The translations under genes and the position numbers were made by a program. From the IMG/VR virus record IMGVR_UViG_3300025647_000049, positions 1-49,433 of that record: 49,433 nucleotides of DNA; one strand, given 5' to 3'. Origin of the DNA: a virus. The stretch's first letter is position 1. Each line of letters opens with the position of its first letter. Below are positions 1 through 49,433 of the stretch, piece after piece. The notes beneath the pieces are model-generated. The model had not been told where the DNA came from, made no database searches, and saw only the letters and a program-made list of their open reading frames with translations.

Positions 1-822
1 TCCAAAGAGACCCTCCAATACCCACTTATGAGTTTGTGTGCCATCAAGAGTTCCGGTGAAACCAAAACGATACTTACAATCTGCAAGTTTTGACATTATA
101 GATATAAGAGACTTTGATTTAAACTGGTGTGCTTCATCTCCAACGACCACATTAAATCTTGAAAAATATTTGCGGGGTAGCTTGTAGATGGACTGCCAGG
201 TGGTGATAATCACCTGAGAATCAGTCTCTCTTTCACGTCCCGCATAAATCTTGTGGCAAAATGAACCTACATCCCAACCATAGTCTGCAAAGTCTTTATA
301 CATTTGCTCTACAAGCGAAGTCGTTGGAACAACTATCAGAATATTTTGTTGCTTCTCAACGTAATATCTCACAAGAGAATATATCATCAGAGACTTTCCA
401 GAAGCAGTTGGGGATATCAGCAGTCTTCTATTATGTCTTAGAGCGTCGTAGACCCCTTCTATTTGGTAGTCTCTAGGGAAATACTTACAGATAGCATTTA
501 TATAGTCTTTAACGCCTTCCTTAGAGATCATATTGTTTGTCTCAAAAGGAAGACCATAAAATTTATTGTCTACAAACTCATAAGTATAATCATGAGTTTC
601 ACAAAATCTTACGACTTTATCCAATAAACCAACATATATCTCACTAGTTTCTGTATTGAATAAACGAATTTTTCCATCCCAGTGCCTATTGCGAAACTGA
701 GGCATAAACTTTGCACCAGGAACCTCAAACGTGAACTGATCTGCAAGTTCGTAATAAACGTGAGGTTCTGCCTTTATTGTTAAATATACTTCGTTTTTCT
801 TTTGAATTATCAAATGAGACAT
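1..822 (-). CDS. uvsW: UvsW DNA/RNA helicase, 5' part (runs off left edge)
   Basis: ATP-dependent superfamily 2 helicase. In T4, UvsW unwinds branched recombination intermediates and R-loops and helps switch replication from origin-dependent to recombination-dependent. The 274 residues present hold an N-terminal substrate-binding domain (about 1-100), a Q-like motif near Q120, Walker A SPTASGKS (137-144), the DEAH box in GDEAHQF (about 228-234) and motif III FTGTLDG (255-261). The C-terminal RecA-like domain lies beyond the window, so this is an edge truncation, not a broken gene. The start at 822 is chosen because the upstream ATG is out of frame and homology-like sequence begins with MSHLIIQKK. 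A hairpin and a late-promoter-like motif sit immediately upstream. uvsY lies nearby in the same orientation. Identification is firm. Confidence 0.95.
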   Translation of the reverse strand, partial: MSHLIIQKKNEVYLTIKAEPHVYYELADQFTFEVPGAKFMPQFRNRHWDGKIRLFNTETSEIYVGLLDKVVRFCETHDYTYEFVDNKFYGLPFETNNMISKEGVKDYINAICKYFPRDYQIEGVYDALRHNRRLLISPTASGKSLMIYSLVRYYVEKQQNILIVVPTTSLVEQMYKDFADYGWDVGSFCHKIYAGRERETDSQVIITTWQSIYKLPRKYFSRFNVVVGDEAHQFKSKSLISIMSKLADCKYRFGFTGTLDGTQTHKWVLEGLFG

Positions 823-846
823 ACATATAGGTTATTCCTATATGTA
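822..846 (-). promoter_or_regulatory. hairpin covering the uvsW start region
   Basis: A perfect 10-bp inverted repeat with a 5-nt loop (tacatatagg/ttatt/cctatatgta on the plus strand). On the mRNA, the 5' arm holds the only AGGAA-like ribosome-binding element, and the 3' arm runs into the A of the AUG. In T4, genes e, soc and 49 use such hairpins to block translation of early read-through transcripts. The same role here is an inference. The AGG-to-AUG spacing of about 14 nt is long. Confidence 0.6.
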
Positions 847-852
847 TTTATT
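845..852 (-). promoter_or_regulatory. candidate late promoter of uvsW (AATAAATA)
   Basis: Seven of eight positions match the T4 late promoter TATAAATA. With T4 spacing, transcription would start near 839, inside the hairpin. The late transcript would then lack most of the 5' arm and begin AGGAAUAACC. Confidence 0.5.
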
Positions 853-860
853 GCCTTGGA

Positions 861-2135
861 CTATCCTCTTTCTGGAAGGTTATTTGCTCTCCCCGAAACA
901 TCCATTCTTGCTATCTGGTCCGCTCTTTCTTCTTTTTCTTTTCTCAATCTTCTTTTATGAGCCATAGAAAGTAATCCTTTATGTCCAACATGAGAAAGAT
1001 CTTTTGTTTTTGCTTCTAATTCATGTGCCCCAGCTTTTCTATGATGTATTCCCCTTCTCCTTCTTTCTTCTGGAGTATTTTTATTCACTGTTCCCATCAA
1101 GTTTTTAGGATGGTGTCCATGATAAATTCCATCTGCAGCATCTCTTTCTACTCTTTTTTTCCACTCATCATCAGTCATACTTTTCTTCAATTTTGCAGAA
1201 TAATGTATTGGAGTAATATGGTGTGCATCCAAACCCGCTTTTTTTAGTTTTTCTTCTTTTGCTTTACCAGATGCCATATGCTCTGGTGATGATACCGAAT
1301 TTATTCTTTCTTTTCTCCTAGTAGATTGATTATCTCTTTTTGCTTTTAATACTAATCTCCAAAAAGGCATATCAGTAGTTTGAGCATTATTCAGTCTATA
1401 ATCTTTTGGATTTGGTTTTGATTGACGAATCTTCTCAGCATCTTCTCTGGATCTAGTTCTAGTATATTTTTTCGCTTCCATAACAACATAACATTCATAT
1501 ATAAACTCACCAAATGTCTTTTTACCAAAAGAATCATTTAGTTTAGCCATTTGAACACCAGTCTTGGGATTTCTTTCTCCCATTCCTAATTTTTTATAAA
1601 TTCTACCTCTTTGCTCTGCCCCTTCCTCACCACTTCTATTTTTCTTACCCTTAGACTTGGCAGAATCAATAGCAGTAGGAGTGTTTGTAGCAACTCCTTT
1701 CTTTGACTTCATCTTATTCTTTACATCCTTAAGAGCACCAACAAATTGTCTTGCTCTCTGACCAGGATCTCTAACTTTTGATTTGGGAGAACCAACAGTA
1801 ATATCATGGACTGGCGAATCTTTTTTGGCACCAGTTTTACCGAATTGTTTTCTCAATTCTCTACTTTGTGGTTTATCTCCCTCTCTGTGTTGCTTTCTTG
1901 CGGTATGAGCAGCATAATCTCTAGGAGAACTATGAGTTCTTACCCATACAGGAACATCCTTTCCACTCTTTTCAACTTTTGGATCCTGAATTGGACCTCT
2001 TTTTCTAAATCCTGCACGAGAAACATCTCTTCTTGCGGCACCTTCCGATCCAGGAATATCCATAGTCCCAGACTTTTTGATTTTCTTACCCTTCATTAGG
2101 GTCCTTTCATCAAGAATTTCTTCTTCGAAATACAT
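861..2135 (-). CDS. HNH-like nuclease-domain protein with an embedded capsid-targeting-like sequence
   Basis: A very basic protein of 424 residues. The N-terminal 200 residues are low-complexity and rich in K, R and G. The C-terminal part has an HNH-like pattern: AHHITPIH (304-311), HGHHPKNLMG (339-348) and GIHHRKAGAH (362-371), giving HH...N...H spacing. At 205-214 the stretch KKTFGEFIYE closely resembles the T4 internal-protein capsid-targeting sequence MKTYQEFIAE, which the gp21 protease cleaves after the last Glu. The gene sits between uvsW and a 64-codon gene, where T4 has no such gene. A late-type promoter precedes it. It could be a packaged nuclease or a free-standing homing-type endonuclease; the embedded signal favours the first. 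Nuclease activity is not demonstrated. Confidence 0.6.
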   Translation of the reverse strand: MYFEEEILDERTLMKGKKIKKSGTMDIPGSEGAARRDVSRAGFRKRGPIQDPKVEKSGKDVPVWVRTHSSPRDYAAHTARKQHREGDKPQSRELRKQFGKTGAKKDSPVHDITVGSPKSKVRDPGQRARQFVGALKDVKNKMKSKKGVATNTPTAIDSAKSKGKKNRSGEEGAEQRGRIYKKLGMGERNPKTGVQMAKLNDSFGKKTFGEFIYECYVVMEAKKYTRTRSREDAEKIRQSKPNPKDYRLNNAQTTDMPFWRLVLKAKRDNQSTRRKERINSVSSPEHMASGKAKEEKLKKAGLDAHHITPIHYSAKLKKSMTDDEWKKRVERDAADGIYHGHHPKNLMGTVNKNTPEERRRRGIHHRKAGAHELEAKTKDLSHVGHKGLLSMAHKRRLRKEKEERADQIARMDVSGRANNLPERG

Positions 2136-2156
2136 TTTTCTGAAAACTTTTTTAAT

Positions 2157-2164
2157 TATTTATT
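2157..2164 (-). promoter_or_regulatory. candidate late promoter (AATAAATA) of the HNH-like gene
   Basis: One mismatch to TATAAATA, 22 nt upstream of the ATG at 2135. It overlaps the stop codon of the preceding 64-codon gene: the sequence reads TAA TAA ATA in that gene's frame. Confidence 0.55.
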
Positions 2165-2357
2165 ATTCTCCACAATTAAACTTGAAATCCAAAACTGCCT
2201 TATATAATTCTGTTTTAAGATAATGTAGATGCTCCTGCTCAAACGGATGCCTGGAAGGATATCCCTCCCAGGTTTCTATTCTTTTACATACACAATGGTA
2301 TAAAAGATGAATATCTTCTATACCAAAATCCATTACAAACTTGGATTCTTTGTCCAT
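2163..2357 (-). CDS. conserved small protein between uvsY and uvsW
   Basis: A 64-residue soluble protein, rich in His, Tyr and acidic residues, with no signal peptide or membrane segment. Its ATG overlaps the last base of the uvsY stop codon, so the two are probably translationally coupled. I do not recognise a catalytic motif. The position beside uvsY is the only functional hint, pointing to late recombination or replication. Confidence 0.75.
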   Translation of the reverse strand: MDKESKFVMDFGIEDIHLLYHCVCKRIETWEGYPSRHPFEQEHLHYLKTELYKAVLDFKFNCGE

Positions 2358-2788
2358 TAGTTAAATCCTGCTTGGAACCTGTGCCACTCGATTGCATTCT
2401 TAATTTGAAAAGTTCTATTAGAGATAGTCTTAATAATCTCTTCAAGAAACTTTAACATGGTATCGTAATATTTAATCTTTAAATCTACTGCTGTTAATCT
2501 TTCATCAGCATCAAGATAGCGTTGAAGTACATCTTTTTCTCTTATCTTATAAGGAAAAGGATCTTCTTCATACACTTCTGCAGGTGCTTTGCCTGCATAA
2601 TAATTGTATCTTTCTAATCTCACACGATTAAAAGACTCTCTTGCCTTTTCTCTTAAAAGAGTAATCGTATTGTATATGGTATAGTATTTAGAGTGAAGTT
2701 GAGGAATTTTAAGTGATTCATCATGTAAGTTATCTGGATCTATGAAAGAATCTCTCTCCCACATCTCCTGAATTTGCTCAAGATTCAT
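2357..2788 (-). CDS. uvsY: UvsY recombination mediator
   Basis: A 143-residue protein, close to the 137 residues of T4 UvsY. In T4, UvsY helps load the UvsX recombinase onto gp32-coated single-stranded DNA. The mostly helical sequence, with MNLEQIQEMWERDS at the N-terminus and a basic-aromatic middle (RVRLERYNYYAGKAPAEVY), matches the family. Its start overlaps the gp3 stop (ATGA), and its stop overlaps the next small gene. It lies in the usual cyanophage order gp23-gp3-uvsY-uvsW. Confidence 0.93.
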   Translation of the reverse strand: MNLEQIQEMWERDSFIDPDNLHDESLKIPQLHSKYYTIYNTITLLREKARESFNRVRLERYNYYAGKAPAEVYEEDPFPYKIREKDVLQRYLDADERLTAVDLKIKYYDTMLKFLEEIIKTISNRTFQIKNAIEWHRFQAGFN

Positions 2789-3330
2789 AGGGGCGTTCTA
2801 TTGTCAGGTGATAGTATATTATAGATAGTATACTTGAAAGTAACCTCTGCTGTAAAGTAATTGATGTCCGTATCTGAAGATTCGAAATCTAGAGAAGTAA
2901 GAAATGTGGGAAATAAATCTCTAAATTTTACAATAGCAACATCTCTATAATTACTATTTAAAATATGAAGACTTCCATCACTAAATGCATTTTGAGGATC
3001 TGTTAAATTATCTCCAGTAATTAAATCTGTATAGTTTTTACCAGTTTCTGGAAATCCCAATCCAGTTAACCAATTATGTATTGACATATAATTTACAAGA
3101 TTTTCATCAACCAAAAATCTTAAAGAAAAGTCACCATATGTTAATTTATCTCCGGGAATATCAATATCTTTAAGATAATTGGGTTGAATTGCTGTTCCTA
3201 AACTAATCTCCGGGATTCTAGCAGAATTTGAAAAAAACGATACTTTTGGATATCTTGCTAAAGTAAACTTAAATCCAATAGGAGATAAGAAATTCCTATT
3301 ATCTATTTGTTTATCAAATGCTCTTGCCAT
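2785..3330 (-). CDS. gp3: gp3 tail completion / tail tube terminator protein
   Basis: A 181-residue protein (T4 gp3 is 176). In T4 it caps the tail tube and stabilises the finished tail. The sequence (SPIGFKFTLARYPKVSFFSN near the start) and its position straight after gp23 agree with the cyanophage gp3 family. The protein also resembles tail-tube folds in its beta-rich character. It lies downstream of a strong terminator, so it probably has its own late start site. The sequence TCTAAATAC at about 3340-3348 is a weak late-promoter candidate. Confidence 0.88.
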   Translation of the reverse strand: MARAFDKQIDNRNFLSPIGFKFTLARYPKVSFFSNSARIPEISLGTAIQPNYLKDIDIPGDKLTYGDFSLRFLVDENLVNYMSIHNWLTGLGFPETGKNYTDLITGDNLTDPQNAFSDGSLHILNSNYRDVAIVKFRDLFPTFLTSLDFESSDTDINYFTAEVTFKYTIYNILSPDNRTPL

Positions 3331-3348
3331 TTTTAATTGTATTTAGAT

Positions 3349-3374
3349 AAAAAAAGGGATCCCGAAGGATCCCT
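3349..3374 (-). terminator. intrinsic terminator after gp23
   Basis: A perfect 8-bp stem (AGGGATCC/GGATCCCT, 3355-3374) with a UUCG tetraloop on the minus-strand transcript, followed by at least six Us. It falls between the gp23 stop and the gp3 start, so it should insulate or limit transcription from the most highly expressed late gene. Confidence 0.9.
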
Positions 3375-3383
3375 GTAAGAAAT

Positions 3384-3402
3384 ATGTGATAAAGAATCAC
3401 AT
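3384..3402 (-). promoter_or_regulatory. hairpin spanning the gp23 stop codon
   Basis: A 7-bp inverted repeat (ATGTGAT/ATCACAT) with a 5-nt loop, overlapping the last codons and the TGA of gp23, just before the terminator. It may protect the 3' end or act with the terminator. Function is inferred only. Confidence 0.4.
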
Positions 3403-4836
3403 AAGGTTGTTAACACGTACTCTTCTGTAGTAACGGTTAGAGTTAACCTTCAGGCGTCCAAGTCCTTGACCGTCTGCATATGAACCCTCAGCGAATGGAT
3501 TAGCGACGATGCCGTAGCGAGTCTTAAATCCAATTTTTGGCTGGAAGGTGTTCTCACCAACGGCACGAACCATTTGGAGAGGAACATATGGGCAGTAGAA
3601 GAGACCTGCATCGTAAGGCGAAGTACCCTTATAACCAGCAACGAAGTACTGATTAGCAACGTTTCCACCAGCAGCAGAATAAGGATCGATATATACACGA
3701 TACTTACCGGCAAGCACACCAGCAAAGGTGTTACCAGTGTCATCAACGTTCAGGTTAGCGTTGAGAGCAGGAGTATAATCAAGGACACCTGCCATGGTGA
3801 GTGCAGAAGCAACATCGGCAGAGCACATGATCATGTTGCCCTTTCCTCTACGAGTTCTTTGTGCGATAGCGTTGGCTTCGCGCTCGATTTGGAAGATCAG
3901 ACCCTTGAACTTTTCAACAGACCAGCGACCGTTGGAGTCAACGTCGAGGTCGAAGATGCCGGCAGATGCGGTATTTGCTTGAGCACCAGACTCAGCAACC
4001 TTATAGATGGTTCTGATGACTTCGCGGTTGATTTCGGCAAGAATCTCAGTGGAGAGGATGTTTGCCAATTCCGCTTCGGCATTCAGACCGTGGATTGCCT
4101 TGAGGTCTTGAGCAAGCTCAAGTGAATACTCAGCTTTCAGTGCGCGAGACTTGGCAGTAACGGTGACCTTCTCGATCGAGAAAGCCATTTCGTTGAACTC
4201 ACGGCTGTTAGTACCAAGAGATTCAGCATCTTCGGTATCCATACCCTGACCGACTTTATAGTCGAGTTGGGTAGAAGCGTTATCTGGGCTGAGAAGACCA
4301 GGATTGCTTCCCATGCTATTTGATCCCGTAGTACCTAAACCAACGGAAACACCATCAGAACCACTTACATAACCGGATCCAACATCACCAACAGCTCTAG
4401 TGCTGCTAGTTCCGGAGAATGCTGTATCTGCTTCGTCGAAGAATGCTTCGGTGCCGCTCTGTCCGGTATAACGGGAGCGCATTGCGAAGATGAGTCCAGT
4501 AGGACCATTCATTGGTTGGACGCCAGCGAGGTCATAAGCGACCAAGTTAGGCATTGCACGTCTGATCAAAGAGATCAGAACGGGATCGAAACCGGCGGTT
4601 GCACCACCAGCAAGGGATGATGCACCAGAGAAACCTGCGGTTGCACCTGATGAACCAGTGCCGTTAGTTGGAGTCTCGTAAAGAAACTCACGCTCTTCAC
4701 GGAGCATTTGTTCTTGATTTTCCAGGAGCTGGGCGGTAACCATTTTACGATGATTATCCTTGATTTGTCCCATACCCTCATGGTCGAGGATAGGTGCCCA
4801 CTTCTCCTGCAAATACTCTAAATTAGGCATTTGCAT
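3397..4836 (-). CDS. gp23: gp23 major capsid protein precursor
   Basis: A 479-residue precursor of the hexameric head shell protein (T4 gp23 is 521). The N-terminal helical prohead region (1-54) ends in FLYE, matching the gp21 protease preference (hydrophobic-x-Glu). A Gly/Ser/Ala-rich linker follows, then the conserved block RRAMPNLVAYDLAGVQPMNGPTGLIFAMRSRYTG. Unlike its AT-rich neighbours, this gene samples at about 47-53% GC, which fits codon use adapted for very high expression. It is followed by a strong terminator and preceded by gp22. No separate gp24 vertex gene was seen in the window. Confidence 0.97.
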   Translation of the reverse strand: MQMPNLEYLQEKWAPILDHEGMGQIKDNHRKMVTAQLLENQEQMLREEREFLYETPTNGTGSSGATAGFSGASSLAGGATAGFDPVLISLIRRAMPNLVAYDLAGVQPMNGPTGLIFAMRSRYTGQSGTEAFFDEADTAFSGTSSTRAVGDVGSGYVSGSDGVSVGLGTTGSNSMGSNPGLLSPDNASTQLDYKVGQGMDTEDAESLGTNSREFNEMAFSIEKVTVTAKSRALKAEYSLELAQDLKAIHGLNAEAELANILSTEILAEINREVIRTIYKVAESGAQANTASAGIFDLDVDSNGRWSVEKFKGLIFQIEREANAIAQRTRRGKGNMIMCSADVASALTMAGVLDYTPALNANLNVDDTGNTFAGVLAGKYRVYIDPYSAAGGNVANQYFVAGYKGTSPYDAGLFYCPYVPLQMVRAVGENTFQPKIGFKTRYGIVANPFAEGSYADGQGLGRLKVNSNRYYRRVRVNNLM

Positions 4837-4866
4837 TTGATTTTTACCTCTTAAAAGTTTTAGTTT

Positions 4867-4874
4867 GATTTATG
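4867..4874 (-). promoter_or_regulatory. candidate late promoter of gp23 (CATAAATC)
   Basis: Six of eight positions match TATAAATA, 30 nt upstream of the gp23 ATG. A good ribosome-binding site (AAGAGG) lies between. It is weaker than others in the window, yet gp23 should be the strongest late gene, so confidence is moderate. Confidence 0.4.
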
Positions 4875-4883
4875 ATTTAAAAA

Positions 4884-5972
4884 TCACTTTTTAGAGACTC
4901 TATTCAGAGTGCTCAAGTAAGTTTCCATTAAACCCGAAACAGATTCTTTAGTCTCTGTCGTTTCCTCTGAAATAGTATCAGATTTGTCTCTTTGAGTTCC
5001 GGCATTCTCTGGGAAGTATGACTTACGCAGAGTTACCAGTTTCTCACGATAGTTCTCTTCACTATCAAACTCAACATTTTCCGCAAGAGAAGCGAGTTTA
5101 TCCTTCTGTGAAAGTGCAAGACCTTCACAGACCTCAGAGAAGATTACATCAGCAACCGACTCGGCTAATCTTTGATTGAGAGCAATATTTCTTTCGATCT
5201 GCTCGTTGAGTTTATCTTCCATCTCATCTAATTTCTCTACCATTGTAGAGAGTACATCATATTTTTCTTCAGGGATTGATACATAATGATCTTCAAAAAG
5301 ACTCTTCATTCCAACAAGGAATGATTCGGTCATCTCAGTCTTAAGACCGTGATCGATAGCAAGTTGATTTTCTTGCATCCATTCGTCGGCAACATACTCA
5401 AGGTATGCATCAACTCTATCAGTTAACTGCTCTTTGATAGCAACAACTTCTTCAATAAGAGCAGACTCATATTGCTGTTCAATTTCTTCTTTTACTTCGG
5501 CAATTCTAGAACGAATTGCTGCTTCAAAGATGGTGCGTGCTTTCTCTTGGAATTCTTCGGAAAGATCTTCACCTTCGAGAAGAGCATTTACGTCCTCTTC
5601 AACATCGATTGTTTCTTCAATAACTTCTTCTTCAGAAGTCTCTTCTTCGGAAACTACTTCTTCGTCAGTTTCTTCTTCTTCATAAACAACTTCGCCTTCA
5701 ATTTCTTCCTCTTCCTTTGCCATTTTAGGCATTGCTTCGGCAGGTTTTGCTCCCTTATTAACTACATCTCTCACTTGAGCAAGAATTGCTCCAGCATCTT
5801 TGAGTTTAGCAGAGTCATCATCAACTCTATAGTTTTCTGGGGTAGGACCACCAAGATCCTCTACATTTCCTAACTGTGTGCCAGGATCTGCCATTTTAGG
5901 CATTGGGTCAGCAGCTGCTGCGCCTTTGGTTACTACGTTTTCCATTTCTTGTAAATTGTTACCAACGGACAT
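4884..5972 (-). CDS. gp22: gp22 prohead core scaffold
   Basis: A 362-residue acidic scaffold protein (T4 gp22 is 269). In T4 it forms the assembly core and is degraded by gp21 to small peptides. The sequence has two copies of a KGAxxAxxMPKMA motif in the first 90 residues, then a stretch dominated by Glu (about 91-125), then long helices with coiled-coil character. Several hydrophobic-x-Glu sites could be gp21 cut sites. The length beyond T4 is due to the N-terminal repeat and Glu-rich part. It lies between gp21 and gp23 as expected. Confidence 0.92.
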   Translation of the reverse strand: MSVGNNLQEMENVVTKGAAAADPMPKMADPGTQLGNVEDLGGPTPENYRVDDDSAKLKDAGAILAQVRDVVNKGAKPAEAMPKMAKEEEEIEGEVVYEEEETDEEVVSEEETSEEEVIEETIDVEEDVNALLEGEDLSEEFQEKARTIFEAAIRSRIAEVKEEIEQQYESALIEEVVAIKEQLTDRVDAYLEYVADEWMQENQLAIDHGLKTEMTESFLVGMKSLFEDHYVSIPEEKYDVLSTMVEKLDEMEDKLNEQIERNIALNQRLAESVADVIFSEVCEGLALSQKDKLASLAENVEFDSEENYREKLVTLRKSYFPENAGTQRDKSDTISEETTETKESVSGLMETYLSTLNRVSKK

Positions 5973-6002
5973 TTGATTTATAGATTCGTATTAATCTATA
6001 TT

Positions 6003-6010
6003 TATTTATA
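6003..6010 (-). promoter_or_regulatory. late promoter of gp22 (TATAAATA)
   Basis: A perfect match to the T4 late consensus in the short gap between gp21 and gp22, about 30 nt upstream of the gp22 ATG. It likely also contributes to gp23 expression. Confidence 0.85.
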
Positions 6011-6012
6011 AA

Positions 6013-6663
6013 TTAAAGATTTGAGAGGAATTCGTTGAATAAGTTCAACTTATGCTCTTCAAGTCTTTTTTGATCAACGAGAGTATTAATTCTTCTCTGA
6101 GTTCTTTCTGCAAGTTGTTCACGAAGGATTCCACCTTCCCAAACCCACTCTTTTCCTTCCATAATTCCTTGGACAAATGCATCAGGGGCAGAAGGATCTG
6201 CAACGATATCAGCAGCAGTTGCTAACATGAAATCTTCACCAACAACTTTACAACCACTACGATCTTCTCTCAGTGATCCAACACCACGAGAAGAAACGCC
6301 AAGCATTACACCTTCATCAAGAAGAGAAGATGCAATTTTACCCATTGGAGTATTGAGGATTTGTGCCTTACCCTTAAAATTATTTCCTTCTTGAGTAAGT
6401 GAAGTAATTTTATGAGAGACTCGATCAAGGTTTACAGTAGGTCCATCAGGGTGACCAAGTTCTCCCAGAGCACGACCCTTATTCACAAAAGTTTCATTAT
6501 ATCTTTTTACCTCACGAGAAAGAGTTTCCATTGGATACATTCTTCCATTACGATTTTTGAGGTCGCCTTGAAGGAAAACACCCTCAATGTATAATTTCTT
6601 ACTGGCACCCTTGCCTTCGGTAATAATTTTTACGTTTGATACTTCTTCTGTGATGAGTTTCAT
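6013..6663 (-). CDS. gp21: gp21 prohead core protease
   Basis: A 216-residue serine protease of the T4 gp21 family (T4 is 212). It processes scaffold, capsid and internal proteins during head maturation. Visible are the catalytic-type His in ELGHPDG (H71), the nucleophile region GVSSRG (S124/S125) and an Asp-rich segment AADIVADPSAPDA (151-162). Its predicted cleavage rule (I/L/V-x-E) is the basis for the packaged-protein inferences in this window. It lies between the core peptide genes and gp22, as in T4. Confidence 0.95.
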   Translation of the reverse strand: MKLITEEVSNVKIITEGKGASKKLYIEGVFLQGDLKNRNGRMYPMETLSREVKRYNETFVNKGRALGELGHPDGPTVNLDRVSHKITSLTQEGNNFKGKAQILNTPMGKIASSLLDEGVMLGVSSRGVGSLREDRSGCKVVGEDFMLATAADIVADPSAPDAFVQGIMEGKEWVWEGGILREQLAERTQRRINTLVDQKRLEEHKLNLFNEFLSNL

Positions 6664-6667
6664 TTGA

Positions 6668-6940
6668 TTATCCTGTGAATCCTACTTTTGTTCCTAAGAC
6701 ATCTGTTCCGGTATTAACATGAACAGTATGCGATGGTTGCTTTTCTAACAATTCTGTCGTATTGGCTAACATAGTAAAAGTTCCAATTGTGGGACCAGCA
6801 TTCGTTTCAGATACTGTAATTACATAATCAGTTGTACTTGGGTTTGCCAAGCGAACGACAGTAGCTTCACTAAAACTAGATCCAGCACCAACTGTATTTG
6901 GAACTTGAATTTCTGTTCCCTTTAATAAAATTCTTCCCAT
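6668..6940 (-). CDS. small beta-rich protein between the core peptide and the protease
   Basis: A 90-residue protein rich in Thr, Val and Gly, with predicted beta character and no Cys. Its ATG overlaps the stop of the upstream core-peptide gene (TAATG). T4 has gp68 here, but this sequence does not look like a helical core protein. Location among head genes suggests a head-associated role, possibly decoration. I cannot assign it to a named family. Confidence 0.7.
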   Translation of the reverse strand: MGRILLKGTEIQVPNTVGAGSSFSEATVVRLANPSTTDYVITVSETNAGPTIGTFTMLANTTELLEKQPSHTVHVNTGTDVLGTKVGFTG

Positions 6941-7107
6941 TATTCCTCCTCTTGTGTTGCTTCAGTATCTGCAAATAATGATGCGGCAACTGCTTGTTTC
7001 GAGGAATCTATTTTATTTGCTGCTTTAGCAAATAAAACGTTTTTGATTTTATCGCTAACATCCGATGCACTAGAATCAGTCGCAATCAAATCTATAATTT
7101 CTTCCAT
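6940..7107 (-). CDS. gp67-like prohead core peptide
   Basis: A 55-residue protein, MEEIIDLIATDSS..., with an acidic C-terminus TEATQEEE. Its short, helical, charged makeup and its place directly after the portal gene match T4 gp67, a prohead core protein cut by gp21. Sequence similarity to T4 is weak by eye, so the assignment rests mainly on position. A perfect late promoter lies 23 nt upstream. It overlaps the next gene by one base. Confidence 0.6.
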   Translation of the reverse strand: MEEIIDLIATDSSASDVSDKIKNVLFAKAANKIDSSKQAVAASLFADTEATQEEE

Positions 7108-7129
7108 GTTTTTAATATAATTATAAAAT

Positions 7130-7137
7130 TATTTATA
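7130..7137 (-). promoter_or_regulatory. late promoter of the core-peptide gene (TATAAATA)
   Basis: A perfect late consensus in the gap after gp20, upstream of the ATG at 7107. It would serve the core peptide, the 90-residue protein and gp21. Confidence 0.8.
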
Positions 7138-7142
7138 TTATA

Positions 7143-8786
7143 TTAGACTTGTGTAGATGATCCATCTATTTCTGGTTCCATTGGAACATTACCAAGAGCA
7201 TTTTGCTCTCCACCTTGTGGTAATGGCTCACCAGTTATTGGATCTACAGCACTTGGGTCTGGTATAATACCATCTTTAATTTCTTTTTCTATCCGGGCAT
7301 CTATTTCTATGATTTCAGAATCAGTTTGTCTCAATACTTTACGACGAACATAATCTGCAGAATAAAACTTACCAATATAAGGTTCGATAGTTGCAAGAAT
7401 TCCTAATCTCTCATTCATCAGTTCAGATTCTTTTAATTCTGCAAACTGATTGTCATAAATGAAATCATATTGAATATGATCACTAATCTTTTCCCAATCT
7501 TCCGGAGATACCACATTTTTGAGAATTAATTGCGTCTTAAGCATATCATTAAACATGGATGCAAAACGCTTTCTTAATCTACCAACAAACTTGGCAAATT
7601 TTAATTCATCTCTTAAAATTTCTGATGAACGTCCAAGATTAAAACCACCTTCCGCAGCAATTCTGGACTCCGGAACACCAAGAGATCTATAAAGTTTCTT
7701 TTGAAAATATTCTATATCAGAAAGCTCACCAAGATTTTGACCACCGGGAAGAGTGGTAATTTCTGTTCCCCTACCACCCTCTCTTCTTGGTAACCAAAAA
7801 TCTTCAAGCATACTCATATGCTTGCGATCATCACGAACCTCACCAGTACTTGCATTATAAACAAGTTTATTACGATAACGATTCATAACTTCACGTAGGT
7901 ATTGCTCTGCCTTTACCTTTGGAAGATTGCCAACATCAATATAAAAAATTCTGCGCTCAGGTGCGCGAGATAATCTATAAATTACAAGAGAATCCTCAAT
8001 CATTCTAAGTTGGTTGAGAGATTTGATTGCTTTATGAAGATATGAAAGAACAGTGCCATTGTTTCTATCTACAAGACCAGATGTGCAGTATGTAATAGAA
8101 TCTTTAGAAATTTTTATAGAAGACTTTTGTGATACTCCTGCGGAATAATTATTTGATGGTTGATTTGGAGATGGTGAATATACAAAATATTCTTCAATTT
8201 CTGGAGATATTCCTTTTAGATTATCAGTGTCTCCTCTTAGTGTAGAATTTTGTGCTATGATATTTCTATCTTTTTTCTTTTCTTGTCTAACAAATTTAAT
8301 TTTCAAAGGATCAATATATCTCAGATCCTGAATTCCATCTTGAGGTTTTTTTAAATCAATTACTTTTAGATAATAAAGTCTTCCGTCAACATACCAATTT
8401 TTAAAAATTTCATGTGATTTTCTATCAAAATCTAATATTTCTTTAATTTTCTTAAATTCTTGTCTTATAATACTCTTTAATTTATCACTAGCATTGAGAT
8501 TACTTAATTCAATTTCAACTGGAGAATCATAAAGATCACTAACAATCGCTTCATTAACAACATCTTCAATAGCACCATCACACTCCGGGTGAAGTGCCAT
8601 TTCTCTATATCTTCTGATTAAATCAAATTCTGTACGATAAACGCCTTCAATATCTACATATTGACCATAAAAACCACTACTTATATAATTATCAACCCCG
8701 TCCTCATTAGTTCGAGGAACGGGGGATACTATTGATGGAGATTGTGCGTCTTTTTCCTCAATGGAAAAACCAAATAGTCTGGACAT
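7143..8786 (-). CDS. gp20: gp20 portal vertex protein
   Basis: A 547-residue portal subunit (T4 gp20 is 524). A dodecamer forms the DNA entry channel, nucleates head assembly and docks the terminase. Conserved blocks include YRTEFDLIRRYREMALHPECDGAIEDVVNEA near residues 48-80 and APERRIFYIDVGNLPKVKAEQYL in the middle, both typical of cyanophage gp20, which is a standard marker gene. The C-terminus is Pro- and Gly-rich. It has its own perfect late promoter. Confidence 0.96.
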   Translation of the reverse strand: MSRLFGFSIEEKDAQSPSIVSPVPRTNEDGVDNYISSGFYGQYVDIEGVYRTEFDLIRRYREMALHPECDGAIEDVVNEAIVSDLYDSPVEIELSNLNASDKLKSIIRQEFKKIKEILDFDRKSHEIFKNWYVDGRLYYLKVIDLKKPQDGIQDLRYIDPLKIKFVRQEKKKDRNIIAQNSTLRGDTDNLKGISPEIEEYFVYSPSPNQPSNNYSAGVSQKSSIKISKDSITYCTSGLVDRNNGTVLSYLHKAIKSLNQLRMIEDSLVIYRLSRAPERRIFYIDVGNLPKVKAEQYLREVMNRYRNKLVYNASTGEVRDDRKHMSMLEDFWLPRREGGRGTEITTLPGGQNLGELSDIEYFQKKLYRSLGVPESRIAAEGGFNLGRSSEILRDELKFAKFVGRLRKRFASMFNDMLKTQLILKNVVSPEDWEKISDHIQYDFIYDNQFAELKESELMNERLGILATIEPYIGKFYSADYVRRKVLRQTDSEIIEIDARIEKEIKDGIIPDPSAVDPITGEPLPQGGEQNALGNVPMEPEIDGSSTQV

Positions 8787-8812
8787 TATAATTTGACTGA
8801 TCTATTATCTAC

Positions 8813-8820
8813 TATTTATA
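8813..8820 (-). promoter_or_regulatory. late promoter of gp20 (TATAAATA)
   Basis: A perfect late consensus 26 nt upstream of the gp20 ATG. The TAA in the middle of the motif is the stop codon of gp19. Confidence 0.85.
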
Positions 8821-9409
8821 GAATGCTCTCTCCACCTGCATTTTCAGCAGTGCCTTTAATTGCTTCCCAATAATGGACTTGCATTTCTACAGTAAATTCT
8901 TCAATCGTATCAGTAGTTTCATAACTTAAATCAATTGTAGAAAGATTCGTTGGGAAAATATCCCAGAACTTATAAGATCTGAGAATCTTTCCTTCACGAT
9001 CTAATTGATGAACTCTTGCATGTCTTTGATAATCAATTGGATTTGTGGCACCAGTGCCATCATCAAGTTTATTAATGAAATTCATCCACTTTTCGAATGC
9101 GGATCTAATTTCAAATGTAGAATCGTTGATAACTGTGATTGTCCATGTTTCAAATGTACGATCACCAGCAATCTTTAAGATTCTTCCTCTAAAAGGAATT
9201 TCAACTGGATTGATAGTGGACGATGGAAGAGCTGCTGCTTTTACTAAAAATCTAGCATCTTCAACAACTTTACTATTTATTTGAAGTTGACTTGGAAATG
9301 CTAACTCAACTTCAAATAGATTTGGTCTTGCACCGCCACCTACTAACTTGCTCTTGAAGTCATTGATTGTTCTTAACGGAAGTGTCTTCTGTTGATTACG
9401 ATCTGCCAT
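8816..9409 (-). CDS. gp19: gp19 tail tube protein
   Basis: A 197-residue tail tube monomer (T4 gp19 is 163). Hexameric rings stack to form the inner tube through which DNA passes. Typical family blocks are ARPNLFEVELAFP near residue 30 and SYETTDTIEEFTVEMQVHYWEA near the C-terminus. It directly follows the sheath gene, with a GAGAGG ribosome-binding site. Its stop codon is part of the gp20 promoter. Confidence 0.93.
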   Translation of the reverse strand: MADRNQQKTLPLRTINDFKSKLVGGGARPNLFEVELAFPSQLQINSKVVEDARFLVKAAALPSSTINPVEIPFRGRILKIAGDRTFETWTITVINDSTFEIRSAFEKWMNFINKLDDGTGATNPIDYQRHARVHQLDREGKILRSYKFWDIFPTNLSTIDLSYETTDTIEEFTVEMQVHYWEAIKGTAENAGGESIL

Positions 9410-9436
9410 TTTTCTTTAAACCTCTCTGTTAATTAA

Positions 9437-12154
9437 TTAAACGTTACCGACGATTTCTTCAAACGAAACACCAGTTCTGGTGGCAACAAAGGTCAGACCG
9501 ATGAAGTTAATCGATCTTGCAGGTTTAATGAATATATCTGCCACAAACTCATTATTATCTATCACTGCAGCGGTGTTGTTTGTCTCATCACAAATTACAA
9601 CATAATCTATAATTCCTCTCTTACCTTGGACATCACGTAAGAACGGCTCAACAATATTTACAAAGTTTGTTCTTGTAATCTCATCATTAAATTCAAAGAG
9701 TTGATCTCTTGCTGCAGCAGAAATTGCATCTTCAAGATAGATGAATAAACGACGGACATTAATTCGATCGAATGCGGATGCCTTGGCAAGACCAGTCTTA
9801 TCACCAAAGAGAATATTTCCTGCGCCGGGTGAGAAAATAACCGGATTAATTCTGTTAGAATAAAGAATGTCTCTTTGTACCTTTGATGGATTATATGCAA
9901 GTTTGACAGAATTCAATATAGTACCTCTTACTGTTCCTGCGGGAGAGAACCATGGGAAGTTATCAATATCATTTCTTGCGCAAATTCCTGCAATATCACC
10001 ATTTAATGGAATATACCTGAATACATCATTAAATCTATCATACATGTATTTGTATCCACTATCAAATACTGCATAAGAAGACGAATTAACACCTGAATAG
10101 AAATCTACCAAGTTATCGGTGATAACTGAATCAGAATTAATAGTCGTTGCAGTTCCATCTGAAGTATCATTTAATAATGATGCTCTATTTGGTGAAATGA
10201 ATGCAATAGAATCTTGTCTTAAACCCGCAACAGAAATTAATTTATTAGCAAGTGCTTGAGTTTGGAATTTATCAAATCTTCCAGATCCCATGAGTAAGAA
10301 ATCTACATCATATAGATCATTATTTTCGAGTAATCCGTATCCACTAACGACATTCGCTAAAGATGCATCTAAACTTCCAGTAGTAACTAAGTCAGTTTTT
10401 CCACCATAATTTAAACCACCTGCTAAAGTAATATTGTGATTGCCGATAGCATCAAATATTACTGGACCATTTGCAGAATCTTCTGCATTTTGATCCCAAC
10501 CACCATCAGTAAATTTAGTATAACCAGAACTAAATCCTGTTGTTACAATTCCTGTTGGTGCCCCACCCCCAAAGATATACGCTGATCCAGACTTAATATA
10601 CTTTCTCCAATAAGATGGAGAACCCACAGAGAATTCGGCATCCTTTGCTTTAGAAAGATTTAAGTGCTTCTCAAGAATTGTTCCAGTATTTCCGGTAATT
10701 TTTCCATCACCATCAATTACTACAACATGAACTTCATCAAATCTGGAACCTCTTGCTTCAGCATAACTGGATGTTGAAGGTCTTTCTGCAATTGTATTCC
10801 ACTTAATGGTTCTATCTACAGACCCAGCACCTGTGGATACAGTACCAATTGTTAGAGTTTGTTGATCAAACCAATCTTCTTTTGCAGTAGCTGTTCTAGT
10901 TGAAGTTGATCCACCTTCTATAAGAGCACTTATCCCCATAAACTGATCACCAACTCTGGCAAAACCACCTGCATTAAATATAGTGCTTATTCCGGTTCTG
11001 GTTGTCGAAATTCCAATACTAGTTTCAGAAGCAAGAATATTGCTATGTCCAGATAAAGAAACAACGGAAGCAACATCTTCAAACTTTTCTAAATGTTTTA
11101 CTGAAGCACCGTCAGCATGAGAAGATGCGGATGTTGATTCAACACCTCTACTATTAGAGGCAAGTGTTATTTGTCCAATCCCAATTGTAGCACCACTAAG
11201 TGAAATAATTTCATTACCTATTTGAAGGAAGTGGTTTCCAGTTGCTTGAATTCCGGCAGTCGCAATACCAACAACAGTTGAAGCGGCTCCTAAAGATTCT
11301 CCACCAGGCATGTCAAGAGTTAAAGAACTCTCTAAAGAATATGCTGTTAATGCTACTCCTGCAGTAATTGATACTGCAGTGCTATTAAGAGCACCTCTTG
11401 TTACTGTTACTGATGTTGTTCCACCACCAACGTTTGGAAAATCGATCGAAGAATCGGTAAAACGATAACTTCCATTGGGGGTATAATCTACTGATGTCTC
11501 TACATTGGCGGAAGAAACATGAGTTAAAATTTTAACTCCTATTTTACTATTAGTAGCATCAACTTCAGTAACAATACCTTTATAATAACCATCTAATACC
11601 GAAGTTGTACCGGCACCTGCAGTAGAAATAATAGTACCAGAAGGAACTGCTTGACTTACGCCAGCACCAACAGATATATCAGTTACGCTATCAAGCGTTA
11701 AAAGTTGATCCGCTTTTGCATCAATAATACCTATTCTAATTCCATTTGCCCAAGAACCAGAGTTTCTTGCAGCAACTGTGACACCAGAAATATTATTTTC
11801 ATCATATCCTAATTCTGTGTAATGATCTACACTTTTAATTTTTGGTGCGGATCCAGATCCAGAATATGCATTTCTAAAAGCAGTATCATCTGCTCTAACT
11901 ACTCTTAATGGTCCTCCATATGCTAAGAAAGAAGATGCAGTCATCCAACTTTCAAAGTGTTTGTCAGTTTCATATGGTTTTCCGAAAACGTTGACCAAAT
12001 CATTTTCGTTTTCTACCAAAGTAGGAACATCAATTGGTCCCTGTGCAAATGGTGCAACAATAGCTCCTATTTGGTTACTAGTAGGGTCAACTCTACCTAC
12101 AGTTAAATCAACTTCCCTTACTACGATACCAGGAGATGCTAAATTTAATGGCAT
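9437..12154 (-). CDS. gp18: gp18 tail sheath protein, enlarged
   Basis: A 905-residue contractile sheath protein (T4 gp18 is 659). The N-terminus (SPGIVVREVDLT) and the C-terminal domain (RDVQGKRGIIDYVVICDETNN, later FIGLTFVATRTGVSFEEIVG) are classic for the family and carry the interlocking strands. The extra length lies in the middle (about 150-450), which is Thr/Ser/Gly-rich. It includes an LQIGNEIISL...SRG module (about 305-355) also seen in two baseplate proteins of this window. The insertion should sit on the outer surface of the sheath. A late promoter and a GAGG site precede it. Confidence 0.95.
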   Translation of the reverse strand: MPLNLASPGIVVREVDLTVGRVDPTSNQIGAIVAPFAQGPIDVPTLVENENDLVNVFGKPYETDKHFESWMTASSFLAYGGPLRVVRADDTAFRNAYSGSGSAPKIKSVDHYTELGYDENNISGVTVAARNSGSWANGIRIGIIDAKADQLLTLDSVTDISVGAGVSQAVPSGTIISTAGAGTTSVLDGYYKGIVTEVDATNSKIGVKILTHVSSANVETSVDYTPNGSYRFTDSSIDFPNVGGGTTSVTVTRGALNSTAVSITAGVALTAYSLESSLTLDMPGGESLGAASTVVGIATAGIQATGNHFLQIGNEIISLSGATIGIGQITLASNSRGVESTSASSHADGASVKHLEKFEDVASVVSLSGHSNILASETSIGISTTRTGISTIFNAGGFARVGDQFMGISALIEGGSTSTRTATAKEDWFDQQTLTIGTVSTGAGSVDRTIKWNTIAERPSTSSYAEARGSRFDEVHVVVIDGDGKITGNTGTILEKHLNLSKAKDAEFSVGSPSYWRKYIKSGSAYIFGGGAPTGIVTTGFSSGYTKFTDGGWDQNAEDSANGPVIFDAIGNHNITLAGGLNYGGKTDLVTTGSLDASLANVVSGYGLLENNDLYDVDFLLMGSGRFDKFQTQALANKLISVAGLRQDSIAFISPNRASLLNDTSDGTATTINSDSVITDNLVDFYSGVNSSSYAVFDSGYKYMYDRFNDVFRYIPLNGDIAGICARNDIDNFPWFSPAGTVRGTILNSVKLAYNPSKVQRDILYSNRINPVIFSPGAGNILFGDKTGLAKASAFDRINVRRLFIYLEDAISAAARDQLFEFNDEITRTNFVNIVEPFLRDVQGKRGIIDYVVICDETNNTAAVIDNNEFVADIFIKPARSINFIGLTFVATRTGVSFEEIVGNV

Positions 12155-12189
12155 CTTAATTTCCCTCGCAATCCAAATTTATCTAAAAA

Positions 12190-12197
12190 TATTTATG
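12190..12197 (-). promoter_or_regulatory. late promoter of gp18 (CATAAATA)
   Basis: Seven of eight positions match the late consensus, 36 nt upstream of the gp18 ATG, in the only gap between gp17 and gp18 that lacks coding sequence. Confidence 0.75.
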
Positions 12198-12235
12198 AAA
12201 AGGGGTATTTTCAATGGGGAAACAATGCATGAACA

Positions 12236-12466
12236 CTACCAATCTGGATAATACCATTCAAGAGTATTTTTTGTTTTTTTTCTATTTTTTGATATTCTTT
12301 CAATAGTACAAATTTTGCATTCATATGAGTATGAAGATGCTAAATTATTTCTATTTTTTCTTGTTAAATAAAAATCGGTCAAAAGACCTTTAACTTCTCC
12401 ACATGTTCTACAACGGCGGTCAAAAAATAATAAATTTTCTAATCCTACCTGATCATCAATATCCAT
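12236..12466 (-). CDS. small zinc-ribbon-like protein between gp17 and gp18
   Basis: A 76-residue protein with two Cys pairs (CRTCGE and ECKIC) about 28 residues apart and a basic C-terminus (SKNRKKTKN), consistent with a zinc-ribbon or the metal-binding half of a small HNH/endonuclease VII-like fold. No complete HNH triad is visible. The start at 12466 is preferred because it overlaps the gp17 stop as TGATG; a start at 12481 would add five residues. Its place beside the large terminase suggests a packaging or DNA-binding role, but that is inference. Confidence 0.7.
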   Translation of the reverse strand: MDIDDQVGLENLLFFDRRCRTCGEVKGLLTDFYLTRKNRNNLASSYSYECKICTIERISKNRKKTKNTLEWYYPDW

Positions 12467-14109
12467 CAACCATAGTCCCACATATAACTTCTATCTCCAT
12501 ATTCATCAGTATACCATCTATCTCCCTGATTATCAGTAAAACTATTATCATCTAGACCATCTACGATAAAACCAAATGGCGCCATATCCTGTTCGATCTG
12601 ATTTCTTTGCTCTTCATAGATTCTTTTACGAATGTCATTATCCGTCATTTCCTTGAAGTAATCCTGAGCAACTAACCAAGAGAATATAACCAAACACATC
12701 GCCAAATCGTCATTACAACCTTCTTCCGCCTCAAATGTATTATGTTTTTGTGAAAAAGTAGTCAGCTCATTAATTATCTCATAATCAACTGTCAATAATT
12801 TGTCATCTTCTAAAAATGTTTTAAGATTAGAACATCCCAATTTTTTAACTGCGGATGTCATACGAACACCAAGCTGAGATTTCTTGCCACTAAATCCTGT
12901 ACCAACAATTTGTCCAGCACGACCTCTCATTGATGCCATCAAAAGATTATCATATTCCAAGTCATAATGCAAAATACTTGCAACCTGATCACCAATGTCA
13001 TTAACTTCTATTAGTAACCAAGCATCATTATACGCTTTCCCAACTTCTTCAATAATGTTGGGAAAGAGCATTGGTTTGATTTCATTATTCCGGTATTTTG
13101 CAACGACTTTATACGGGAATTGTGTGATATCAAACACGATAAAAGCAGAATAGTCGTTACCCAAACCCCGAGCAACATCAACAGTAATGAGATAGTTATT
13201 TTCTGGTTTTGCATTTTCATAAATGTCAAGTCCTGCATTTCTTTTTATAGGAGTTTCATAAACAAGATTTTTAAGTTTTGCTGGATTGATGAGTGTATTG
13301 ACAGAACCTAAAAATTCACATTCAAACTCAACCTTAAATTGCTGTTCAGAAGTATTTGCAATTGTTTGCTCTTTCCATTTCGTATCTCTACCCGGAACTT
13401 CTGACCAATGAACTTCTGTTGGTACGTATTCGTTTTTACCTCTTTCCGCATCATGCCACATGCGGTAGAAGTGGTTCATACCACGAGGAGTAGAAACGAT
13501 GATTACCTTTGTGCTTTGTCCAGAAGAAATAGTAGGATAAACAGAGGCAAAGAAGTCATCAGCAATGTGATTCGGGATGAAAGCGAACTCGTCAAGAAAG
13601 ATGACATTATAGGATCCGCCTCGGACAGCAGATGAAGAAGTAGAGTTAGACGAAATTTTGGACCCATTTTCTAATTCCAAACTACCTTTGTTCCATGATA
13701 TAATACCTTGTTGCATCCACTTCGGCAAGTTTTCATATGCAGTTTGCAATCTTCCAAGAAGGTCTCTCGCAGTTGATGCCTTGTTTGCTAGGATGGCGAT
13801 GTTAACATTATCGTTAAAAACAGCATAGTGTAAAAGATATGATACACAAGTAGTAGACTTACCAGTCTGACGTGGCATCTTACAGATATTAAACCTATTA
13901 TCATGGAAATTTTGAATTAGTTTTTCCTGAAATGGGTACATATCAAAAGGAACAAGTCCTTCATCAAGAGAAACAATTTTTATATATTTCCTTGCAAAAT
14001 ATACAGGGTCTTGTTTACATTTGAGGAACTCAATAATTTGTTCTTCTGTAAACTCAATCTGTGTATTTGCTTTCTTAAGGTTTGGGTTACCTAAATAAAC
14101 TTCACTCAT
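12466..14109 (-). CDS. gp17: gp17 large terminase subunit
   Basis: A 547-residue packaging motor and nuclease (T4 gp17 is 610). The ATPase domain shows Walker A PRQTGKST (79-86), Walker B VIFLDEFAF (D173, E174) and coupling motif VSTPRG (205-210). The RNase H-fold nuclease shows the acidic residues D311 (ITVDVARG), E368 (LLIEVND) and D467/D468 (GCNDDLAM). All key residues are present. In T4 it directly follows gp16; here three other genes lie between them. The C-terminus is rich in Asp, Gly and Tyr (DRWYTDEYGDRSYMWDYG). Confidence 0.97.
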   Translation of the reverse strand: MSEVYLGNPNLKKANTQIEFTEEQIIEFLKCKQDPVYFARKYIKIVSLDEGLVPFDMYPFQEKLIQNFHDNRFNICKMPRQTGKSTTCVSYLLHYAVFNDNVNIAILANKASTARDLLGRLQTAYENLPKWMQQGIISWNKGSLELENGSKISSNSTSSSAVRGGSYNVIFLDEFAFIPNHIADDFFASVYPTISSGQSTKVIIVSTPRGMNHFYRMWHDAERGKNEYVPTEVHWSEVPGRDTKWKEQTIANTSEQQFKVEFECEFLGSVNTLINPAKLKNLVYETPIKRNAGLDIYENAKPENNYLITVDVARGLGNDYSAFIVFDITQFPYKVVAKYRNNEIKPMLFPNIIEEVGKAYNDAWLLIEVNDIGDQVASILHYDLEYDNLLMASMRGRAGQIVGTGFSGKKSQLGVRMTSAVKKLGCSNLKTFLEDDKLLTVDYEIINELTTFSQKHNTFEAEEGCNDDLAMCLVIFSWLVAQDYFKEMTDNDIRKRIYEEQRNQIEQDMAPFGFIVDGLDDNSFTDNQGDRWYTDEYGDRSYMWDYG

Positions 14110-14124
14110 AACGAAACTCCTTTT

Positions 14125-15711
14125 TTAGTCTTCTACATAAATGAACGACACACTGGCATTGGTGATATTACTTGAAGATGCAATAACTGCTGATATACAG
14201 TCTCCTGGTGGAACATCAATACCAATAGCAGTTAAATCAACATTAATAGTGTCACCATTAGAAACATGAAATGCTGCAATTGCTGGTGTTGATTGTGGTG
14301 CTAATGAAAACTGCCCAGCACTATCTTGAGTAGCATACAAAGATGCATTGAAGTCTGTTTGTGTTGTAAGTCTCAAATAATTTGTAAATGTTGCATTAAA
14401 ATACAAGTAAATGATTGCTGGATCCTGAGTTGTATTCACAGAAGCAGTCAATCTTTGTGGAATCAAATCTCTGGTATTAATTTTTCCTTGATAGATAATT
14501 TTATTTTTGAGAGTAAGTAAATGATATAAAGTTCCAGGTGTGTTCATACCACTGTTTCTGGTTGCAGTCACAGAATAAGGAAGTCTGGTATTTGTTACCA
14601 AACCTTCAATAGCACCAAGGAATGAAGATCCAGTGCAAGTTACAACACCACTTGCAGGAGCTCCCAAGTTTGCTGCAACATATCCAATCTTCATAGATGG
14701 ATTATCTAAATGAGGAGATTCATTTCTATTTGCGTAATGTTCATGGTGGAAGAACATCATATCCCCATTAGTGGGGTTCTCAATCGCATAACGGATCTCA
14801 CCAGCACCCAACCAACGGAAGTTGATTTGATACACATTTAGTTTTGATGGATCAATAGTAACACCAGAGTATCCAGTTCCATCCAGTTTGTCTAAGTTAA
14901 AATCATCTTGGAATGTCCAGTTTTCTGTCTGTGTTACTCCAGTTTGTTTTTTTGTATTGGTAAATGTTATACCTGCAGTACTGGTTGCATTAAATGTACC
15001 AGATTGAGCACCAAGAGATGTTGCTAAGAATGAAATCTTTGCCTGATCATATTCTAGGAGATATAAAGCATTAAAAAGTGCCTGATCTTGCAATCCTTCT
15101 GCAAGTAATGCAATGTTTGCGGCAATACTTCCACCACCTAAAGTTACCGCAGTAAAACTAGTGCCGTTGAGAGTAACTGTTACATCCCCATCTGCCAGTG
15201 TAGTGAAGGCAAACTCTTGTATATTTGCTTTACCTCCACTGGCACGAAGGACGCCAAACTGTCCATTGGTATGTGCATAACCGATTTGAAGGGCATTTTC
15301 TTGATTGAATAAACCTACTCTTTGAGTAAATCCTACTGGGTTAGAAGAAAATGCGGCAGTAAATCTTGCAACTGCACCCTGCCCAGGACGATATCTCAAA
15401 AAGTTTGCGGTTCTAACAACACCATAAGAATTAGCATCTGTTCCTGCACTAACTTTAAATTTAAAATCTCCATTTGTTGCAATACCACTATTGCTAAATG
15501 TAAATGTCTCAAACTCTCTTGGATCTAATCCATAGACAGCATCAGCCTGAATCTTTGGTGTGATGGGAACTGCAATATTCTCACCAAATGCAGATTCGCC
15601 ACAAGCACTTGGAGTAATGATTTGACCATATTCGTCACACCGCATGTAAACTTCATGCAGTGTTCTTTCTTGGTTTAGAAAGTCCTGTGTGTTCTTATTC
15701 CACTGAGCCAT
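14125..15711 (-). CDS. probable virion structural protein, function unknown
   Basis: A 528-residue protein dominated by Thr, Ser, Asn, Gly and Ala, with beta-strand-like alternation throughout. There is no signal peptide, membrane segment or catalytic motif. The N-terminus (MAQWNKNTQDFLNQERTLHEV) is helical, and the rest resembles surface-exposed phage fibre or decoration domains. Its start overlaps the stop of the 101-residue protein gene, so it belongs to the block inserted between the terminase subunits. A capsid decoration or fibre role is possible, but nothing in the sequence settles it. Confidence 0.65.
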   Translation of the reverse strand: MAQWNKNTQDFLNQERTLHEVYMRCDEYGQIITPSACGESAFGENIAVPITPKIQADAVYGLDPREFETFTFSNSGIATNGDFKFKVSAGTDANSYGVVRTANFLRYRPGQGAVARFTAAFSSNPVGFTQRVGLFNQENALQIGYAHTNGQFGVLRASGGKANIQEFAFTTLADGDVTVTLNGTSFTAVTLGGGSIAANIALLAEGLQDQALFNALYLLEYDQAKISFLATSLGAQSGTFNATSTAGITFTNTKKQTGVTQTENWTFQDDFNLDKLDGTGYSGVTIDPSKLNVYQINFRWLGAGEIRYAIENPTNGDMMFFHHEHYANRNESPHLDNPSMKIGYVAANLGAPASGVVTCTGSSFLGAIEGLVTNTRLPYSVTATRNSGMNTPGTLYHLLTLKNKIIYQGKINTRDLIPQRLTASVNTTQDPAIIYLYFNATFTNYLRLTTQTDFNASLYATQDSAGQFSLAPQSTPAIAAFHVSNGDTINVDLTAIGIDVPPGDCISAVIASSSNITNASVSFIYVED

Positions 15712-16016
15712 TAGTCACTCCAAGTTAATCTTTCTGGTTGATATCTTTGTGCGTTTTTAATTTTTGAAGGAGAATTTCCTGGATAAATTTGATGAACCAT
15801 TGCTCCAGGATATTCTCCTTGAATCTGCTCTGCCAATTCATTTTTAGAAAGCATTTTACCTTCTACTTCAAGACGATATAACTTACCTTCCCAGATAACA
15901 TCGGCAAAGAATGACTCTTGTGCCTGTTCTGGTTGAGAACCTCCTACATTGAGAGTTCCATTGAAATCACCATTAATGGTGATGCTTTCTGAGAGAAATT
16001 GTTGAAAACTTTTCAT
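15711..16016 (-). CDS. small head protein with a T4-type capsid-targeting sequence
   Basis: A 101-residue protein beginning MKSFQQFLSES. The first ten residues match the capsid-targeting sequence of T4 internal proteins (MKTYQEFIAE) in length and pattern, with a gp21-type cut predicted after FLSE (residue 10). The rest is a small mixed alpha/beta protein (VIWEGKLYRLEVEGKMLSKNELAEQIQGEYPGAMVHQIYPG). This suggests it is packed inside the prohead and trimmed. It lies 3 nt after the cysteine-rich mosaic gene and overlaps the next gene start. Confidence 0.65.
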   Translation of the reverse strand: MKSFQQFLSESITINGDFNGTLNVGGSQPEQAQESFFADVIWEGKLYRLEVEGKMLSKNELAEQIQGEYPGAMVHQIYPGNSPSKIKNAQRYQPERLTWSD

Positions 16017-16019
16017 TGA

Positions 16020-17624
16020 TCAGCACTTCCAGCGACGACGGGCTTTACAAACAGGTTTATCGGGGGTTTTAGAGCAATCAATGTTATGCATGTCTTGCTG
16101 ACCCTTAGAGCGAGCACAGAAAGACTTTCTACGCTTGGCATCCTTACTACCTGGTTCTGGATCACCAGTTACGGCAGTCTTGAGTTTAGAACCTGGATTC
16201 TCTCGACGATATGCTTTGACCGCAGCAGGGCTCATACCATCAGTTTTATCAGACTTATTTACTTTCTGCCAATCTTCTCTCATAGCAGAAAGTTTTGCTG
16301 CTACTGCCATCTCACGACGCTTTTCTTTTGATTTTCCTTCAAACTGTGGGGCATCGGATTTATAAAAATCTTTTACCACTTTCCCCATTTCTGCCTTTTG
16401 GAGATTTAATTTCTCATCGAGTTCTAATCTCCAATCAGAAAAAGATTCATTTTTAACTTTGGTTCTAAATTTTCCAAATGGAGTAGGAAGTTGTTCTCCA
16501 TATTCTCCTGTTTTTTTCTCAACTTTGTCCTTAGGATCTACATCACCATCAACATCATAATCAATTCTTTTAACTGCTTTTTTGACAAGTTTTTTGAGAT
16601 CTTTTGATGGCACTTCTTTTTCAAAATCCTCATAAACTTTTTTACCATCAACAATACGACCTTTTCCGTGCTTATCGTAAAACTTTACATATCCTCTAGG
16701 AAGTTTTTTCTTTTCTGGGTCATCTTTTCTTTTTTTATAAGTGTCTGGAGCATCTGGATCTGGTATTCTAATACCAGTAGTTCCAATCATTTCATCAATC
16801 TTCTCACCATTTAATGGTTCAGGTTTGATAATATCAATGAACTCATATTCAGTTGCCTTAAAATCATCTCTCCAATTAGAAAATTCCACTGATTCTGTCT
16901 TATTTCCCCAGTTAGCAGCACCAACTTTACGGCACTTAACCAGAGCACCTGAGGCATACGCACTTGGCCAGACAGAATAACGAGACTTGACCTTGTTATA
17001 GCAGGCATCTTTCTTGCCGCTACCTTTACCTGGTTTATCTTTTACTTCTTGGATGTTCATTTCTTCAGTTTTTACGTTAGTTGGTTTGGCAGCACCAGAT
17101 TTTTCTGGTTGATTTGGATCTTGACGATTTTTTCTTCTTCTTGCAGATTCCTCTTCTTCGGCACTCAAATTTGCTGCCATTTTAGAACTTCCGCACTTTG
17201 GCGTTGAAGTTTGACCTGGTTGACGAGCACAAGGTTTACCTGCCCATTTGCCACCAAGTTGAACCCATCCCTTTTTACCATCTGAAGACTTGGATTTACC
17301 AAACCAATCGCGAAGACCTTGATCCCCAGATTTTGTTTCTTCATTAGTCACATAATCTGCTGCAGTATCAATATAATCTGCTGCTTTGGTAATTTTAGAT
17401 TGAACCCATGCTTGCAAATTCCCCTCACCTTTCTTTCCCATCTTCTTTTGAAGACGCTTTACGGCATTGGTTACGGTCTTTAATTCTGACCGTGCCATGG
17501 AGTATTCGTGATCTTTCTTTTCTTCACTCATTTTCTTTTTGCGACCCTGGCAGTGAGCACGTTGACTGAAACCTTTTGGGTTGTTGCAATCAATTGATTT
17601 TTTATATTTTTCTGACCAACCCAT
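16020..17624 (-). CDS. cysteine-rich basic mosaic protein of small repeated modules
   Basis: A 534-residue Lys/Arg-rich protein made of short Cys-containing modules joined by linkers: 1-31 (WSEKYKKSIDCNNPKGFSQR, C13, C25); 101-176 (GWVQLGGKWAGKPCARQ, C132, C144); 199-242 (KKDACYNKVKSRYSVWPSAY, C208, C231); and 463-534 (RRKSFCARSKG and a WKC end, C503, C517, C526, C534). A Ca-loop-like DVDGDVDPKD lies at 357-366, and FS[ND]WR motifs recur at 248-251 and 395-398. Such modules recur in other phages and, as I recall, in large algal viruses as domains of unknown function. DNA binding in the virion is plausible but unproven. It lies between gp16 and the capsid-targeted protein. Confidence 0.6.
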   Translation of the reverse strand: MGWSEKYKKSIDCNNPKGFSQRAHCQGRKKKMSEEKKDHEYSMARSELKTVTNAVKRLQKKMGKKGEGNLQAWVQSKITKAADYIDTAADYVTNEETKSGDQGLRDWFGKSKSSDGKKGWVQLGGKWAGKPCARQPGQTSTPKCGSSKMAANLSAEEEESARRRKNRQDPNQPEKSGAAKPTNVKTEEMNIQEVKDKPGKGSGKKDACYNKVKSRYSVWPSAYASGALVKCRKVGAANWGNKTESVEFSNWRDDFKATEYEFIDIIKPEPLNGEKIDEMIGTTGIRIPDPDAPDTYKKRKDDPEKKKLPRGYVKFYDKHGKGRIVDGKKVYEDFEKEVPSKDLKKLVKKAVKRIDYDVDGDVDPKDKVEKKTGEYGEQLPTPFGKFRTKVKNESFSDWRLELDEKLNLQKAEMGKVVKDFYKSDAPQFEGKSKEKRREMAVAAKLSAMREDWQKVNKSDKTDGMSPAAVKAYRRENPGSKLKTAVTGDPEPGSKDAKRRKSFCARSKGQQDMHNIDCSKTPDKPVCKARRRWKC

Positions 17625-17632
17625 TAGAAAAA

Positions 17633-18049
17633 TTACTCTTTATTATTTAGGAATCCCTGCTTAAGCATTTTTTGAAGTTCAGAAGTTGATCCAACAAAAA
17701 CTGCATTATTAGTTACATTATTGGTAGTCTTAATAGTATCCTCTTCAACATCTTTAAGTTTCTTTTGAAGATCAATTAATTTATCAGTAGTATCAGCAAC
17801 ACTCTTAATTAACTGTCCAGCGACCTCATATGCCCTTGGGCTTGCTCCTTCCCCCGCAAGTTCCATAATACCATTAATTGCCTCTTGACCCTTCTCTATG
17901 AGCGAATAAAGGTTAGCTCTGGTATACTCATAATCCTTCTCAATATCACTTCCCTTTGATTTAGAAACCTGTATTTTCTCGGCAGTTGTTTCTATAATAC
18001 TACTTTCAGTATTAAAAGCCTCATCAAGACCATCATAATTGTTACTCAT
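17633..18049 (-). CDS. gp16: gp16 small terminase subunit
   Basis: A 138-residue protein (T4 gp16 is 164) that recognises DNA and stimulates gp17. The conserved helical segment DYEYTRANLYSLIEKGQEAINGIMEL and a second helix (AYEVAGQLIKSVADTTDKLIDLQKKL) form the oligomerising coiled coil. The ATG at 18049 is preferred over an in-frame TTG at 18061; neither has a strong ribosome-binding site. It lies 12 nt after gp15. The large subunit is not next door but 3.5 kb downstream. Confidence 0.92.
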   Translation of the reverse strand: MSNNYDGLDEAFNTESSIIETTAEKIQVSKSKGSDIEKDYEYTRANLYSLIEKGQEAINGIMELAGEGASPRAYEVAGQLIKSVADTTDKLIDLQKKLKDVEEDTIKTTNNVTNNAVFVGSTSELQKMLKQGFLNNKE

Positions 18050-18061
18050 ATATCTAACCAA

Positions 18062-18853
18062 TTAAATATCTTGTTGTTGTGTAGGACTGTATGAATTAGA
18101 ATCTGTCAAGAATTCCCATCCCTCATCAAATCCAAAATTATCTTCAGGACCAGCATTGATTGGATTTGGAGTGGCAGTATATCTCATTTCGCGTTTTGCA
18201 GAAATATCGCTTGAAGATGAAATATCAACCTGGACTTTCTTAATAAGACCATCAGTTGTATTGGAAATAGGACCAAATAGATATGTTTTTGCTGTAAATT
18301 TTAAAGTATAAATTAATGCTCTTCTTGTGGAAAAATCTCCTTCATAATCATCTTGAAAAGATATATTATCCAATACAATTGGAATATCTCTTTTTTCACC
18401 AATAGAACTAACAAGATCGACAGTTAAAGTAAATGCTGGTTGAAAATATGGTAAAATTTGTTCAACAATTTGTAAAGCATCATCATTTAACTTGGTTAAA
18501 ATATTTAATTCGAATCCAATATTATATGGAACTGGCATAAAAACTTTTTTTAAATTTGTACCATCAGATGCTTTAAAAGATTGAGTTACTCCAGATTTTC
18601 TTGAAGGATCATAACTAATATCAGTCATCTCGAATGCCATTCGAGGTAAAGTAATTGCAACTGGTTTATTTAAATCTTCTTGCTCTAATCTTGCCAAAAA
18701 CTTTTGTACAGGTGCATATGCTAATGGAACTTTTAAGTCACTTACAACATCTCCATTTGAATCTTTATGCTTTATATTAATATTATTAAATAAAGTTCCA
18801 AAACTAACAATAGTTTTTCTAATAATTTCGTGATAGTAATAAGTTCCTAACAT
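18062..18853 (-). CDS. gp15: gp15 tail sheath stabiliser / tail terminator
   Basis: A 263-residue protein (T4 gp15 is 272) that caps the tail and joins it to the head neck. The N-terminus MLGTYYYHEIIRKTIVSFGT and the PLAYAPVQKFLARLEQE segment are typical of the family. Its start overlaps the stop of gp14 by one base, as part of the gp13-gp14-gp15 neck operon. Confidence 0.94.
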   Translation of the reverse strand: MLGTYYYHEIIRKTIVSFGTLFNNINIKHKDSNGDVVSDLKVPLAYAPVQKFLARLEQEDLNKPVAITLPRMAFEMTDISYDPSRKSGVTQSFKASDGTNLKKVFMPVPYNIGFELNILTKLNDDALQIVEQILPYFQPAFTLTVDLVSSIGEKRDIPIVLDNISFQDDYEGDFSTRRALIYTLKFTAKTYLFGPISNTTDGLIKKVQVDISSSSDISAKREMRYTATPNPINAGPEDNFGFDEGWEFLTDSNSYSPTQQQDI

Positions 18854-20283
18854 TAATAGTTACCAAATGGATTTGATTCTGAAAAGTCAATAATGAGATC
18901 TGCTTCTTCTTCTATCTCATCACTCTTGTCATATTTATCACTAAATTCTGCCGTTTCAATATAATCAACACTGTATCTAGCAGAAGATGAAGTTCCGACA
19001 ATTACATCGGATGCCAAGAAATCACCGTCTGTTGTACCAACTTTAAGAGTATTTGTAGTGGCATCCCACGTCTTAACTCTTGCTTTCGCACCAGAAATAG
19101 ATCCAGTAACTTCTTCATTATATTGGAAGGTGCCAATACCAGTAATAATTGGTGGATCGGAAATTATTGCTGTTGCTGTACCAGAAGTATATCCGATACC
19201 AGCATCAGATATGAATACTTTATCAACAACATTATCTGTCGTAACCGATACTCTACCAAAAGCAGTACCTATACCCGAAGTTGGTGTTGTAAAAGTAAGA
19301 ATAGGTGGAGATGGATATCCACTTCCACCAGAAGTAATTGTAACTCCATTAATACCAGCAGATGAAGTAACTAAAGTTGCTGTTGCTGCTGCTCCAACAC
19401 CATAAGTTGTATATCCAACACCGGTTATAGTTTCGCCAACACTGACAATACTAACACTAGGAACAACCGTATATCCAGCACCAGGATTTGTTAGTAAAAT
19501 TTCTTTTACTGAATAAACATTATTAATTGCAGTTGTAATTGCAACAGCAGTAGCATTAGTTCCTCCCGCTGGTGCTGTAGAAATTGAAACTGTTGGTACT
19601 TTTGTATATCCATAACCATCATTAGTTAATGATATTTTGCGAATATATCCTGTAGATGTAGTTACACCAACAGATGCCGTTGATCCAATTGAAATTAACT
19701 TCAATGTGGTGATAAAACCTTGTGTTTCAAGAACACTATCAATTTCTTCAGTAATTTGAGATTGAACATCCCATCCACCCATTTCATCTTCATATTCAAA
19801 GAGTTCGCATCTCAATTCATATACATAATTTTTTCCTAATTGATAAAATGGTTTTTCATGCTCAACAAACTTAACTTCAAATATTCTTTTACCGAGAGGG
19901 AAATAAATTAAATCACCTTCTCTTGGTCTGTTTGAAATTTTTATCTCATTATCTGGAAAATCCTCTAAAAAAGGAGCAATAAAATCTTCAAATCTTTCTT
20001 GAGAAATAGTAATAACTAATTCGTCTTTTAGTGCAATACCAAATTTTGTAAGAATATCTCCTGATCCACCATAACCTTCATAGGTATTAACATAAGCTTC
20101 AATAGAAAAATTATCGTTAAAAACCGATGATTGTAATTCAGTAAATAGAGTATCTTCTTTTATAAGTTTCCTTGGCAGATAAGTTACCTCCACACCATAA
20201 ATTTTTAGTTGTTCATTAATTAATGATTGGAGTAATCTTTGTTCTTCCGAAGAACCCTGTAAAAAGAATGGATTAAGTGCCAT
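18853..20283 (-). CDS. gp14: gp14 neck protein with a repeat insertion
   Basis: A 476-residue neck protein (T4 gp14 is 256). Residues 1-190 (ALNPFFLQGSSEEQRLLQSL..., later GDLIYFPLGKRIFEVKFVEHEKPFYQLGK) match the family. Residues about 190-440 are an added beta-repeat region with G-x-G-Y motifs at 223-226, 268-271, 320-323 and 362-365, and an SGAKARVKTWD module near 397. The same motifs occur in three baseplate proteins of this window. The last 30 residues return to an acidic tail. It overlaps gp13 and gp15 by one base each. Confidence 0.93.
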   Translation of the reverse strand: MALNPFFLQGSSEEQRLLQSLINEQLKIYGVEVTYLPRKLIKEDTLFTELQSSVFNDNFSIEAYVNTYEGYGGSGDILTKFGIALKDELVITISQERFEDFIAPFLEDFPDNEIKISNRPREGDLIYFPLGKRIFEVKFVEHEKPFYQLGKNYVYELRCELFEYEDEMGGWDVQSQITEEIDSVLETQGFITTLKLISIGSTASVGVTTSTGYIRKISLTNDGYGYTKVPTVSISTAPAGGTNATAVAITTAINNVYSVKEILLTNPGAGYTVVPSVSIVSVGETITGVGYTTYGVGAAATATLVTSSAGINGVTITSGGSGYPSPPILTFTTPTSGIGTAFGRVSVTTDNVVDKVFISDAGIGYTSGTATAIISDPPIITGIGTFQYNEEVTGSISGAKARVKTWDATTNTLKVGTTDGDFLASDVIVGTSSSARYSVDYIETAEFSDKYDKSDEIEEEADLIIDFSESNPFGNY

Positions 20284-21122
20284 TATCCTATTAAATCAAG
20301 GGGAGGTAATTCATACTCTGAAGACATTCTTTGTCTTATGGATTCTAATTCTCTTTCCGCATCTTCATACAATTGTCTCCCATTCAATTCAATTCCTCCA
20401 GGAAGTTTTACACCTTGGAATTTTATTAGATTCTGCCCCCACTGTCTCTTAATTAATGCAGTCAAATACATCTTTACAAAACTATCGTTATAAACTTGAC
20501 TAAATGATGTTGGATCAAGAGCTCTGTAGCAATCGATAACCAAGAAGTTATCCGCTTCTTGAGACGACCAATCAATATCAAGATACAATCTGTCTTGACG
20601 CTTATTAAATCTTACTTGTTTATCTGTTGTAAGTAAATAGTCAATATCTTCCAGATATGATTTTGTCATAGAATATTGTAGTAATTCAATAGAATTGAAA
20701 TGATACAAATCATTTAAAAACAATTGATATTTAATACTAAACATTCCACCAGAAATAGAACTAGTATCAAATTTAAATATTTTTTCTATTCCAATAACTG
20801 AATCTGGAACTTGAATATAGTTTGAATTTTCGTAAAAATTAAATGTAGTTGCCGTTCCAACAATAGTAGATGTGCCAGTAGTAGTTACAATACCGACTCC
20901 ATCAGTGCCTGATGCTTTTCCTCTATTAATGTCATCTTGAGTAATTTTATACTTCAAATACATCCTCTCAACACCATCAAAATGACGCTCATTAAAGAGT
21001 TGAATAGCGTCATCAACTAAATCATCAATTTGATCATTATCAACATTTATTTCTAAAACAGGAGCACCAAGTTTCCTTAAACAATAATCAATAAGTTGTT
21101 GACGAGTTGTTGGTTTTGCCAT
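20283..21122 (-). CDS. gp13: gp13 neck protein
   Basis: A 279-residue neck protein (T4 gp13 is 309) that, with gp14, seals the filled head and forms the docking site for the tail. Typical N-terminus: TTRQQLIDYCLRKLGAPVLE, followed by DDLVDDAIQLFNERHFDGVE. It starts 9 nt after the 112-residue protein gene and overlaps gp14 by one base. Confidence 0.95.
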   Translation of the reverse strand: MAKPTTRQQLIDYCLRKLGAPVLEINVDNDQIDDLVDDAIQLFNERHFDGVERMYLKYKITQDDINRGKASGTDGVGIVTTTGTSTIVGTATTFNFYENSNYIQVPDSVIGIEKIFKFDTSSISGGMFSIKYQLFLNDLYHFNSIELLQYSMTKSYLEDIDYLLTTDKQVRFNKRQDRLYLDIDWSSQEADNFLVIDCYRALDPTSFSQVYNDSFVKMYLTALIKRQWGQNLIKFQGVKLPGGIELNGRQLYEDAERELESIRQRMSSEYELPPLDLIG

Positions 21123-21131
21123 AAAAATACC

Positions 21132-21470
21132 TTATCTAGTAACGCCTTGTCTAATAAGAACCATTCCTTCAACGACTTTTGTTTTTACTGAATTTTTTTC
21201 AATAACAACATCATATACATATCTCCCTTCCTTCAAACTCAAAGTATCTCCACTAGTTAATGCGATACTAACTTTTCCTGCAGTTTCCGGAGAAACTATA
21301 GTCGCCGTAAAATCAGTTGCAGTAGCACTACCAGCATACTTTCTCATTTGAGAAGATACTGTATATCCAGTCAAATTCAGTGAAGAATTGTCAGAAGCAG
21401 ATGCTAAATCGAATGTTTGTCTAAAGTCTTCATTAGTGTTTATAACAATATTACTGGAATATGTAGCCAT
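21132..21470 (-). CDS. small beta-sandwich-like virion protein upstream of gp13
   Basis: A 112-residue, all-beta-like protein (VINTNEDFRQTFDL... ending YVYDVVIEKNSVKTKVVEGMVLIRQGVTR). The pattern resembles the N-terminal Ig-like domain of BppU-type baseplate or fibre proteins, by eye only. It is the first gene after a perfect late promoter and lies directly upstream of gp13, so it is probably a neck, whisker or fibre component. Confidence 0.7.
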   Translation of the reverse strand: MATYSSNIVINTNEDFRQTFDLASASDNSSLNLTGYTVSSQMRKYAGSATATDFTATIVSPETAGKVSIALTSGDTLSLKEGRYVYDVVIEKNSVKTKVVEGMVLIRQGVTR

Positions 21471-21496
21471 TTATCTAACACAACACTACTACTTCT

Positions 21497-21504
21497 TATT
21501 TATA
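21497..21504 (-). promoter_or_regulatory. late promoter of the gp13 operon (TATAAATA)
   Basis: A perfect late consensus 26 nt upstream of the ATG at 21470. The internal TAA is the stop codon of the preceding 58-codon gene. Confidence 0.85.
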
Positions 21505-21676
21505 TTCCCGTTAAACCAAGATTAAGAACTACCTCTTGTTGTTTGAGGTATAACTTACAATAAGATTTTGCAATAATTTTTAGTTCACTATTATTTAATT
21601 CATCAATTGCTCTTGCCTGTTTTTCATATTCAAACATTTTTGTAACACTTTGTAATTCAATTTTGTCTGGATCCAT
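21500..21676 (-). CDS. small helical protein upstream of the neck operon
   Basis: A 58-residue protein (MDPDKIELQSVTKMFEYEKQ... ending VVLNLGLTGI), mostly helical, with no motif I recognise. It overlaps the end of the 68-residue gene by 20 bases, and its stop codon lies inside the next late promoter. It forms a pair with the 68-residue gene between the large tail protein and the neck genes. The function is unknown; a chaperone or assembly role would fit the position but is not shown. Confidence 0.7.
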   Translation of the reverse strand: MDPDKIELQSVTKMFEYEKQARAIDELNNSELKIIAKSYCKLYLKQQEVVLNLGLTGI

Positions 21677-21863
21677 TTACCAACTCCTGTAATAATATTT
21701 TTATTTCATCAATATCTTTCTTCATCTTATCAAGTTCTCTTTTTTGAGATTCTCTATATGATAAAGAATTTACATATTGATTATAAGCATTGCTATCATG
21801 ATTTATGATAGCACCACTTTTCTCATCGCGATATAAATTTTGATACCCTTCTACTCTAATCAT
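21657..21863 (-). CDS. small protein with a C-terminal coiled coil
   Basis: A 68-residue protein: MIRVEGYQNLYRDEKSGAII at the start, then a Lys/Glu/Leu-rich helix (REL DKMKKDIDEIKILLQELV) with heptad-like spacing. It overlaps the 2412-residue gene start by 4 bases (ATGA) and the next gene by 20. It may be an assembly factor for the large protein upstream. I cannot name a family. Confidence 0.7.
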   Translation of the reverse strand: MIRVEGYQNLYRDEKSGAIINHDSNAYNQYVNSLSYRESQKRELDKMKKDIDEIKILLQELVNGSRQN

Positions 21864-24800
21864 CTTATTGCAATTGTTCTAAGATCTTTAAACCTTGGAT
21901 AGTATGCTGCATTTGTTCCAGACATTACAATTTTAATTGTATATCCAGTAAACAGATCTAAATTATTTGCTGTAAACTCGTAATCTAAAAATTCATCTTC
22001 CAAACTAGGTCTTACAAAAACATCTGGTTTTCCATTATTTTTGGATTGATCTATTACTGTTAATAATGCATCATTCTCAAATCTCAAATTATCATAACCG
22101 GGGAATAATTCAAATTCTTGCTCAACCTCACTAGAATCTGCCCTATTTAGTTTGTACAATACTCTAAAATCTGCAGTCTGATGTCTGTATGCTGCGACTA
22201 AAACTTTAAGTGCTTTTGCTGGATTTTTGAGATTCACAGTGTTTGAAACATATACTGCGGCATGTGGATCATACTTAAATGAATTTACTTTATTATCGGA
22301 TGCATAATCAGTTATTGGATTATTTATTAATGGCATCTGTAAAATAGTTCCAGTCTCCTCTAGGTAGAAAATTTGTGGAGAAAGATTTTCATCAGTTGTA
22401 GATAACCTTATAGCGGTTGTTAATGATTTATTAGATGGTAATGTGCTTAGATAGGTTTCCTCATTAACTTCAGAAGCCACTATTCTAACAGAAGAAAGTT
22501 TATTAACCTGATTTAATTCAACGGGCTCATATCCATTATCAACGAATGAATTTTCACTTCCATCAACACTTGTGCCGCTAATAGTTCTAATAGATCCTGA
22601 AACCGAAGTGGAATCATTTGGAAGTATTAGGGGGAAACTGGGGATAATTTCAGTAAATGCAATATTTTCGGAAGCATTTGCATTCTTTCCTCCAGTTTGA
22701 TATTCATTTGTAAATGATAATTGAGAATAATAAGAAGTTGCATTATCATCACTTGCTCTGGATGTTCCGTTTGATGATCTATCAACTGAAACATAATAAC
22801 CACTTATATCCATTCCTTCAGAAGAAACATCAAGTGTTACACCATTTATTCTTCTTAAAGAAATACCATTTAACTCATATTTACTTACAGGAATACTAAA
22901 TTGATTTCCATTAATATCAGAAATATTGTGATCAATTATATTTGTATTATCAATACCTCTCGTTATATCTATTAATTTATTTCCAATATCAATATCATTA
23001 TATTGAATAATTTCTCTTCCGATTTTTACATATCCAGGATTATTAGGACTGACAATGACTCCTTCAAAAATGTCAAATCCTACCGTGCTTCCAATGCTTA
23101 TTTCCGAAACATCTGAAGATGCTAAATCTGCTGTTAAAGTTGTTGCTGATCCAGCACTCGGTGTAATATCATTTAGAACTACTTTATTAGTAGCACCAAA
23201 CATTCCATGATTAAAGTGATTAACCTTGAAATAATTTCCAGAATTTAAAGTAGGTCCATTATCAATCCCTGTAATAGTAGTGTTTGCCATCGAAACAACA
23301 ACGCCATTATCATCATAATAACTAACACCCATACCAACATTAAATGCTTTGTTTGATCCAGTATCTCCTTGCATACCAGAAACAAATAAGGTATCAATAC
23401 CTCCAATTTCATTTATGCTTATTTGAGCACCTTTACCAGTTCTATCAATAGTATCTGCAGTAACAATACCAACAACATCTCCAACTTTGTATCCACTACC
23501 ACCATTATTGACAACCAATCCAGCAATTTGCAGGGTTCCGTTTGTAGTTGCAGGAACATCTAAAGTTAAATTTTTGCCATTTCCGACAATATTAAATGTT
23601 CCTACATTTGTTGAAGCATTAATACCGTAATTTGTTCCGCCAGTGATAATTCCAACATCATTACCATTATTGAAAACACTACAACCAACTCCAGTAATAT
23701 ACGCTACACTACCTGGATAATTATTATCTCCTGCAAGTTTTCTTCCAGGACTTAATACGGTTTCCATGTCACTAAAATCAGACGCACCTTTTTTAACTGG
23801 TGTAATTCTAATAGTTGCAGTTTTTGGTAGAGTTTTTAACGAATTATTTGGCAATTCTCTCTTATACCCATTACTTAAATCTAAAGGAGCATTATAAAAA
23901 TATGCAGTACCACTTGAGGATTTGAATTTCGCTTTAAATAAATCAAATTTTAAATCCATATTTTGGTCTTCTGTCCAAATAGATCCATTTTGAGACATGA
24001 ACAGACCACCAAATGCATATTGTGAAGAATATACGCCTGCATCCGGATTTGGAAGATTCTGGACAGTAACACTCTTTTTACCTTTTTCTGCAACCCAAAC
24101 CTGATATTGATCACTATATTCGGATATAATAACTAAAGCATACTCTCTACCTGGAGCCAAATATATTGGTTCTGGGAAAGTTACTCTAGTTGCAACATCA
24201 CCTGTTTCAGAAGTTTTTATTATTGTTTCTTCTGAAATATTTCCATTTCCATCATCAATATATCTTCTTGGTGTTAAATAAGCTGCTTGTCCAATAACTT
24301 CTCTTGTTGGTGTGCCCAATTCAACAGTTCTTATTTCAACTCTAAGTGGTTTATTTTCTTCGTCTACTGTTGCAAAGTATACATTAGCACCTGTTAAGAA
24401 AATGCCATTATCATCATTATTTCTTCCTATGGCAGTTTCTACATCAATAGTACTGCCAACTGCAAATGATTGTGCTAACGGATCAACATATCTTCTAATA
24501 GCTATAGTTGTTGTATTTGTAATAGAGGTGAATGTTTGTACAAGAGTGCCTCTTGTTATATATTGAGTTCTTGCAAAAGAAAGTAAAGTATCAAGATCTT
24601 CACTAATTAGTGGTCTTCTATTAGTGGAACTATTGGTTAATTTGTAAGTATGAGTTGAGTTTTCAACTCTAATATTTCCGGCAATGTTTGGATTTCTTAT
24701 AAAGAATGATCCAACTAAATCCCCCCATGCATCAGTAATTAACCGCAAATCTTTCACAAAAGCAGTTGCGCCACTACTTTGTCCTTCAAGTATAAATCCT

Positions 24801-27800
24801 TTTTCCAAATAACCACTATATCTACCCTGAGCACTTTGTGACAAAGATGCAGTATCAACATTTAATATTGTTGATCCTTCCGTATACGAATCTGGTATAG
24901 TAACTGCCTGTGGATATGAATATGGATCATATTGATAAACAGATTCTGGAGAAATAATTGGACCAGTTTTATGATTCGGTTTAGCAAGTCTGAATCTTAT
25001 TCTGGCAACAGAATTACTATCCCCACTTACTTCATAACCAACGACTTCTTCGCCAATTGTAAAGGATCCTTTAACATCTTCAACTTGCAATAATTTTGGT
25101 ATAACATCCAAATTACCCTCAGAATCTAAGAATTGATAATACCTCGTATGTGGTTTTAAGTTAGATGCAGAAAACTGCGTATTTCTTGATCTTGCAAACC
25201 TTATTGCTGAACTTTGACTAAAAGAATTGAAAGATTGAGAAAATCCACCAGCTGCCCCAAAATTCACATTATTAAAGAAAGAGACAAAATTCTGAGTAAT
25301 TGTCCAGAAATCATTTGGTGGCGATAAAGTAACATCACCTCTATAAGAAGAAACCTGATATTCGTTTACATTTACATATTTTGTTGCTACAAATTGACTT
25401 ATCCATGTAACCTCATCGTAATCAAGTGTTATTGAATTGCCCTTCTTTTTAACATTTGGATCAATTAATGTTAATGATGGATCCTCATAGTCTATGGATT
25501 CTGGATTTCTATTATTTCCAGAAATAGCTATAGATCCTTTTAAACTACTTCTAACAAGAGTAGGTCTCATTTCATGATTATCTTCATCAATTTGAATGGA
25601 TGAGATATCTTTATTAATCAATGAATTATTTCTAAAATCATCTACAAAGAAACCACTCTTAAATCTATCTCTATTTTCTGCATCCTTTATTTGTAAAGTC
25701 TGGGTATTAATTTCTAATAATGATAAAGAAGTTACTTCTTCTAAATTTTCAACTCTATCTTCAATTAATCCAATATCTCTCATAGTATATCTTCTATTAT
25801 CAACTAAAGATATTTCAGCATCTTGAGGATCAAATAGATATGGTGGTAAAGATATAGTTGCAATTTCCATTGCATCATCACTAATTAAAGGTGCTTTTGG
25901 TCTTATTCCAGATTGACCTTGTTTAATTCCCAATACTCCCAACTTATCAATATATAATTTGTCAATTCTTCCAATATAGTAATCATATGATACTAAAGAA
26001 TCTTCATTTGGGGCAATTGTTTTACTTAGTGATGTAAAATTCCTTGAAGTAAAGTCGAAAGGAGATGCACTATTTCCTGTAAATGCGGATACCCTTGGTC
26101 TATAATCAAAGGTATCAGTAGCTCTAACTGCATCTACACCTATAAGAGGAATATTTTTTTCATATCTATCATTATCATAACTTTGAATTGTAAAAAGATC
26201 TCCATTATCAGTTGCTTCTACCTCATAATGGTCAAATATAATTAAAAGTCTTTTAGACGGTATAGTAGATTCATTTCGTCTAACAATTCTAGAATAGTCA
26301 TAATATTGATCTCTTTGTCCACGATCCAAAATAAAGTTGTCAGTTATATCAGTGTAACTTCCCAACTGAATATTTGTTATTGTAGTTGTTATATTGGATT
26401 CTTTAAAAATAACCACATCACCTATATTAAATCTTCCAGAATTTAAATATACAATACTAGCAACATCTGTTAAAGTGCTCTTTACAAATCTAGCAATAAC
26501 AATACCAGATTTGCTAATAATATTTTCACCAACAATAGCATTTTCGGCAATATTTGAGGATGATAAGCATGTTATTTTATCTAAAACTGGATCTGAAGAA
26601 TTTAAAGATTCATAAACGGCAATAATTTCTGAAACATCAGGGACATTCAATGATATTTCTTCATCTTGCACTCTAAGACCATAACAATTGTTATTGTATG
26701 TTAATCCATCATTTACTGTCGTATTTGAATTCGTGCCAGACTGATTTAATCTTGATAAATTTACTATTAATTCAGTACTTCTAGTGTAATTTTTTTTCTT
26801 ACTCTTTATTCCAACTTTAGTTAATGTTGCATCTAATTTATATGATCTTCCTGGAGAAAGTCCTGAGAAAGAAACTGTATTATTTGCAGTATCAATTTTA
26901 AATGAATCAGAAGTTATTGTTCCAATGTATCTTGGGGCACTATCATTATAAAGAGAGTATCTTTCGGCATCAAATGCACTAAAGTTTACTGTTGATATTC
27001 CCGAAGTATCGAAATCATTTAATGACATAGTTACTATGCCAACCAAATCTGAAGTTTGTGTTTGATTTGATTGCAATCTTATCTTTAAATTAGATGAAGA
27101 AAGATCTAAAGAAGAAATATTATTATTTGGGAATTTTTCATATAATTTAGCATCTTCTTGATTTCTTATAATTGGAGCACCAATTCTAGCTTGATATGTG
27201 CCATCAGTGATTCCTCCTTTAAAAACTCCGCTAACTCCGGTTATATCAGCAGTAGTCAATTGCAAACCGTCTTTTGATACATCAGCTACTCTAAAGAATG
27301 TTTCTAATGTATCACCAGCAACTGCACTCTTATAACGAATAACAGTATCTGTCGTTATTCCCGTGAAATTTCCACCTGCACTTGTTACTGTGTTGCTATT
27401 AATAGTAATTTCCGAAACATCATTTGGTAAGGGAAAACTTTCTAAAGAAGAATCTGCAACAAATCCTGAGGAAGACTGAGAAACAGATTTAATATCTTGA
27501 GTTCCGTATGAAATTACATCTGTAATTGAATTTGAAACTTCAACGCCATTTATTAAAATTTGCTCTCCAATAGCAAATTTTCCCGAGACCTGCGTTAAAG
27601 TAACTAAATTATTATTACTATCACTTCCAGCACTAACAGCATATCCATTTGCACCACTGTTTTTCCCTTTCACAAAAGATGTAGCAGGTAATGCAGAAGC
27701 AGAAACGGAATTGTTTAAATTTAACCTTGTATATGTTTGTACATCATATAAGTATAAATTCCATTTAGTTGAAGGTCCACTATATGCTTGATCAGTTACA

Positions 27801-29098
27801 GTGAATGTATAAACTCTAGATTTTCCAATATTTACTCCTTCACCACCATGCCTACTATAAAAATCTATAGTTCCATTTTGAGTTGGATGACCAGTAACAT
27901 TGTTAACCCTTAGAACATTCCCCATTGAAAATGGGACGTTTGTTACATTTTTTGCAGTATCTCTTGGTTTATCTACATCTAATACTAAAGTTCCATCGGT
28001 TTTTACATCAAATCCTTTTACATATGCCTTTCCAGGGGAAACTTGAACACATAAAAGGTCATCTGATGGAGTATTTAATTGCTCTGTCGTTTGATTTGCA
28101 TCATAAAGACCATCATTACCTAACCTATCATTTAAGGAATTTTTTAGTGTTGGTATAAATGGGACAACAGCATAATTTCCAGACTCCTCATAAGTTCTTT
28201 GTGCAAGATATTCACGAATAATATTATATTGGGTTCTATCTTGATTTTTTTTTATTTTTCCATTATCGATTCTTAAAAGTTCTATAAAATCTTTATCGTC
28301 CAAATCATTTAAAGATTTTTTAGATAATGAAACACCTATTTTTAATCTATCGGCACCTGGAGCAGCATAATTAGAAAATCCTTTCGCATTATCATAAAGT
28401 GATGAGTCATCTTTAGCACCAACTAACAACTCATCTATTCTTAGACCTACTCTATATGAAGGAGTATTGGAATATTCATCCAATAACATTGTTTCACTAT
28501 TAACATTAACGAAATAACCTCTTATAAAATAAACTCCGGATTGTATTGATACTGAAGATCCAGTTGAGGTCGCATTGGAAGATAACAGAGATGCAAAAGG
28601 AGTTCCAGAATTTATAGTAGTATTGCCATAGGTAATATTTTTATTTGCAATTAAAAATTCTCCATGTAAAAAAGGAGTAAACTCAAAATCTGATGAAGAA
28701 TCATCATATTTAACATAAATTGTTAAATCATCAATGTTTGGATCTCCTGGGAAAGCAACATATTTTATAGTTGCAGTAACTCCAGAAACTTGTCCTGTGA
28801 TTTTTGTGCCAATAAAATTATTAATATATGCGGAAACTTCAACACCGGAATTTATTGCATTTAATTTTACGGCATAAAAGGAAGGGTCATAAGTTATTCC
28901 GCCAGGAATAACCATTGATCCTTCTTTAAAAATATGTTTGCCAAAAGATTCTATTTGATTTTGTAATATAGATTGTAGAGTTGTTAGTTCTCTAGATTGT
29001 ACTGGAAATCCTGGTTTAAATAAAACTTTATTAAAATTTTTATCACTATCAAAATCGTCGTAATATGGATTAACGTTTAAATTTCTTTTTTGTGCCAT
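21860..29098 (-). CDS. large DUF4815-type baseplate / fibre structural protein
   Basis: A 2412-residue protein at the gp9/gp10 position. The N-terminal region (NVNPYYDDFDSDKNFNKVLFK, PVQSRELTTLQSILQNQIESFGKHIFKEGSMVIPGG) is the hallmark of the DUF4815 family seen in cyanophage tail proteins. Further on are repeated beta regions: VSGKFAIGEQI-type and SGATA-type modules, a GGSGY motif, and KIGREIIQYNDI...ITRG at about 2015-2070. It probably links the baseplate to fibres and may contribute to host recognition. It starts 5 nt after gp8, with no obvious Shine-Dalgarno, only a run of As before the ATG. Confidence 0.8.
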   Translation of the reverse strand: MAQKRNLNVNPYYDDFDSDKNFNKVLFKPGFPVQSRELTTLQSILQNQIESFGKHIFKEGSMVIPGGITYDPSFYAVKLNAINSGVEVSAYINNFIGTKITGQVSGVTATIKYVAFPGDPNIDDLTIYVKYDDSSSDFEFTPFLHGEFLIANKNITYGNTTINSGTPFASLLSSNATSTGSSVSIQSGVYFIRGYFVNVNSETMLLDEYSNTPSYRVGLRIDELLVGAKDDSSLYDNAKGFSNYAAPGADRLKIGVSLSKKSLNDLDDKDFIELLRIDNGKIKKNQDRTQYNIIREYLAQRTYEESGNYAVVPFIPTLKNSLNDRLGNDGLYDANQTTEQLNTPSDDLLCVQVSPGKAYVKGFDVKTDGTLVLDVDKPRDTAKNVTNVPFSMGNVLRVNNVTGHPTQNGTIDFYSRHGGEGVNIGKSRVYTFTVTDQAYSGPSTKWNLYLYDVQTYTRLNLNNSVSASALPATSFVKGKNSGANGYAVSAGSDSNNNLVTLTQVSGKFAIGEQILINGVEVSNSITDVISYGTQDIKSVSQSSSGFVADSSLESFPLPNDVSEITINSNTVTSAGGNFTGITTDTVIRYKSAVAGDTLETFFRVADVSKDGLQLTTADITGVSGVFKGGITDGTYQARIGAPIIRNQEDAKLYEKFPNNNISSLDLSSSNLKIRLQSNQTQTSDLVGIVTMSLNDFDTSGISTVNFSAFDAERYSLYNDSAPRYIGTITSDSFKIDTANNTVSFSGLSPGRSYKLDATLTKVGIKSKKKNYTRSTELIVNLSRLNQSGTNSNTTVNDGLTYNNNCYGLRVQDEEISLNVPDVSEIIAVYESLNSSDPVLDKITCLSSSNIAENAIVGENIISKSGIVIARFVKSTLTDVASIVYLNSGRFNIGDVVIFKESNITTTITNIQLGSYTDITDNFILDRGQRDQYYDYSRIVRRNESTIPSKRLLIIFDHYEVEATDNGDLFTIQSYDNDRYEKNIPLIGVDAVRATDTFDYRPRVSAFTGNSASPFDFTSRNFTSLSKTIAPNEDSLVSYDYYIGRIDKLYIDKLGVLGIKQGQSGIRPKAPLISDDAMEIATISLPPYLFDPQDAEISLVDNRRYTMRDIGLIEDRVENLEEVTSLSLLEINTQTLQIKDAENRDRFKSGFFVDDFRNNSLINKDISSIQIDEDNHEMRPTLVRSSLKGSIAISGNNRNPESIDYEDPSLTLIDPNVKKKGNSITLDYDEVTWISQFVATKYVNVNEYQVSSYRGDVTLSPPNDFWTITQNFVSFFNNVNFGAAGGFSQSFNSFSQSSAIRFARSRNTQFSASNLKPHTRYYQFLDSEGNLDVIPKLLQVEDVKGSFTIGEEVVGYEVSGDSNSVARIRFRLAKPNHKTGPIISPESVYQYDPYSYPQAVTIPDSYTEGSTILNVDTASLSQSAQGRYSGYLEKGFILEGQSSGATAFVKDLRLITDAWGDLVGSFFIRNPNIAGNIRVENSTHTYKLTNSSTNRRPLISEDLDTLLSFARTQYITRGTLVQTFTSITNTTTIAIRRYVDPLAQSFAVGSTIDVETAIGRNNDDNGIFLTGANVYFATVDEENKPLRVEIRTVELGTPTREVIGQAAYLTPRRYIDDGNGNISEETIIKTSETGDVATRVTFPEPIYLAPGREYALVIISEYSDQYQVWVAEKGKKSVTVQNLPNPDAGVYSSQYAFGGLFMSQNGSIWTEDQNMDLKFDLFKAKFKSSSGTAYFYNAPLDLSNGYKRELPNNSLKTLPKTATIRITPVKKGASDFSDMETVLSPGRKLAGDNNYPGSVAYITGVGCSVFNNGNDVGIITGGTNYGINASTNVGTFNIVGNGKNLTLDVPATTNGTLQIAGLVVNNGGSGYKVGDVVGIVTADTIDRTGKGAQISINEIGGIDTLFVSGMQGDTGSNKAFNVGMGVSYYDDNGVVVSMANTTITGIDNGPTLNSGNYFKVNHFNHGMFGATNKVVLNDITPSAGSATTLTADLASSDVSEISIGSTVGFDIFEGVIVSPNNPGYVKIGREIIQYNDIDIGNKLIDITRGIDNTNIIDHNISDINGNQFSIPVSKYELNGISLRRINGVTLDVSSEGMDISGYYVSVDRSSNGTSRASDDNATSYYSQLSFTNEYQTGGKNANASENIAFTEIIPSFPLILPNDSTSVSGSIRTISGTSVDGSENSFVDNGYEPVELNQVNKLSSVRIVASEVNEETYLSTLPSNKSLTTAIRLSTTDENLSPQIFYLEETGTILQMPLINNPITDYASDNKVNSFKYDPHAAVYVSNTVNLKNPAKALKVLVAAYRHQTADFRVLYKLNRADSSEVEQEFELFPGYDNLRFENDALLTVIDQSKNNGKPDVFVRPSLEDEFLDYEFTANNLDLFTGYTIKIVMSGTNAAYYPRFKDLRTIAIR

Positions 29099-29103
29099 TT
29101 TTT

Positions 29104-30675
29104 TTAGAATTCCAGAATAATTTTAACGTCTTCTTTTTGTCTAATATCTCTAGTAACTTCGGGTCTGTTATCTATGTAAATAATATCTCCCGTCTTTCTA
29201 TTTATCTCAGGATTTGCAAGTCCGGAATTAAAAGTAACTCCAAGATTTATTTCTTGATTTGCAACCGTCTTTGCAATTCCAGTAAAATCTTGAATAGAAA
29301 CCGAAAGACTTCCTACAGTAACATTACCCGCAGACTGTTGAAATTCTGCAAAAGTGGATTTCTTTGTAACATTTGGATGATCAGTTTGATCATATTCATT
29401 AGCAAAATATAGTGATCTATCTCTTGTGTATTTTAATACTTTTGTATTTTTATCATATGATGCAACGTAACCTTGCGCAGTCCCAACTCCTGCTATTTCT
29501 TGATACATATAATCGCCAATTGTTGGTGTGATTGTTGTATCATCACTTAACATCATAGAATAAAGATTTGAAAAACTACTTTCGGTAAAAATTGATCCTG
29601 ATGAGGAATATTGTTCTGGATTTTTTATAATTCCAACTTGTGAAAAATTAGTGTCTGTTGGAAAATCTTTAGTGGAATCATCAAATCTAGTATAAACTAA
29701 AACTTTATCGGCACCTAATTCTTTATAGAGATCATATCCATGTCCTTTTGATGGTGGAATAATAGGAATTAATAACGCTCTATCGCTAGGAGAACTCCAC
29801 TGATCCCCCCTAACTGTAGTTAAATCAATGATTCCATACGTATATCCACTTCCTCCAGAAGTAACTGTAACGTCCGTAATTTCTCCAGTATTTGCTACTG
29901 TAACTGTAACCTTACCGCCAGTCCCATCACCAAGTATATTTAATCCAGTATAAGTTCCAGATTTGTAATTATCTCCAGCGTTTTTGATATAAACTTTTCT
30001 TATTTGATTTTTATTAATATCAGAATTGCCCGATTCTCTTACTGATTGTATCTGCGCACTTGTAGATGTTGACCAATCGTTTGGAAGAATAATATATTCA
30101 GTAGAATCAAATTTTATAATATCATTTGGAGAAACAGAAAACAAATATTTCCATATATATCCATCATCACCAACACCAGCTGATGAAGGTTCTAAATCAG
30201 TAAAAGTTGGTTCATATTTAGATCTGTTACCTTTTGCATCAACCCCAGTTTTAGAACCACCATTATCTAAACAAATATAAACCTTAAACTCACTATTCAT
30301 CACATAAAAATTTGAATCATATAGTCTAGATGTTCCTCCATTAGGGGTAGGATTATCTATACTATAATCATGACGGTACATATCATAAGGGGTATCAATA
30401 TTCCAATTGACCCTTCTTACAACTCTACGCACATCAGAAGCGGTTATTTTTCTACCAAATAATGCAGTTTCTCTATAATGCAAAGAATATTGAAAATTGT
30501 CAGTAGGTGATGGTGTATTTGTATCCCAATTAGATGTTCTTCCAAATCCGGGTGAAGATGGAGAAGAATCAACTAATCCCAAAAATGTATAATAAGAATT
30601 ATTGGTACTCGTTACGGAGTCAATAAAATTATTTGCATTTAATATTCTAAATTGGTCCGTTACTATAGCCGCCAT
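29104..30675 (-). CDS. gp8: gp8 baseplate wedge protein
   Basis: A 523-residue wedge protein (T4 gp8 is 334). The family pattern is clear in RILNANNFIDSVTS, TASDVRRVVRRVNW and DDGYIWKYLFSVSPNDIIKF (about 168-187). The added C-terminal part contains two repeat-type motifs, NAGDNY and GGSGY (near 245-290), like those in gp14. It follows the giant gp7-position gene and has its own late promoter. Confidence 0.88.
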   Translation of the reverse strand: MAAIVTDQFRILNANNFIDSVTSTNNSYYTFLGLVDSSPSSPGFGRTSNWDTNTPSPTDNFQYSLHYRETALFGRKITASDVRRVVRRVNWNIDTPYDMYRHDYSIDNPTPNGGTSRLYDSNFYVMNSEFKVYICLDNGGSKTGVDAKGNRSKYEPTFTDLEPSSAGVGDDGYIWKYLFSVSPNDIIKFDSTEYIILPNDWSTSTSAQIQSVRESGNSDINKNQIRKVYIKNAGDNYKSGTYTGLNILGDGTGGKVTVTVANTGEITDVTVTSGGSGYTYGIIDLTTVRGDQWSSPSDRALLIPIIPPSKGHGYDLYKELGADKVLVYTRFDDSTKDFPTDTNFSQVGIIKNPEQYSSSGSIFTESSFSNLYSMMLSDDTTITPTIGDYMYQEIAGVGTAQGYVASYDKNTKVLKYTRDRSLYFANEYDQTDHPNVTKKSTFAEFQQSAGNVTVGSLSVSIQDFTGIAKTVANQEINLGVTFNSGLANPEINRKTGDIIYIDNRPEVTRDIRQKEDVKIILEF

Positions 30676-30692
30676 ATTAATCGTTTTTTAGA

Positions 30693-30700
30693 TATTTATA
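30693..30700 (-). promoter_or_regulatory. late promoter of gp8 (TATAAATA)
   Basis: A perfect late consensus 17 nt upstream of the gp8 ATG. The internal TAA is the stop codon of the giant upstream gene. Confidence 0.8.
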
Positions 30701-33700
30701 ATTGTTTTTTGAGAGCTCCAGTGTCTCTAATTCCATAGATAGATCCTCTTCTTTGAATTACTGGAAATGTTGTCAAACCAGCATCTATTGTTAAACCAGT
30801 AACACCTATAGAAATTGAAGAAGATCTGCCAAATCCGCCAGTATTTCTTAATTCTCCCCATGAGAATTCTCCAACCGGATTATCATTATCGCCAATAGAT
30901 GTCAATCCAGTATTAACTTGAACCTTACATTTTACAATCGCTAAATTTTGACCAGAGAATGTAGATGTGTCTATATTCGTAAGATGATAAACATTATCTG
31001 CAAATGTGGTTCCTATACCTACAGTATGAATACCTAAAGTATCCATAGCAGTTACTCCAGATCCAATACGAGTATTAAAAACATAAATTGGCGTACCAAT
31101 TGTTGCTAACTCATTTAATGATCCTAAAGAAGTTTTTAGAAGTGATAATTGAATTGCAGGATCTCCACCAACTGTTACTGGAGTTATGCTGGTAACTAAA
31201 CCAGAATATCCTCGCGTTTCATCTCCTTCCAAATCAGTAATATTATCTAAAATAATATCTGGTGATGAAATTAATACTTTTGGTGCAATAGTATAACCAA
31301 GTCCTGGATTAGTAATTGAAATAGCATTGACAGATCCATTTGAGAGAGTTGCAGTGGCAGTAGCAGTTGTTCCAACACCTACAGCGATTTCTGGAGGTGC
31401 TGATATAGATACTGTAGGAACACTAACATATCCACTACCGCCAGAGATAGTAAAACCAGTCACTTCTCCTTCCGAGTTCACTGTAGCAGTCGCTGATGCC
31501 GTTACTGGGTTTGGAAGACCGCCGACTATCATTGCATCAAATGTTCCAGCAACAGCAACATTTGTATCAAAGAATTTAGCGTTATCAACAAATATTGAGT
31601 TAGTTTCTGAAGAACTTACATTACCAATTATCTTTGCAGTTGGATAAATATATGCTTCCAAAGAATCTCTGGTCTTATAAATTTTTTCTCCAGAGATAAC
31701 TTTATCAGATTTTTGTTTAATAATATTGACAGGTCTATAATTAATTTCATCCAATCCTTGACCACTATAAAGATTAGTTTGAACTCTATCTGAGTTTGTA
31801 ATATTAAGTGTCAATCTTTCATCCTGTCCTTCCATATTTAAAGAAGATCCAAGAATTTGCAACTCATCACCCAATTCTAAAATTGGTTTTCTATTTGAAA
31901 CATCCTTAATATCTACTCCATTCGTTCCCTTATAGAAGAATATATCAATTTGATCTTCAAGTTTGGGGGCGGTTTTAAATCTAAAAGATGTGCCTCCATT
32001 AAATTCATATGATTCTCCGGGTTCCTGAAGAATTCCATTAACAAATACTAGTAATAAATTTGCAAAATTAACTTCTTCTGACAGTAATTTATCTACCTCA
32101 AAACTAAGCAGAACTCCATCTCTATAAGTTAATGGGAATCTAGTCCTCACACCATCTTGATAATTTTTAATATTATCTACATAGTCAAGATCTCCAAATC
32201 TCCAGAAAGCAAATGAATCCTGATATGTATCCAATACTTCTAATGTAAATTCTTCTAGTGGGGAAGACAATCTAGAATCTGTTACTAAACCAACCAGAGT
32301 AAATTTATCGCCCTTTCTAAATGAATAACCTGGTCGTGTAATCTTAAAAGTTTGAATTTTTGCATATGTTGATCCAATACCAACTGTTGTTGAAGCTCCA
32401 CCAACTTCAACTGACATTTGCAGTCCAATTCCAGTATCTGTAGTTCCATCAAGTCTAGAAATACCTTTTATATTTAAATTTTCATAAGTTGGTTCTGAGA
32501 CAAAAATCTTAGTTTGAGTAGAGTAATCACTTCCTCCATCAAGAGTATCAAATGATAATGTTCCTCCTGCACCAACAGTAGCGGATATATTTGCACCAGA
32601 ACCAGCACCAGTTGGATCATAAGCAGTAACTGTGACTAATCCAATATTATTGTATCCAGATCCAAGATTATCAGTCGTACCTATTCCAATTGGTCCAATT
32701 ACACCAGTAGAAGCAAATGTTGTTGTCACAGAAGCTCCTGCAAGAGGAGCATATCCAACACCACCTGTTGATCCAAGAGAAATAATTATTCCCCCTCTAG
32801 GAATTTCATTCAAATTGACATCATAATCAGATGTTACAATGAATGAAGAATCGGTAGCAGATCTAATTCCAGTAAATACCACACTCGATATACCGGCATT
32901 ATTTGATATAATCTCAAAATTTCCATTTGGATTATTCAAAGTTGTGGGAGATTGGAATATTCCATTAATTAATAATAAACCAGATCTTTGAGATTCTGTT
33001 GTACCTATTCCAGCAGTGTTTGCTCCACCAACAGTCAATGCAAAAGTTCTACCTATACCACTAAATTCGTGAGAAATATCATCGAAGATTTCATTACTTT
33101 CATAACTACTTCTAAAGTAGACTCTACCATCAAACTTTGATGTTGGCAATTCTAAATTACTAAAGTCTCTTTCTTCACCATCTTTTCCTCTAGGAGGACT
33201 AGTAAAGAATATCTTATTATCAACAATATTATATGAACCTTTATAAACAGTAGCTACTCCAGTAATGTTGGAGTGAGATGTCGCAGAACTACCAACAAAA
33301 CCTCTAGAAACTTCTACAAGGGCAGTTGTCCCTACTCCAGTTATTGGACCTACTGTTGTTGTTCCAAAACCAACATTGATAACTTTCATATACTCATCAT
33401 CCACTCTCAAAATATCGTTAGCAGCAATTGATGATATTCCTGAAAGAGAGAATATTGTTCTTGTTGTACTTATTCCAATATTTCCATTATCAATATTTTC
33501 ATTCAAACTATATTTTGTGGGAGTAAATAATAGAGGATACTGAATTAAATTGTCAATTGAAATAACAACCTTCTCATTTTTTTTAGACATTTCAAATTTA
33601 TGAAGATTTCCAGTACCAACTCCAACAAAGGTAACTGGAGTTCCAGATCTGGTAGTAGAAATTTGGAATACATCATTTGATTCAACAACAGCGAAAACAC

Positions 33701-36700
33701 TTGATGGAAGTGTACTTGTAATACCTGCGGTTGAATTATAATATTGCATAGGTGTTGATCCAACACCTACAAAACTAGAACCAGGAGTGTAAATTAATTC
33801 CTCATTATTTCTAAAGAAATGATTTTTGATTGTAAATTTGCCCGTAGATGTATTTAAAATACCACTATCATTTGGATTAAAAGTTTTTGCAAAAATAGGA
33901 GTTCCATTATTAGTCAATTCAAAAGATGTTGAATTAACTCTATCTCCATTGTGAGCATTATAATGTTTTGTATCCATGTAATCCAATGAATTTCCATTTT
34001 GCAGTCCAACAGGAATATTTTCATCAACATTAGAATAGAAACATTGATTAAATGATAATACTTTTATTTCCGCATCTACAAACTCAGTGTCTGGATGAAA
34101 CTCCAAAACAAACTGTTCTCCAGAGTATTCGACTCCAAATGTACCTATTCCCAACGTATTATCATATTCTTCGTAATCAGTATTTGGTAAATTACTATCT
34201 ACTGAAATAAATGCAGACTGTTGAGCATATACAAAATTGCCATCGTGTAATGCCATTACTTGATGCAAAGCTTTAGTAGATCCACAAGAAACTTGGACAA
34301 TGGATTTGACCGCATTAAATAATGAAGAATCAAGTCCTACTACATTTGTGGTTCCAATACCTACAGAATAATTTGATTGATAAATAGCACTTCTAACTGA
34401 ATCATCTGGTTGACCGACCGCACCAAATTTATAAGTACCAACACCTATATCAGCAGAAGTTGTACCTATTCCAATTATTTTAGAACGAAGTCTAACACTA
34501 GAAGATGTATCATTGGTGTATGTAATTGAGCATATACCACTATTAATATTAGAATCAAAACTTCCTATAGATTGTTTTGTTATAGATGATCCTTCTGCAT
34601 CAAAGAAAGATTCTGCCAAGAAAGTATTTGTGTCATCATGAGTCAAATATAACTCAACAAAATTCATATCATTTGTTGATGTATTAATAACCTGGATATT
34701 TGCATATAAAGACTTTACATTTTCAGCATCGACAGAAACTAAATCGGTTGTTTGAGTTGCAGATACCAGTTTAGTTGAATCAATTAAATTGACAAATCCA
34801 ATAGTCGTTGTTGCCACACCAACAGAGTCTGAGGTGAATTTACTACCCAATAATCTTATATCATAATCAACATTATATGGATCATTTGGATAAAAACGAA
34901 GATATGATTCATTAGTAATTTCAGTTTCTACTACGAATCTTCCATAATCGAGTGACATATCACTCTTATCATTTATAATTCCACCCCTTTGAACTAACAC
35001 ATTAGTACTACCAGAACGTAATAAAGTTAATTCAGTCAATTGCAATTCAGAATCGTCTAAACTTTCTATTCTAAAAAGAAGGTTTGTATATGTGTCAAAA
35101 TCATTGATATTAAAAATATTTACAAATTCATCAGGATTATCATCAAGAGAAGAAAATTGATCACTAATATCATCAATAGTTTTTACTAAATCACTAGTAA
35201 CATTAATATAATCTGTAAGCTTTCTTTCTTTAAATTCTATAAATTTGGATGAATCTGACAATATTTCATAATCTCTAACATAATCAAATTGACGGATACT
35301 ATCCACTCTTTGTTCATCTAAAATATTATAAAGTTGCGATACAATCATTTCAGAAGTATCTACACCAACATTAGTTGTAACTGAAGTAATGCCAACATCA
35401 GCAAAATTTTTCATTCCACTAGTATGAAGCATACTATTAACAGGAGTAATTAAGTCTTGATATGTTATAGGACTCTTTACGGTGTATGATAGATTTTGAT
35501 AATAATCATTATCCGATGTTACCTGAACATCTTCATTTAGTTTGCCAATGTTATTTGACCAACCATCAGACTTATTAATAGAATAGTTTATTTTAAACTC
35601 TCCATTATTTAAAGTGCTATCAATTGAACTAACAGTAGCAACACTTTGAGAATCTTTACCGGTTAAAATATCACCACTAGTTAACTTATATCTACCTTTA
35701 ACTTTTATAAAATTGGCATTTGATTCTGTTACAATTAAATCTCTTTCTAAATTATTGGTAATTATTTTTTCATCAATTATAAAATTAGATTTTTTCTTTA
35801 CAAGTGTGATAGATGGATAAACATTGCTATTTGTTACCGTGGCTAATGAATCTGTTATTGTATTTGCGATACCAGTATTTGTAGAAGTAGATATGCCACT
35901 TATATCAATCGTAATTGTATTATTGGGAGTTGCAGATTCATCTACGGCACTAACTCTTAAGAAATTAAAATCATAATCTTCAGAGTTAAAACCTGAACCA
36001 TTATTACTATTTTTTATAATACCTTCAATGAATACATTGTCATCTACCTTAAAAGGAAATACTGTAAATCCTAATGATGGTGTGGTAATATGGCAAGTAA
36101 ATGTGGTACTAGAATTTGATTCTACTCTTTCTATACTAATTCCATTTGTATTATTTGTTGTATAAACTTCAATCTCATTATCAGGCAGTCCTTTTGGTTC
36201 AATAATTGTCTCAATAGAACCTATAGATGATCCTAGTAATTTACATTCAAATACACCTTTACTAATCTTATTTTTGGATACAGAATCAACAAGTATAATT
36301 GATGGCGGAGATACATAGTTACTACCTCCATCTGTTACAGAAATGATGCCAACAGTATTGTTATCTTTAACTCGAATTAGTGTGGAAATAAGAGCTTTTG
36401 GACGTAATGTTTTATCTGAGGGGTATTCAAAATTTTCGTTTATAATTCTAGTTTCTTTTATTATTCCAACATTTCTTGCTTTTGGAATAATGACGGCATC
36501 TTTACCCAAACTAGTTGTTACATTGGATATTACTGGAAGTTTTTTGTATCCAGATCCAGAAGAAAGAATTTTTATATCAGAGATTCCACCAGAGGCAGTT
36601 TTAGATGTTGTCTCATACTTAAGAATATTACAATCTGTTTTTTGATAAAAACTTCTTTCGGGTTTTTCAGTTAAGTTGATAGTAAATGTAGTTTCACCCA

Positions 36701-39700
36701 CACCAGTTACAGTGTATTCATTTTGATAAACACTATCTACATATAAAATTTCATTATAATTTTTGACATCTTTGTCAGGTTTAATATAAGATTCACTTAT
36801 AGTTGGATGCTCTCTACTATAATAAAGTTTTGTTGGTAAATCTTCGCTATAATTTAGGATTATAGAAGATCCTGTAGATACTACATTAAAATTAGTAGTA
36901 GATCCAGTAGAAACAAATTGATTTTTAAACTCATTATCAGTAAATATTTTATTATTAGTTCCGTTTAATACTAAATTATTCCCTTTGGTTACTTTTATTC
37001 TTGGATTTACATTACTTAATAAGAAATCAGTTCCCGATTTTCCAGTAAAATCAATCGTAGTGGGGGGATTTTTTACACTATCACTATAAGTTTCGCACAA
37101 TTTAAAAGTATTATCATTAACTTTAAATATAAAGTAATAACTTTGTTTAACCAACCCAGTTATTTGTCCCACTGATTGACTATATTGAACTTTATCACCA
37201 GTATTATAAGTATTTGTAGTGGTTGTTATTGTATTATTATCAGTATCTACTGAACTAATGGGAATGTTTGCATTATCATTGATTAATACGTAATCATCAC
37301 CAGAACTTACTGTAAGTAATATAGCTTGAGTAGATGTTCCAATACCTACATTAAGATTTGGTTGAACGGATAACTTAACTTTATCCCCATTAGACAATCC
37401 ATGAGCAGTTGAAACTGCAACAACAGAAGTTATCTTACTAACTTTACCAGTTACTTGAGCATAATTAGATTCAAGTAAGTAATCATCCTTATCGGATCCA
37501 TTTGTATGGAAAAATACTTCATTAAATGCAGCGGTGATACCTGTCTTAATTCCGATTAAGTTTTTGCCTCTATTCGTAGAATATACGGTTGTTGGCATAT
37601 CAAATGCATCAGCATCACTTCCATTAGTTGAAATTGAAACTGCATTACCAGAAGAAGGAACTGTAAAAGTAAGTTTTTGATTATTCTTAAATGAATGACC
37701 TTCTATAAAAATTGTTTGGGTTGGAATTTGACGTATTTCAGTAATTCCTCCATATGTTACTGAAACAGCAGTAGAAATGCCTGCGGTAGTTCCTAATCCA
37801 ACAGATTCAGTTGGATTGAAATATGCTTTATCATTAACTCTAGATTCAAAACTTTGAGTATTTGCAGAAATAGTAAATGAATCTGGAACAAATTCAATAA
37901 CGTCACCGGTAGAATAACCGACTCTACTTCCATGAACTCTCATTAAATTTCTATCTCTAGAAATGTTTAAAACTTGTAAAGTATCGGTTTTAATTTTTAC
38001 ACTACTTCCAACAGATACTGTTGGTGGTATAAATGCAACCGAAATTTCTGTAGATCCTATTCCAGACGAAACTGTTGAGGTATCTGTAAGAACTGATTTA
38101 TATGTCGTTATTCCTATCTGGAAAAGATTATTCAATGTTGATACTGTAGTAAATCCTGAAAGGATTACATAGTCATCATCCAATAAATCATGGCTTGGTG
38201 ATATAGTTACTTTTACTTGATTATCACTTAATCTTGTTACAACCGAATTTTCATATTCTTTTGTCTCAATATTTCTAAGATCGATAATTTGCTTACCTTC
38301 TAAATGAGAAACTCTTGCAATTGCACCAGATCCTTCTGTGCCAGAGTTATCAAAATCCAAACTATCATTTACTTTATAAGAATCACCCGAATTTATAATT
38401 TCAAAATCTGTTATTGATCCTTCAGAAACAGATTCAATTGATAATCTTTGATCTTTAACTTCTTTAGAACCAAATATAAAATCATAACTCGTATTATCAT
38501 CAAGTAATTTATATGGGAATGTATTTCTAATTAAATTTGAATTTATAAAATCAAATGATTGATTTAGTTTAAAATTATCTGAAACAACTTTTGAATTAAA
38601 AGTATCTCCAATAAAATAAGGGAATGCTGGATCTCCTACAACAGAATCAATAGTTGCATAGTAAGCATATACTCCTTCAGGAAATTCTGGAGTTTTTGCA
38701 AATCTTCCATTATGTTTATCCAAATCTCCAGAATTATCAAATTTATAATCTTCTATAAATGTCCCTGGGACAAAATCGTCTGAAGATGGTCTATCGATTA
38801 CATTAGCAACATTTGCATTAGAATAACCAGTTTCTAATCTTTTAGGTAAAGATTGCGTATTTGTAGGATCGGAGTATCCATATGGACCATATATTGGATT
38901 GCCATCATAAGACCATCCAATGATGGGAGAGTGACCAGATTCTTCAAAATAACTTGTTGAATAACCACAAACTGCATACTGAAGTTTATTTGGAGATTCT
39001 ATTAGGATTTCTTTTCCAAGTTTTTTTTGCAAATTAAATGTCAAATCTCTAATTTTTGGATTAAATTTTGCTCCAGTACCAGCAGATTTGATTAATACTG
39101 AAGTTGAAGTATTAGAATATCCAATACCAGCATTTACAACTCTAACTTCAGAAACTCTTCCATTAGATATTATAGCTCTTGCCTCTGCACCACTGCCCAT
39201 TCCAGACGAATCTGTAATTATAACATCCGGGACGGAATTATATTCCAATCCCCCATATTCCATTTGTATCGAATCTATTAGACCATTAATTACTATTGGT
39301 CTTACTCTACATTCTTTTCCGTTTTTAATCAAAATTGGAGGTTTACTCTCAAAATTTACAATAGAAGATCCATATCCAGTTCCTCCTTCATAAAGATACG
39401 CATCAATTATTTCACCTCTGACTTCGGTTGTTAAAGTTACTATTTGTCCTTCTTGACTTGTTGTTCCAAATCCTACAGGTTTATAATTTAAGAAAGCTGA
39501 AATATTAGGATATTTAAAATACTGATACCCACTACCAGATCCTCCAAAGTTTACATATTTACCTCTCTCAAAATTGGACCTGATGGTGCCACCTATGCCT
39601 GCATCAGCCAATCTAAAACTATTATTATCAATCTTTATAACATAATACTTATTGCTTGATGAAAGACCACTAATTGCGGAAGTTTCATATTCATAATTAA

Positions 39701-42635
39701 TGAGATCACCATGATTGAAATTATGATTAACAAATTTAATAGAATTTAAACTTTGCGATACTGCGGAAGGTTTTACTATTAATTTTCTATTTGTATAATT
39801 TCCACCATCGAGTATTCTTATTTCGGATATTGTATTTTTAGATGATGCTGTAGTAAATTTATGCACTCCTGCAGTGTTTATAGTGCTAAAACCTACAGTA
39901 TTGATGCCTGAAGAATAATCAGAATATTTTTTATATAATTGAATTGATGAATTATTTAATACTTTTGCAAAATATCTTTGATTATTTGTTAGTGTTGATA
40001 TTGGTAACTCTAATGGACCTGAAGTATTGATTCCTATAGGAAGATTGCCATTAGAATTGTAAATAATTTCCTCACCATTAGAGAAATTATGACTAGTTTG
40101 GAATGTTATTGTTTCTCCTACAGTATTGATTCCACCAAGATTGTTAGTTGTTCTTGCATCAAAAAATACTTCTCTAACTCTTTTAGTTAAAATAGGATCT
40201 ACAACTAAACCACTACCATTTCCACCAGTAACTCCAATAGAAATTACTTTATCAATATCAAATTCTTGAGTGTCTACATGTATTTTAGTGACCTTACCAG
40301 ACAAAACTGGTTGAACAAGTGCATTAACTGTACCACCTGCAGAAACTGAAATAACCGGAGGATTAATTACATCATATCCTTCTCCCCTATTAGAAACTTC
40401 GATTGATTTTAAAGGTCCAAAATAAATTTTATCTCTAGATTTATAATTAAAAATTTCTACACCATCAATTAACATTCCAGTAGGTCCGGGAATAGTATCA
40501 CTATTTTCACTATTATTAATATTTGATGGGAACTTTCTTAAAATCTTCTGTGCTCCTATGACAGAAGATTTTTGAGAATTTAGAGTAAATTTATGATTTC
40601 CGGATTCTGTTGGTACTTTAAATGTTTTAAAATTAGATTGTGTCCTAATAAAAGATCTTGAGGAATAAAGCCTCAATTGAGAATCATTTAAAACTTCTGC
40701 ATAATAAACGCCAGTATCTAAACCAACAATGGGATTTTCTGCAGAATAAAATATTTCATCTCCATTAGAAAATGGAAGTGTGTCATTAAAATTTATTATG
40801 CTATAACTACTGATACCAACTTTACCGTCAAATTTTGATGAAGAATTTGCAGAAATGGTAACAGAAGAAGATTTTATATTTACACCAATTTGATAAGATT
40901 TTGGTGTGGGAACATTAGTTACACCATCATCAGTGGATGGTAATGAATTTGATGCAACATAATAATATTCATTTCTATCATTATAAAGATTTTGAATATC
41001 GGATACAATAAAATCTACTTCTAATGGAGCAGATGTTGATTTGGAACCTGCTGTTCTTAAAACTCTCCTAACTTTATAATCTAAAGTATTATCAAAATTA
41101 CTGTACGCACTTTCAAGTACTATTGTGTTTCTAACACCATCCACAATCTCTATATTTTTTACTCTTGATTCAAATGATGTTCCCAATAATTTAATTTTAT
41201 CGCCAATTTTTAAACTGGATTCATCAACCTTACTTTTTAAAACTATTTTTGATCCGCCAGAAATAAATTTATCGACATCATAAGAAACACTTGTATTATA
41301 AATCCATGAATTTGCAAATATTTCTTTGTATATTTTATCGCTTGGATTATCAATTATCTCACCAAGGTTAGAAACAAAAATCTCATCACCTTCACTTACA
41401 TTTAGGGTATCAGAAATTTGAGTAAAATCTGATAATACCCCCAATAAAGAGATTTCAACTTTTTTACTTGTATCTCCATCTTCATATCCAAAATAAGATT
41501 CATCTGATCTTATGCTATCAGTTTCGGATATTGCACTGGAAATTCCCGAACATCCAAAAAACTGATTTATACTTTTATTAGTGTAAGTTATATTAGTATT
41601 AATACCCGAAATTATTTTACCAGACTCTTTAAATCCTATTGTAGAATCGACAGAAATAGTCGATGCTCCAACACCCACATCTTGTAAAACTTTTGTATTA
41701 GGAGTTACAACAAAAGTTCCTTGAACAGCACTGCCTTCCTCATATCCTACAAATAACTTTATTTTAAAATATTTTTTGCCATTTCTGGTAAAATTTTCTA
41801 CTGAAGAAACTGAAGCGTTTGTATTTAAATCAGATTGCTTAAATATTGTCTGACCGACCAAATTAATTGGATTTCCAGAAATAGATTCTGCAATTACAAT
41901 CTCTCTTCTTGAGAATTCAGCAGATGAAGACTTTATCAAAAAATCTTCAAGATTTACAATACTAGGTGTTACTCCATAAAGAACATTGAATAAAATTCGA
42001 AATGATTCATTTGTTCCTTTTGATTCATACAAATTTCTTGCGTGTTTTAAGAAATTGCCAACATTTACGTTTTCATTGAAATTGACGTTTTCTAATCCAG
42101 GAGCAAAAGTTGATTTTAATTTTTTATAAAATTCTTTTAAAAATAATGAACTTATATTTTGTACAGTAGAACCAGACTCATGTTCTGATGCTGATGATGT
42201 AGAAAATATAAGTTCTTCTTGATTTATTTCCTGATGATAATTTGTAATTCCACTAAAACCACGACCTAATTCACAACCAGTAAAAACATTTGTACCAATA
42301 CCAGTGTATGTAATTATTTCATCATTTATTTTTAATAAACCATATTTTTTTGGAAATCCTTTGGTACTAGTAACATAAATTTCATCTGCATCAATTGATG
42401 TAATACTAGTTGTAGTTGTACTATCAGTTATTACTTCTGGTATAAGATTGTCTAATTTCAAATACTGATCCAAATTTTCGGCAATATCTACCGGACCACC
42501 TTGATACTCCTGAGAAATATAATATTGCTTTAAAAATTCAACCGCTTTTGGACTTTCATCCAAAATATAACTAGGTAATTGGCTATCAATAATTTGTTGA
42601 ATCTTTATCCTAGATTCAAAACCTGTTTGTATCAT
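30696..42635 (-). CDS. giant baseplate-associated structural protein (gp7 position) with a YHYH-type domain
   Basis: One uninterrupted frame of 3979 codons between gp6 and gp8, where T4 has gp7 (1032 residues). The first 240 residues (ESRIKIQQIIDSQLPSYILDE..., FLKHARNLYESKGTNESFRILFNVLYG) look like a conserved wedge-type N-terminus. A YHYH-type domain lies at about 1220-1330 (GHSPIIGWSYDGNPIYGPYG ... VYAYYATID). The rest is beta-rich, with many G-x-G-Y and GIGTT motifs and two IGxEII...RG-like modules (about 85-143 and 3050-3135). It is AT-rich. Likely roles are baseplate wedge plus peripheral arms. Homology to T4 gp7 itself is uncertain. Confidence 0.82.
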   Translation of the reverse strand: MIQTGFESRIKIQQIIDSQLPSYILDESPKAVEFLKQYYISQEYQGGPVDIAENLDQYLKLDNLIPEVITDSTTTTSITSIDADEIYVTSTKGFPKKYGLLKINDEIITYTGIGTNVFTGCELGRGFSGITNYHQEINQEELIFSTSSASEHESGSTVQNISSLFLKEFYKKLKSTFAPGLENVNFNENVNVGNFLKHARNLYESKGTNESFRILFNVLYGVTPSIVNLEDFLIKSSSAEFSRREIVIAESISGNPINLVGQTIFKQSDLNTNASVSSVENFTRNGKKYFKIKLFVGYEEGSAVQGTFVVTPNTKVLQDVGVGASTISVDSTIGFKESGKIISGINTNITYTNKSINQFFGCSGISSAISETDSIRSDESYFGYEDGDTSKKVEISLLGVLSDFTQISDTLNVSEGDEIFVSNLGEIIDNPSDKIYKEIFANSWIYNTSVSYDVDKFISGGSKIVLKSKVDESSLKIGDKIKLLGTSFESRVKNIEIVDGVRNTIVLESAYSNFDNTLDYKVRRVLRTAGSKSTSAPLEVDFIVSDIQNLYNDRNEYYYVASNSLPSTDDGVTNVPTPKSYQIGVNIKSSSVTISANSSSKFDGKVGISSYSIINFNDTLPFSNGDEIFYSAENPIVGLDTGVYYAEVLNDSQLRLYSSRSFIRTQSNFKTFKVPTESGNHKFTLNSQKSSVIGAQKILRKFPSNINNSENSDTIPGPTGMLIDGVEIFNYKSRDKIYFGPLKSIEVSNRGEGYDVINPPVISVSAGGTVNALVQPVLSGKVTKIHVDTQEFDIDKVISIGVTGGNGSGLVVDPILTKRVREVFFDARTTNNLGGINTVGETITFQTSHNFSNGEEIIYNSNGNLPIGINTSGPLELPISTLTNNQRYFAKVLNNSSIQLYKKYSDYSSGINTVGFSTINTAGVHKFTTASSKNTISEIRILDGGNYTNRKLIVKPSAVSQSLNSIKFVNHNFNHGDLINYEYETSAISGLSSSNKYYVIKIDNNSFRLADAGIGGTIRSNFERGKYVNFGGSGSGYQYFKYPNISAFLNYKPVGFGTTSQEGQIVTLTTEVRGEIIDAYLYEGGTGYGSSIVNFESKPPILIKNGKECRVRPIVINGLIDSIQMEYGGLEYNSVPDVIITDSSGMGSGAEARAIISNGRVSEVRVVNAGIGYSNTSTSVLIKSAGTGAKFNPKIRDLTFNLQKKLGKEILIESPNKLQYAVCGYSTSYFEESGHSPIIGWSYDGNPIYGPYGYSDPTNTQSLPKRLETGYSNANVANVIDRPSSDDFVPGTFIEDYKFDNSGDLDKHNGRFAKTPEFPEGVYAYYATIDSVVGDPAFPYFIGDTFNSKVVSDNFKLNQSFDFINSNLIRNTFPYKLLDDNTSYDFIFGSKEVKDQRLSIESVSEGSITDFEIINSGDSYKVNDSLDFDNSGTEGSGAIARVSHLEGKQIIDLRNIETKEYENSVVTRLSDNQVKVTISPSHDLLDDDYVILSGFTTVSTLNNLFQIGITTYKSVLTDTSTVSSGIGSTEISVAFIPPTVSVGSSVKIKTDTLQVLNISRDRNLMRVHGSRVGYSTGDVIEFVPDSFTISANTQSFESRVNDKAYFNPTESVGLGTTAGISTAVSVTYGGITEIRQIPTQTIFIEGHSFKNNQKLTFTVPSSGNAVSISTNGSDADAFDMPTTVYSTNRGKNLIGIKTGITAAFNEVFFHTNGSDKDDYLLESNYAQVTGKVSKITSVVAVSTAHGLSNGDKVKLSVQPNLNVGIGTSTQAILLTVSSGDDYVLINDNANIPISSVDTDNNTITTTTNTYNTGDKVQYSQSVGQITGLVKQSYYFIFKVNDNTFKLCETYSDSVKNPPTTIDFTGKSGTDFLLSNVNPRIKVTKGNNLVLNGTNNKIFTDNEFKNQFVSTGSTTNFNVVSTGSSIILNYSEDLPTKLYYSREHPTISESYIKPDKDVKNYNEILYVDSVYQNEYTVTGVGETTFTINLTEKPERSFYQKTDCNILKYETTSKTASGGISDIKILSSGSGYKKLPVISNVTTSLGKDAVIIPKARNVGIIKETRIINENFEYPSDKTLRPKALISTLIRVKDNNTVGIISVTDGGSNYVSPPSIILVDSVSKNKISKGVFECKLLGSSIGSIETIIEPKGLPDNEIEVYTTNNTNGISIERVESNSSTTFTCHITTPSLGFTVFPFKVDDNVFIEGIIKNSNNGSGFNSEDYDFNFLRVSAVDESATPNNTITIDISGISTSTNTGIANTITDSLATVTNSNVYPSITLVKKKSNFIIDEKIITNNLERDLIVTESNANFIKVKGRYKLTSGDILTGKDSQSVATVSSIDSTLNNGEFKINYSINKSDGWSNNIGKLNEDVQVTSDNDYYQNLSYTVKSPITYQDLITPVNSMLHTSGMKNFADVGITSVTTNVGVDTSEMIVSQLYNILDEQRVDSIRQFDYVRDYEILSDSSKFIEFKERKLTDYINVTSDLVKTIDDISDQFSSLDDNPDEFVNIFNINDFDTYTNLLFRIESLDDSELQLTELTLLRSGSTNVLVQRGGIINDKSDMSLDYGRFVVETEITNESYLRFYPNDPYNVDYDIRLLGSKFTSDSVGVATTTIGFVNLIDSTKLVSATQTTDLVSVDAENVKSLYANIQVINTSTNDMNFVELYLTHDDTNTFLAESFFDAEGSSITKQSIGSFDSNINSGICSITYTNDTSSSVRLRSKIIGIGTTSADIGVGTYKFGAVGQPDDSVRSAIYQSNYSVGIGTTNVVGLDSSLFNAVKSIVQVSCGSTKALHQVMALHDGNFVYAQQSAFISVDSNLPNTDYEEYDNTLGIGTFGVEYSGEQFVLEFHPDTEFVDAEIKVLSFNQCFYSNVDENIPVGLQNGNSLDYMDTKHYNAHNGDRVNSTSFELTNNGTPIFAKTFNPNDSGILNTSTGKFTIKNHFFRNNEELIYTPGSSFVGVGSTPMQYYNSTAGITSTLPSSVFAVVESNDVFQISTTRSGTPVTFVGVGTGNLHKFEMSKKNEKVVISIDNLIQYPLLFTPTKYSLNENIDNGNIGISTTRTIFSLSGISSIAANDILRVDDEYMKVINVGFGTTTVGPITGVGTTALVEVSRGFVGSSATSHSNITGVATVYKGSYNIVDNKIFFTSPPRGKDGEERDFSNLELPTSKFDGRVYFRSSYESNEIFDDISHEFSGIGRTFALTVGGANTAGIGTTESQRSGLLLINGIFQSPTTLNNPNGNFEIISNNAGISSVVFTGIRSATDSSFIVTSDYDVNLNEIPRGGIIISLGSTGGVGYAPLAGASVTTTFASTGVIGPIGIGTTDNLGSGYNNIGLVTVTAYDPTGAGSGANISATVGAGGTLSFDTLDGGSDYSTQTKIFVSEPTYENLNIKGISRLDGTTDTGIGLQMSVEVGGASTTVGIGSTYAKIQTFKITRPGYSFRKGDKFTLVGLVTDSRLSSPLEEFTLEVLDTYQDSFAFWRFGDLDYVDNIKNYQDGVRTRFPLTYRDGVLLSFEVDKLLSEEVNFANLLLVFVNGILQEPGESYEFNGGTSFRFKTAPKLEDQIDIFFYKGTNGVDIKDVSNRKPILELGDELQILGSSLNMEGQDERLTLNITNSDRVQTNLYSGQGLDEINYRPVNIIKQKSDKVISGEKIYKTRDSLEAYIYPTAKIIGNVSSSETNSIFVDNAKFFDTNVAVAGTFDAMIVGGLPNPVTASATATVNSEGEVTGFTISGGSGYVSVPTVSISAPPEIAVGVGTTATATATLSNGSVNAISITNPGLGYTIAPKVLISSPDIILDNITDLEGDETRGYSGLVTSITPVTVGGDPAIQLSLLKTSLGSLNELATIGTPIYVFNTRIGSGVTAMDTLGIHTVGIGTTFADNVYHLTNIDTSTFSGQNLAIVKCKVQVNTGLTSIGDNDNPVGEFSWGELRNTGGFGRSSSISIGVTGLTIDAGLTTFPVIQRRGSIYGIRDTGALKKQL

Positions 42636-42636
42636 A

Positions 42637-44529
42637 TTACTCTCTTATTAATTTCCCGTTTGAATAACTTGATGTGTAAAAATCTCTAACAAAAACTGTT
42701 CCAGATATTTCATCACCTGATGCAATGACATCTCTGACCATATTTATTTGACTTTTTGATATATTAAAACTGAGATATAAATCTTTCAAACCAACAACAT
42801 CATTTGATTCTGGAACGGCCTGAACTTCAATAATATTATCAGGTAAAGATGTTGAAGTAATGATTACTGTTTCTAATAAAATTTCTCCTTTTTCATAATC
42901 CACCGTACCGGCATTTTTTACAATTATTCTATTTCTGCCAGTTTCTTTTATTAGTTTAACTATGGATAGTATTCCTGTTTTTTTGTCCTCATTTGGAGTA
43001 TCCGTCAAGTATACTGTATCAGATTCTCCAATTATTTTAAATCCCGTTGATTTAATATTATAACCATCTTCATTAACATGAAACTTATTTCCAAAACATA
43101 ACTCATACTGTGTAGATTGATTAACAGCAGCTTTTAAATCTCTTCTTATTTTTACCTTTGTAATATTTGAAGTGATGGCATTATCTGTATTATCAATAAC
43201 CTGTAACAATTTGCTATATTTGAATCTACCACCAAACTTGTTTAGATCAATAGATTTGGAATATGAATTAAGAGAATTTGTAATTCTTGTTTTTAAATCA
43301 TCAACCTTAGAAGTTTTTGAATAATCAAAATATATTGATGATTCTATTTCAACATAAAGAACTTTAAGATCGACTAACTTTTGATTAATACCAGAAACTC
43401 CATATTGTTTTAATTTTGATAGTATTTGATTCTTTGAAAAATCCGAAACAAAAGATCCATTTTTTGGTTTAATACTAATTGTTACTGATCCAAATTCGGG
43501 TGGATCAAGTTCCTCTCCACCAATTACCGATACTGATTCAGTTTCTGGATAGATCTGTTTTATAATTGCTTCGTAATCCCTTGCTGTAACCGCCCTGTAC
43601 TGTGCCGAATAGATTCTAGGGGCATAATACTTAATAGAGTCTAAAGTCTCGGCATTGGACCCACTCTGTGCCTTTAAAACAGTTGTTATAGTAGGATTGC
43701 CGGGGTTCTTTGGATTCGATTGTTGGTCAATAATACTTCCCGCAAAAGAAAATATTGATGGACCATTACCATCAATACCATCAGTAACAATGTATTCTAC
43801 TGTAATAGTAGATTCATTTTCCAATTTCTTTCCAATAAATCCATCACCGAATAATAATTCGTATTTTTCATCCTGAATTTCTTGAATTAAGAAGATTCTT
43901 GATTCAGAATTGACATTAATAATATTATCAACTAAAGTATACTCAACTCCTTTTCCAGTTTCTTGAGTACCTTTGATGTATACTCTTATAGTTGAAGTAT
44001 CAACATAAGAATTGTCTAAAATAAATTTTTGGTTAAGTGAAGTGTCTACTGTAAATGTTCTTCTTAAAAATGTTCCTTGATATACAGTCACATTTTTAAA
44101 TGATGCAGTACCACCACTTACAGTAGTGGAAATATTTTCTGGTGTTGCAAAAGTATATGATGTATCATCATCTCTACCTATACACACCAAACCCGCTTCT
44201 AAGGTAACTGTATTAATATCTCCAAGGTTTTCTATATCAAATGATATCTCTGCTGTTGCTGCAGTTCTAGAGCGAGGTACATAACCAATATTTCTGGCAA
44301 GTGATATAACATTTTCACGAAGTGTTGCCGAATCCAAAAAGGATTCATTAACAATCATGTTTGAATTAAATGCTGTAATATAAGTATTATATGCTAATGT
44401 ATCAATCAGCGTCGAAAAATTAGATCCTTCAAAGTCAAAATCCGTAAATGTAGAGTTTGCACGAAGATAATCCTTGATGGATGTTTTTATCTGATCAAAA
44501 TCTAGATTAGTAAACTTAGTAAAAGGCAT
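42637..44529 (-). CDS. gp6: gp6 baseplate wedge protein
   Basis: A 630-residue protein (T4 gp6 is 660) of the baseplate J-like family, which forms the wedge ring. Typical segments are FTNLDFDQIKTSIKDYLRAN at the N-terminus, LIDTLAYNTYITAFNSNMIVNESFLDSATLRENVISLARNIGY-type sequence at about 46-90, and the central AQYRAVTARDYEAIIKQIYP. It follows gp25 by four bases and precedes the giant protein by one. Confidence 0.95.
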   Translation of the reverse strand: MPFTKFTNLDFDQIKTSIKDYLRANSTFTDFDFEGSNFSTLIDTLAYNTYITAFNSNMIVNESFLDSATLRENVISLARNIGYVPRSRTAATAEISFDIENLGDINTVTLEAGLVCIGRDDDTSYTFATPENISTTVSGGTASFKNVTVYQGTFLRRTFTVDTSLNQKFILDNSYVDTSTIRVYIKGTQETGKGVEYTLVDNIINVNSESRIFLIQEIQDEKYELLFGDGFIGKKLENESTITVEYIVTDGIDGNGPSIFSFAGSIIDQQSNPKNPGNPTITTVLKAQSGSNAETLDSIKYYAPRIYSAQYRAVTARDYEAIIKQIYPETESVSVIGGEELDPPEFGSVTISIKPKNGSFVSDFSKNQILSKLKQYGVSGINQKLVDLKVLYVEIESSIYFDYSKTSKVDDLKTRITNSLNSYSKSIDLNKFGGRFKYSKLLQVIDNTDNAITSNITKVKIRRDLKAAVNQSTQYELCFGNKFHVNEDGYNIKSTGFKIIGESDTVYLTDTPNEDKKTGILSIVKLIKETGRNRIIVKNAGTVDYEKGEILLETVIITSTSLPDNIIEVQAVPESNDVVGLKDLYLSFNISKSQINMVRDVIASGDEISGTVFVRDFYTSSYSNGKLIRE

Positions 44530-44533
44530 ATTA

Positions 44534-44935
44534 TTATCTTGTTGCCTCTAATAGAAATGTATATTCTTGAGTCGGAAACTCTTGACCAATAATATCAAAC
44601 ACTACTGTAACATCAAATGTATTTTCATCCGCATTTGGATTTACAAATACTTGAAGATTATCAACTCTTGGTTCAAAGTTTTCTATTGCAACCTGAATTT
44701 GATCCTGAATAACAGAAGCAGTACCAAAATCCACAAAATCGAATAAACTACTTCTTACATCAGATCCAAAAATTGAATTAAAAAACTTTTCTGTGGGTAT
44801 TGTTTGGACAATATTTCTTACAGATCTACGAATCGCATTCTCATTTTTTAATATTTGTAGATCTTTTGTCACAGGATGAGGCTCAAAAGACAAATTAATG
44901 TCTTTAAAAACCCTTGATATCCTTTTTATTGCCAT
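44534..44935 (-). CDS. gp25: gp25 baseplate wedge protein
   Basis: A 133-residue protein (T4 gp25 is 132) of the GPW/gp25 family, part of the inner baseplate that nucleates sheath assembly. The conserved EPR motif is present in IENFEPRVDNLQVFVNP. It is the first gene of the baseplate operon and follows a perfect late promoter. Confidence 0.95.
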   Translation of the reverse strand: MAIKRISRVFKDINLSFEPHPVTKDLQILKNENAIRRSVRNIVQTIPTEKFFNSIFGSDVRSSLFDFVDFGTASVIQDQIQVAIENFEPRVDNLQVFVNPNADENTFDVTVVFDIIGQEFPTQEYTFLLEATR

Positions 44936-44954
44936 TGATCATGAGATTTTTATT

Positions 44955-44962
44955 TATTTATA
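44955..44962 (-). promoter_or_regulatory. late promoter of gp25 and the baseplate operon (TATAAATA)
   Basis: A perfect late consensus 19 nt upstream of the gp25 ATG. It should drive gp25, gp6 and probably the 12-kb gene. Confidence 0.85.
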
Positions 44963-44975
44963 CCCCTACAATCAA

Positions 44976-45197
44976 TCATTCATGCCATCTTTCAACAAAA
45001 TCATCAAATCCATTAGACCCTCCACATGGTCTTGAGAGACGATCCTCTGGAATATGATACTTACTATCTAAATCATCGTGCATAACTTCTTGTAATACTC
45101 TTTTTTCAGATAGTGAATTATAATCTGTGATCAATTTTGTGGTTCCCCACATCTCTTTCATGTATTTTTTGTCTCTATCGACTGATGAATTCGACAT
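44976..45197 (-). CDS. small hypothetical protein upstream of gp25
   Basis: A 73-residue charged protein (MSNSSVDRDKKYMKEMWGTT..., ending DDFVERWHE) with no recognised domain. An AGGAG ribosome-binding site lies 6 nt before the ATG. Its leader carries a late-promoter-like motif and hairpins, so it is probably a separate late unit just before the baseplate operon. Confidence 0.7.
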   Translation of the reverse strand: MSNSSVDRDKKYMKEMWGTTKLITDYNSLSEKRVLQEVMHDDLDSKYHIPEDRLSRPCGGSNGFDDFVERWHE

Positions 45198-45206
45198 TTT
45201 TAGCTC

Positions 45207-45253
45207 CTGATTCGTGAAAATCAGAACTTTTAGAGGGGTTGCTATCCCTAAAG
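45207..45253 (-). promoter_or_regulatory. structured leader of the 73-codon gene
   Basis: Two inverted repeats lie in the leader: CTGATT/AATCAG (45207-45224, loop of 6), whose 3' arm runs into the AGGAG ribosome-binding site, and an imperfect one at 45227-45253 (CTTT-TAG-GGG against CCC-TA-AAG). It may modulate translation start. Confidence 0.4.
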
Positions 45254-45254
45254 A

Positions 45255-45911
45255 TTATTTATTTTCTTGTTCTTCTGGTGTTTTCCAGAAATAATCATCA
45301 GTATCACCCAATCTTCCCCATCTTACTCCATTCTCAACTTGATAATACTGAGTTGATACCTTAAAATCGGGTTGTTTTGGTGTTTCGGGTGTGATTGAAA
45401 GGTCATATATCCTCATTCTATTGTTTGGATAGAGTGCAAATTGACCATTTTCAAGTTCAATACAGTTATGAGACTTGTGTTCTTCGGGTATTTCACTTAC
45501 ATTACAGTTTGTAGTGTCAATATCAGGGTGAAAATTGTCTAGAGTAAACAAATATTCTCCATGAAGAGCACCAAAATTGCGTGTATGAAGCATAAAGTCC
45601 ATACTTCCAATAAACTGCTTCTCAATACACCGTATACCATAGTCCATACAATTCCAAAACTGTAGATTAGGTAGATCTAAATCGGGATCAGGTAGTTTTG
45701 GACGAGATAAAAAAGCACTAATCGGTAATTTATCATACATTGCCGCATATTCTGGCAAATAAGTTTCAAAATAAAAAGCACGCCCAGGAATCGACTTTGC
45801 CGATACCCAGACGCCCTCTACAAATTCACCATACCCGTCCTGTAAATCCCGAAGATACTCTTTACGTACCCATACCTTTTGTGGGGGTAGATTTACAACG
45901 AGTTGACTCAT
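45255..45911 (-). CDS. hypothetical protein (218 residues) in the glycosyltransferase operon
   Basis: A soluble protein rich in Pro, Asp and aromatic residues, with no signal peptide. Segments such as LPPQKVWVRKEYLRDLQDGYGEFVEGVWVSAKSIPGRAFYFETYLPEYAAMYDKLP suggest a compact enzyme-like or structural fold, but I recognise no active-site motif. Its ATG overlaps the stop of the 47-codon gene (TAATG), making it the last gene of the operon that begins with the glycosyltransferase. The stop codon overlaps a late-promoter-like motif. Confidence 0.75.
   Translation of the reverse strand: MSQLVVNLPPQKVWVRKEYLRDLQDGYGEFVEGVWVSAKSIPGRAFYFETYLPEYAAMYDKLPISAFLSRPKLPDPDLDLPNLQFWNCMDYGIRCIEKQFIGSMDFMLHTRNFGALHGEYLFTLDNFHPDIDTTNCNVSEIPEEHKSHNCIELENGQFALYPNNRMRIYDLSITPETPKQPDFKVSTQYYQVENGVRWGRLGDTDDYFWKTPEEQENK
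45256..45263 (-). promoter_or_regulatory. candidate late promoter (AATAAATA) of the 73-codon gene
   Basis: One mismatch to the late consensus. The last TA plus the next base form the TAA stop codon of the 218-residue gene. Confidence 0.45.
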
Positions 45912-46054
45912 TATTTACCTTGTCCCCGATACCTTTTCTTTGCCGAGTTACGAGAACTTGCGGATAATTTTGTGTGCTTCCCCGTTCCTTGACGAGACTT
46001 CTTGGGTTTGGCTTCCACATAATTGCCACCCTTCATAAAACCAGTTTTTGCCAT
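45911..46054 (-). CDS. small basic protein (47 residues)
   Basis: MAKTGFMKGGNYVEAKPKKS... ending NSAKKRYRGQGK: 47 residues, strongly basic, Gly- and Ser-rich, probably unfolded alone and nucleic-acid binding. An AAGGAG ribosome-binding site lies 11 nt before the ATG and overlaps the end of the upstream gene. The stop overlaps the next ATG by one base (TAATG). The short length is compensated by clear coupling on both sides. Confidence 0.75.
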   Translation of the reverse strand: MAKTGFMKGGNYVEAKPKKSRQGTGKHTKLSASSRNSAKKRYRGQGK

Positions 46055-46062
46055 AATTTTTT

Positions 46063-46221
46063 TTACTCCTTGTAAATTTTAGTTTCTAAATCCGAGGGGT
46101 CCGGAGAACCTGTTTGATAGTATTCTACCGCAAGGTCCTCCATTACCTCAAAATATTCAAGTTGACTTAGATTTTTATATATTCTACGTCCTTTACATAG
46201 AATATCATACTTTTCTGTCAT
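46063..46221 (-). CDS. small hypothetical protein (52 residues)
   Basis: MTEKYDILCKGRRIYKNLSQ... ending SDLETKIYKE: 52 residues, acidic in its second half, with SQLEYFEVMEDLAVEYYQTG in the middle. Its ATG overlaps the glycosyltransferase stop codon as TAATG, so the two are coupled. No domain is recognised. Confidence 0.75.
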   Translation of the reverse strand: MTEKYDILCKGRRIYKNLSQLEYFEVMEDLAVEYYQTGSPDPSDLETKIYKE

Positions 46222-46982
46222 TAGATTACGCGAGTCTTTTCATGCCCCACACGAATTCGTGGATCACACCAAATCTCAAATCCGGCATCAATTGCATCAA
46301 GACAGAATGATACATCCTCTCCACACATGTCTTGTACATCACCAGACTCAAAGACTTGCATCTTTGGAGCAAACCATGGATACTTCATCTCCGTGTGCTC
46401 AAAGACTCCGTGCTTGATGAGAAGCCATCCAAATCCTGTATAATCAACAGTAAAAGGTTTTTTCCGCTTTGAGATACTCTCAATCGTTTCGTGATTCATC
46501 ACACCCCCATTGTTACGGAAGTCATCCTCCTCCAACCAATGAGCAACTGATGTGGTGCGACCATCTTCGGTACAATACCATCCTGCTGCAATGTCTTGGT
46601 CCATCAGGATAAGTTGATAGAATTTTTCAGTGTTGAAAACAATATCAGAATCGATCCAGAGTTGCCAATCATATTTGAGTTTGCCATCCCACGGAAGTTG
46701 ATCCGGTCCACGCAATACATTTGCACCAAGACACTTGCATCTTGCAAAGTTTACCATGGAGGAATAATCCTGCGAAATTTGGATGCTTGCTCCGTTTTGT
46801 ACAAGATCAAAACAAAGTTGCACAAAACTCTTTAGAAATGTATATGATACTCCACGCCCCGGAAGACAAAAGACGACAGACTTACCTCTTACCATTTCTT
46901 TTGCCACTTCATAATCCCACTCCTGTTCCGTGGGAGACGCTGCCATGGGCGTCTTTGCTTTTATTGTAAATCCTTTAGACAT
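46221..46982 (-). CDS. glycosyltransferase, GT-A type
   Basis: A 253-residue soluble enzyme. The nucleotide-sugar and metal-binding D-x-D motif is visible in LWIDSDIVF (D111-D113), with FCLPGRGVSY at 38-47 as the first strand and loop. Later segments (GFGWLLIKHGVFE, GEDVSFCLDAIDAGFEIW) match the acceptor-side pattern of GT2-like transferases. Such enzymes occur in cyanophages. Its acceptor could be a virion protein, phage DNA or a host surface glycan; the sequence cannot decide. It is first in a four-gene overlapping operon and lies just downstream of a sigma-70-type promoter. The ATG lacks a clear Shine-Dalgarno site. Confidence 0.85.
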   Translation of the reverse strand: MSKGFTIKAKTPMAASPTEQEWDYEVAKEMVRGKSVVFCLPGRGVSYTFLKSFVQLCFDLVQNGASIQISQDYSSMVNFARCKCLGANVLRGPDQLPWDGKLKYDWQLWIDSDIVFNTEKFYQLILMDQDIAAGWYCTEDGRTTSVAHWLEEDDFRNNGGVMNHETIESISKRKKPFTVDYTGFGWLLIKHGVFEHTEMKYPWFAPKMQVFESGDVQDMCGEDVSFCLDAIDAGFEIWCDPRIRVGHEKTRVI

Positions 46983-47004
46983 AATAGTAATTAATTACAA
47001 TCGA

Positions 47005-47033
47005 ATCATACTGCACTATGTATACTCTGTCAA
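47005..47033 (-). promoter_or_regulatory. sigma-70-type early promoter of the glycosyltransferase operon
   Basis: A consensus -35 TTGACA (47028-47033), a 17-nt spacer and -10 TATGAT (47005-47010, one mismatch). Transcription would start about 16 nt before the ATG. The TGA in the -35 box is the stop codon of the AbrB-like gene. Confidence 0.88.
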
Positions 47034-47206
47034 GAACTTTCAATATTTGTAATTACAATACAGTCGTTCTCAACCTCAATATTAACTTCTGTCCCCTCAT
47101 ACCATCCCTGCTCATCTAATATCCATTCAGGGATAATCACATAGTGCTCACCACTTACTGGATCAACCTCTATAGTCGTAAAATTTTCTGCGCGATTTTT
47201 TTGCAT
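47030..47206 (-). CDS. AbrB/MazE-like small DNA-binding protein
   Basis: A 58-residue protein (MQKNRAENFTTIEVDPVSGE, then HYVIIPEWILDEQGWYEGTE and VNIEVENDCIVITNIESS). The strand-loop-helix pattern, with IIPEWILDEQGWYEGTEVNIEVE, resembles the swapped-hairpin AbrB/SpoVT fold, which dimerises and binds DNA. There is no adjacent toxin gene, so a transcription regulator is likelier than an antitoxin. It lies directly upstream of the glycosyltransferase operon, and its stop codon is part of that promoter. An AGAGG site lies before the ATG. The assignment is by pattern only. Confidence 0.6.
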   Translation of the reverse strand: MQKNRAENFTTIEVDPVSGEHYVIIPEWILDEQGWYEGTEVNIEVENDCIVITNIESS

Positions 47207-47387
47207 ACCTCTGATCTTTATAGTTGTTTTTATATAGCAAAAAAAATTTTTATGTGGGGTGAGAAAAAAAGAGTGCCTTTGAGATCATGAACGGCATCGT
47301 AACACTTTGTAGACTCCGGGGACCCACGGTTTTTAACAACGGGGGGGCATAAACCCCCCAAACTGCTGTTAACGAACGAATGATGTA
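47207..47387 (-). other. 181-bp gap with a G6/C6 hairpin
   Basis: No gene is seen on either strand. A perfect hairpin at 47342-47359 (GGGGGG/CCCCCC, 6-nt loop) follows the 36-codon gene and may end its transcript. Further down are T-rich runs and an AT-rich CTATATAAA box about 25-35 nt upstream of the AbrB-like gene that may be a -10 element. I found no tRNA fold. Confidence 0.6.
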
Positions 47388-47498
47388 TTAGGACTGAGTG
47401 TCATCAACCTGCTGTTCACTGATAACATCAAGAATGGACAGAATGTCGTTTCCGGTGTTACCTTTGTTCAGCAGAGAAAGCATCAGTTCGATGGACAT
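47388..47498 (-). CDS. very small protein (36 residues)
   Basis: MSIELMLSLLNKGNTGNDIL... ending EQQVDDTQS: 36 residues, helical, acidic C-terminus. It has an ordinary ATG and lies between two hairpins like its neighbours. Similar short peptides with a GNTGNDILSILD-type core recur in cyanophage small-gene clusters as I recall them, which supports it as a real gene. The function is unknown. Confidence 0.6.
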   Translation of the reverse strand: MSIELMLSLLNKGNTGNDILSILDVISEQQVDDTQS

Positions 47499-47538
47499 AA
47501 GAAAGTGTTAATGAAGAACAGAGAGTTTGTATTAGTCA

Positions 47539-47557
47539 GGGGGGAGAGTGTCCCCCC
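47539..47557 (-). terminator. G6/C6 hairpin after the KTSC-like gene
   Basis: A perfect 6-bp GGGGGG/CCCCCC stem with a 7-nt loop, 11 bases after the stop of the 75-codon gene. It has no U tract, so it may stabilise 3' ends rather than terminate alone. Confidence 0.55.
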
Positions 47558-47567
47558 AAAGTGTTAA

Positions 47568-47795
47568 TCAGGCAGCAACGTTGTTGACATTTTGCAGATC
47601 TTTATTGTTGATCGAGAAGTTCACAAACTTGCCGACAGATTCCTCTGCCTTGATAACGTTATTCAGTTTATTCACGAAACCGGCAACATCAGCGCTGCGA
47701 TAATCGTACTGGCGACCATTCTTGAATTCAACGACGACAATATCATCGGAGGTGGTGATAGCGTTGATAGCGGTGGAAGTAAAAGCGTTGATCAT
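47568..47795 (-). CDS. KTSC-domain-like small protein
   Basis: A 75-residue protein. The pattern VVVEFKNGRQYDYRSADVAG... followed by ESVGKFVNFSI resembles the KTSC fold (strand with FxxG-xxYxY, helix, then S-x-G-K-x-x-N). KTSC domains occur alone or fused to enzymes, often with an unclear role in nucleic acid metabolism. It lies among other small cluster genes with hairpins on both sides. The assignment is by pattern only. Confidence 0.65.
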   Translation of the reverse strand: MINAFTSTAINAITTSDDIVVVEFKNGRQYDYRSADVAGFVNKLNNVIKAEESVGKFVNFSINNKDLQNVNNVAA

Positions 47796-47830
47796 GTTGT
47801 TAGTAAAGCGATGGAATGTGATGTGTTTTG

Positions 47831-47886
47831 AGCGGGATGCATCACCCCCGCTGAGGTTATTAGAGAGGGGAAGTTTCCCACCCCTC
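47831..47886 (-). terminator. pair of hairpins after the 119-codon gene
   Basis: Two inverted repeats in the 101-bp gap: GAGGGG/CCCCTC at 47865-47886 and AGCGGG/CCCGCT at 47831-47852. Neither is followed by a U run. Confidence 0.5.
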
Positions 47887-47896
47887 AGTGATAACG

Positions 47897-48256
47897 TCAG
47901 GCAAGCAGAAGGTCGTTGGAAAGTGTGCCCAGTTTCATAGAGTTGCGGAACTCAGTGATAAAGAACTCAGTGCCATTGTAGAGACGAATGAACCAATCAA
48001 AGTTCTTTTGAAAGACAAATTCACCCTCGATTGCGTGCTCTGAGAGCACAGCGTTGATACGGGATTTGGTGGTCGTTGATTGATAACCACCGTCCCACAA
48101 ACGAACTCCGAAGTCACCAACCTCAGCAATTTTGTTACCGTGGAGATACACCGTAGAAGTGTTAGTTTCGGGGTCGAAAGTAACAGCGGTGTTGTTTTTC
48201 TGCCAGTTGATGCTGTTAGAAATGGCGGCGTTCATTTCCTGTTCGATCTTACGCAT
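47897..48256 (-). CDS. conserved small cluster protein (119 residues)
   Basis: MRKIEQEMNAAISNSINWQK... then TVYLHGNKIAEVGDFGVRLWDGGYQSTTTKSRINAVL and FVFQKNFDWFIRL. It is alpha-beta-beta, soluble, without Cys or catalytic motifs. I recognise this as a recurrent family of phage small proteins but know of no assigned function. Its leader shares TCACACAAAC with the 70-codon gene upstream in the cluster, and it is preceded by a small palindrome (48271-48284). Confidence 0.75.
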   Translation of the reverse strand: MRKIEQEMNAAISNSINWQKNNTAVTFDPETNTSTVYLHGNKIAEVGDFGVRLWDGGYQSTTTKSRINAVLSEHAIEGEFVFQKNFDWFIRLYNGTEFFITEFRNSMKLGTLSNDLLLA

Positions 48257-48270
48257 TTGGTGTCGTTTGT

Positions 48271-48338
48271 GTGACTGAAGTCACTATAAGATGGATGGAA
48301 GGGGTTTGGGGGAAATGGTGGACAGTCCCCCGACTGTC
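48271..48338 (-). promoter_or_regulatory. two inverted repeats between the 94- and 119-codon genes
   Basis: GACAGT/ACTGTC with a 6-nt loop (48321-48338) lies just after the 94-codon gene. GTGACT/AGTCAC with a 2-nt gap (48271-48284) lies just before the 119-codon gene, beside a TATAGT that could be a -10 box with no clear -35. The first may be a terminator, the second an operator. Confidence 0.45.
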
Positions 48339-48345
48339 ACATCAC

Positions 48346-48630
48346 TCAACCGATCTGTTCGTGTCCACCATCGACTGCGGATTGTTCCCATACAGAATAG
48401 AACATGTCCCATGCCCACTTATCAGCAACGAAGGTAGAAATGTCTGCCTGTTCGCATACCCAATCGTATGCCATGTCACAGTCGGCATCCATCTCTCCCA
48501 CGAAATCGTAGAGACCTTCGATTGCACTCCGAAAGGCAGGATTCTCAACGGCAGATACAAACCACTTACCGGTTTCATCATCTTTGATGATGTGATTGCC
48601 CTGCAGAGAGTGAGTGGCAGTGAAAGACAT
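48346..48630 (-). CDS. acidic small protein (94 residues)
   Basis: MSFTATHSLQGNHIIKDDET..., then FVGEMDADCDMAYDWVCEQADIS and DKWAWDMFYSVWEQSAV. It is acidic and rich in Trp and Asp; acidic small proteins of this sort are common in phage accessory clusters, sometimes as inhibitors of host enzymes, but nothing here shows a target. The start is preceded by a GGGAG ribosome-binding site, part of a leader repeated before the 56-codon gene. Confidence 0.7.
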   Translation of the reverse strand: MSFTATHSLQGNHIIKDDETGKWFVSAVENPAFRSAIEGLYDFVGEMDADCDMAYDWVCEQADISTFVADKWAWDMFYSVWEQSAVDGGHEQIG

Positions 48631-48632
48631 TT

Positions 48633-48702
48633 GGGTTGAACTCCCGACGACTTATGTAATATACACCAGATTGGTGCCTTGTGGGGGTTTAGTGGACAGT
48701 TG
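48633..48702 (-). repeat. 70-nt duplicated leader, copy 1
   Basis: Identical to 49323-49392 in the first 35 bases and in the last 14, with 12 of 21 matches between, and no gaps. It contains the GGGAG ribosome-binding site, an AT-rich TATATTAC, and the hairpin CACCA/TGGTG (48664-48676). It lies before the 94-codon gene. Confidence 0.85.
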
Positions 48703-48747
48703 CCCAACTGGTCGGGCAGCCGCCCAGTTTGTGTTAGAAACTGGGCG
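48701..48747 (-). terminator. hairpins after the 70-codon gene
   Basis: A perfect 10-bp stem CGCCCAGTTT/AAACTGGGCG with a 7-nt loop (48721-48747), followed on the transcript by a 5-bp stem TGCCC/GGGCA (48701-48718). It is the longest perfect stem in the small-gene cluster. Confidence 0.7.
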
Positions 48748-48759
48748 ACACAGTTAGTA

Positions 48760-48972
48760 TTACTCAGGCATCAAATCATTCAGGATTTCCTCATCATAAA
48801 GGTCCACAATCTCTGCCTTAAGTTGTTGCTCACTGATGTCATCAAAGTTGCTAACCAACAGATCAAATGCCAGTTGACACAAATCGTCCAGGTCCATGCC
48901 GTCAACAATCATGTTGGCATAGTTCTCTTTCAGTTGCTGAAGTTTCTCTGAGTTCATGATGTTGTCAGTCAT
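48760..48972 (-). CDS. acidic helical small protein (70 residues; 82 with upstream start)
   Basis: MTDNIMNSEKLQQLKENYAN... ending DLYDEEILNDLMPE: acidic and helical, with a VDGMDLDDLCQLAFDLLV core. Two starts are possible. The ATG at 48972 is preferred because it is preceded by TCACACAAACACC, shared with the leader of the 119-codon gene. The ATG at 49008 overlaps the upstream stop as TGATG and would add 12 residues. The family recurs in cyanophage small-gene clusters as I recall. Function unknown. Confidence 0.7.
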   Translation of the reverse strand: MTDNIMNSEKLQQLKENYANMIVDGMDLDDLCQLAFDLLVSNFDDISEQQLKAEIVDLYDEEILNDLMPE

Positions 48973-49007
48973 GGTGTTTGTGTGATCGAAGGTGGAAACG
49001 AATGCCA

Positions 49008-49145
49008 TCAGTAATCGATGTTGGAGTTGATGTAATCTTCTACGTTGAACTTGTTATCATCTTTCTCCCATTCTTCCTTGTAGTCGATGACATCGAAGAT
49101 CTCACCGGAAGCATCTTGAATCTCAGACCAAAGTTCATCAAACAT
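49008..49145 (-). CDS. acidic small protein (45 residues)
   Basis: MFDELWSEIQDASGEIFDVI... ending VEDYINSNIDY: 45 residues, strongly acidic. It starts 5 nt after the stop of the 56-codon gene and its TGA overlaps a possible ATG of the next gene. There is no recognisable domain. The coupling on both sides supports it being a real gene. Confidence 0.6.
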   Translation of the reverse strand: MFDELWSEIQDASGEIFDVIDYKEEWEKDDNKFNVEDYINSNIDY

Positions 49146-49150
49146 GTGAA

Positions 49151-49321
49151 TCAAATGCAGATAGAATAGCAAGCGACAGAAGAGGGAATGCCAGATAAAC
49201 TCAGTTTGTAGTTCATCTCTTCAGCGTAATCATACGCATCCTCGGCATCATAAAAGGGTCCAATGTATTGAGGTTCGCTTAACTCATCAGAGTCGAACTT
49301 GACCATCACATTGAGAAACAT
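49151..49321 (-). CDS. small protein (56 residues)
   Basis: MFLNVMVKFDSDELSEPQYI..., then YDAEDAYDYAEEMN and a C-terminus SSVACYSICI. The strand plus acidic helix pattern suggests a small alpha/beta domain. The duplicated leader with GGGAG before its ATG supports the start. It heads the 56-45-70 codon group. Function unknown. Confidence 0.65.
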   Translation of the reverse strand: MFLNVMVKFDSDELSEPQYIGPFYDAEDAYDYAEEMNYKLSLSGIPSSVACYSICI

Positions 49322-49322
49322 G

Positions 49323-49392
49323 GGGTTGAACTCCCGACGACTTATGTAATATACACCGGATCGGGTCCCGGTGCCGGATTAGTGGACAGTTG
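49323..49392 (-). repeat. 70-nt duplicated leader, copy 2
   Basis: The second copy of the leader at 48633-48702, exactly 690 bp away, before the 56-codon gene. Its hairpin is CACCGG/CCGGTG (49354-49373): the bases differ from copy 1 but still pair. Confidence 0.85.
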
Positions 49393-49417
49393 GTGGATCG
49401 TCCACCGGCGGCCGCCG
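49392..49417 (-). terminator. two adjacent palindromes at the window edge
   Basis: GGTGGA/TCCACC with a 3-nt loop (49392-49406) and the perfect palindrome CGGCGGCCGCCG (49406-49417). The pair matches the double hairpins after other small genes, so another gene probably ends just beyond the window. Confidence 0.55.
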
Positions 49418-49433
49418 ATTCTCAATAGTGGAT

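Follow-up and report, generated by a model that had tools for sequence, protein, structure and literature searches.

Proteins injected along with phage DNA have their textbook example in the internal head proteins of phage T4. Polymorphic toxins represent a second design: a constant N-terminal part leads into a short conserved junction that contains a processing site, and the nucleases or other enzymes that follow at the C-terminus are swapped. In T4, the proteins IPI, IPII, IPIII, and Alt share a ten-residue tag of the form [KR][TS][FY]..F[IL].E together with the [LI]xE rule (PMC9026906, PMC12373910). Tag residues 4 and 7 matter most for targeting, and residues 8 and 10 for processing, the gp21 cleavage rule being L/I-x-E (PMC9026906), and all three T4 internal proteins have been reported to block restriction (PMC12373910). 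In the T4 genome (NC_000866) ipII and ipIII begin MKTYQEFIAE, just as an earlier sequence-only reading of the present locus had stated, and ipI begins MKTFKEFT. Polyvalent proteins likewise place several domains in one injected polypeptide (PMC5512222). Further, S-CREM2 gp6 (PMC10665884) and the SAM lyase Svi3-3 (PMC7877911) belong to an enzyme class known for anti-restriction (PMC7877911); gp6 stands alone, and no targeting tag is described in the available parts of PMC10665884.

The DNA considered here, called the window in its entirety, is IMG/VR virus record IMGVR_UViG_3300025647_000049, positions 1-49,433, read as a single strand. It encodes a 424-aa protein that, judged from its sequence, probably acts like the T4 internal proteins, with which its family has in common an [LI]xE site at the tag end, a basic cargo, a cargo that varies behind a constant tag, and a gp21 gene in the genome. 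Unlike those proteins, the family carries a second, internal tag copy between two modules, and its cargo is enzymatic (HNH-like or SAM lyase), with alternatives that replace one another at a single site downstream of a conserved module. It resembles polymorphic toxins in its constant N-terminal and exchanged C-terminal parts and in the short conserved junction, with its processing site, that joins them, but it is phage-encoded, has no immunity gene beside the cargo, is proposed to be delivered by the virion, and has cargos that also occur alone. In contrast to polyvalent proteins, there is one cargo per protein with capsid-protease sites at its borders, and hallmark domains such as MPTase and ArdC-N were absent from the window protein in Pfam, PHROG, and NCBIfam searches. 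The S-CREM2 and Svi3-3 enzymes are of the same family as one cargo type (G), gp6 lacking the fusion to the conserved module. Taken together, we consider it reasonably likely that the 424-aa protein is a two-signal internal-head pro-protein of a T4-like cyanophage with an exchangeable effector cargo.

The gene and its neighborhood

The open reading frame at 861-2135 lies on the minus strand, which the sequence-only reading had not stated, and runs from an ATG start to a TAG stop. It falls into three parts: a conserved basic N-module with no assigned fold (residues 11-204; 1524..2105, minus strand, as are all window features below), the motif KKTFGEFIYE (residues 205-214; 1494..1523), and a basic, HNH-like C-terminal cargo, designated type A (residues 221-424; 864..1475), that bears an HNH signature. 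The gene order on the common strand is gp20, gp21, gp22, gp23, a 181-aa protein, UvsY (matching PF11056), a 64-aa protein, the 424-aa gene, and, next after it, a UvsW-like helicase that starts at 822 and runs downward; gp20 and UvsW are what we take these genes to be from gene order and recognition. The prohead protease gp21 (6013..6663; PF03420, E 4.8e-35) is the presumed processing enzyme, and the scaffold core protein gp22 (4884..5972; PF25623, E 3.5e-80) the presumed docking partner. The major capsid protein gp23 (3397..4836; PF07068, E 2.3e-148) carries in its N-terminal region the segment EFLYE/TP (4675-4689; a slash marks a candidate cut throughout), which resembles EFIYE/C of the 424-aa protein and is, we infer from the sequence, the presumed site of gp21 maturation. 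In its gp20-gp23 block the window comes nearest to Synechococcus and Prochlorococcus myoviruses, S-SKS1 being one of them (73-77% DNA identity). Because the interval from uvsY to the helicase in S-SKS1 holds only one 60-aa gene, the 424-aa gene is an accessory insertion. Searches of the window protein against Pfam, PHROGs, and NCBIfam gave no domain above cut-off, and a sequence search of the PDB gave no match.

Probable capsid-type signals at two positions

Two IMG/VR scans yielded 43 loci in which the N-module is conserved, with best segments 64-100% identical, and in which a sharp break at the motif separates it from differing cargos; Synechococcus phage DSL-LC02 also has the module, in its cargo-less form. 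The motif was not part of the second-scan patterns for the N-module, whereas the first-scan pattern did contain YECYVVME. An AF2 model of the N-module (pLDDT 59) had no PDB match at E <= 0.001 with Foldseek, and acetyltransferase-like Foldseek matches were set aside (E 0.3-1, model pLDDT only 59).

The mid-protein position of KKTFGEFIYE, with CYVVMEAKK following, agrees with the sequence-only reading. T4 tag positions 4, 7, 8, and 10 correspond to F208, F211, I212, and E214, and when the tag is expressed as an aromatic residue at 4, F at 7, I or L at 8, and E at 10, it is the internal copy and not the N-terminus that fits all four. A search of the window's proteins (14,811 aa) with the pattern K[TS][FY].[EQ]F[IL].E gives a single match, at 205-214, against 0.00 in shuffles of these proteins (0.01 for a looser form); the pattern was composed after the site was seen, and conservation is therefore a better test than the chance figure. 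In the alignment of homologues that the earlier reading had proposed for this purpose, 27 of the 29 distinct junctions have the [TS]F..F core at this place.

That reading had overlooked the N-terminal site, along with the C-terminal swapping and the stand-alone cargos that start with the motif. The segment MYFEEEILDE (residues 1-10; 2106..2135) is a probable N-terminal propeptide or capsid-targeting segment with a gp21-type end, LDE/RT. It fits T4 tag positions 8 and 10 only, without the targeting residues 4 and 7. Some N-module relatives begin MKTFKEFLEEAR; in six (L045-L048, L051, L052), MKTFKEFLEE/AR or a close variant occupies the position of residues 1-10, the start being MKTFKEFLEEAREL or a close variant at the window's MYFEEEILDERTL. 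Stand-alone relatives and six N-module relatives fit the T4 tag positions at their own N-terminus, and [LI]xE is found at residue 10 in most members of the N-module family. Targeting may thus proceed from the protein's own N-terminus, the internal copy then being a cleavage site or a fusion relic. This qualifies the gp21-cut polyprotein that had been proposed, in favor of which stand the motif, the modular architecture, the junction site, gp21 (PF03420) in the genome, and a tagged stand-alone SAM lyase detected in S-CREM2 virions.

Where the junction would be cut is a related question. Within the window protein [LI]xE occurs only at residues 10, 214, and 422, with VME at 220. At the family junction [LI]xE is enriched (1.31 versus 0.39 in shuffles), and in the N-module it is not. 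The candidate cuts are IYE/CY after E214 and VME/AK at the end of CYVVME (residues 215-220; 1476..1493), where relatives have ILE/A or ILE/V. A third site, LPE/RG (residues 420-422; 870..878), lies close to the C-terminus and is present also in locus L020. Given that ILE directly ends the tag in L048, L054, and stand-alone type C proteins, and that most type A-D fusions have six extra residues and a second [ILV]xE after the tag, E220 and E214 are equally good candidates. The junction may be cut after E220 rather than E214, and the released peptide beginning CYVVMEAKK that had been predicted from a cut after 214 may consequently be wrong, the relatives pointing at least equally to 220.

Stand-alone cargos and the probable origin of the fusion

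A scan with an HNH-core pattern, from which the motif was excluded, recovered the cargo in other settings. Stand-alone HNH-cargo proteins begin MKTFKEFILEVNRP in L082 and L084, and other starts are MKTFQEFILE (L085), MKTFREFILE (L087), and MKTFREFTE (L088), the form MKTFKEFILE being seen as well. The same HNH cargo lies behind other carrier modules in L072-L078, with internal KTFKEFFEE, KTFKEFVEE, KTFEEFVKE, or KTFN[SA]FVIE. The sequence-only reading had regarded homologues that keep the nuclease without the motif as contrary evidence; the motif is kept in 12 of 14 further HNH-cargo loci, the exceptions being L081 and L083, which have a distant N-module, a capsid-targeting-like N-terminal start (MITFTEFLELCE or MITFREFVERVE), and at the junction only ILE/V without KTF.EF. 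Residues 2-166 of L082 align with window residues 206-371 (E 2.5e-13), which makes the internal motif the counterpart of an N-terminal tag. SAM lyases of cultured and single-cell marine phages are likewise stand-alone or N-terminal, with tag-like starts (MKTFKEFLEE, MKTYKEFIQD, MRTFQEFLQL, MKNFEEFKEQ, MITFQEFCSQ, MKDFDSFLEE), and an alignment of the L055 cargo, from the junction motif on, with S-CREM2 gp6 starts at residue 1 of the latter (55%, E 1e-49). Since the cargo swaps as a cassette and its tag matches the stand-alone N-terminal tag, the 424-aa protein appears to have arisen when a tagged cargo was fused in frame to the N-module.

Such a fusion might have left nothing but a relic, with a tagged nuclease carrying its old tag behind the N-module, the protein packaged through its N-terminus, and the junction uncut. 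The alignment of the internal motif with the N-terminal tags of stand-alone cargos would be expected on this account, as would the N-terminal [LI]xE site at residue 10 and the persistence of the motif in cargo-less forms. We nevertheless think it unlikely, given that F208, F211, and an [LI]xE close by persist in junctions that are otherwise divergent, and that L081 and L083 have lost the targeting core but kept ILE/V, as expected under selection for cutting. As for the cargo-less forms, cargo-less or truncated members include L018, L031, L032-L035, L039, L041, and L042-L046, most of which stop at or soon after the motif, and in nine rows of the N-module tree set the cargo is missing or reduced to remnants. 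The motif is not tied to the presence of cargo, as some cargo-less members keep it at their C-terminus, and cargo loss is suggested by the ends of most of them near the motif and by the cargo C remnant retained in L045 and L046.

Identity and exchange of the cargo

The HNH signature of the window cargo spans residues 303-372 (1020..1229) with H305, H306, N345, H365, and H371. Among 19 cargos, H305 and H306 are invariant and N345, H365, and H371 nearly so. Pfam HNH_2 was found in 5 of the 19, all below cut-off (best E 0.047), and an AF2 model of the cargo (mean pLDDT 79, falling below 50 in model residues 152-169, beside the last signature histidine) had no match in the PDB at E <= 0.001 with Foldseek, so the HNH fold is not confirmed. 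The HNH-like domain of the earlier reading is accordingly upheld at the level of its residues and not by profile or model, and from this signature the cargo is likely to be an HNH nuclease. Resemblance to AHH/EHHH toxin nucleases is not claimed, there being no profile match, and the idea that the N-module holds the nuclease off until cleavage is weakened by stand-alone nucleases with only the ten-residue tag.

The nuclease proposed as the released product is, moreover, one among several alternative cargos. At least seven cargo types stand behind the junction: A, B, C, D, and F are HNH-like, E has no HNH signature, and G is a SAM lyase. Type G matches the SAM lyase model PF23780 with E 4.5e-16 in L055 (59.5 bits against a cut-off of 28; L053 32.1, L049 31.6; L037 and L040 under the cut-off); a sequence search of the PDB with this cargo gave no match. 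Type E (L029 at 6001-7302, and L030) has no family match, and its junction reads KTFQEFMMIAE/G.

Exchange of these cargos is visible between close relatives. L022 (cargo B) and L010 (cargo C) are 93-100% identical in 60-base windows over the N-module DNA, their identity breaks off at the end of codon 220, the GAA of ILE/, and behind the stop codon both have the same hairpin and then the same gene, so that the two differ only between junction and stop codon. At least 14 cargo changes are required on the N-module DNA tree, including changes between supported sisters (A/C, 99/97; D/F, 95/81) and a B/C change inside one 99/96 clade. The last 14 residues, MDVSGRANNLPERG, are common to the window's cargo A (861-905) and the cargo C of L020, the remainder differing strongly, and for this reason recombination may also happen inside the cargo. 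No immunity-like gene was found directly downstream of the cargo: in the window that place is held by uvsW, and in several relatives by the hairpin and one constant next gene, irrespective of the cargo. Among cultured phages, no match to cargo types A, C, or D was found. The 22 pattern matches to the cargo in bacterial and archaeal genomes included no relative, and no bacterial toxin source was thus found.

These swaps might alternatively reflect homing, an HNH endonuclease module having inserted itself in a structural or accessory gene, with no delivery involved. Many homing nucleases are known in T4-like phages, HNH signatures occur in five of the seven cargo types, and the cassette borders are sharp. 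Such an origin is nonetheless quite improbable, as a SAM lyase and type E, of no assigned family, hold the same slot, the inserted modules continue the reading frame behind a capsid tag, and stand-alone forms bear the tag at their own N-terminus. The nuclease may still help in cargo exchange, which is compatible with these objections.

Evidence from virions

Virion data for tagged proteins of this kind come from S-CREM2 (PMC10665884). In CsCl-purified virions of that phage, 19 unique peptides of gp6 were identified, together with gp12, annotated as a Cas9 nuclease (28 peptides), and gp154, a cytidylyltransferase; encapsulation was suggested by the authors, yet virion-associated proteins were considered possible contaminants. 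The start of gp6 is the tag-like MKDFDSFLEE. Other virion-detected proteins of the phage (OR473000) with tag-like N-termini are gp12 (LRFASFMAEA), gp13 (MKDLHSFLTE), gp14 (VKRFDAFLTE), gp136 (MQTFSMFFSE), and gp154 (MKNFSSFLTE), and the C-terminal end of gp12 reads EPKTFRDFLN. Of the 8 S-CREM2 proteins with [FYL]..F[LIMFV].E within the first 30 residues, 7 were detected in virions, versus 44 of the 210 others (one-sided p 1.8e-4), with p 7e-4 for the first tag pattern used and p 0.014 for plain [FYL]..F..E (7/13 detected), all of these figures being indicative only because the pattern was tuned after a first look.

In the window itself, the gene at 16020-17624 encodes a 534-aa protein with a C-terminal DUF6321, the middle part of which is 67% identical to the L073 carrier module. 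That module, which precedes an internal tag and HNH cargo, is 45% identical to S-CREM2 gp160, and gp137 and gp160, homologues of the 534-aa protein, were both detected in S-CREM2 virions (PMC10665884). The 534-aa protein is possibly another internal head protein.

These observations bear on whether the motif is a capsid signal at all or merely a conserved linker in a cytoplasmic enzyme of the infected cell. Similar patterns do occur in a few S-CREM2 proteins that were not seen in virions. On the other hand, the stand-alone forms match the T4 tag nearly letter for letter, and the proteins detected in virions include both a homologous cargo that bears the tag and a protein related to another carrier module; of all the explanations weighed, the linker seems to us the least credible.

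Proposed function and implications

In the reading we prefer, that of an internal-head pro-protein, two targeting and cleavage segments would operate, one at the N-terminus (residues 1-10) and one at the junction of N-module and cargo (residues 205-220). The pro-protein would enter the prohead core by its N-terminal tag, its internal tag, or both. The protease gp21 would then cleave at two points, behind residue 10 and behind either E214 or E220, and so free two basic products, the N-module and the C-terminal enzyme, both of which would be injected with the DNA. We infer these steps of packaging, cutting, and injection, as well as the nuclease activity, for the 424-aa protein. In the window phage the enzyme would probably be an HNH-type nuclease, whose target might be the host chromosome, prophages, plasmids, or rival phages, and in relatives other HNH types or a SAM lyase would take the same slot. 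Early host take-over or counter-defense is the likely use: the SAM lyase class found in the slot is anti-restriction (PMC7877911), and the injected T4 proteins are reported to block restriction (PMC12373910).

More broadly, and more tentatively, T4-like cyanophages might maintain an arsenal of capsid-tagged effectors. In this arsenal, a pro-protein with two capsid signals would be cut into two injected products, the second of which varies between unrelated enzymes (nucleases directed at host or rival-phage DNA, a SAM lyase directed at restriction) in a virion-delivered counterpart of the polymorphic toxins, with the N-module as a further effector. The findings extend the tag to environmental cyanophages and make a recent exchange of enzyme cargos visible at the level of single bases. 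They also indicate a possible route by which SAM lyases and HNH proteins reach cyanophage virions. Finally, the tag may serve as a search handle: any sequence that follows it would be a candidate for injection as an effector, in viruses that are among the commonest of seas and lakes.
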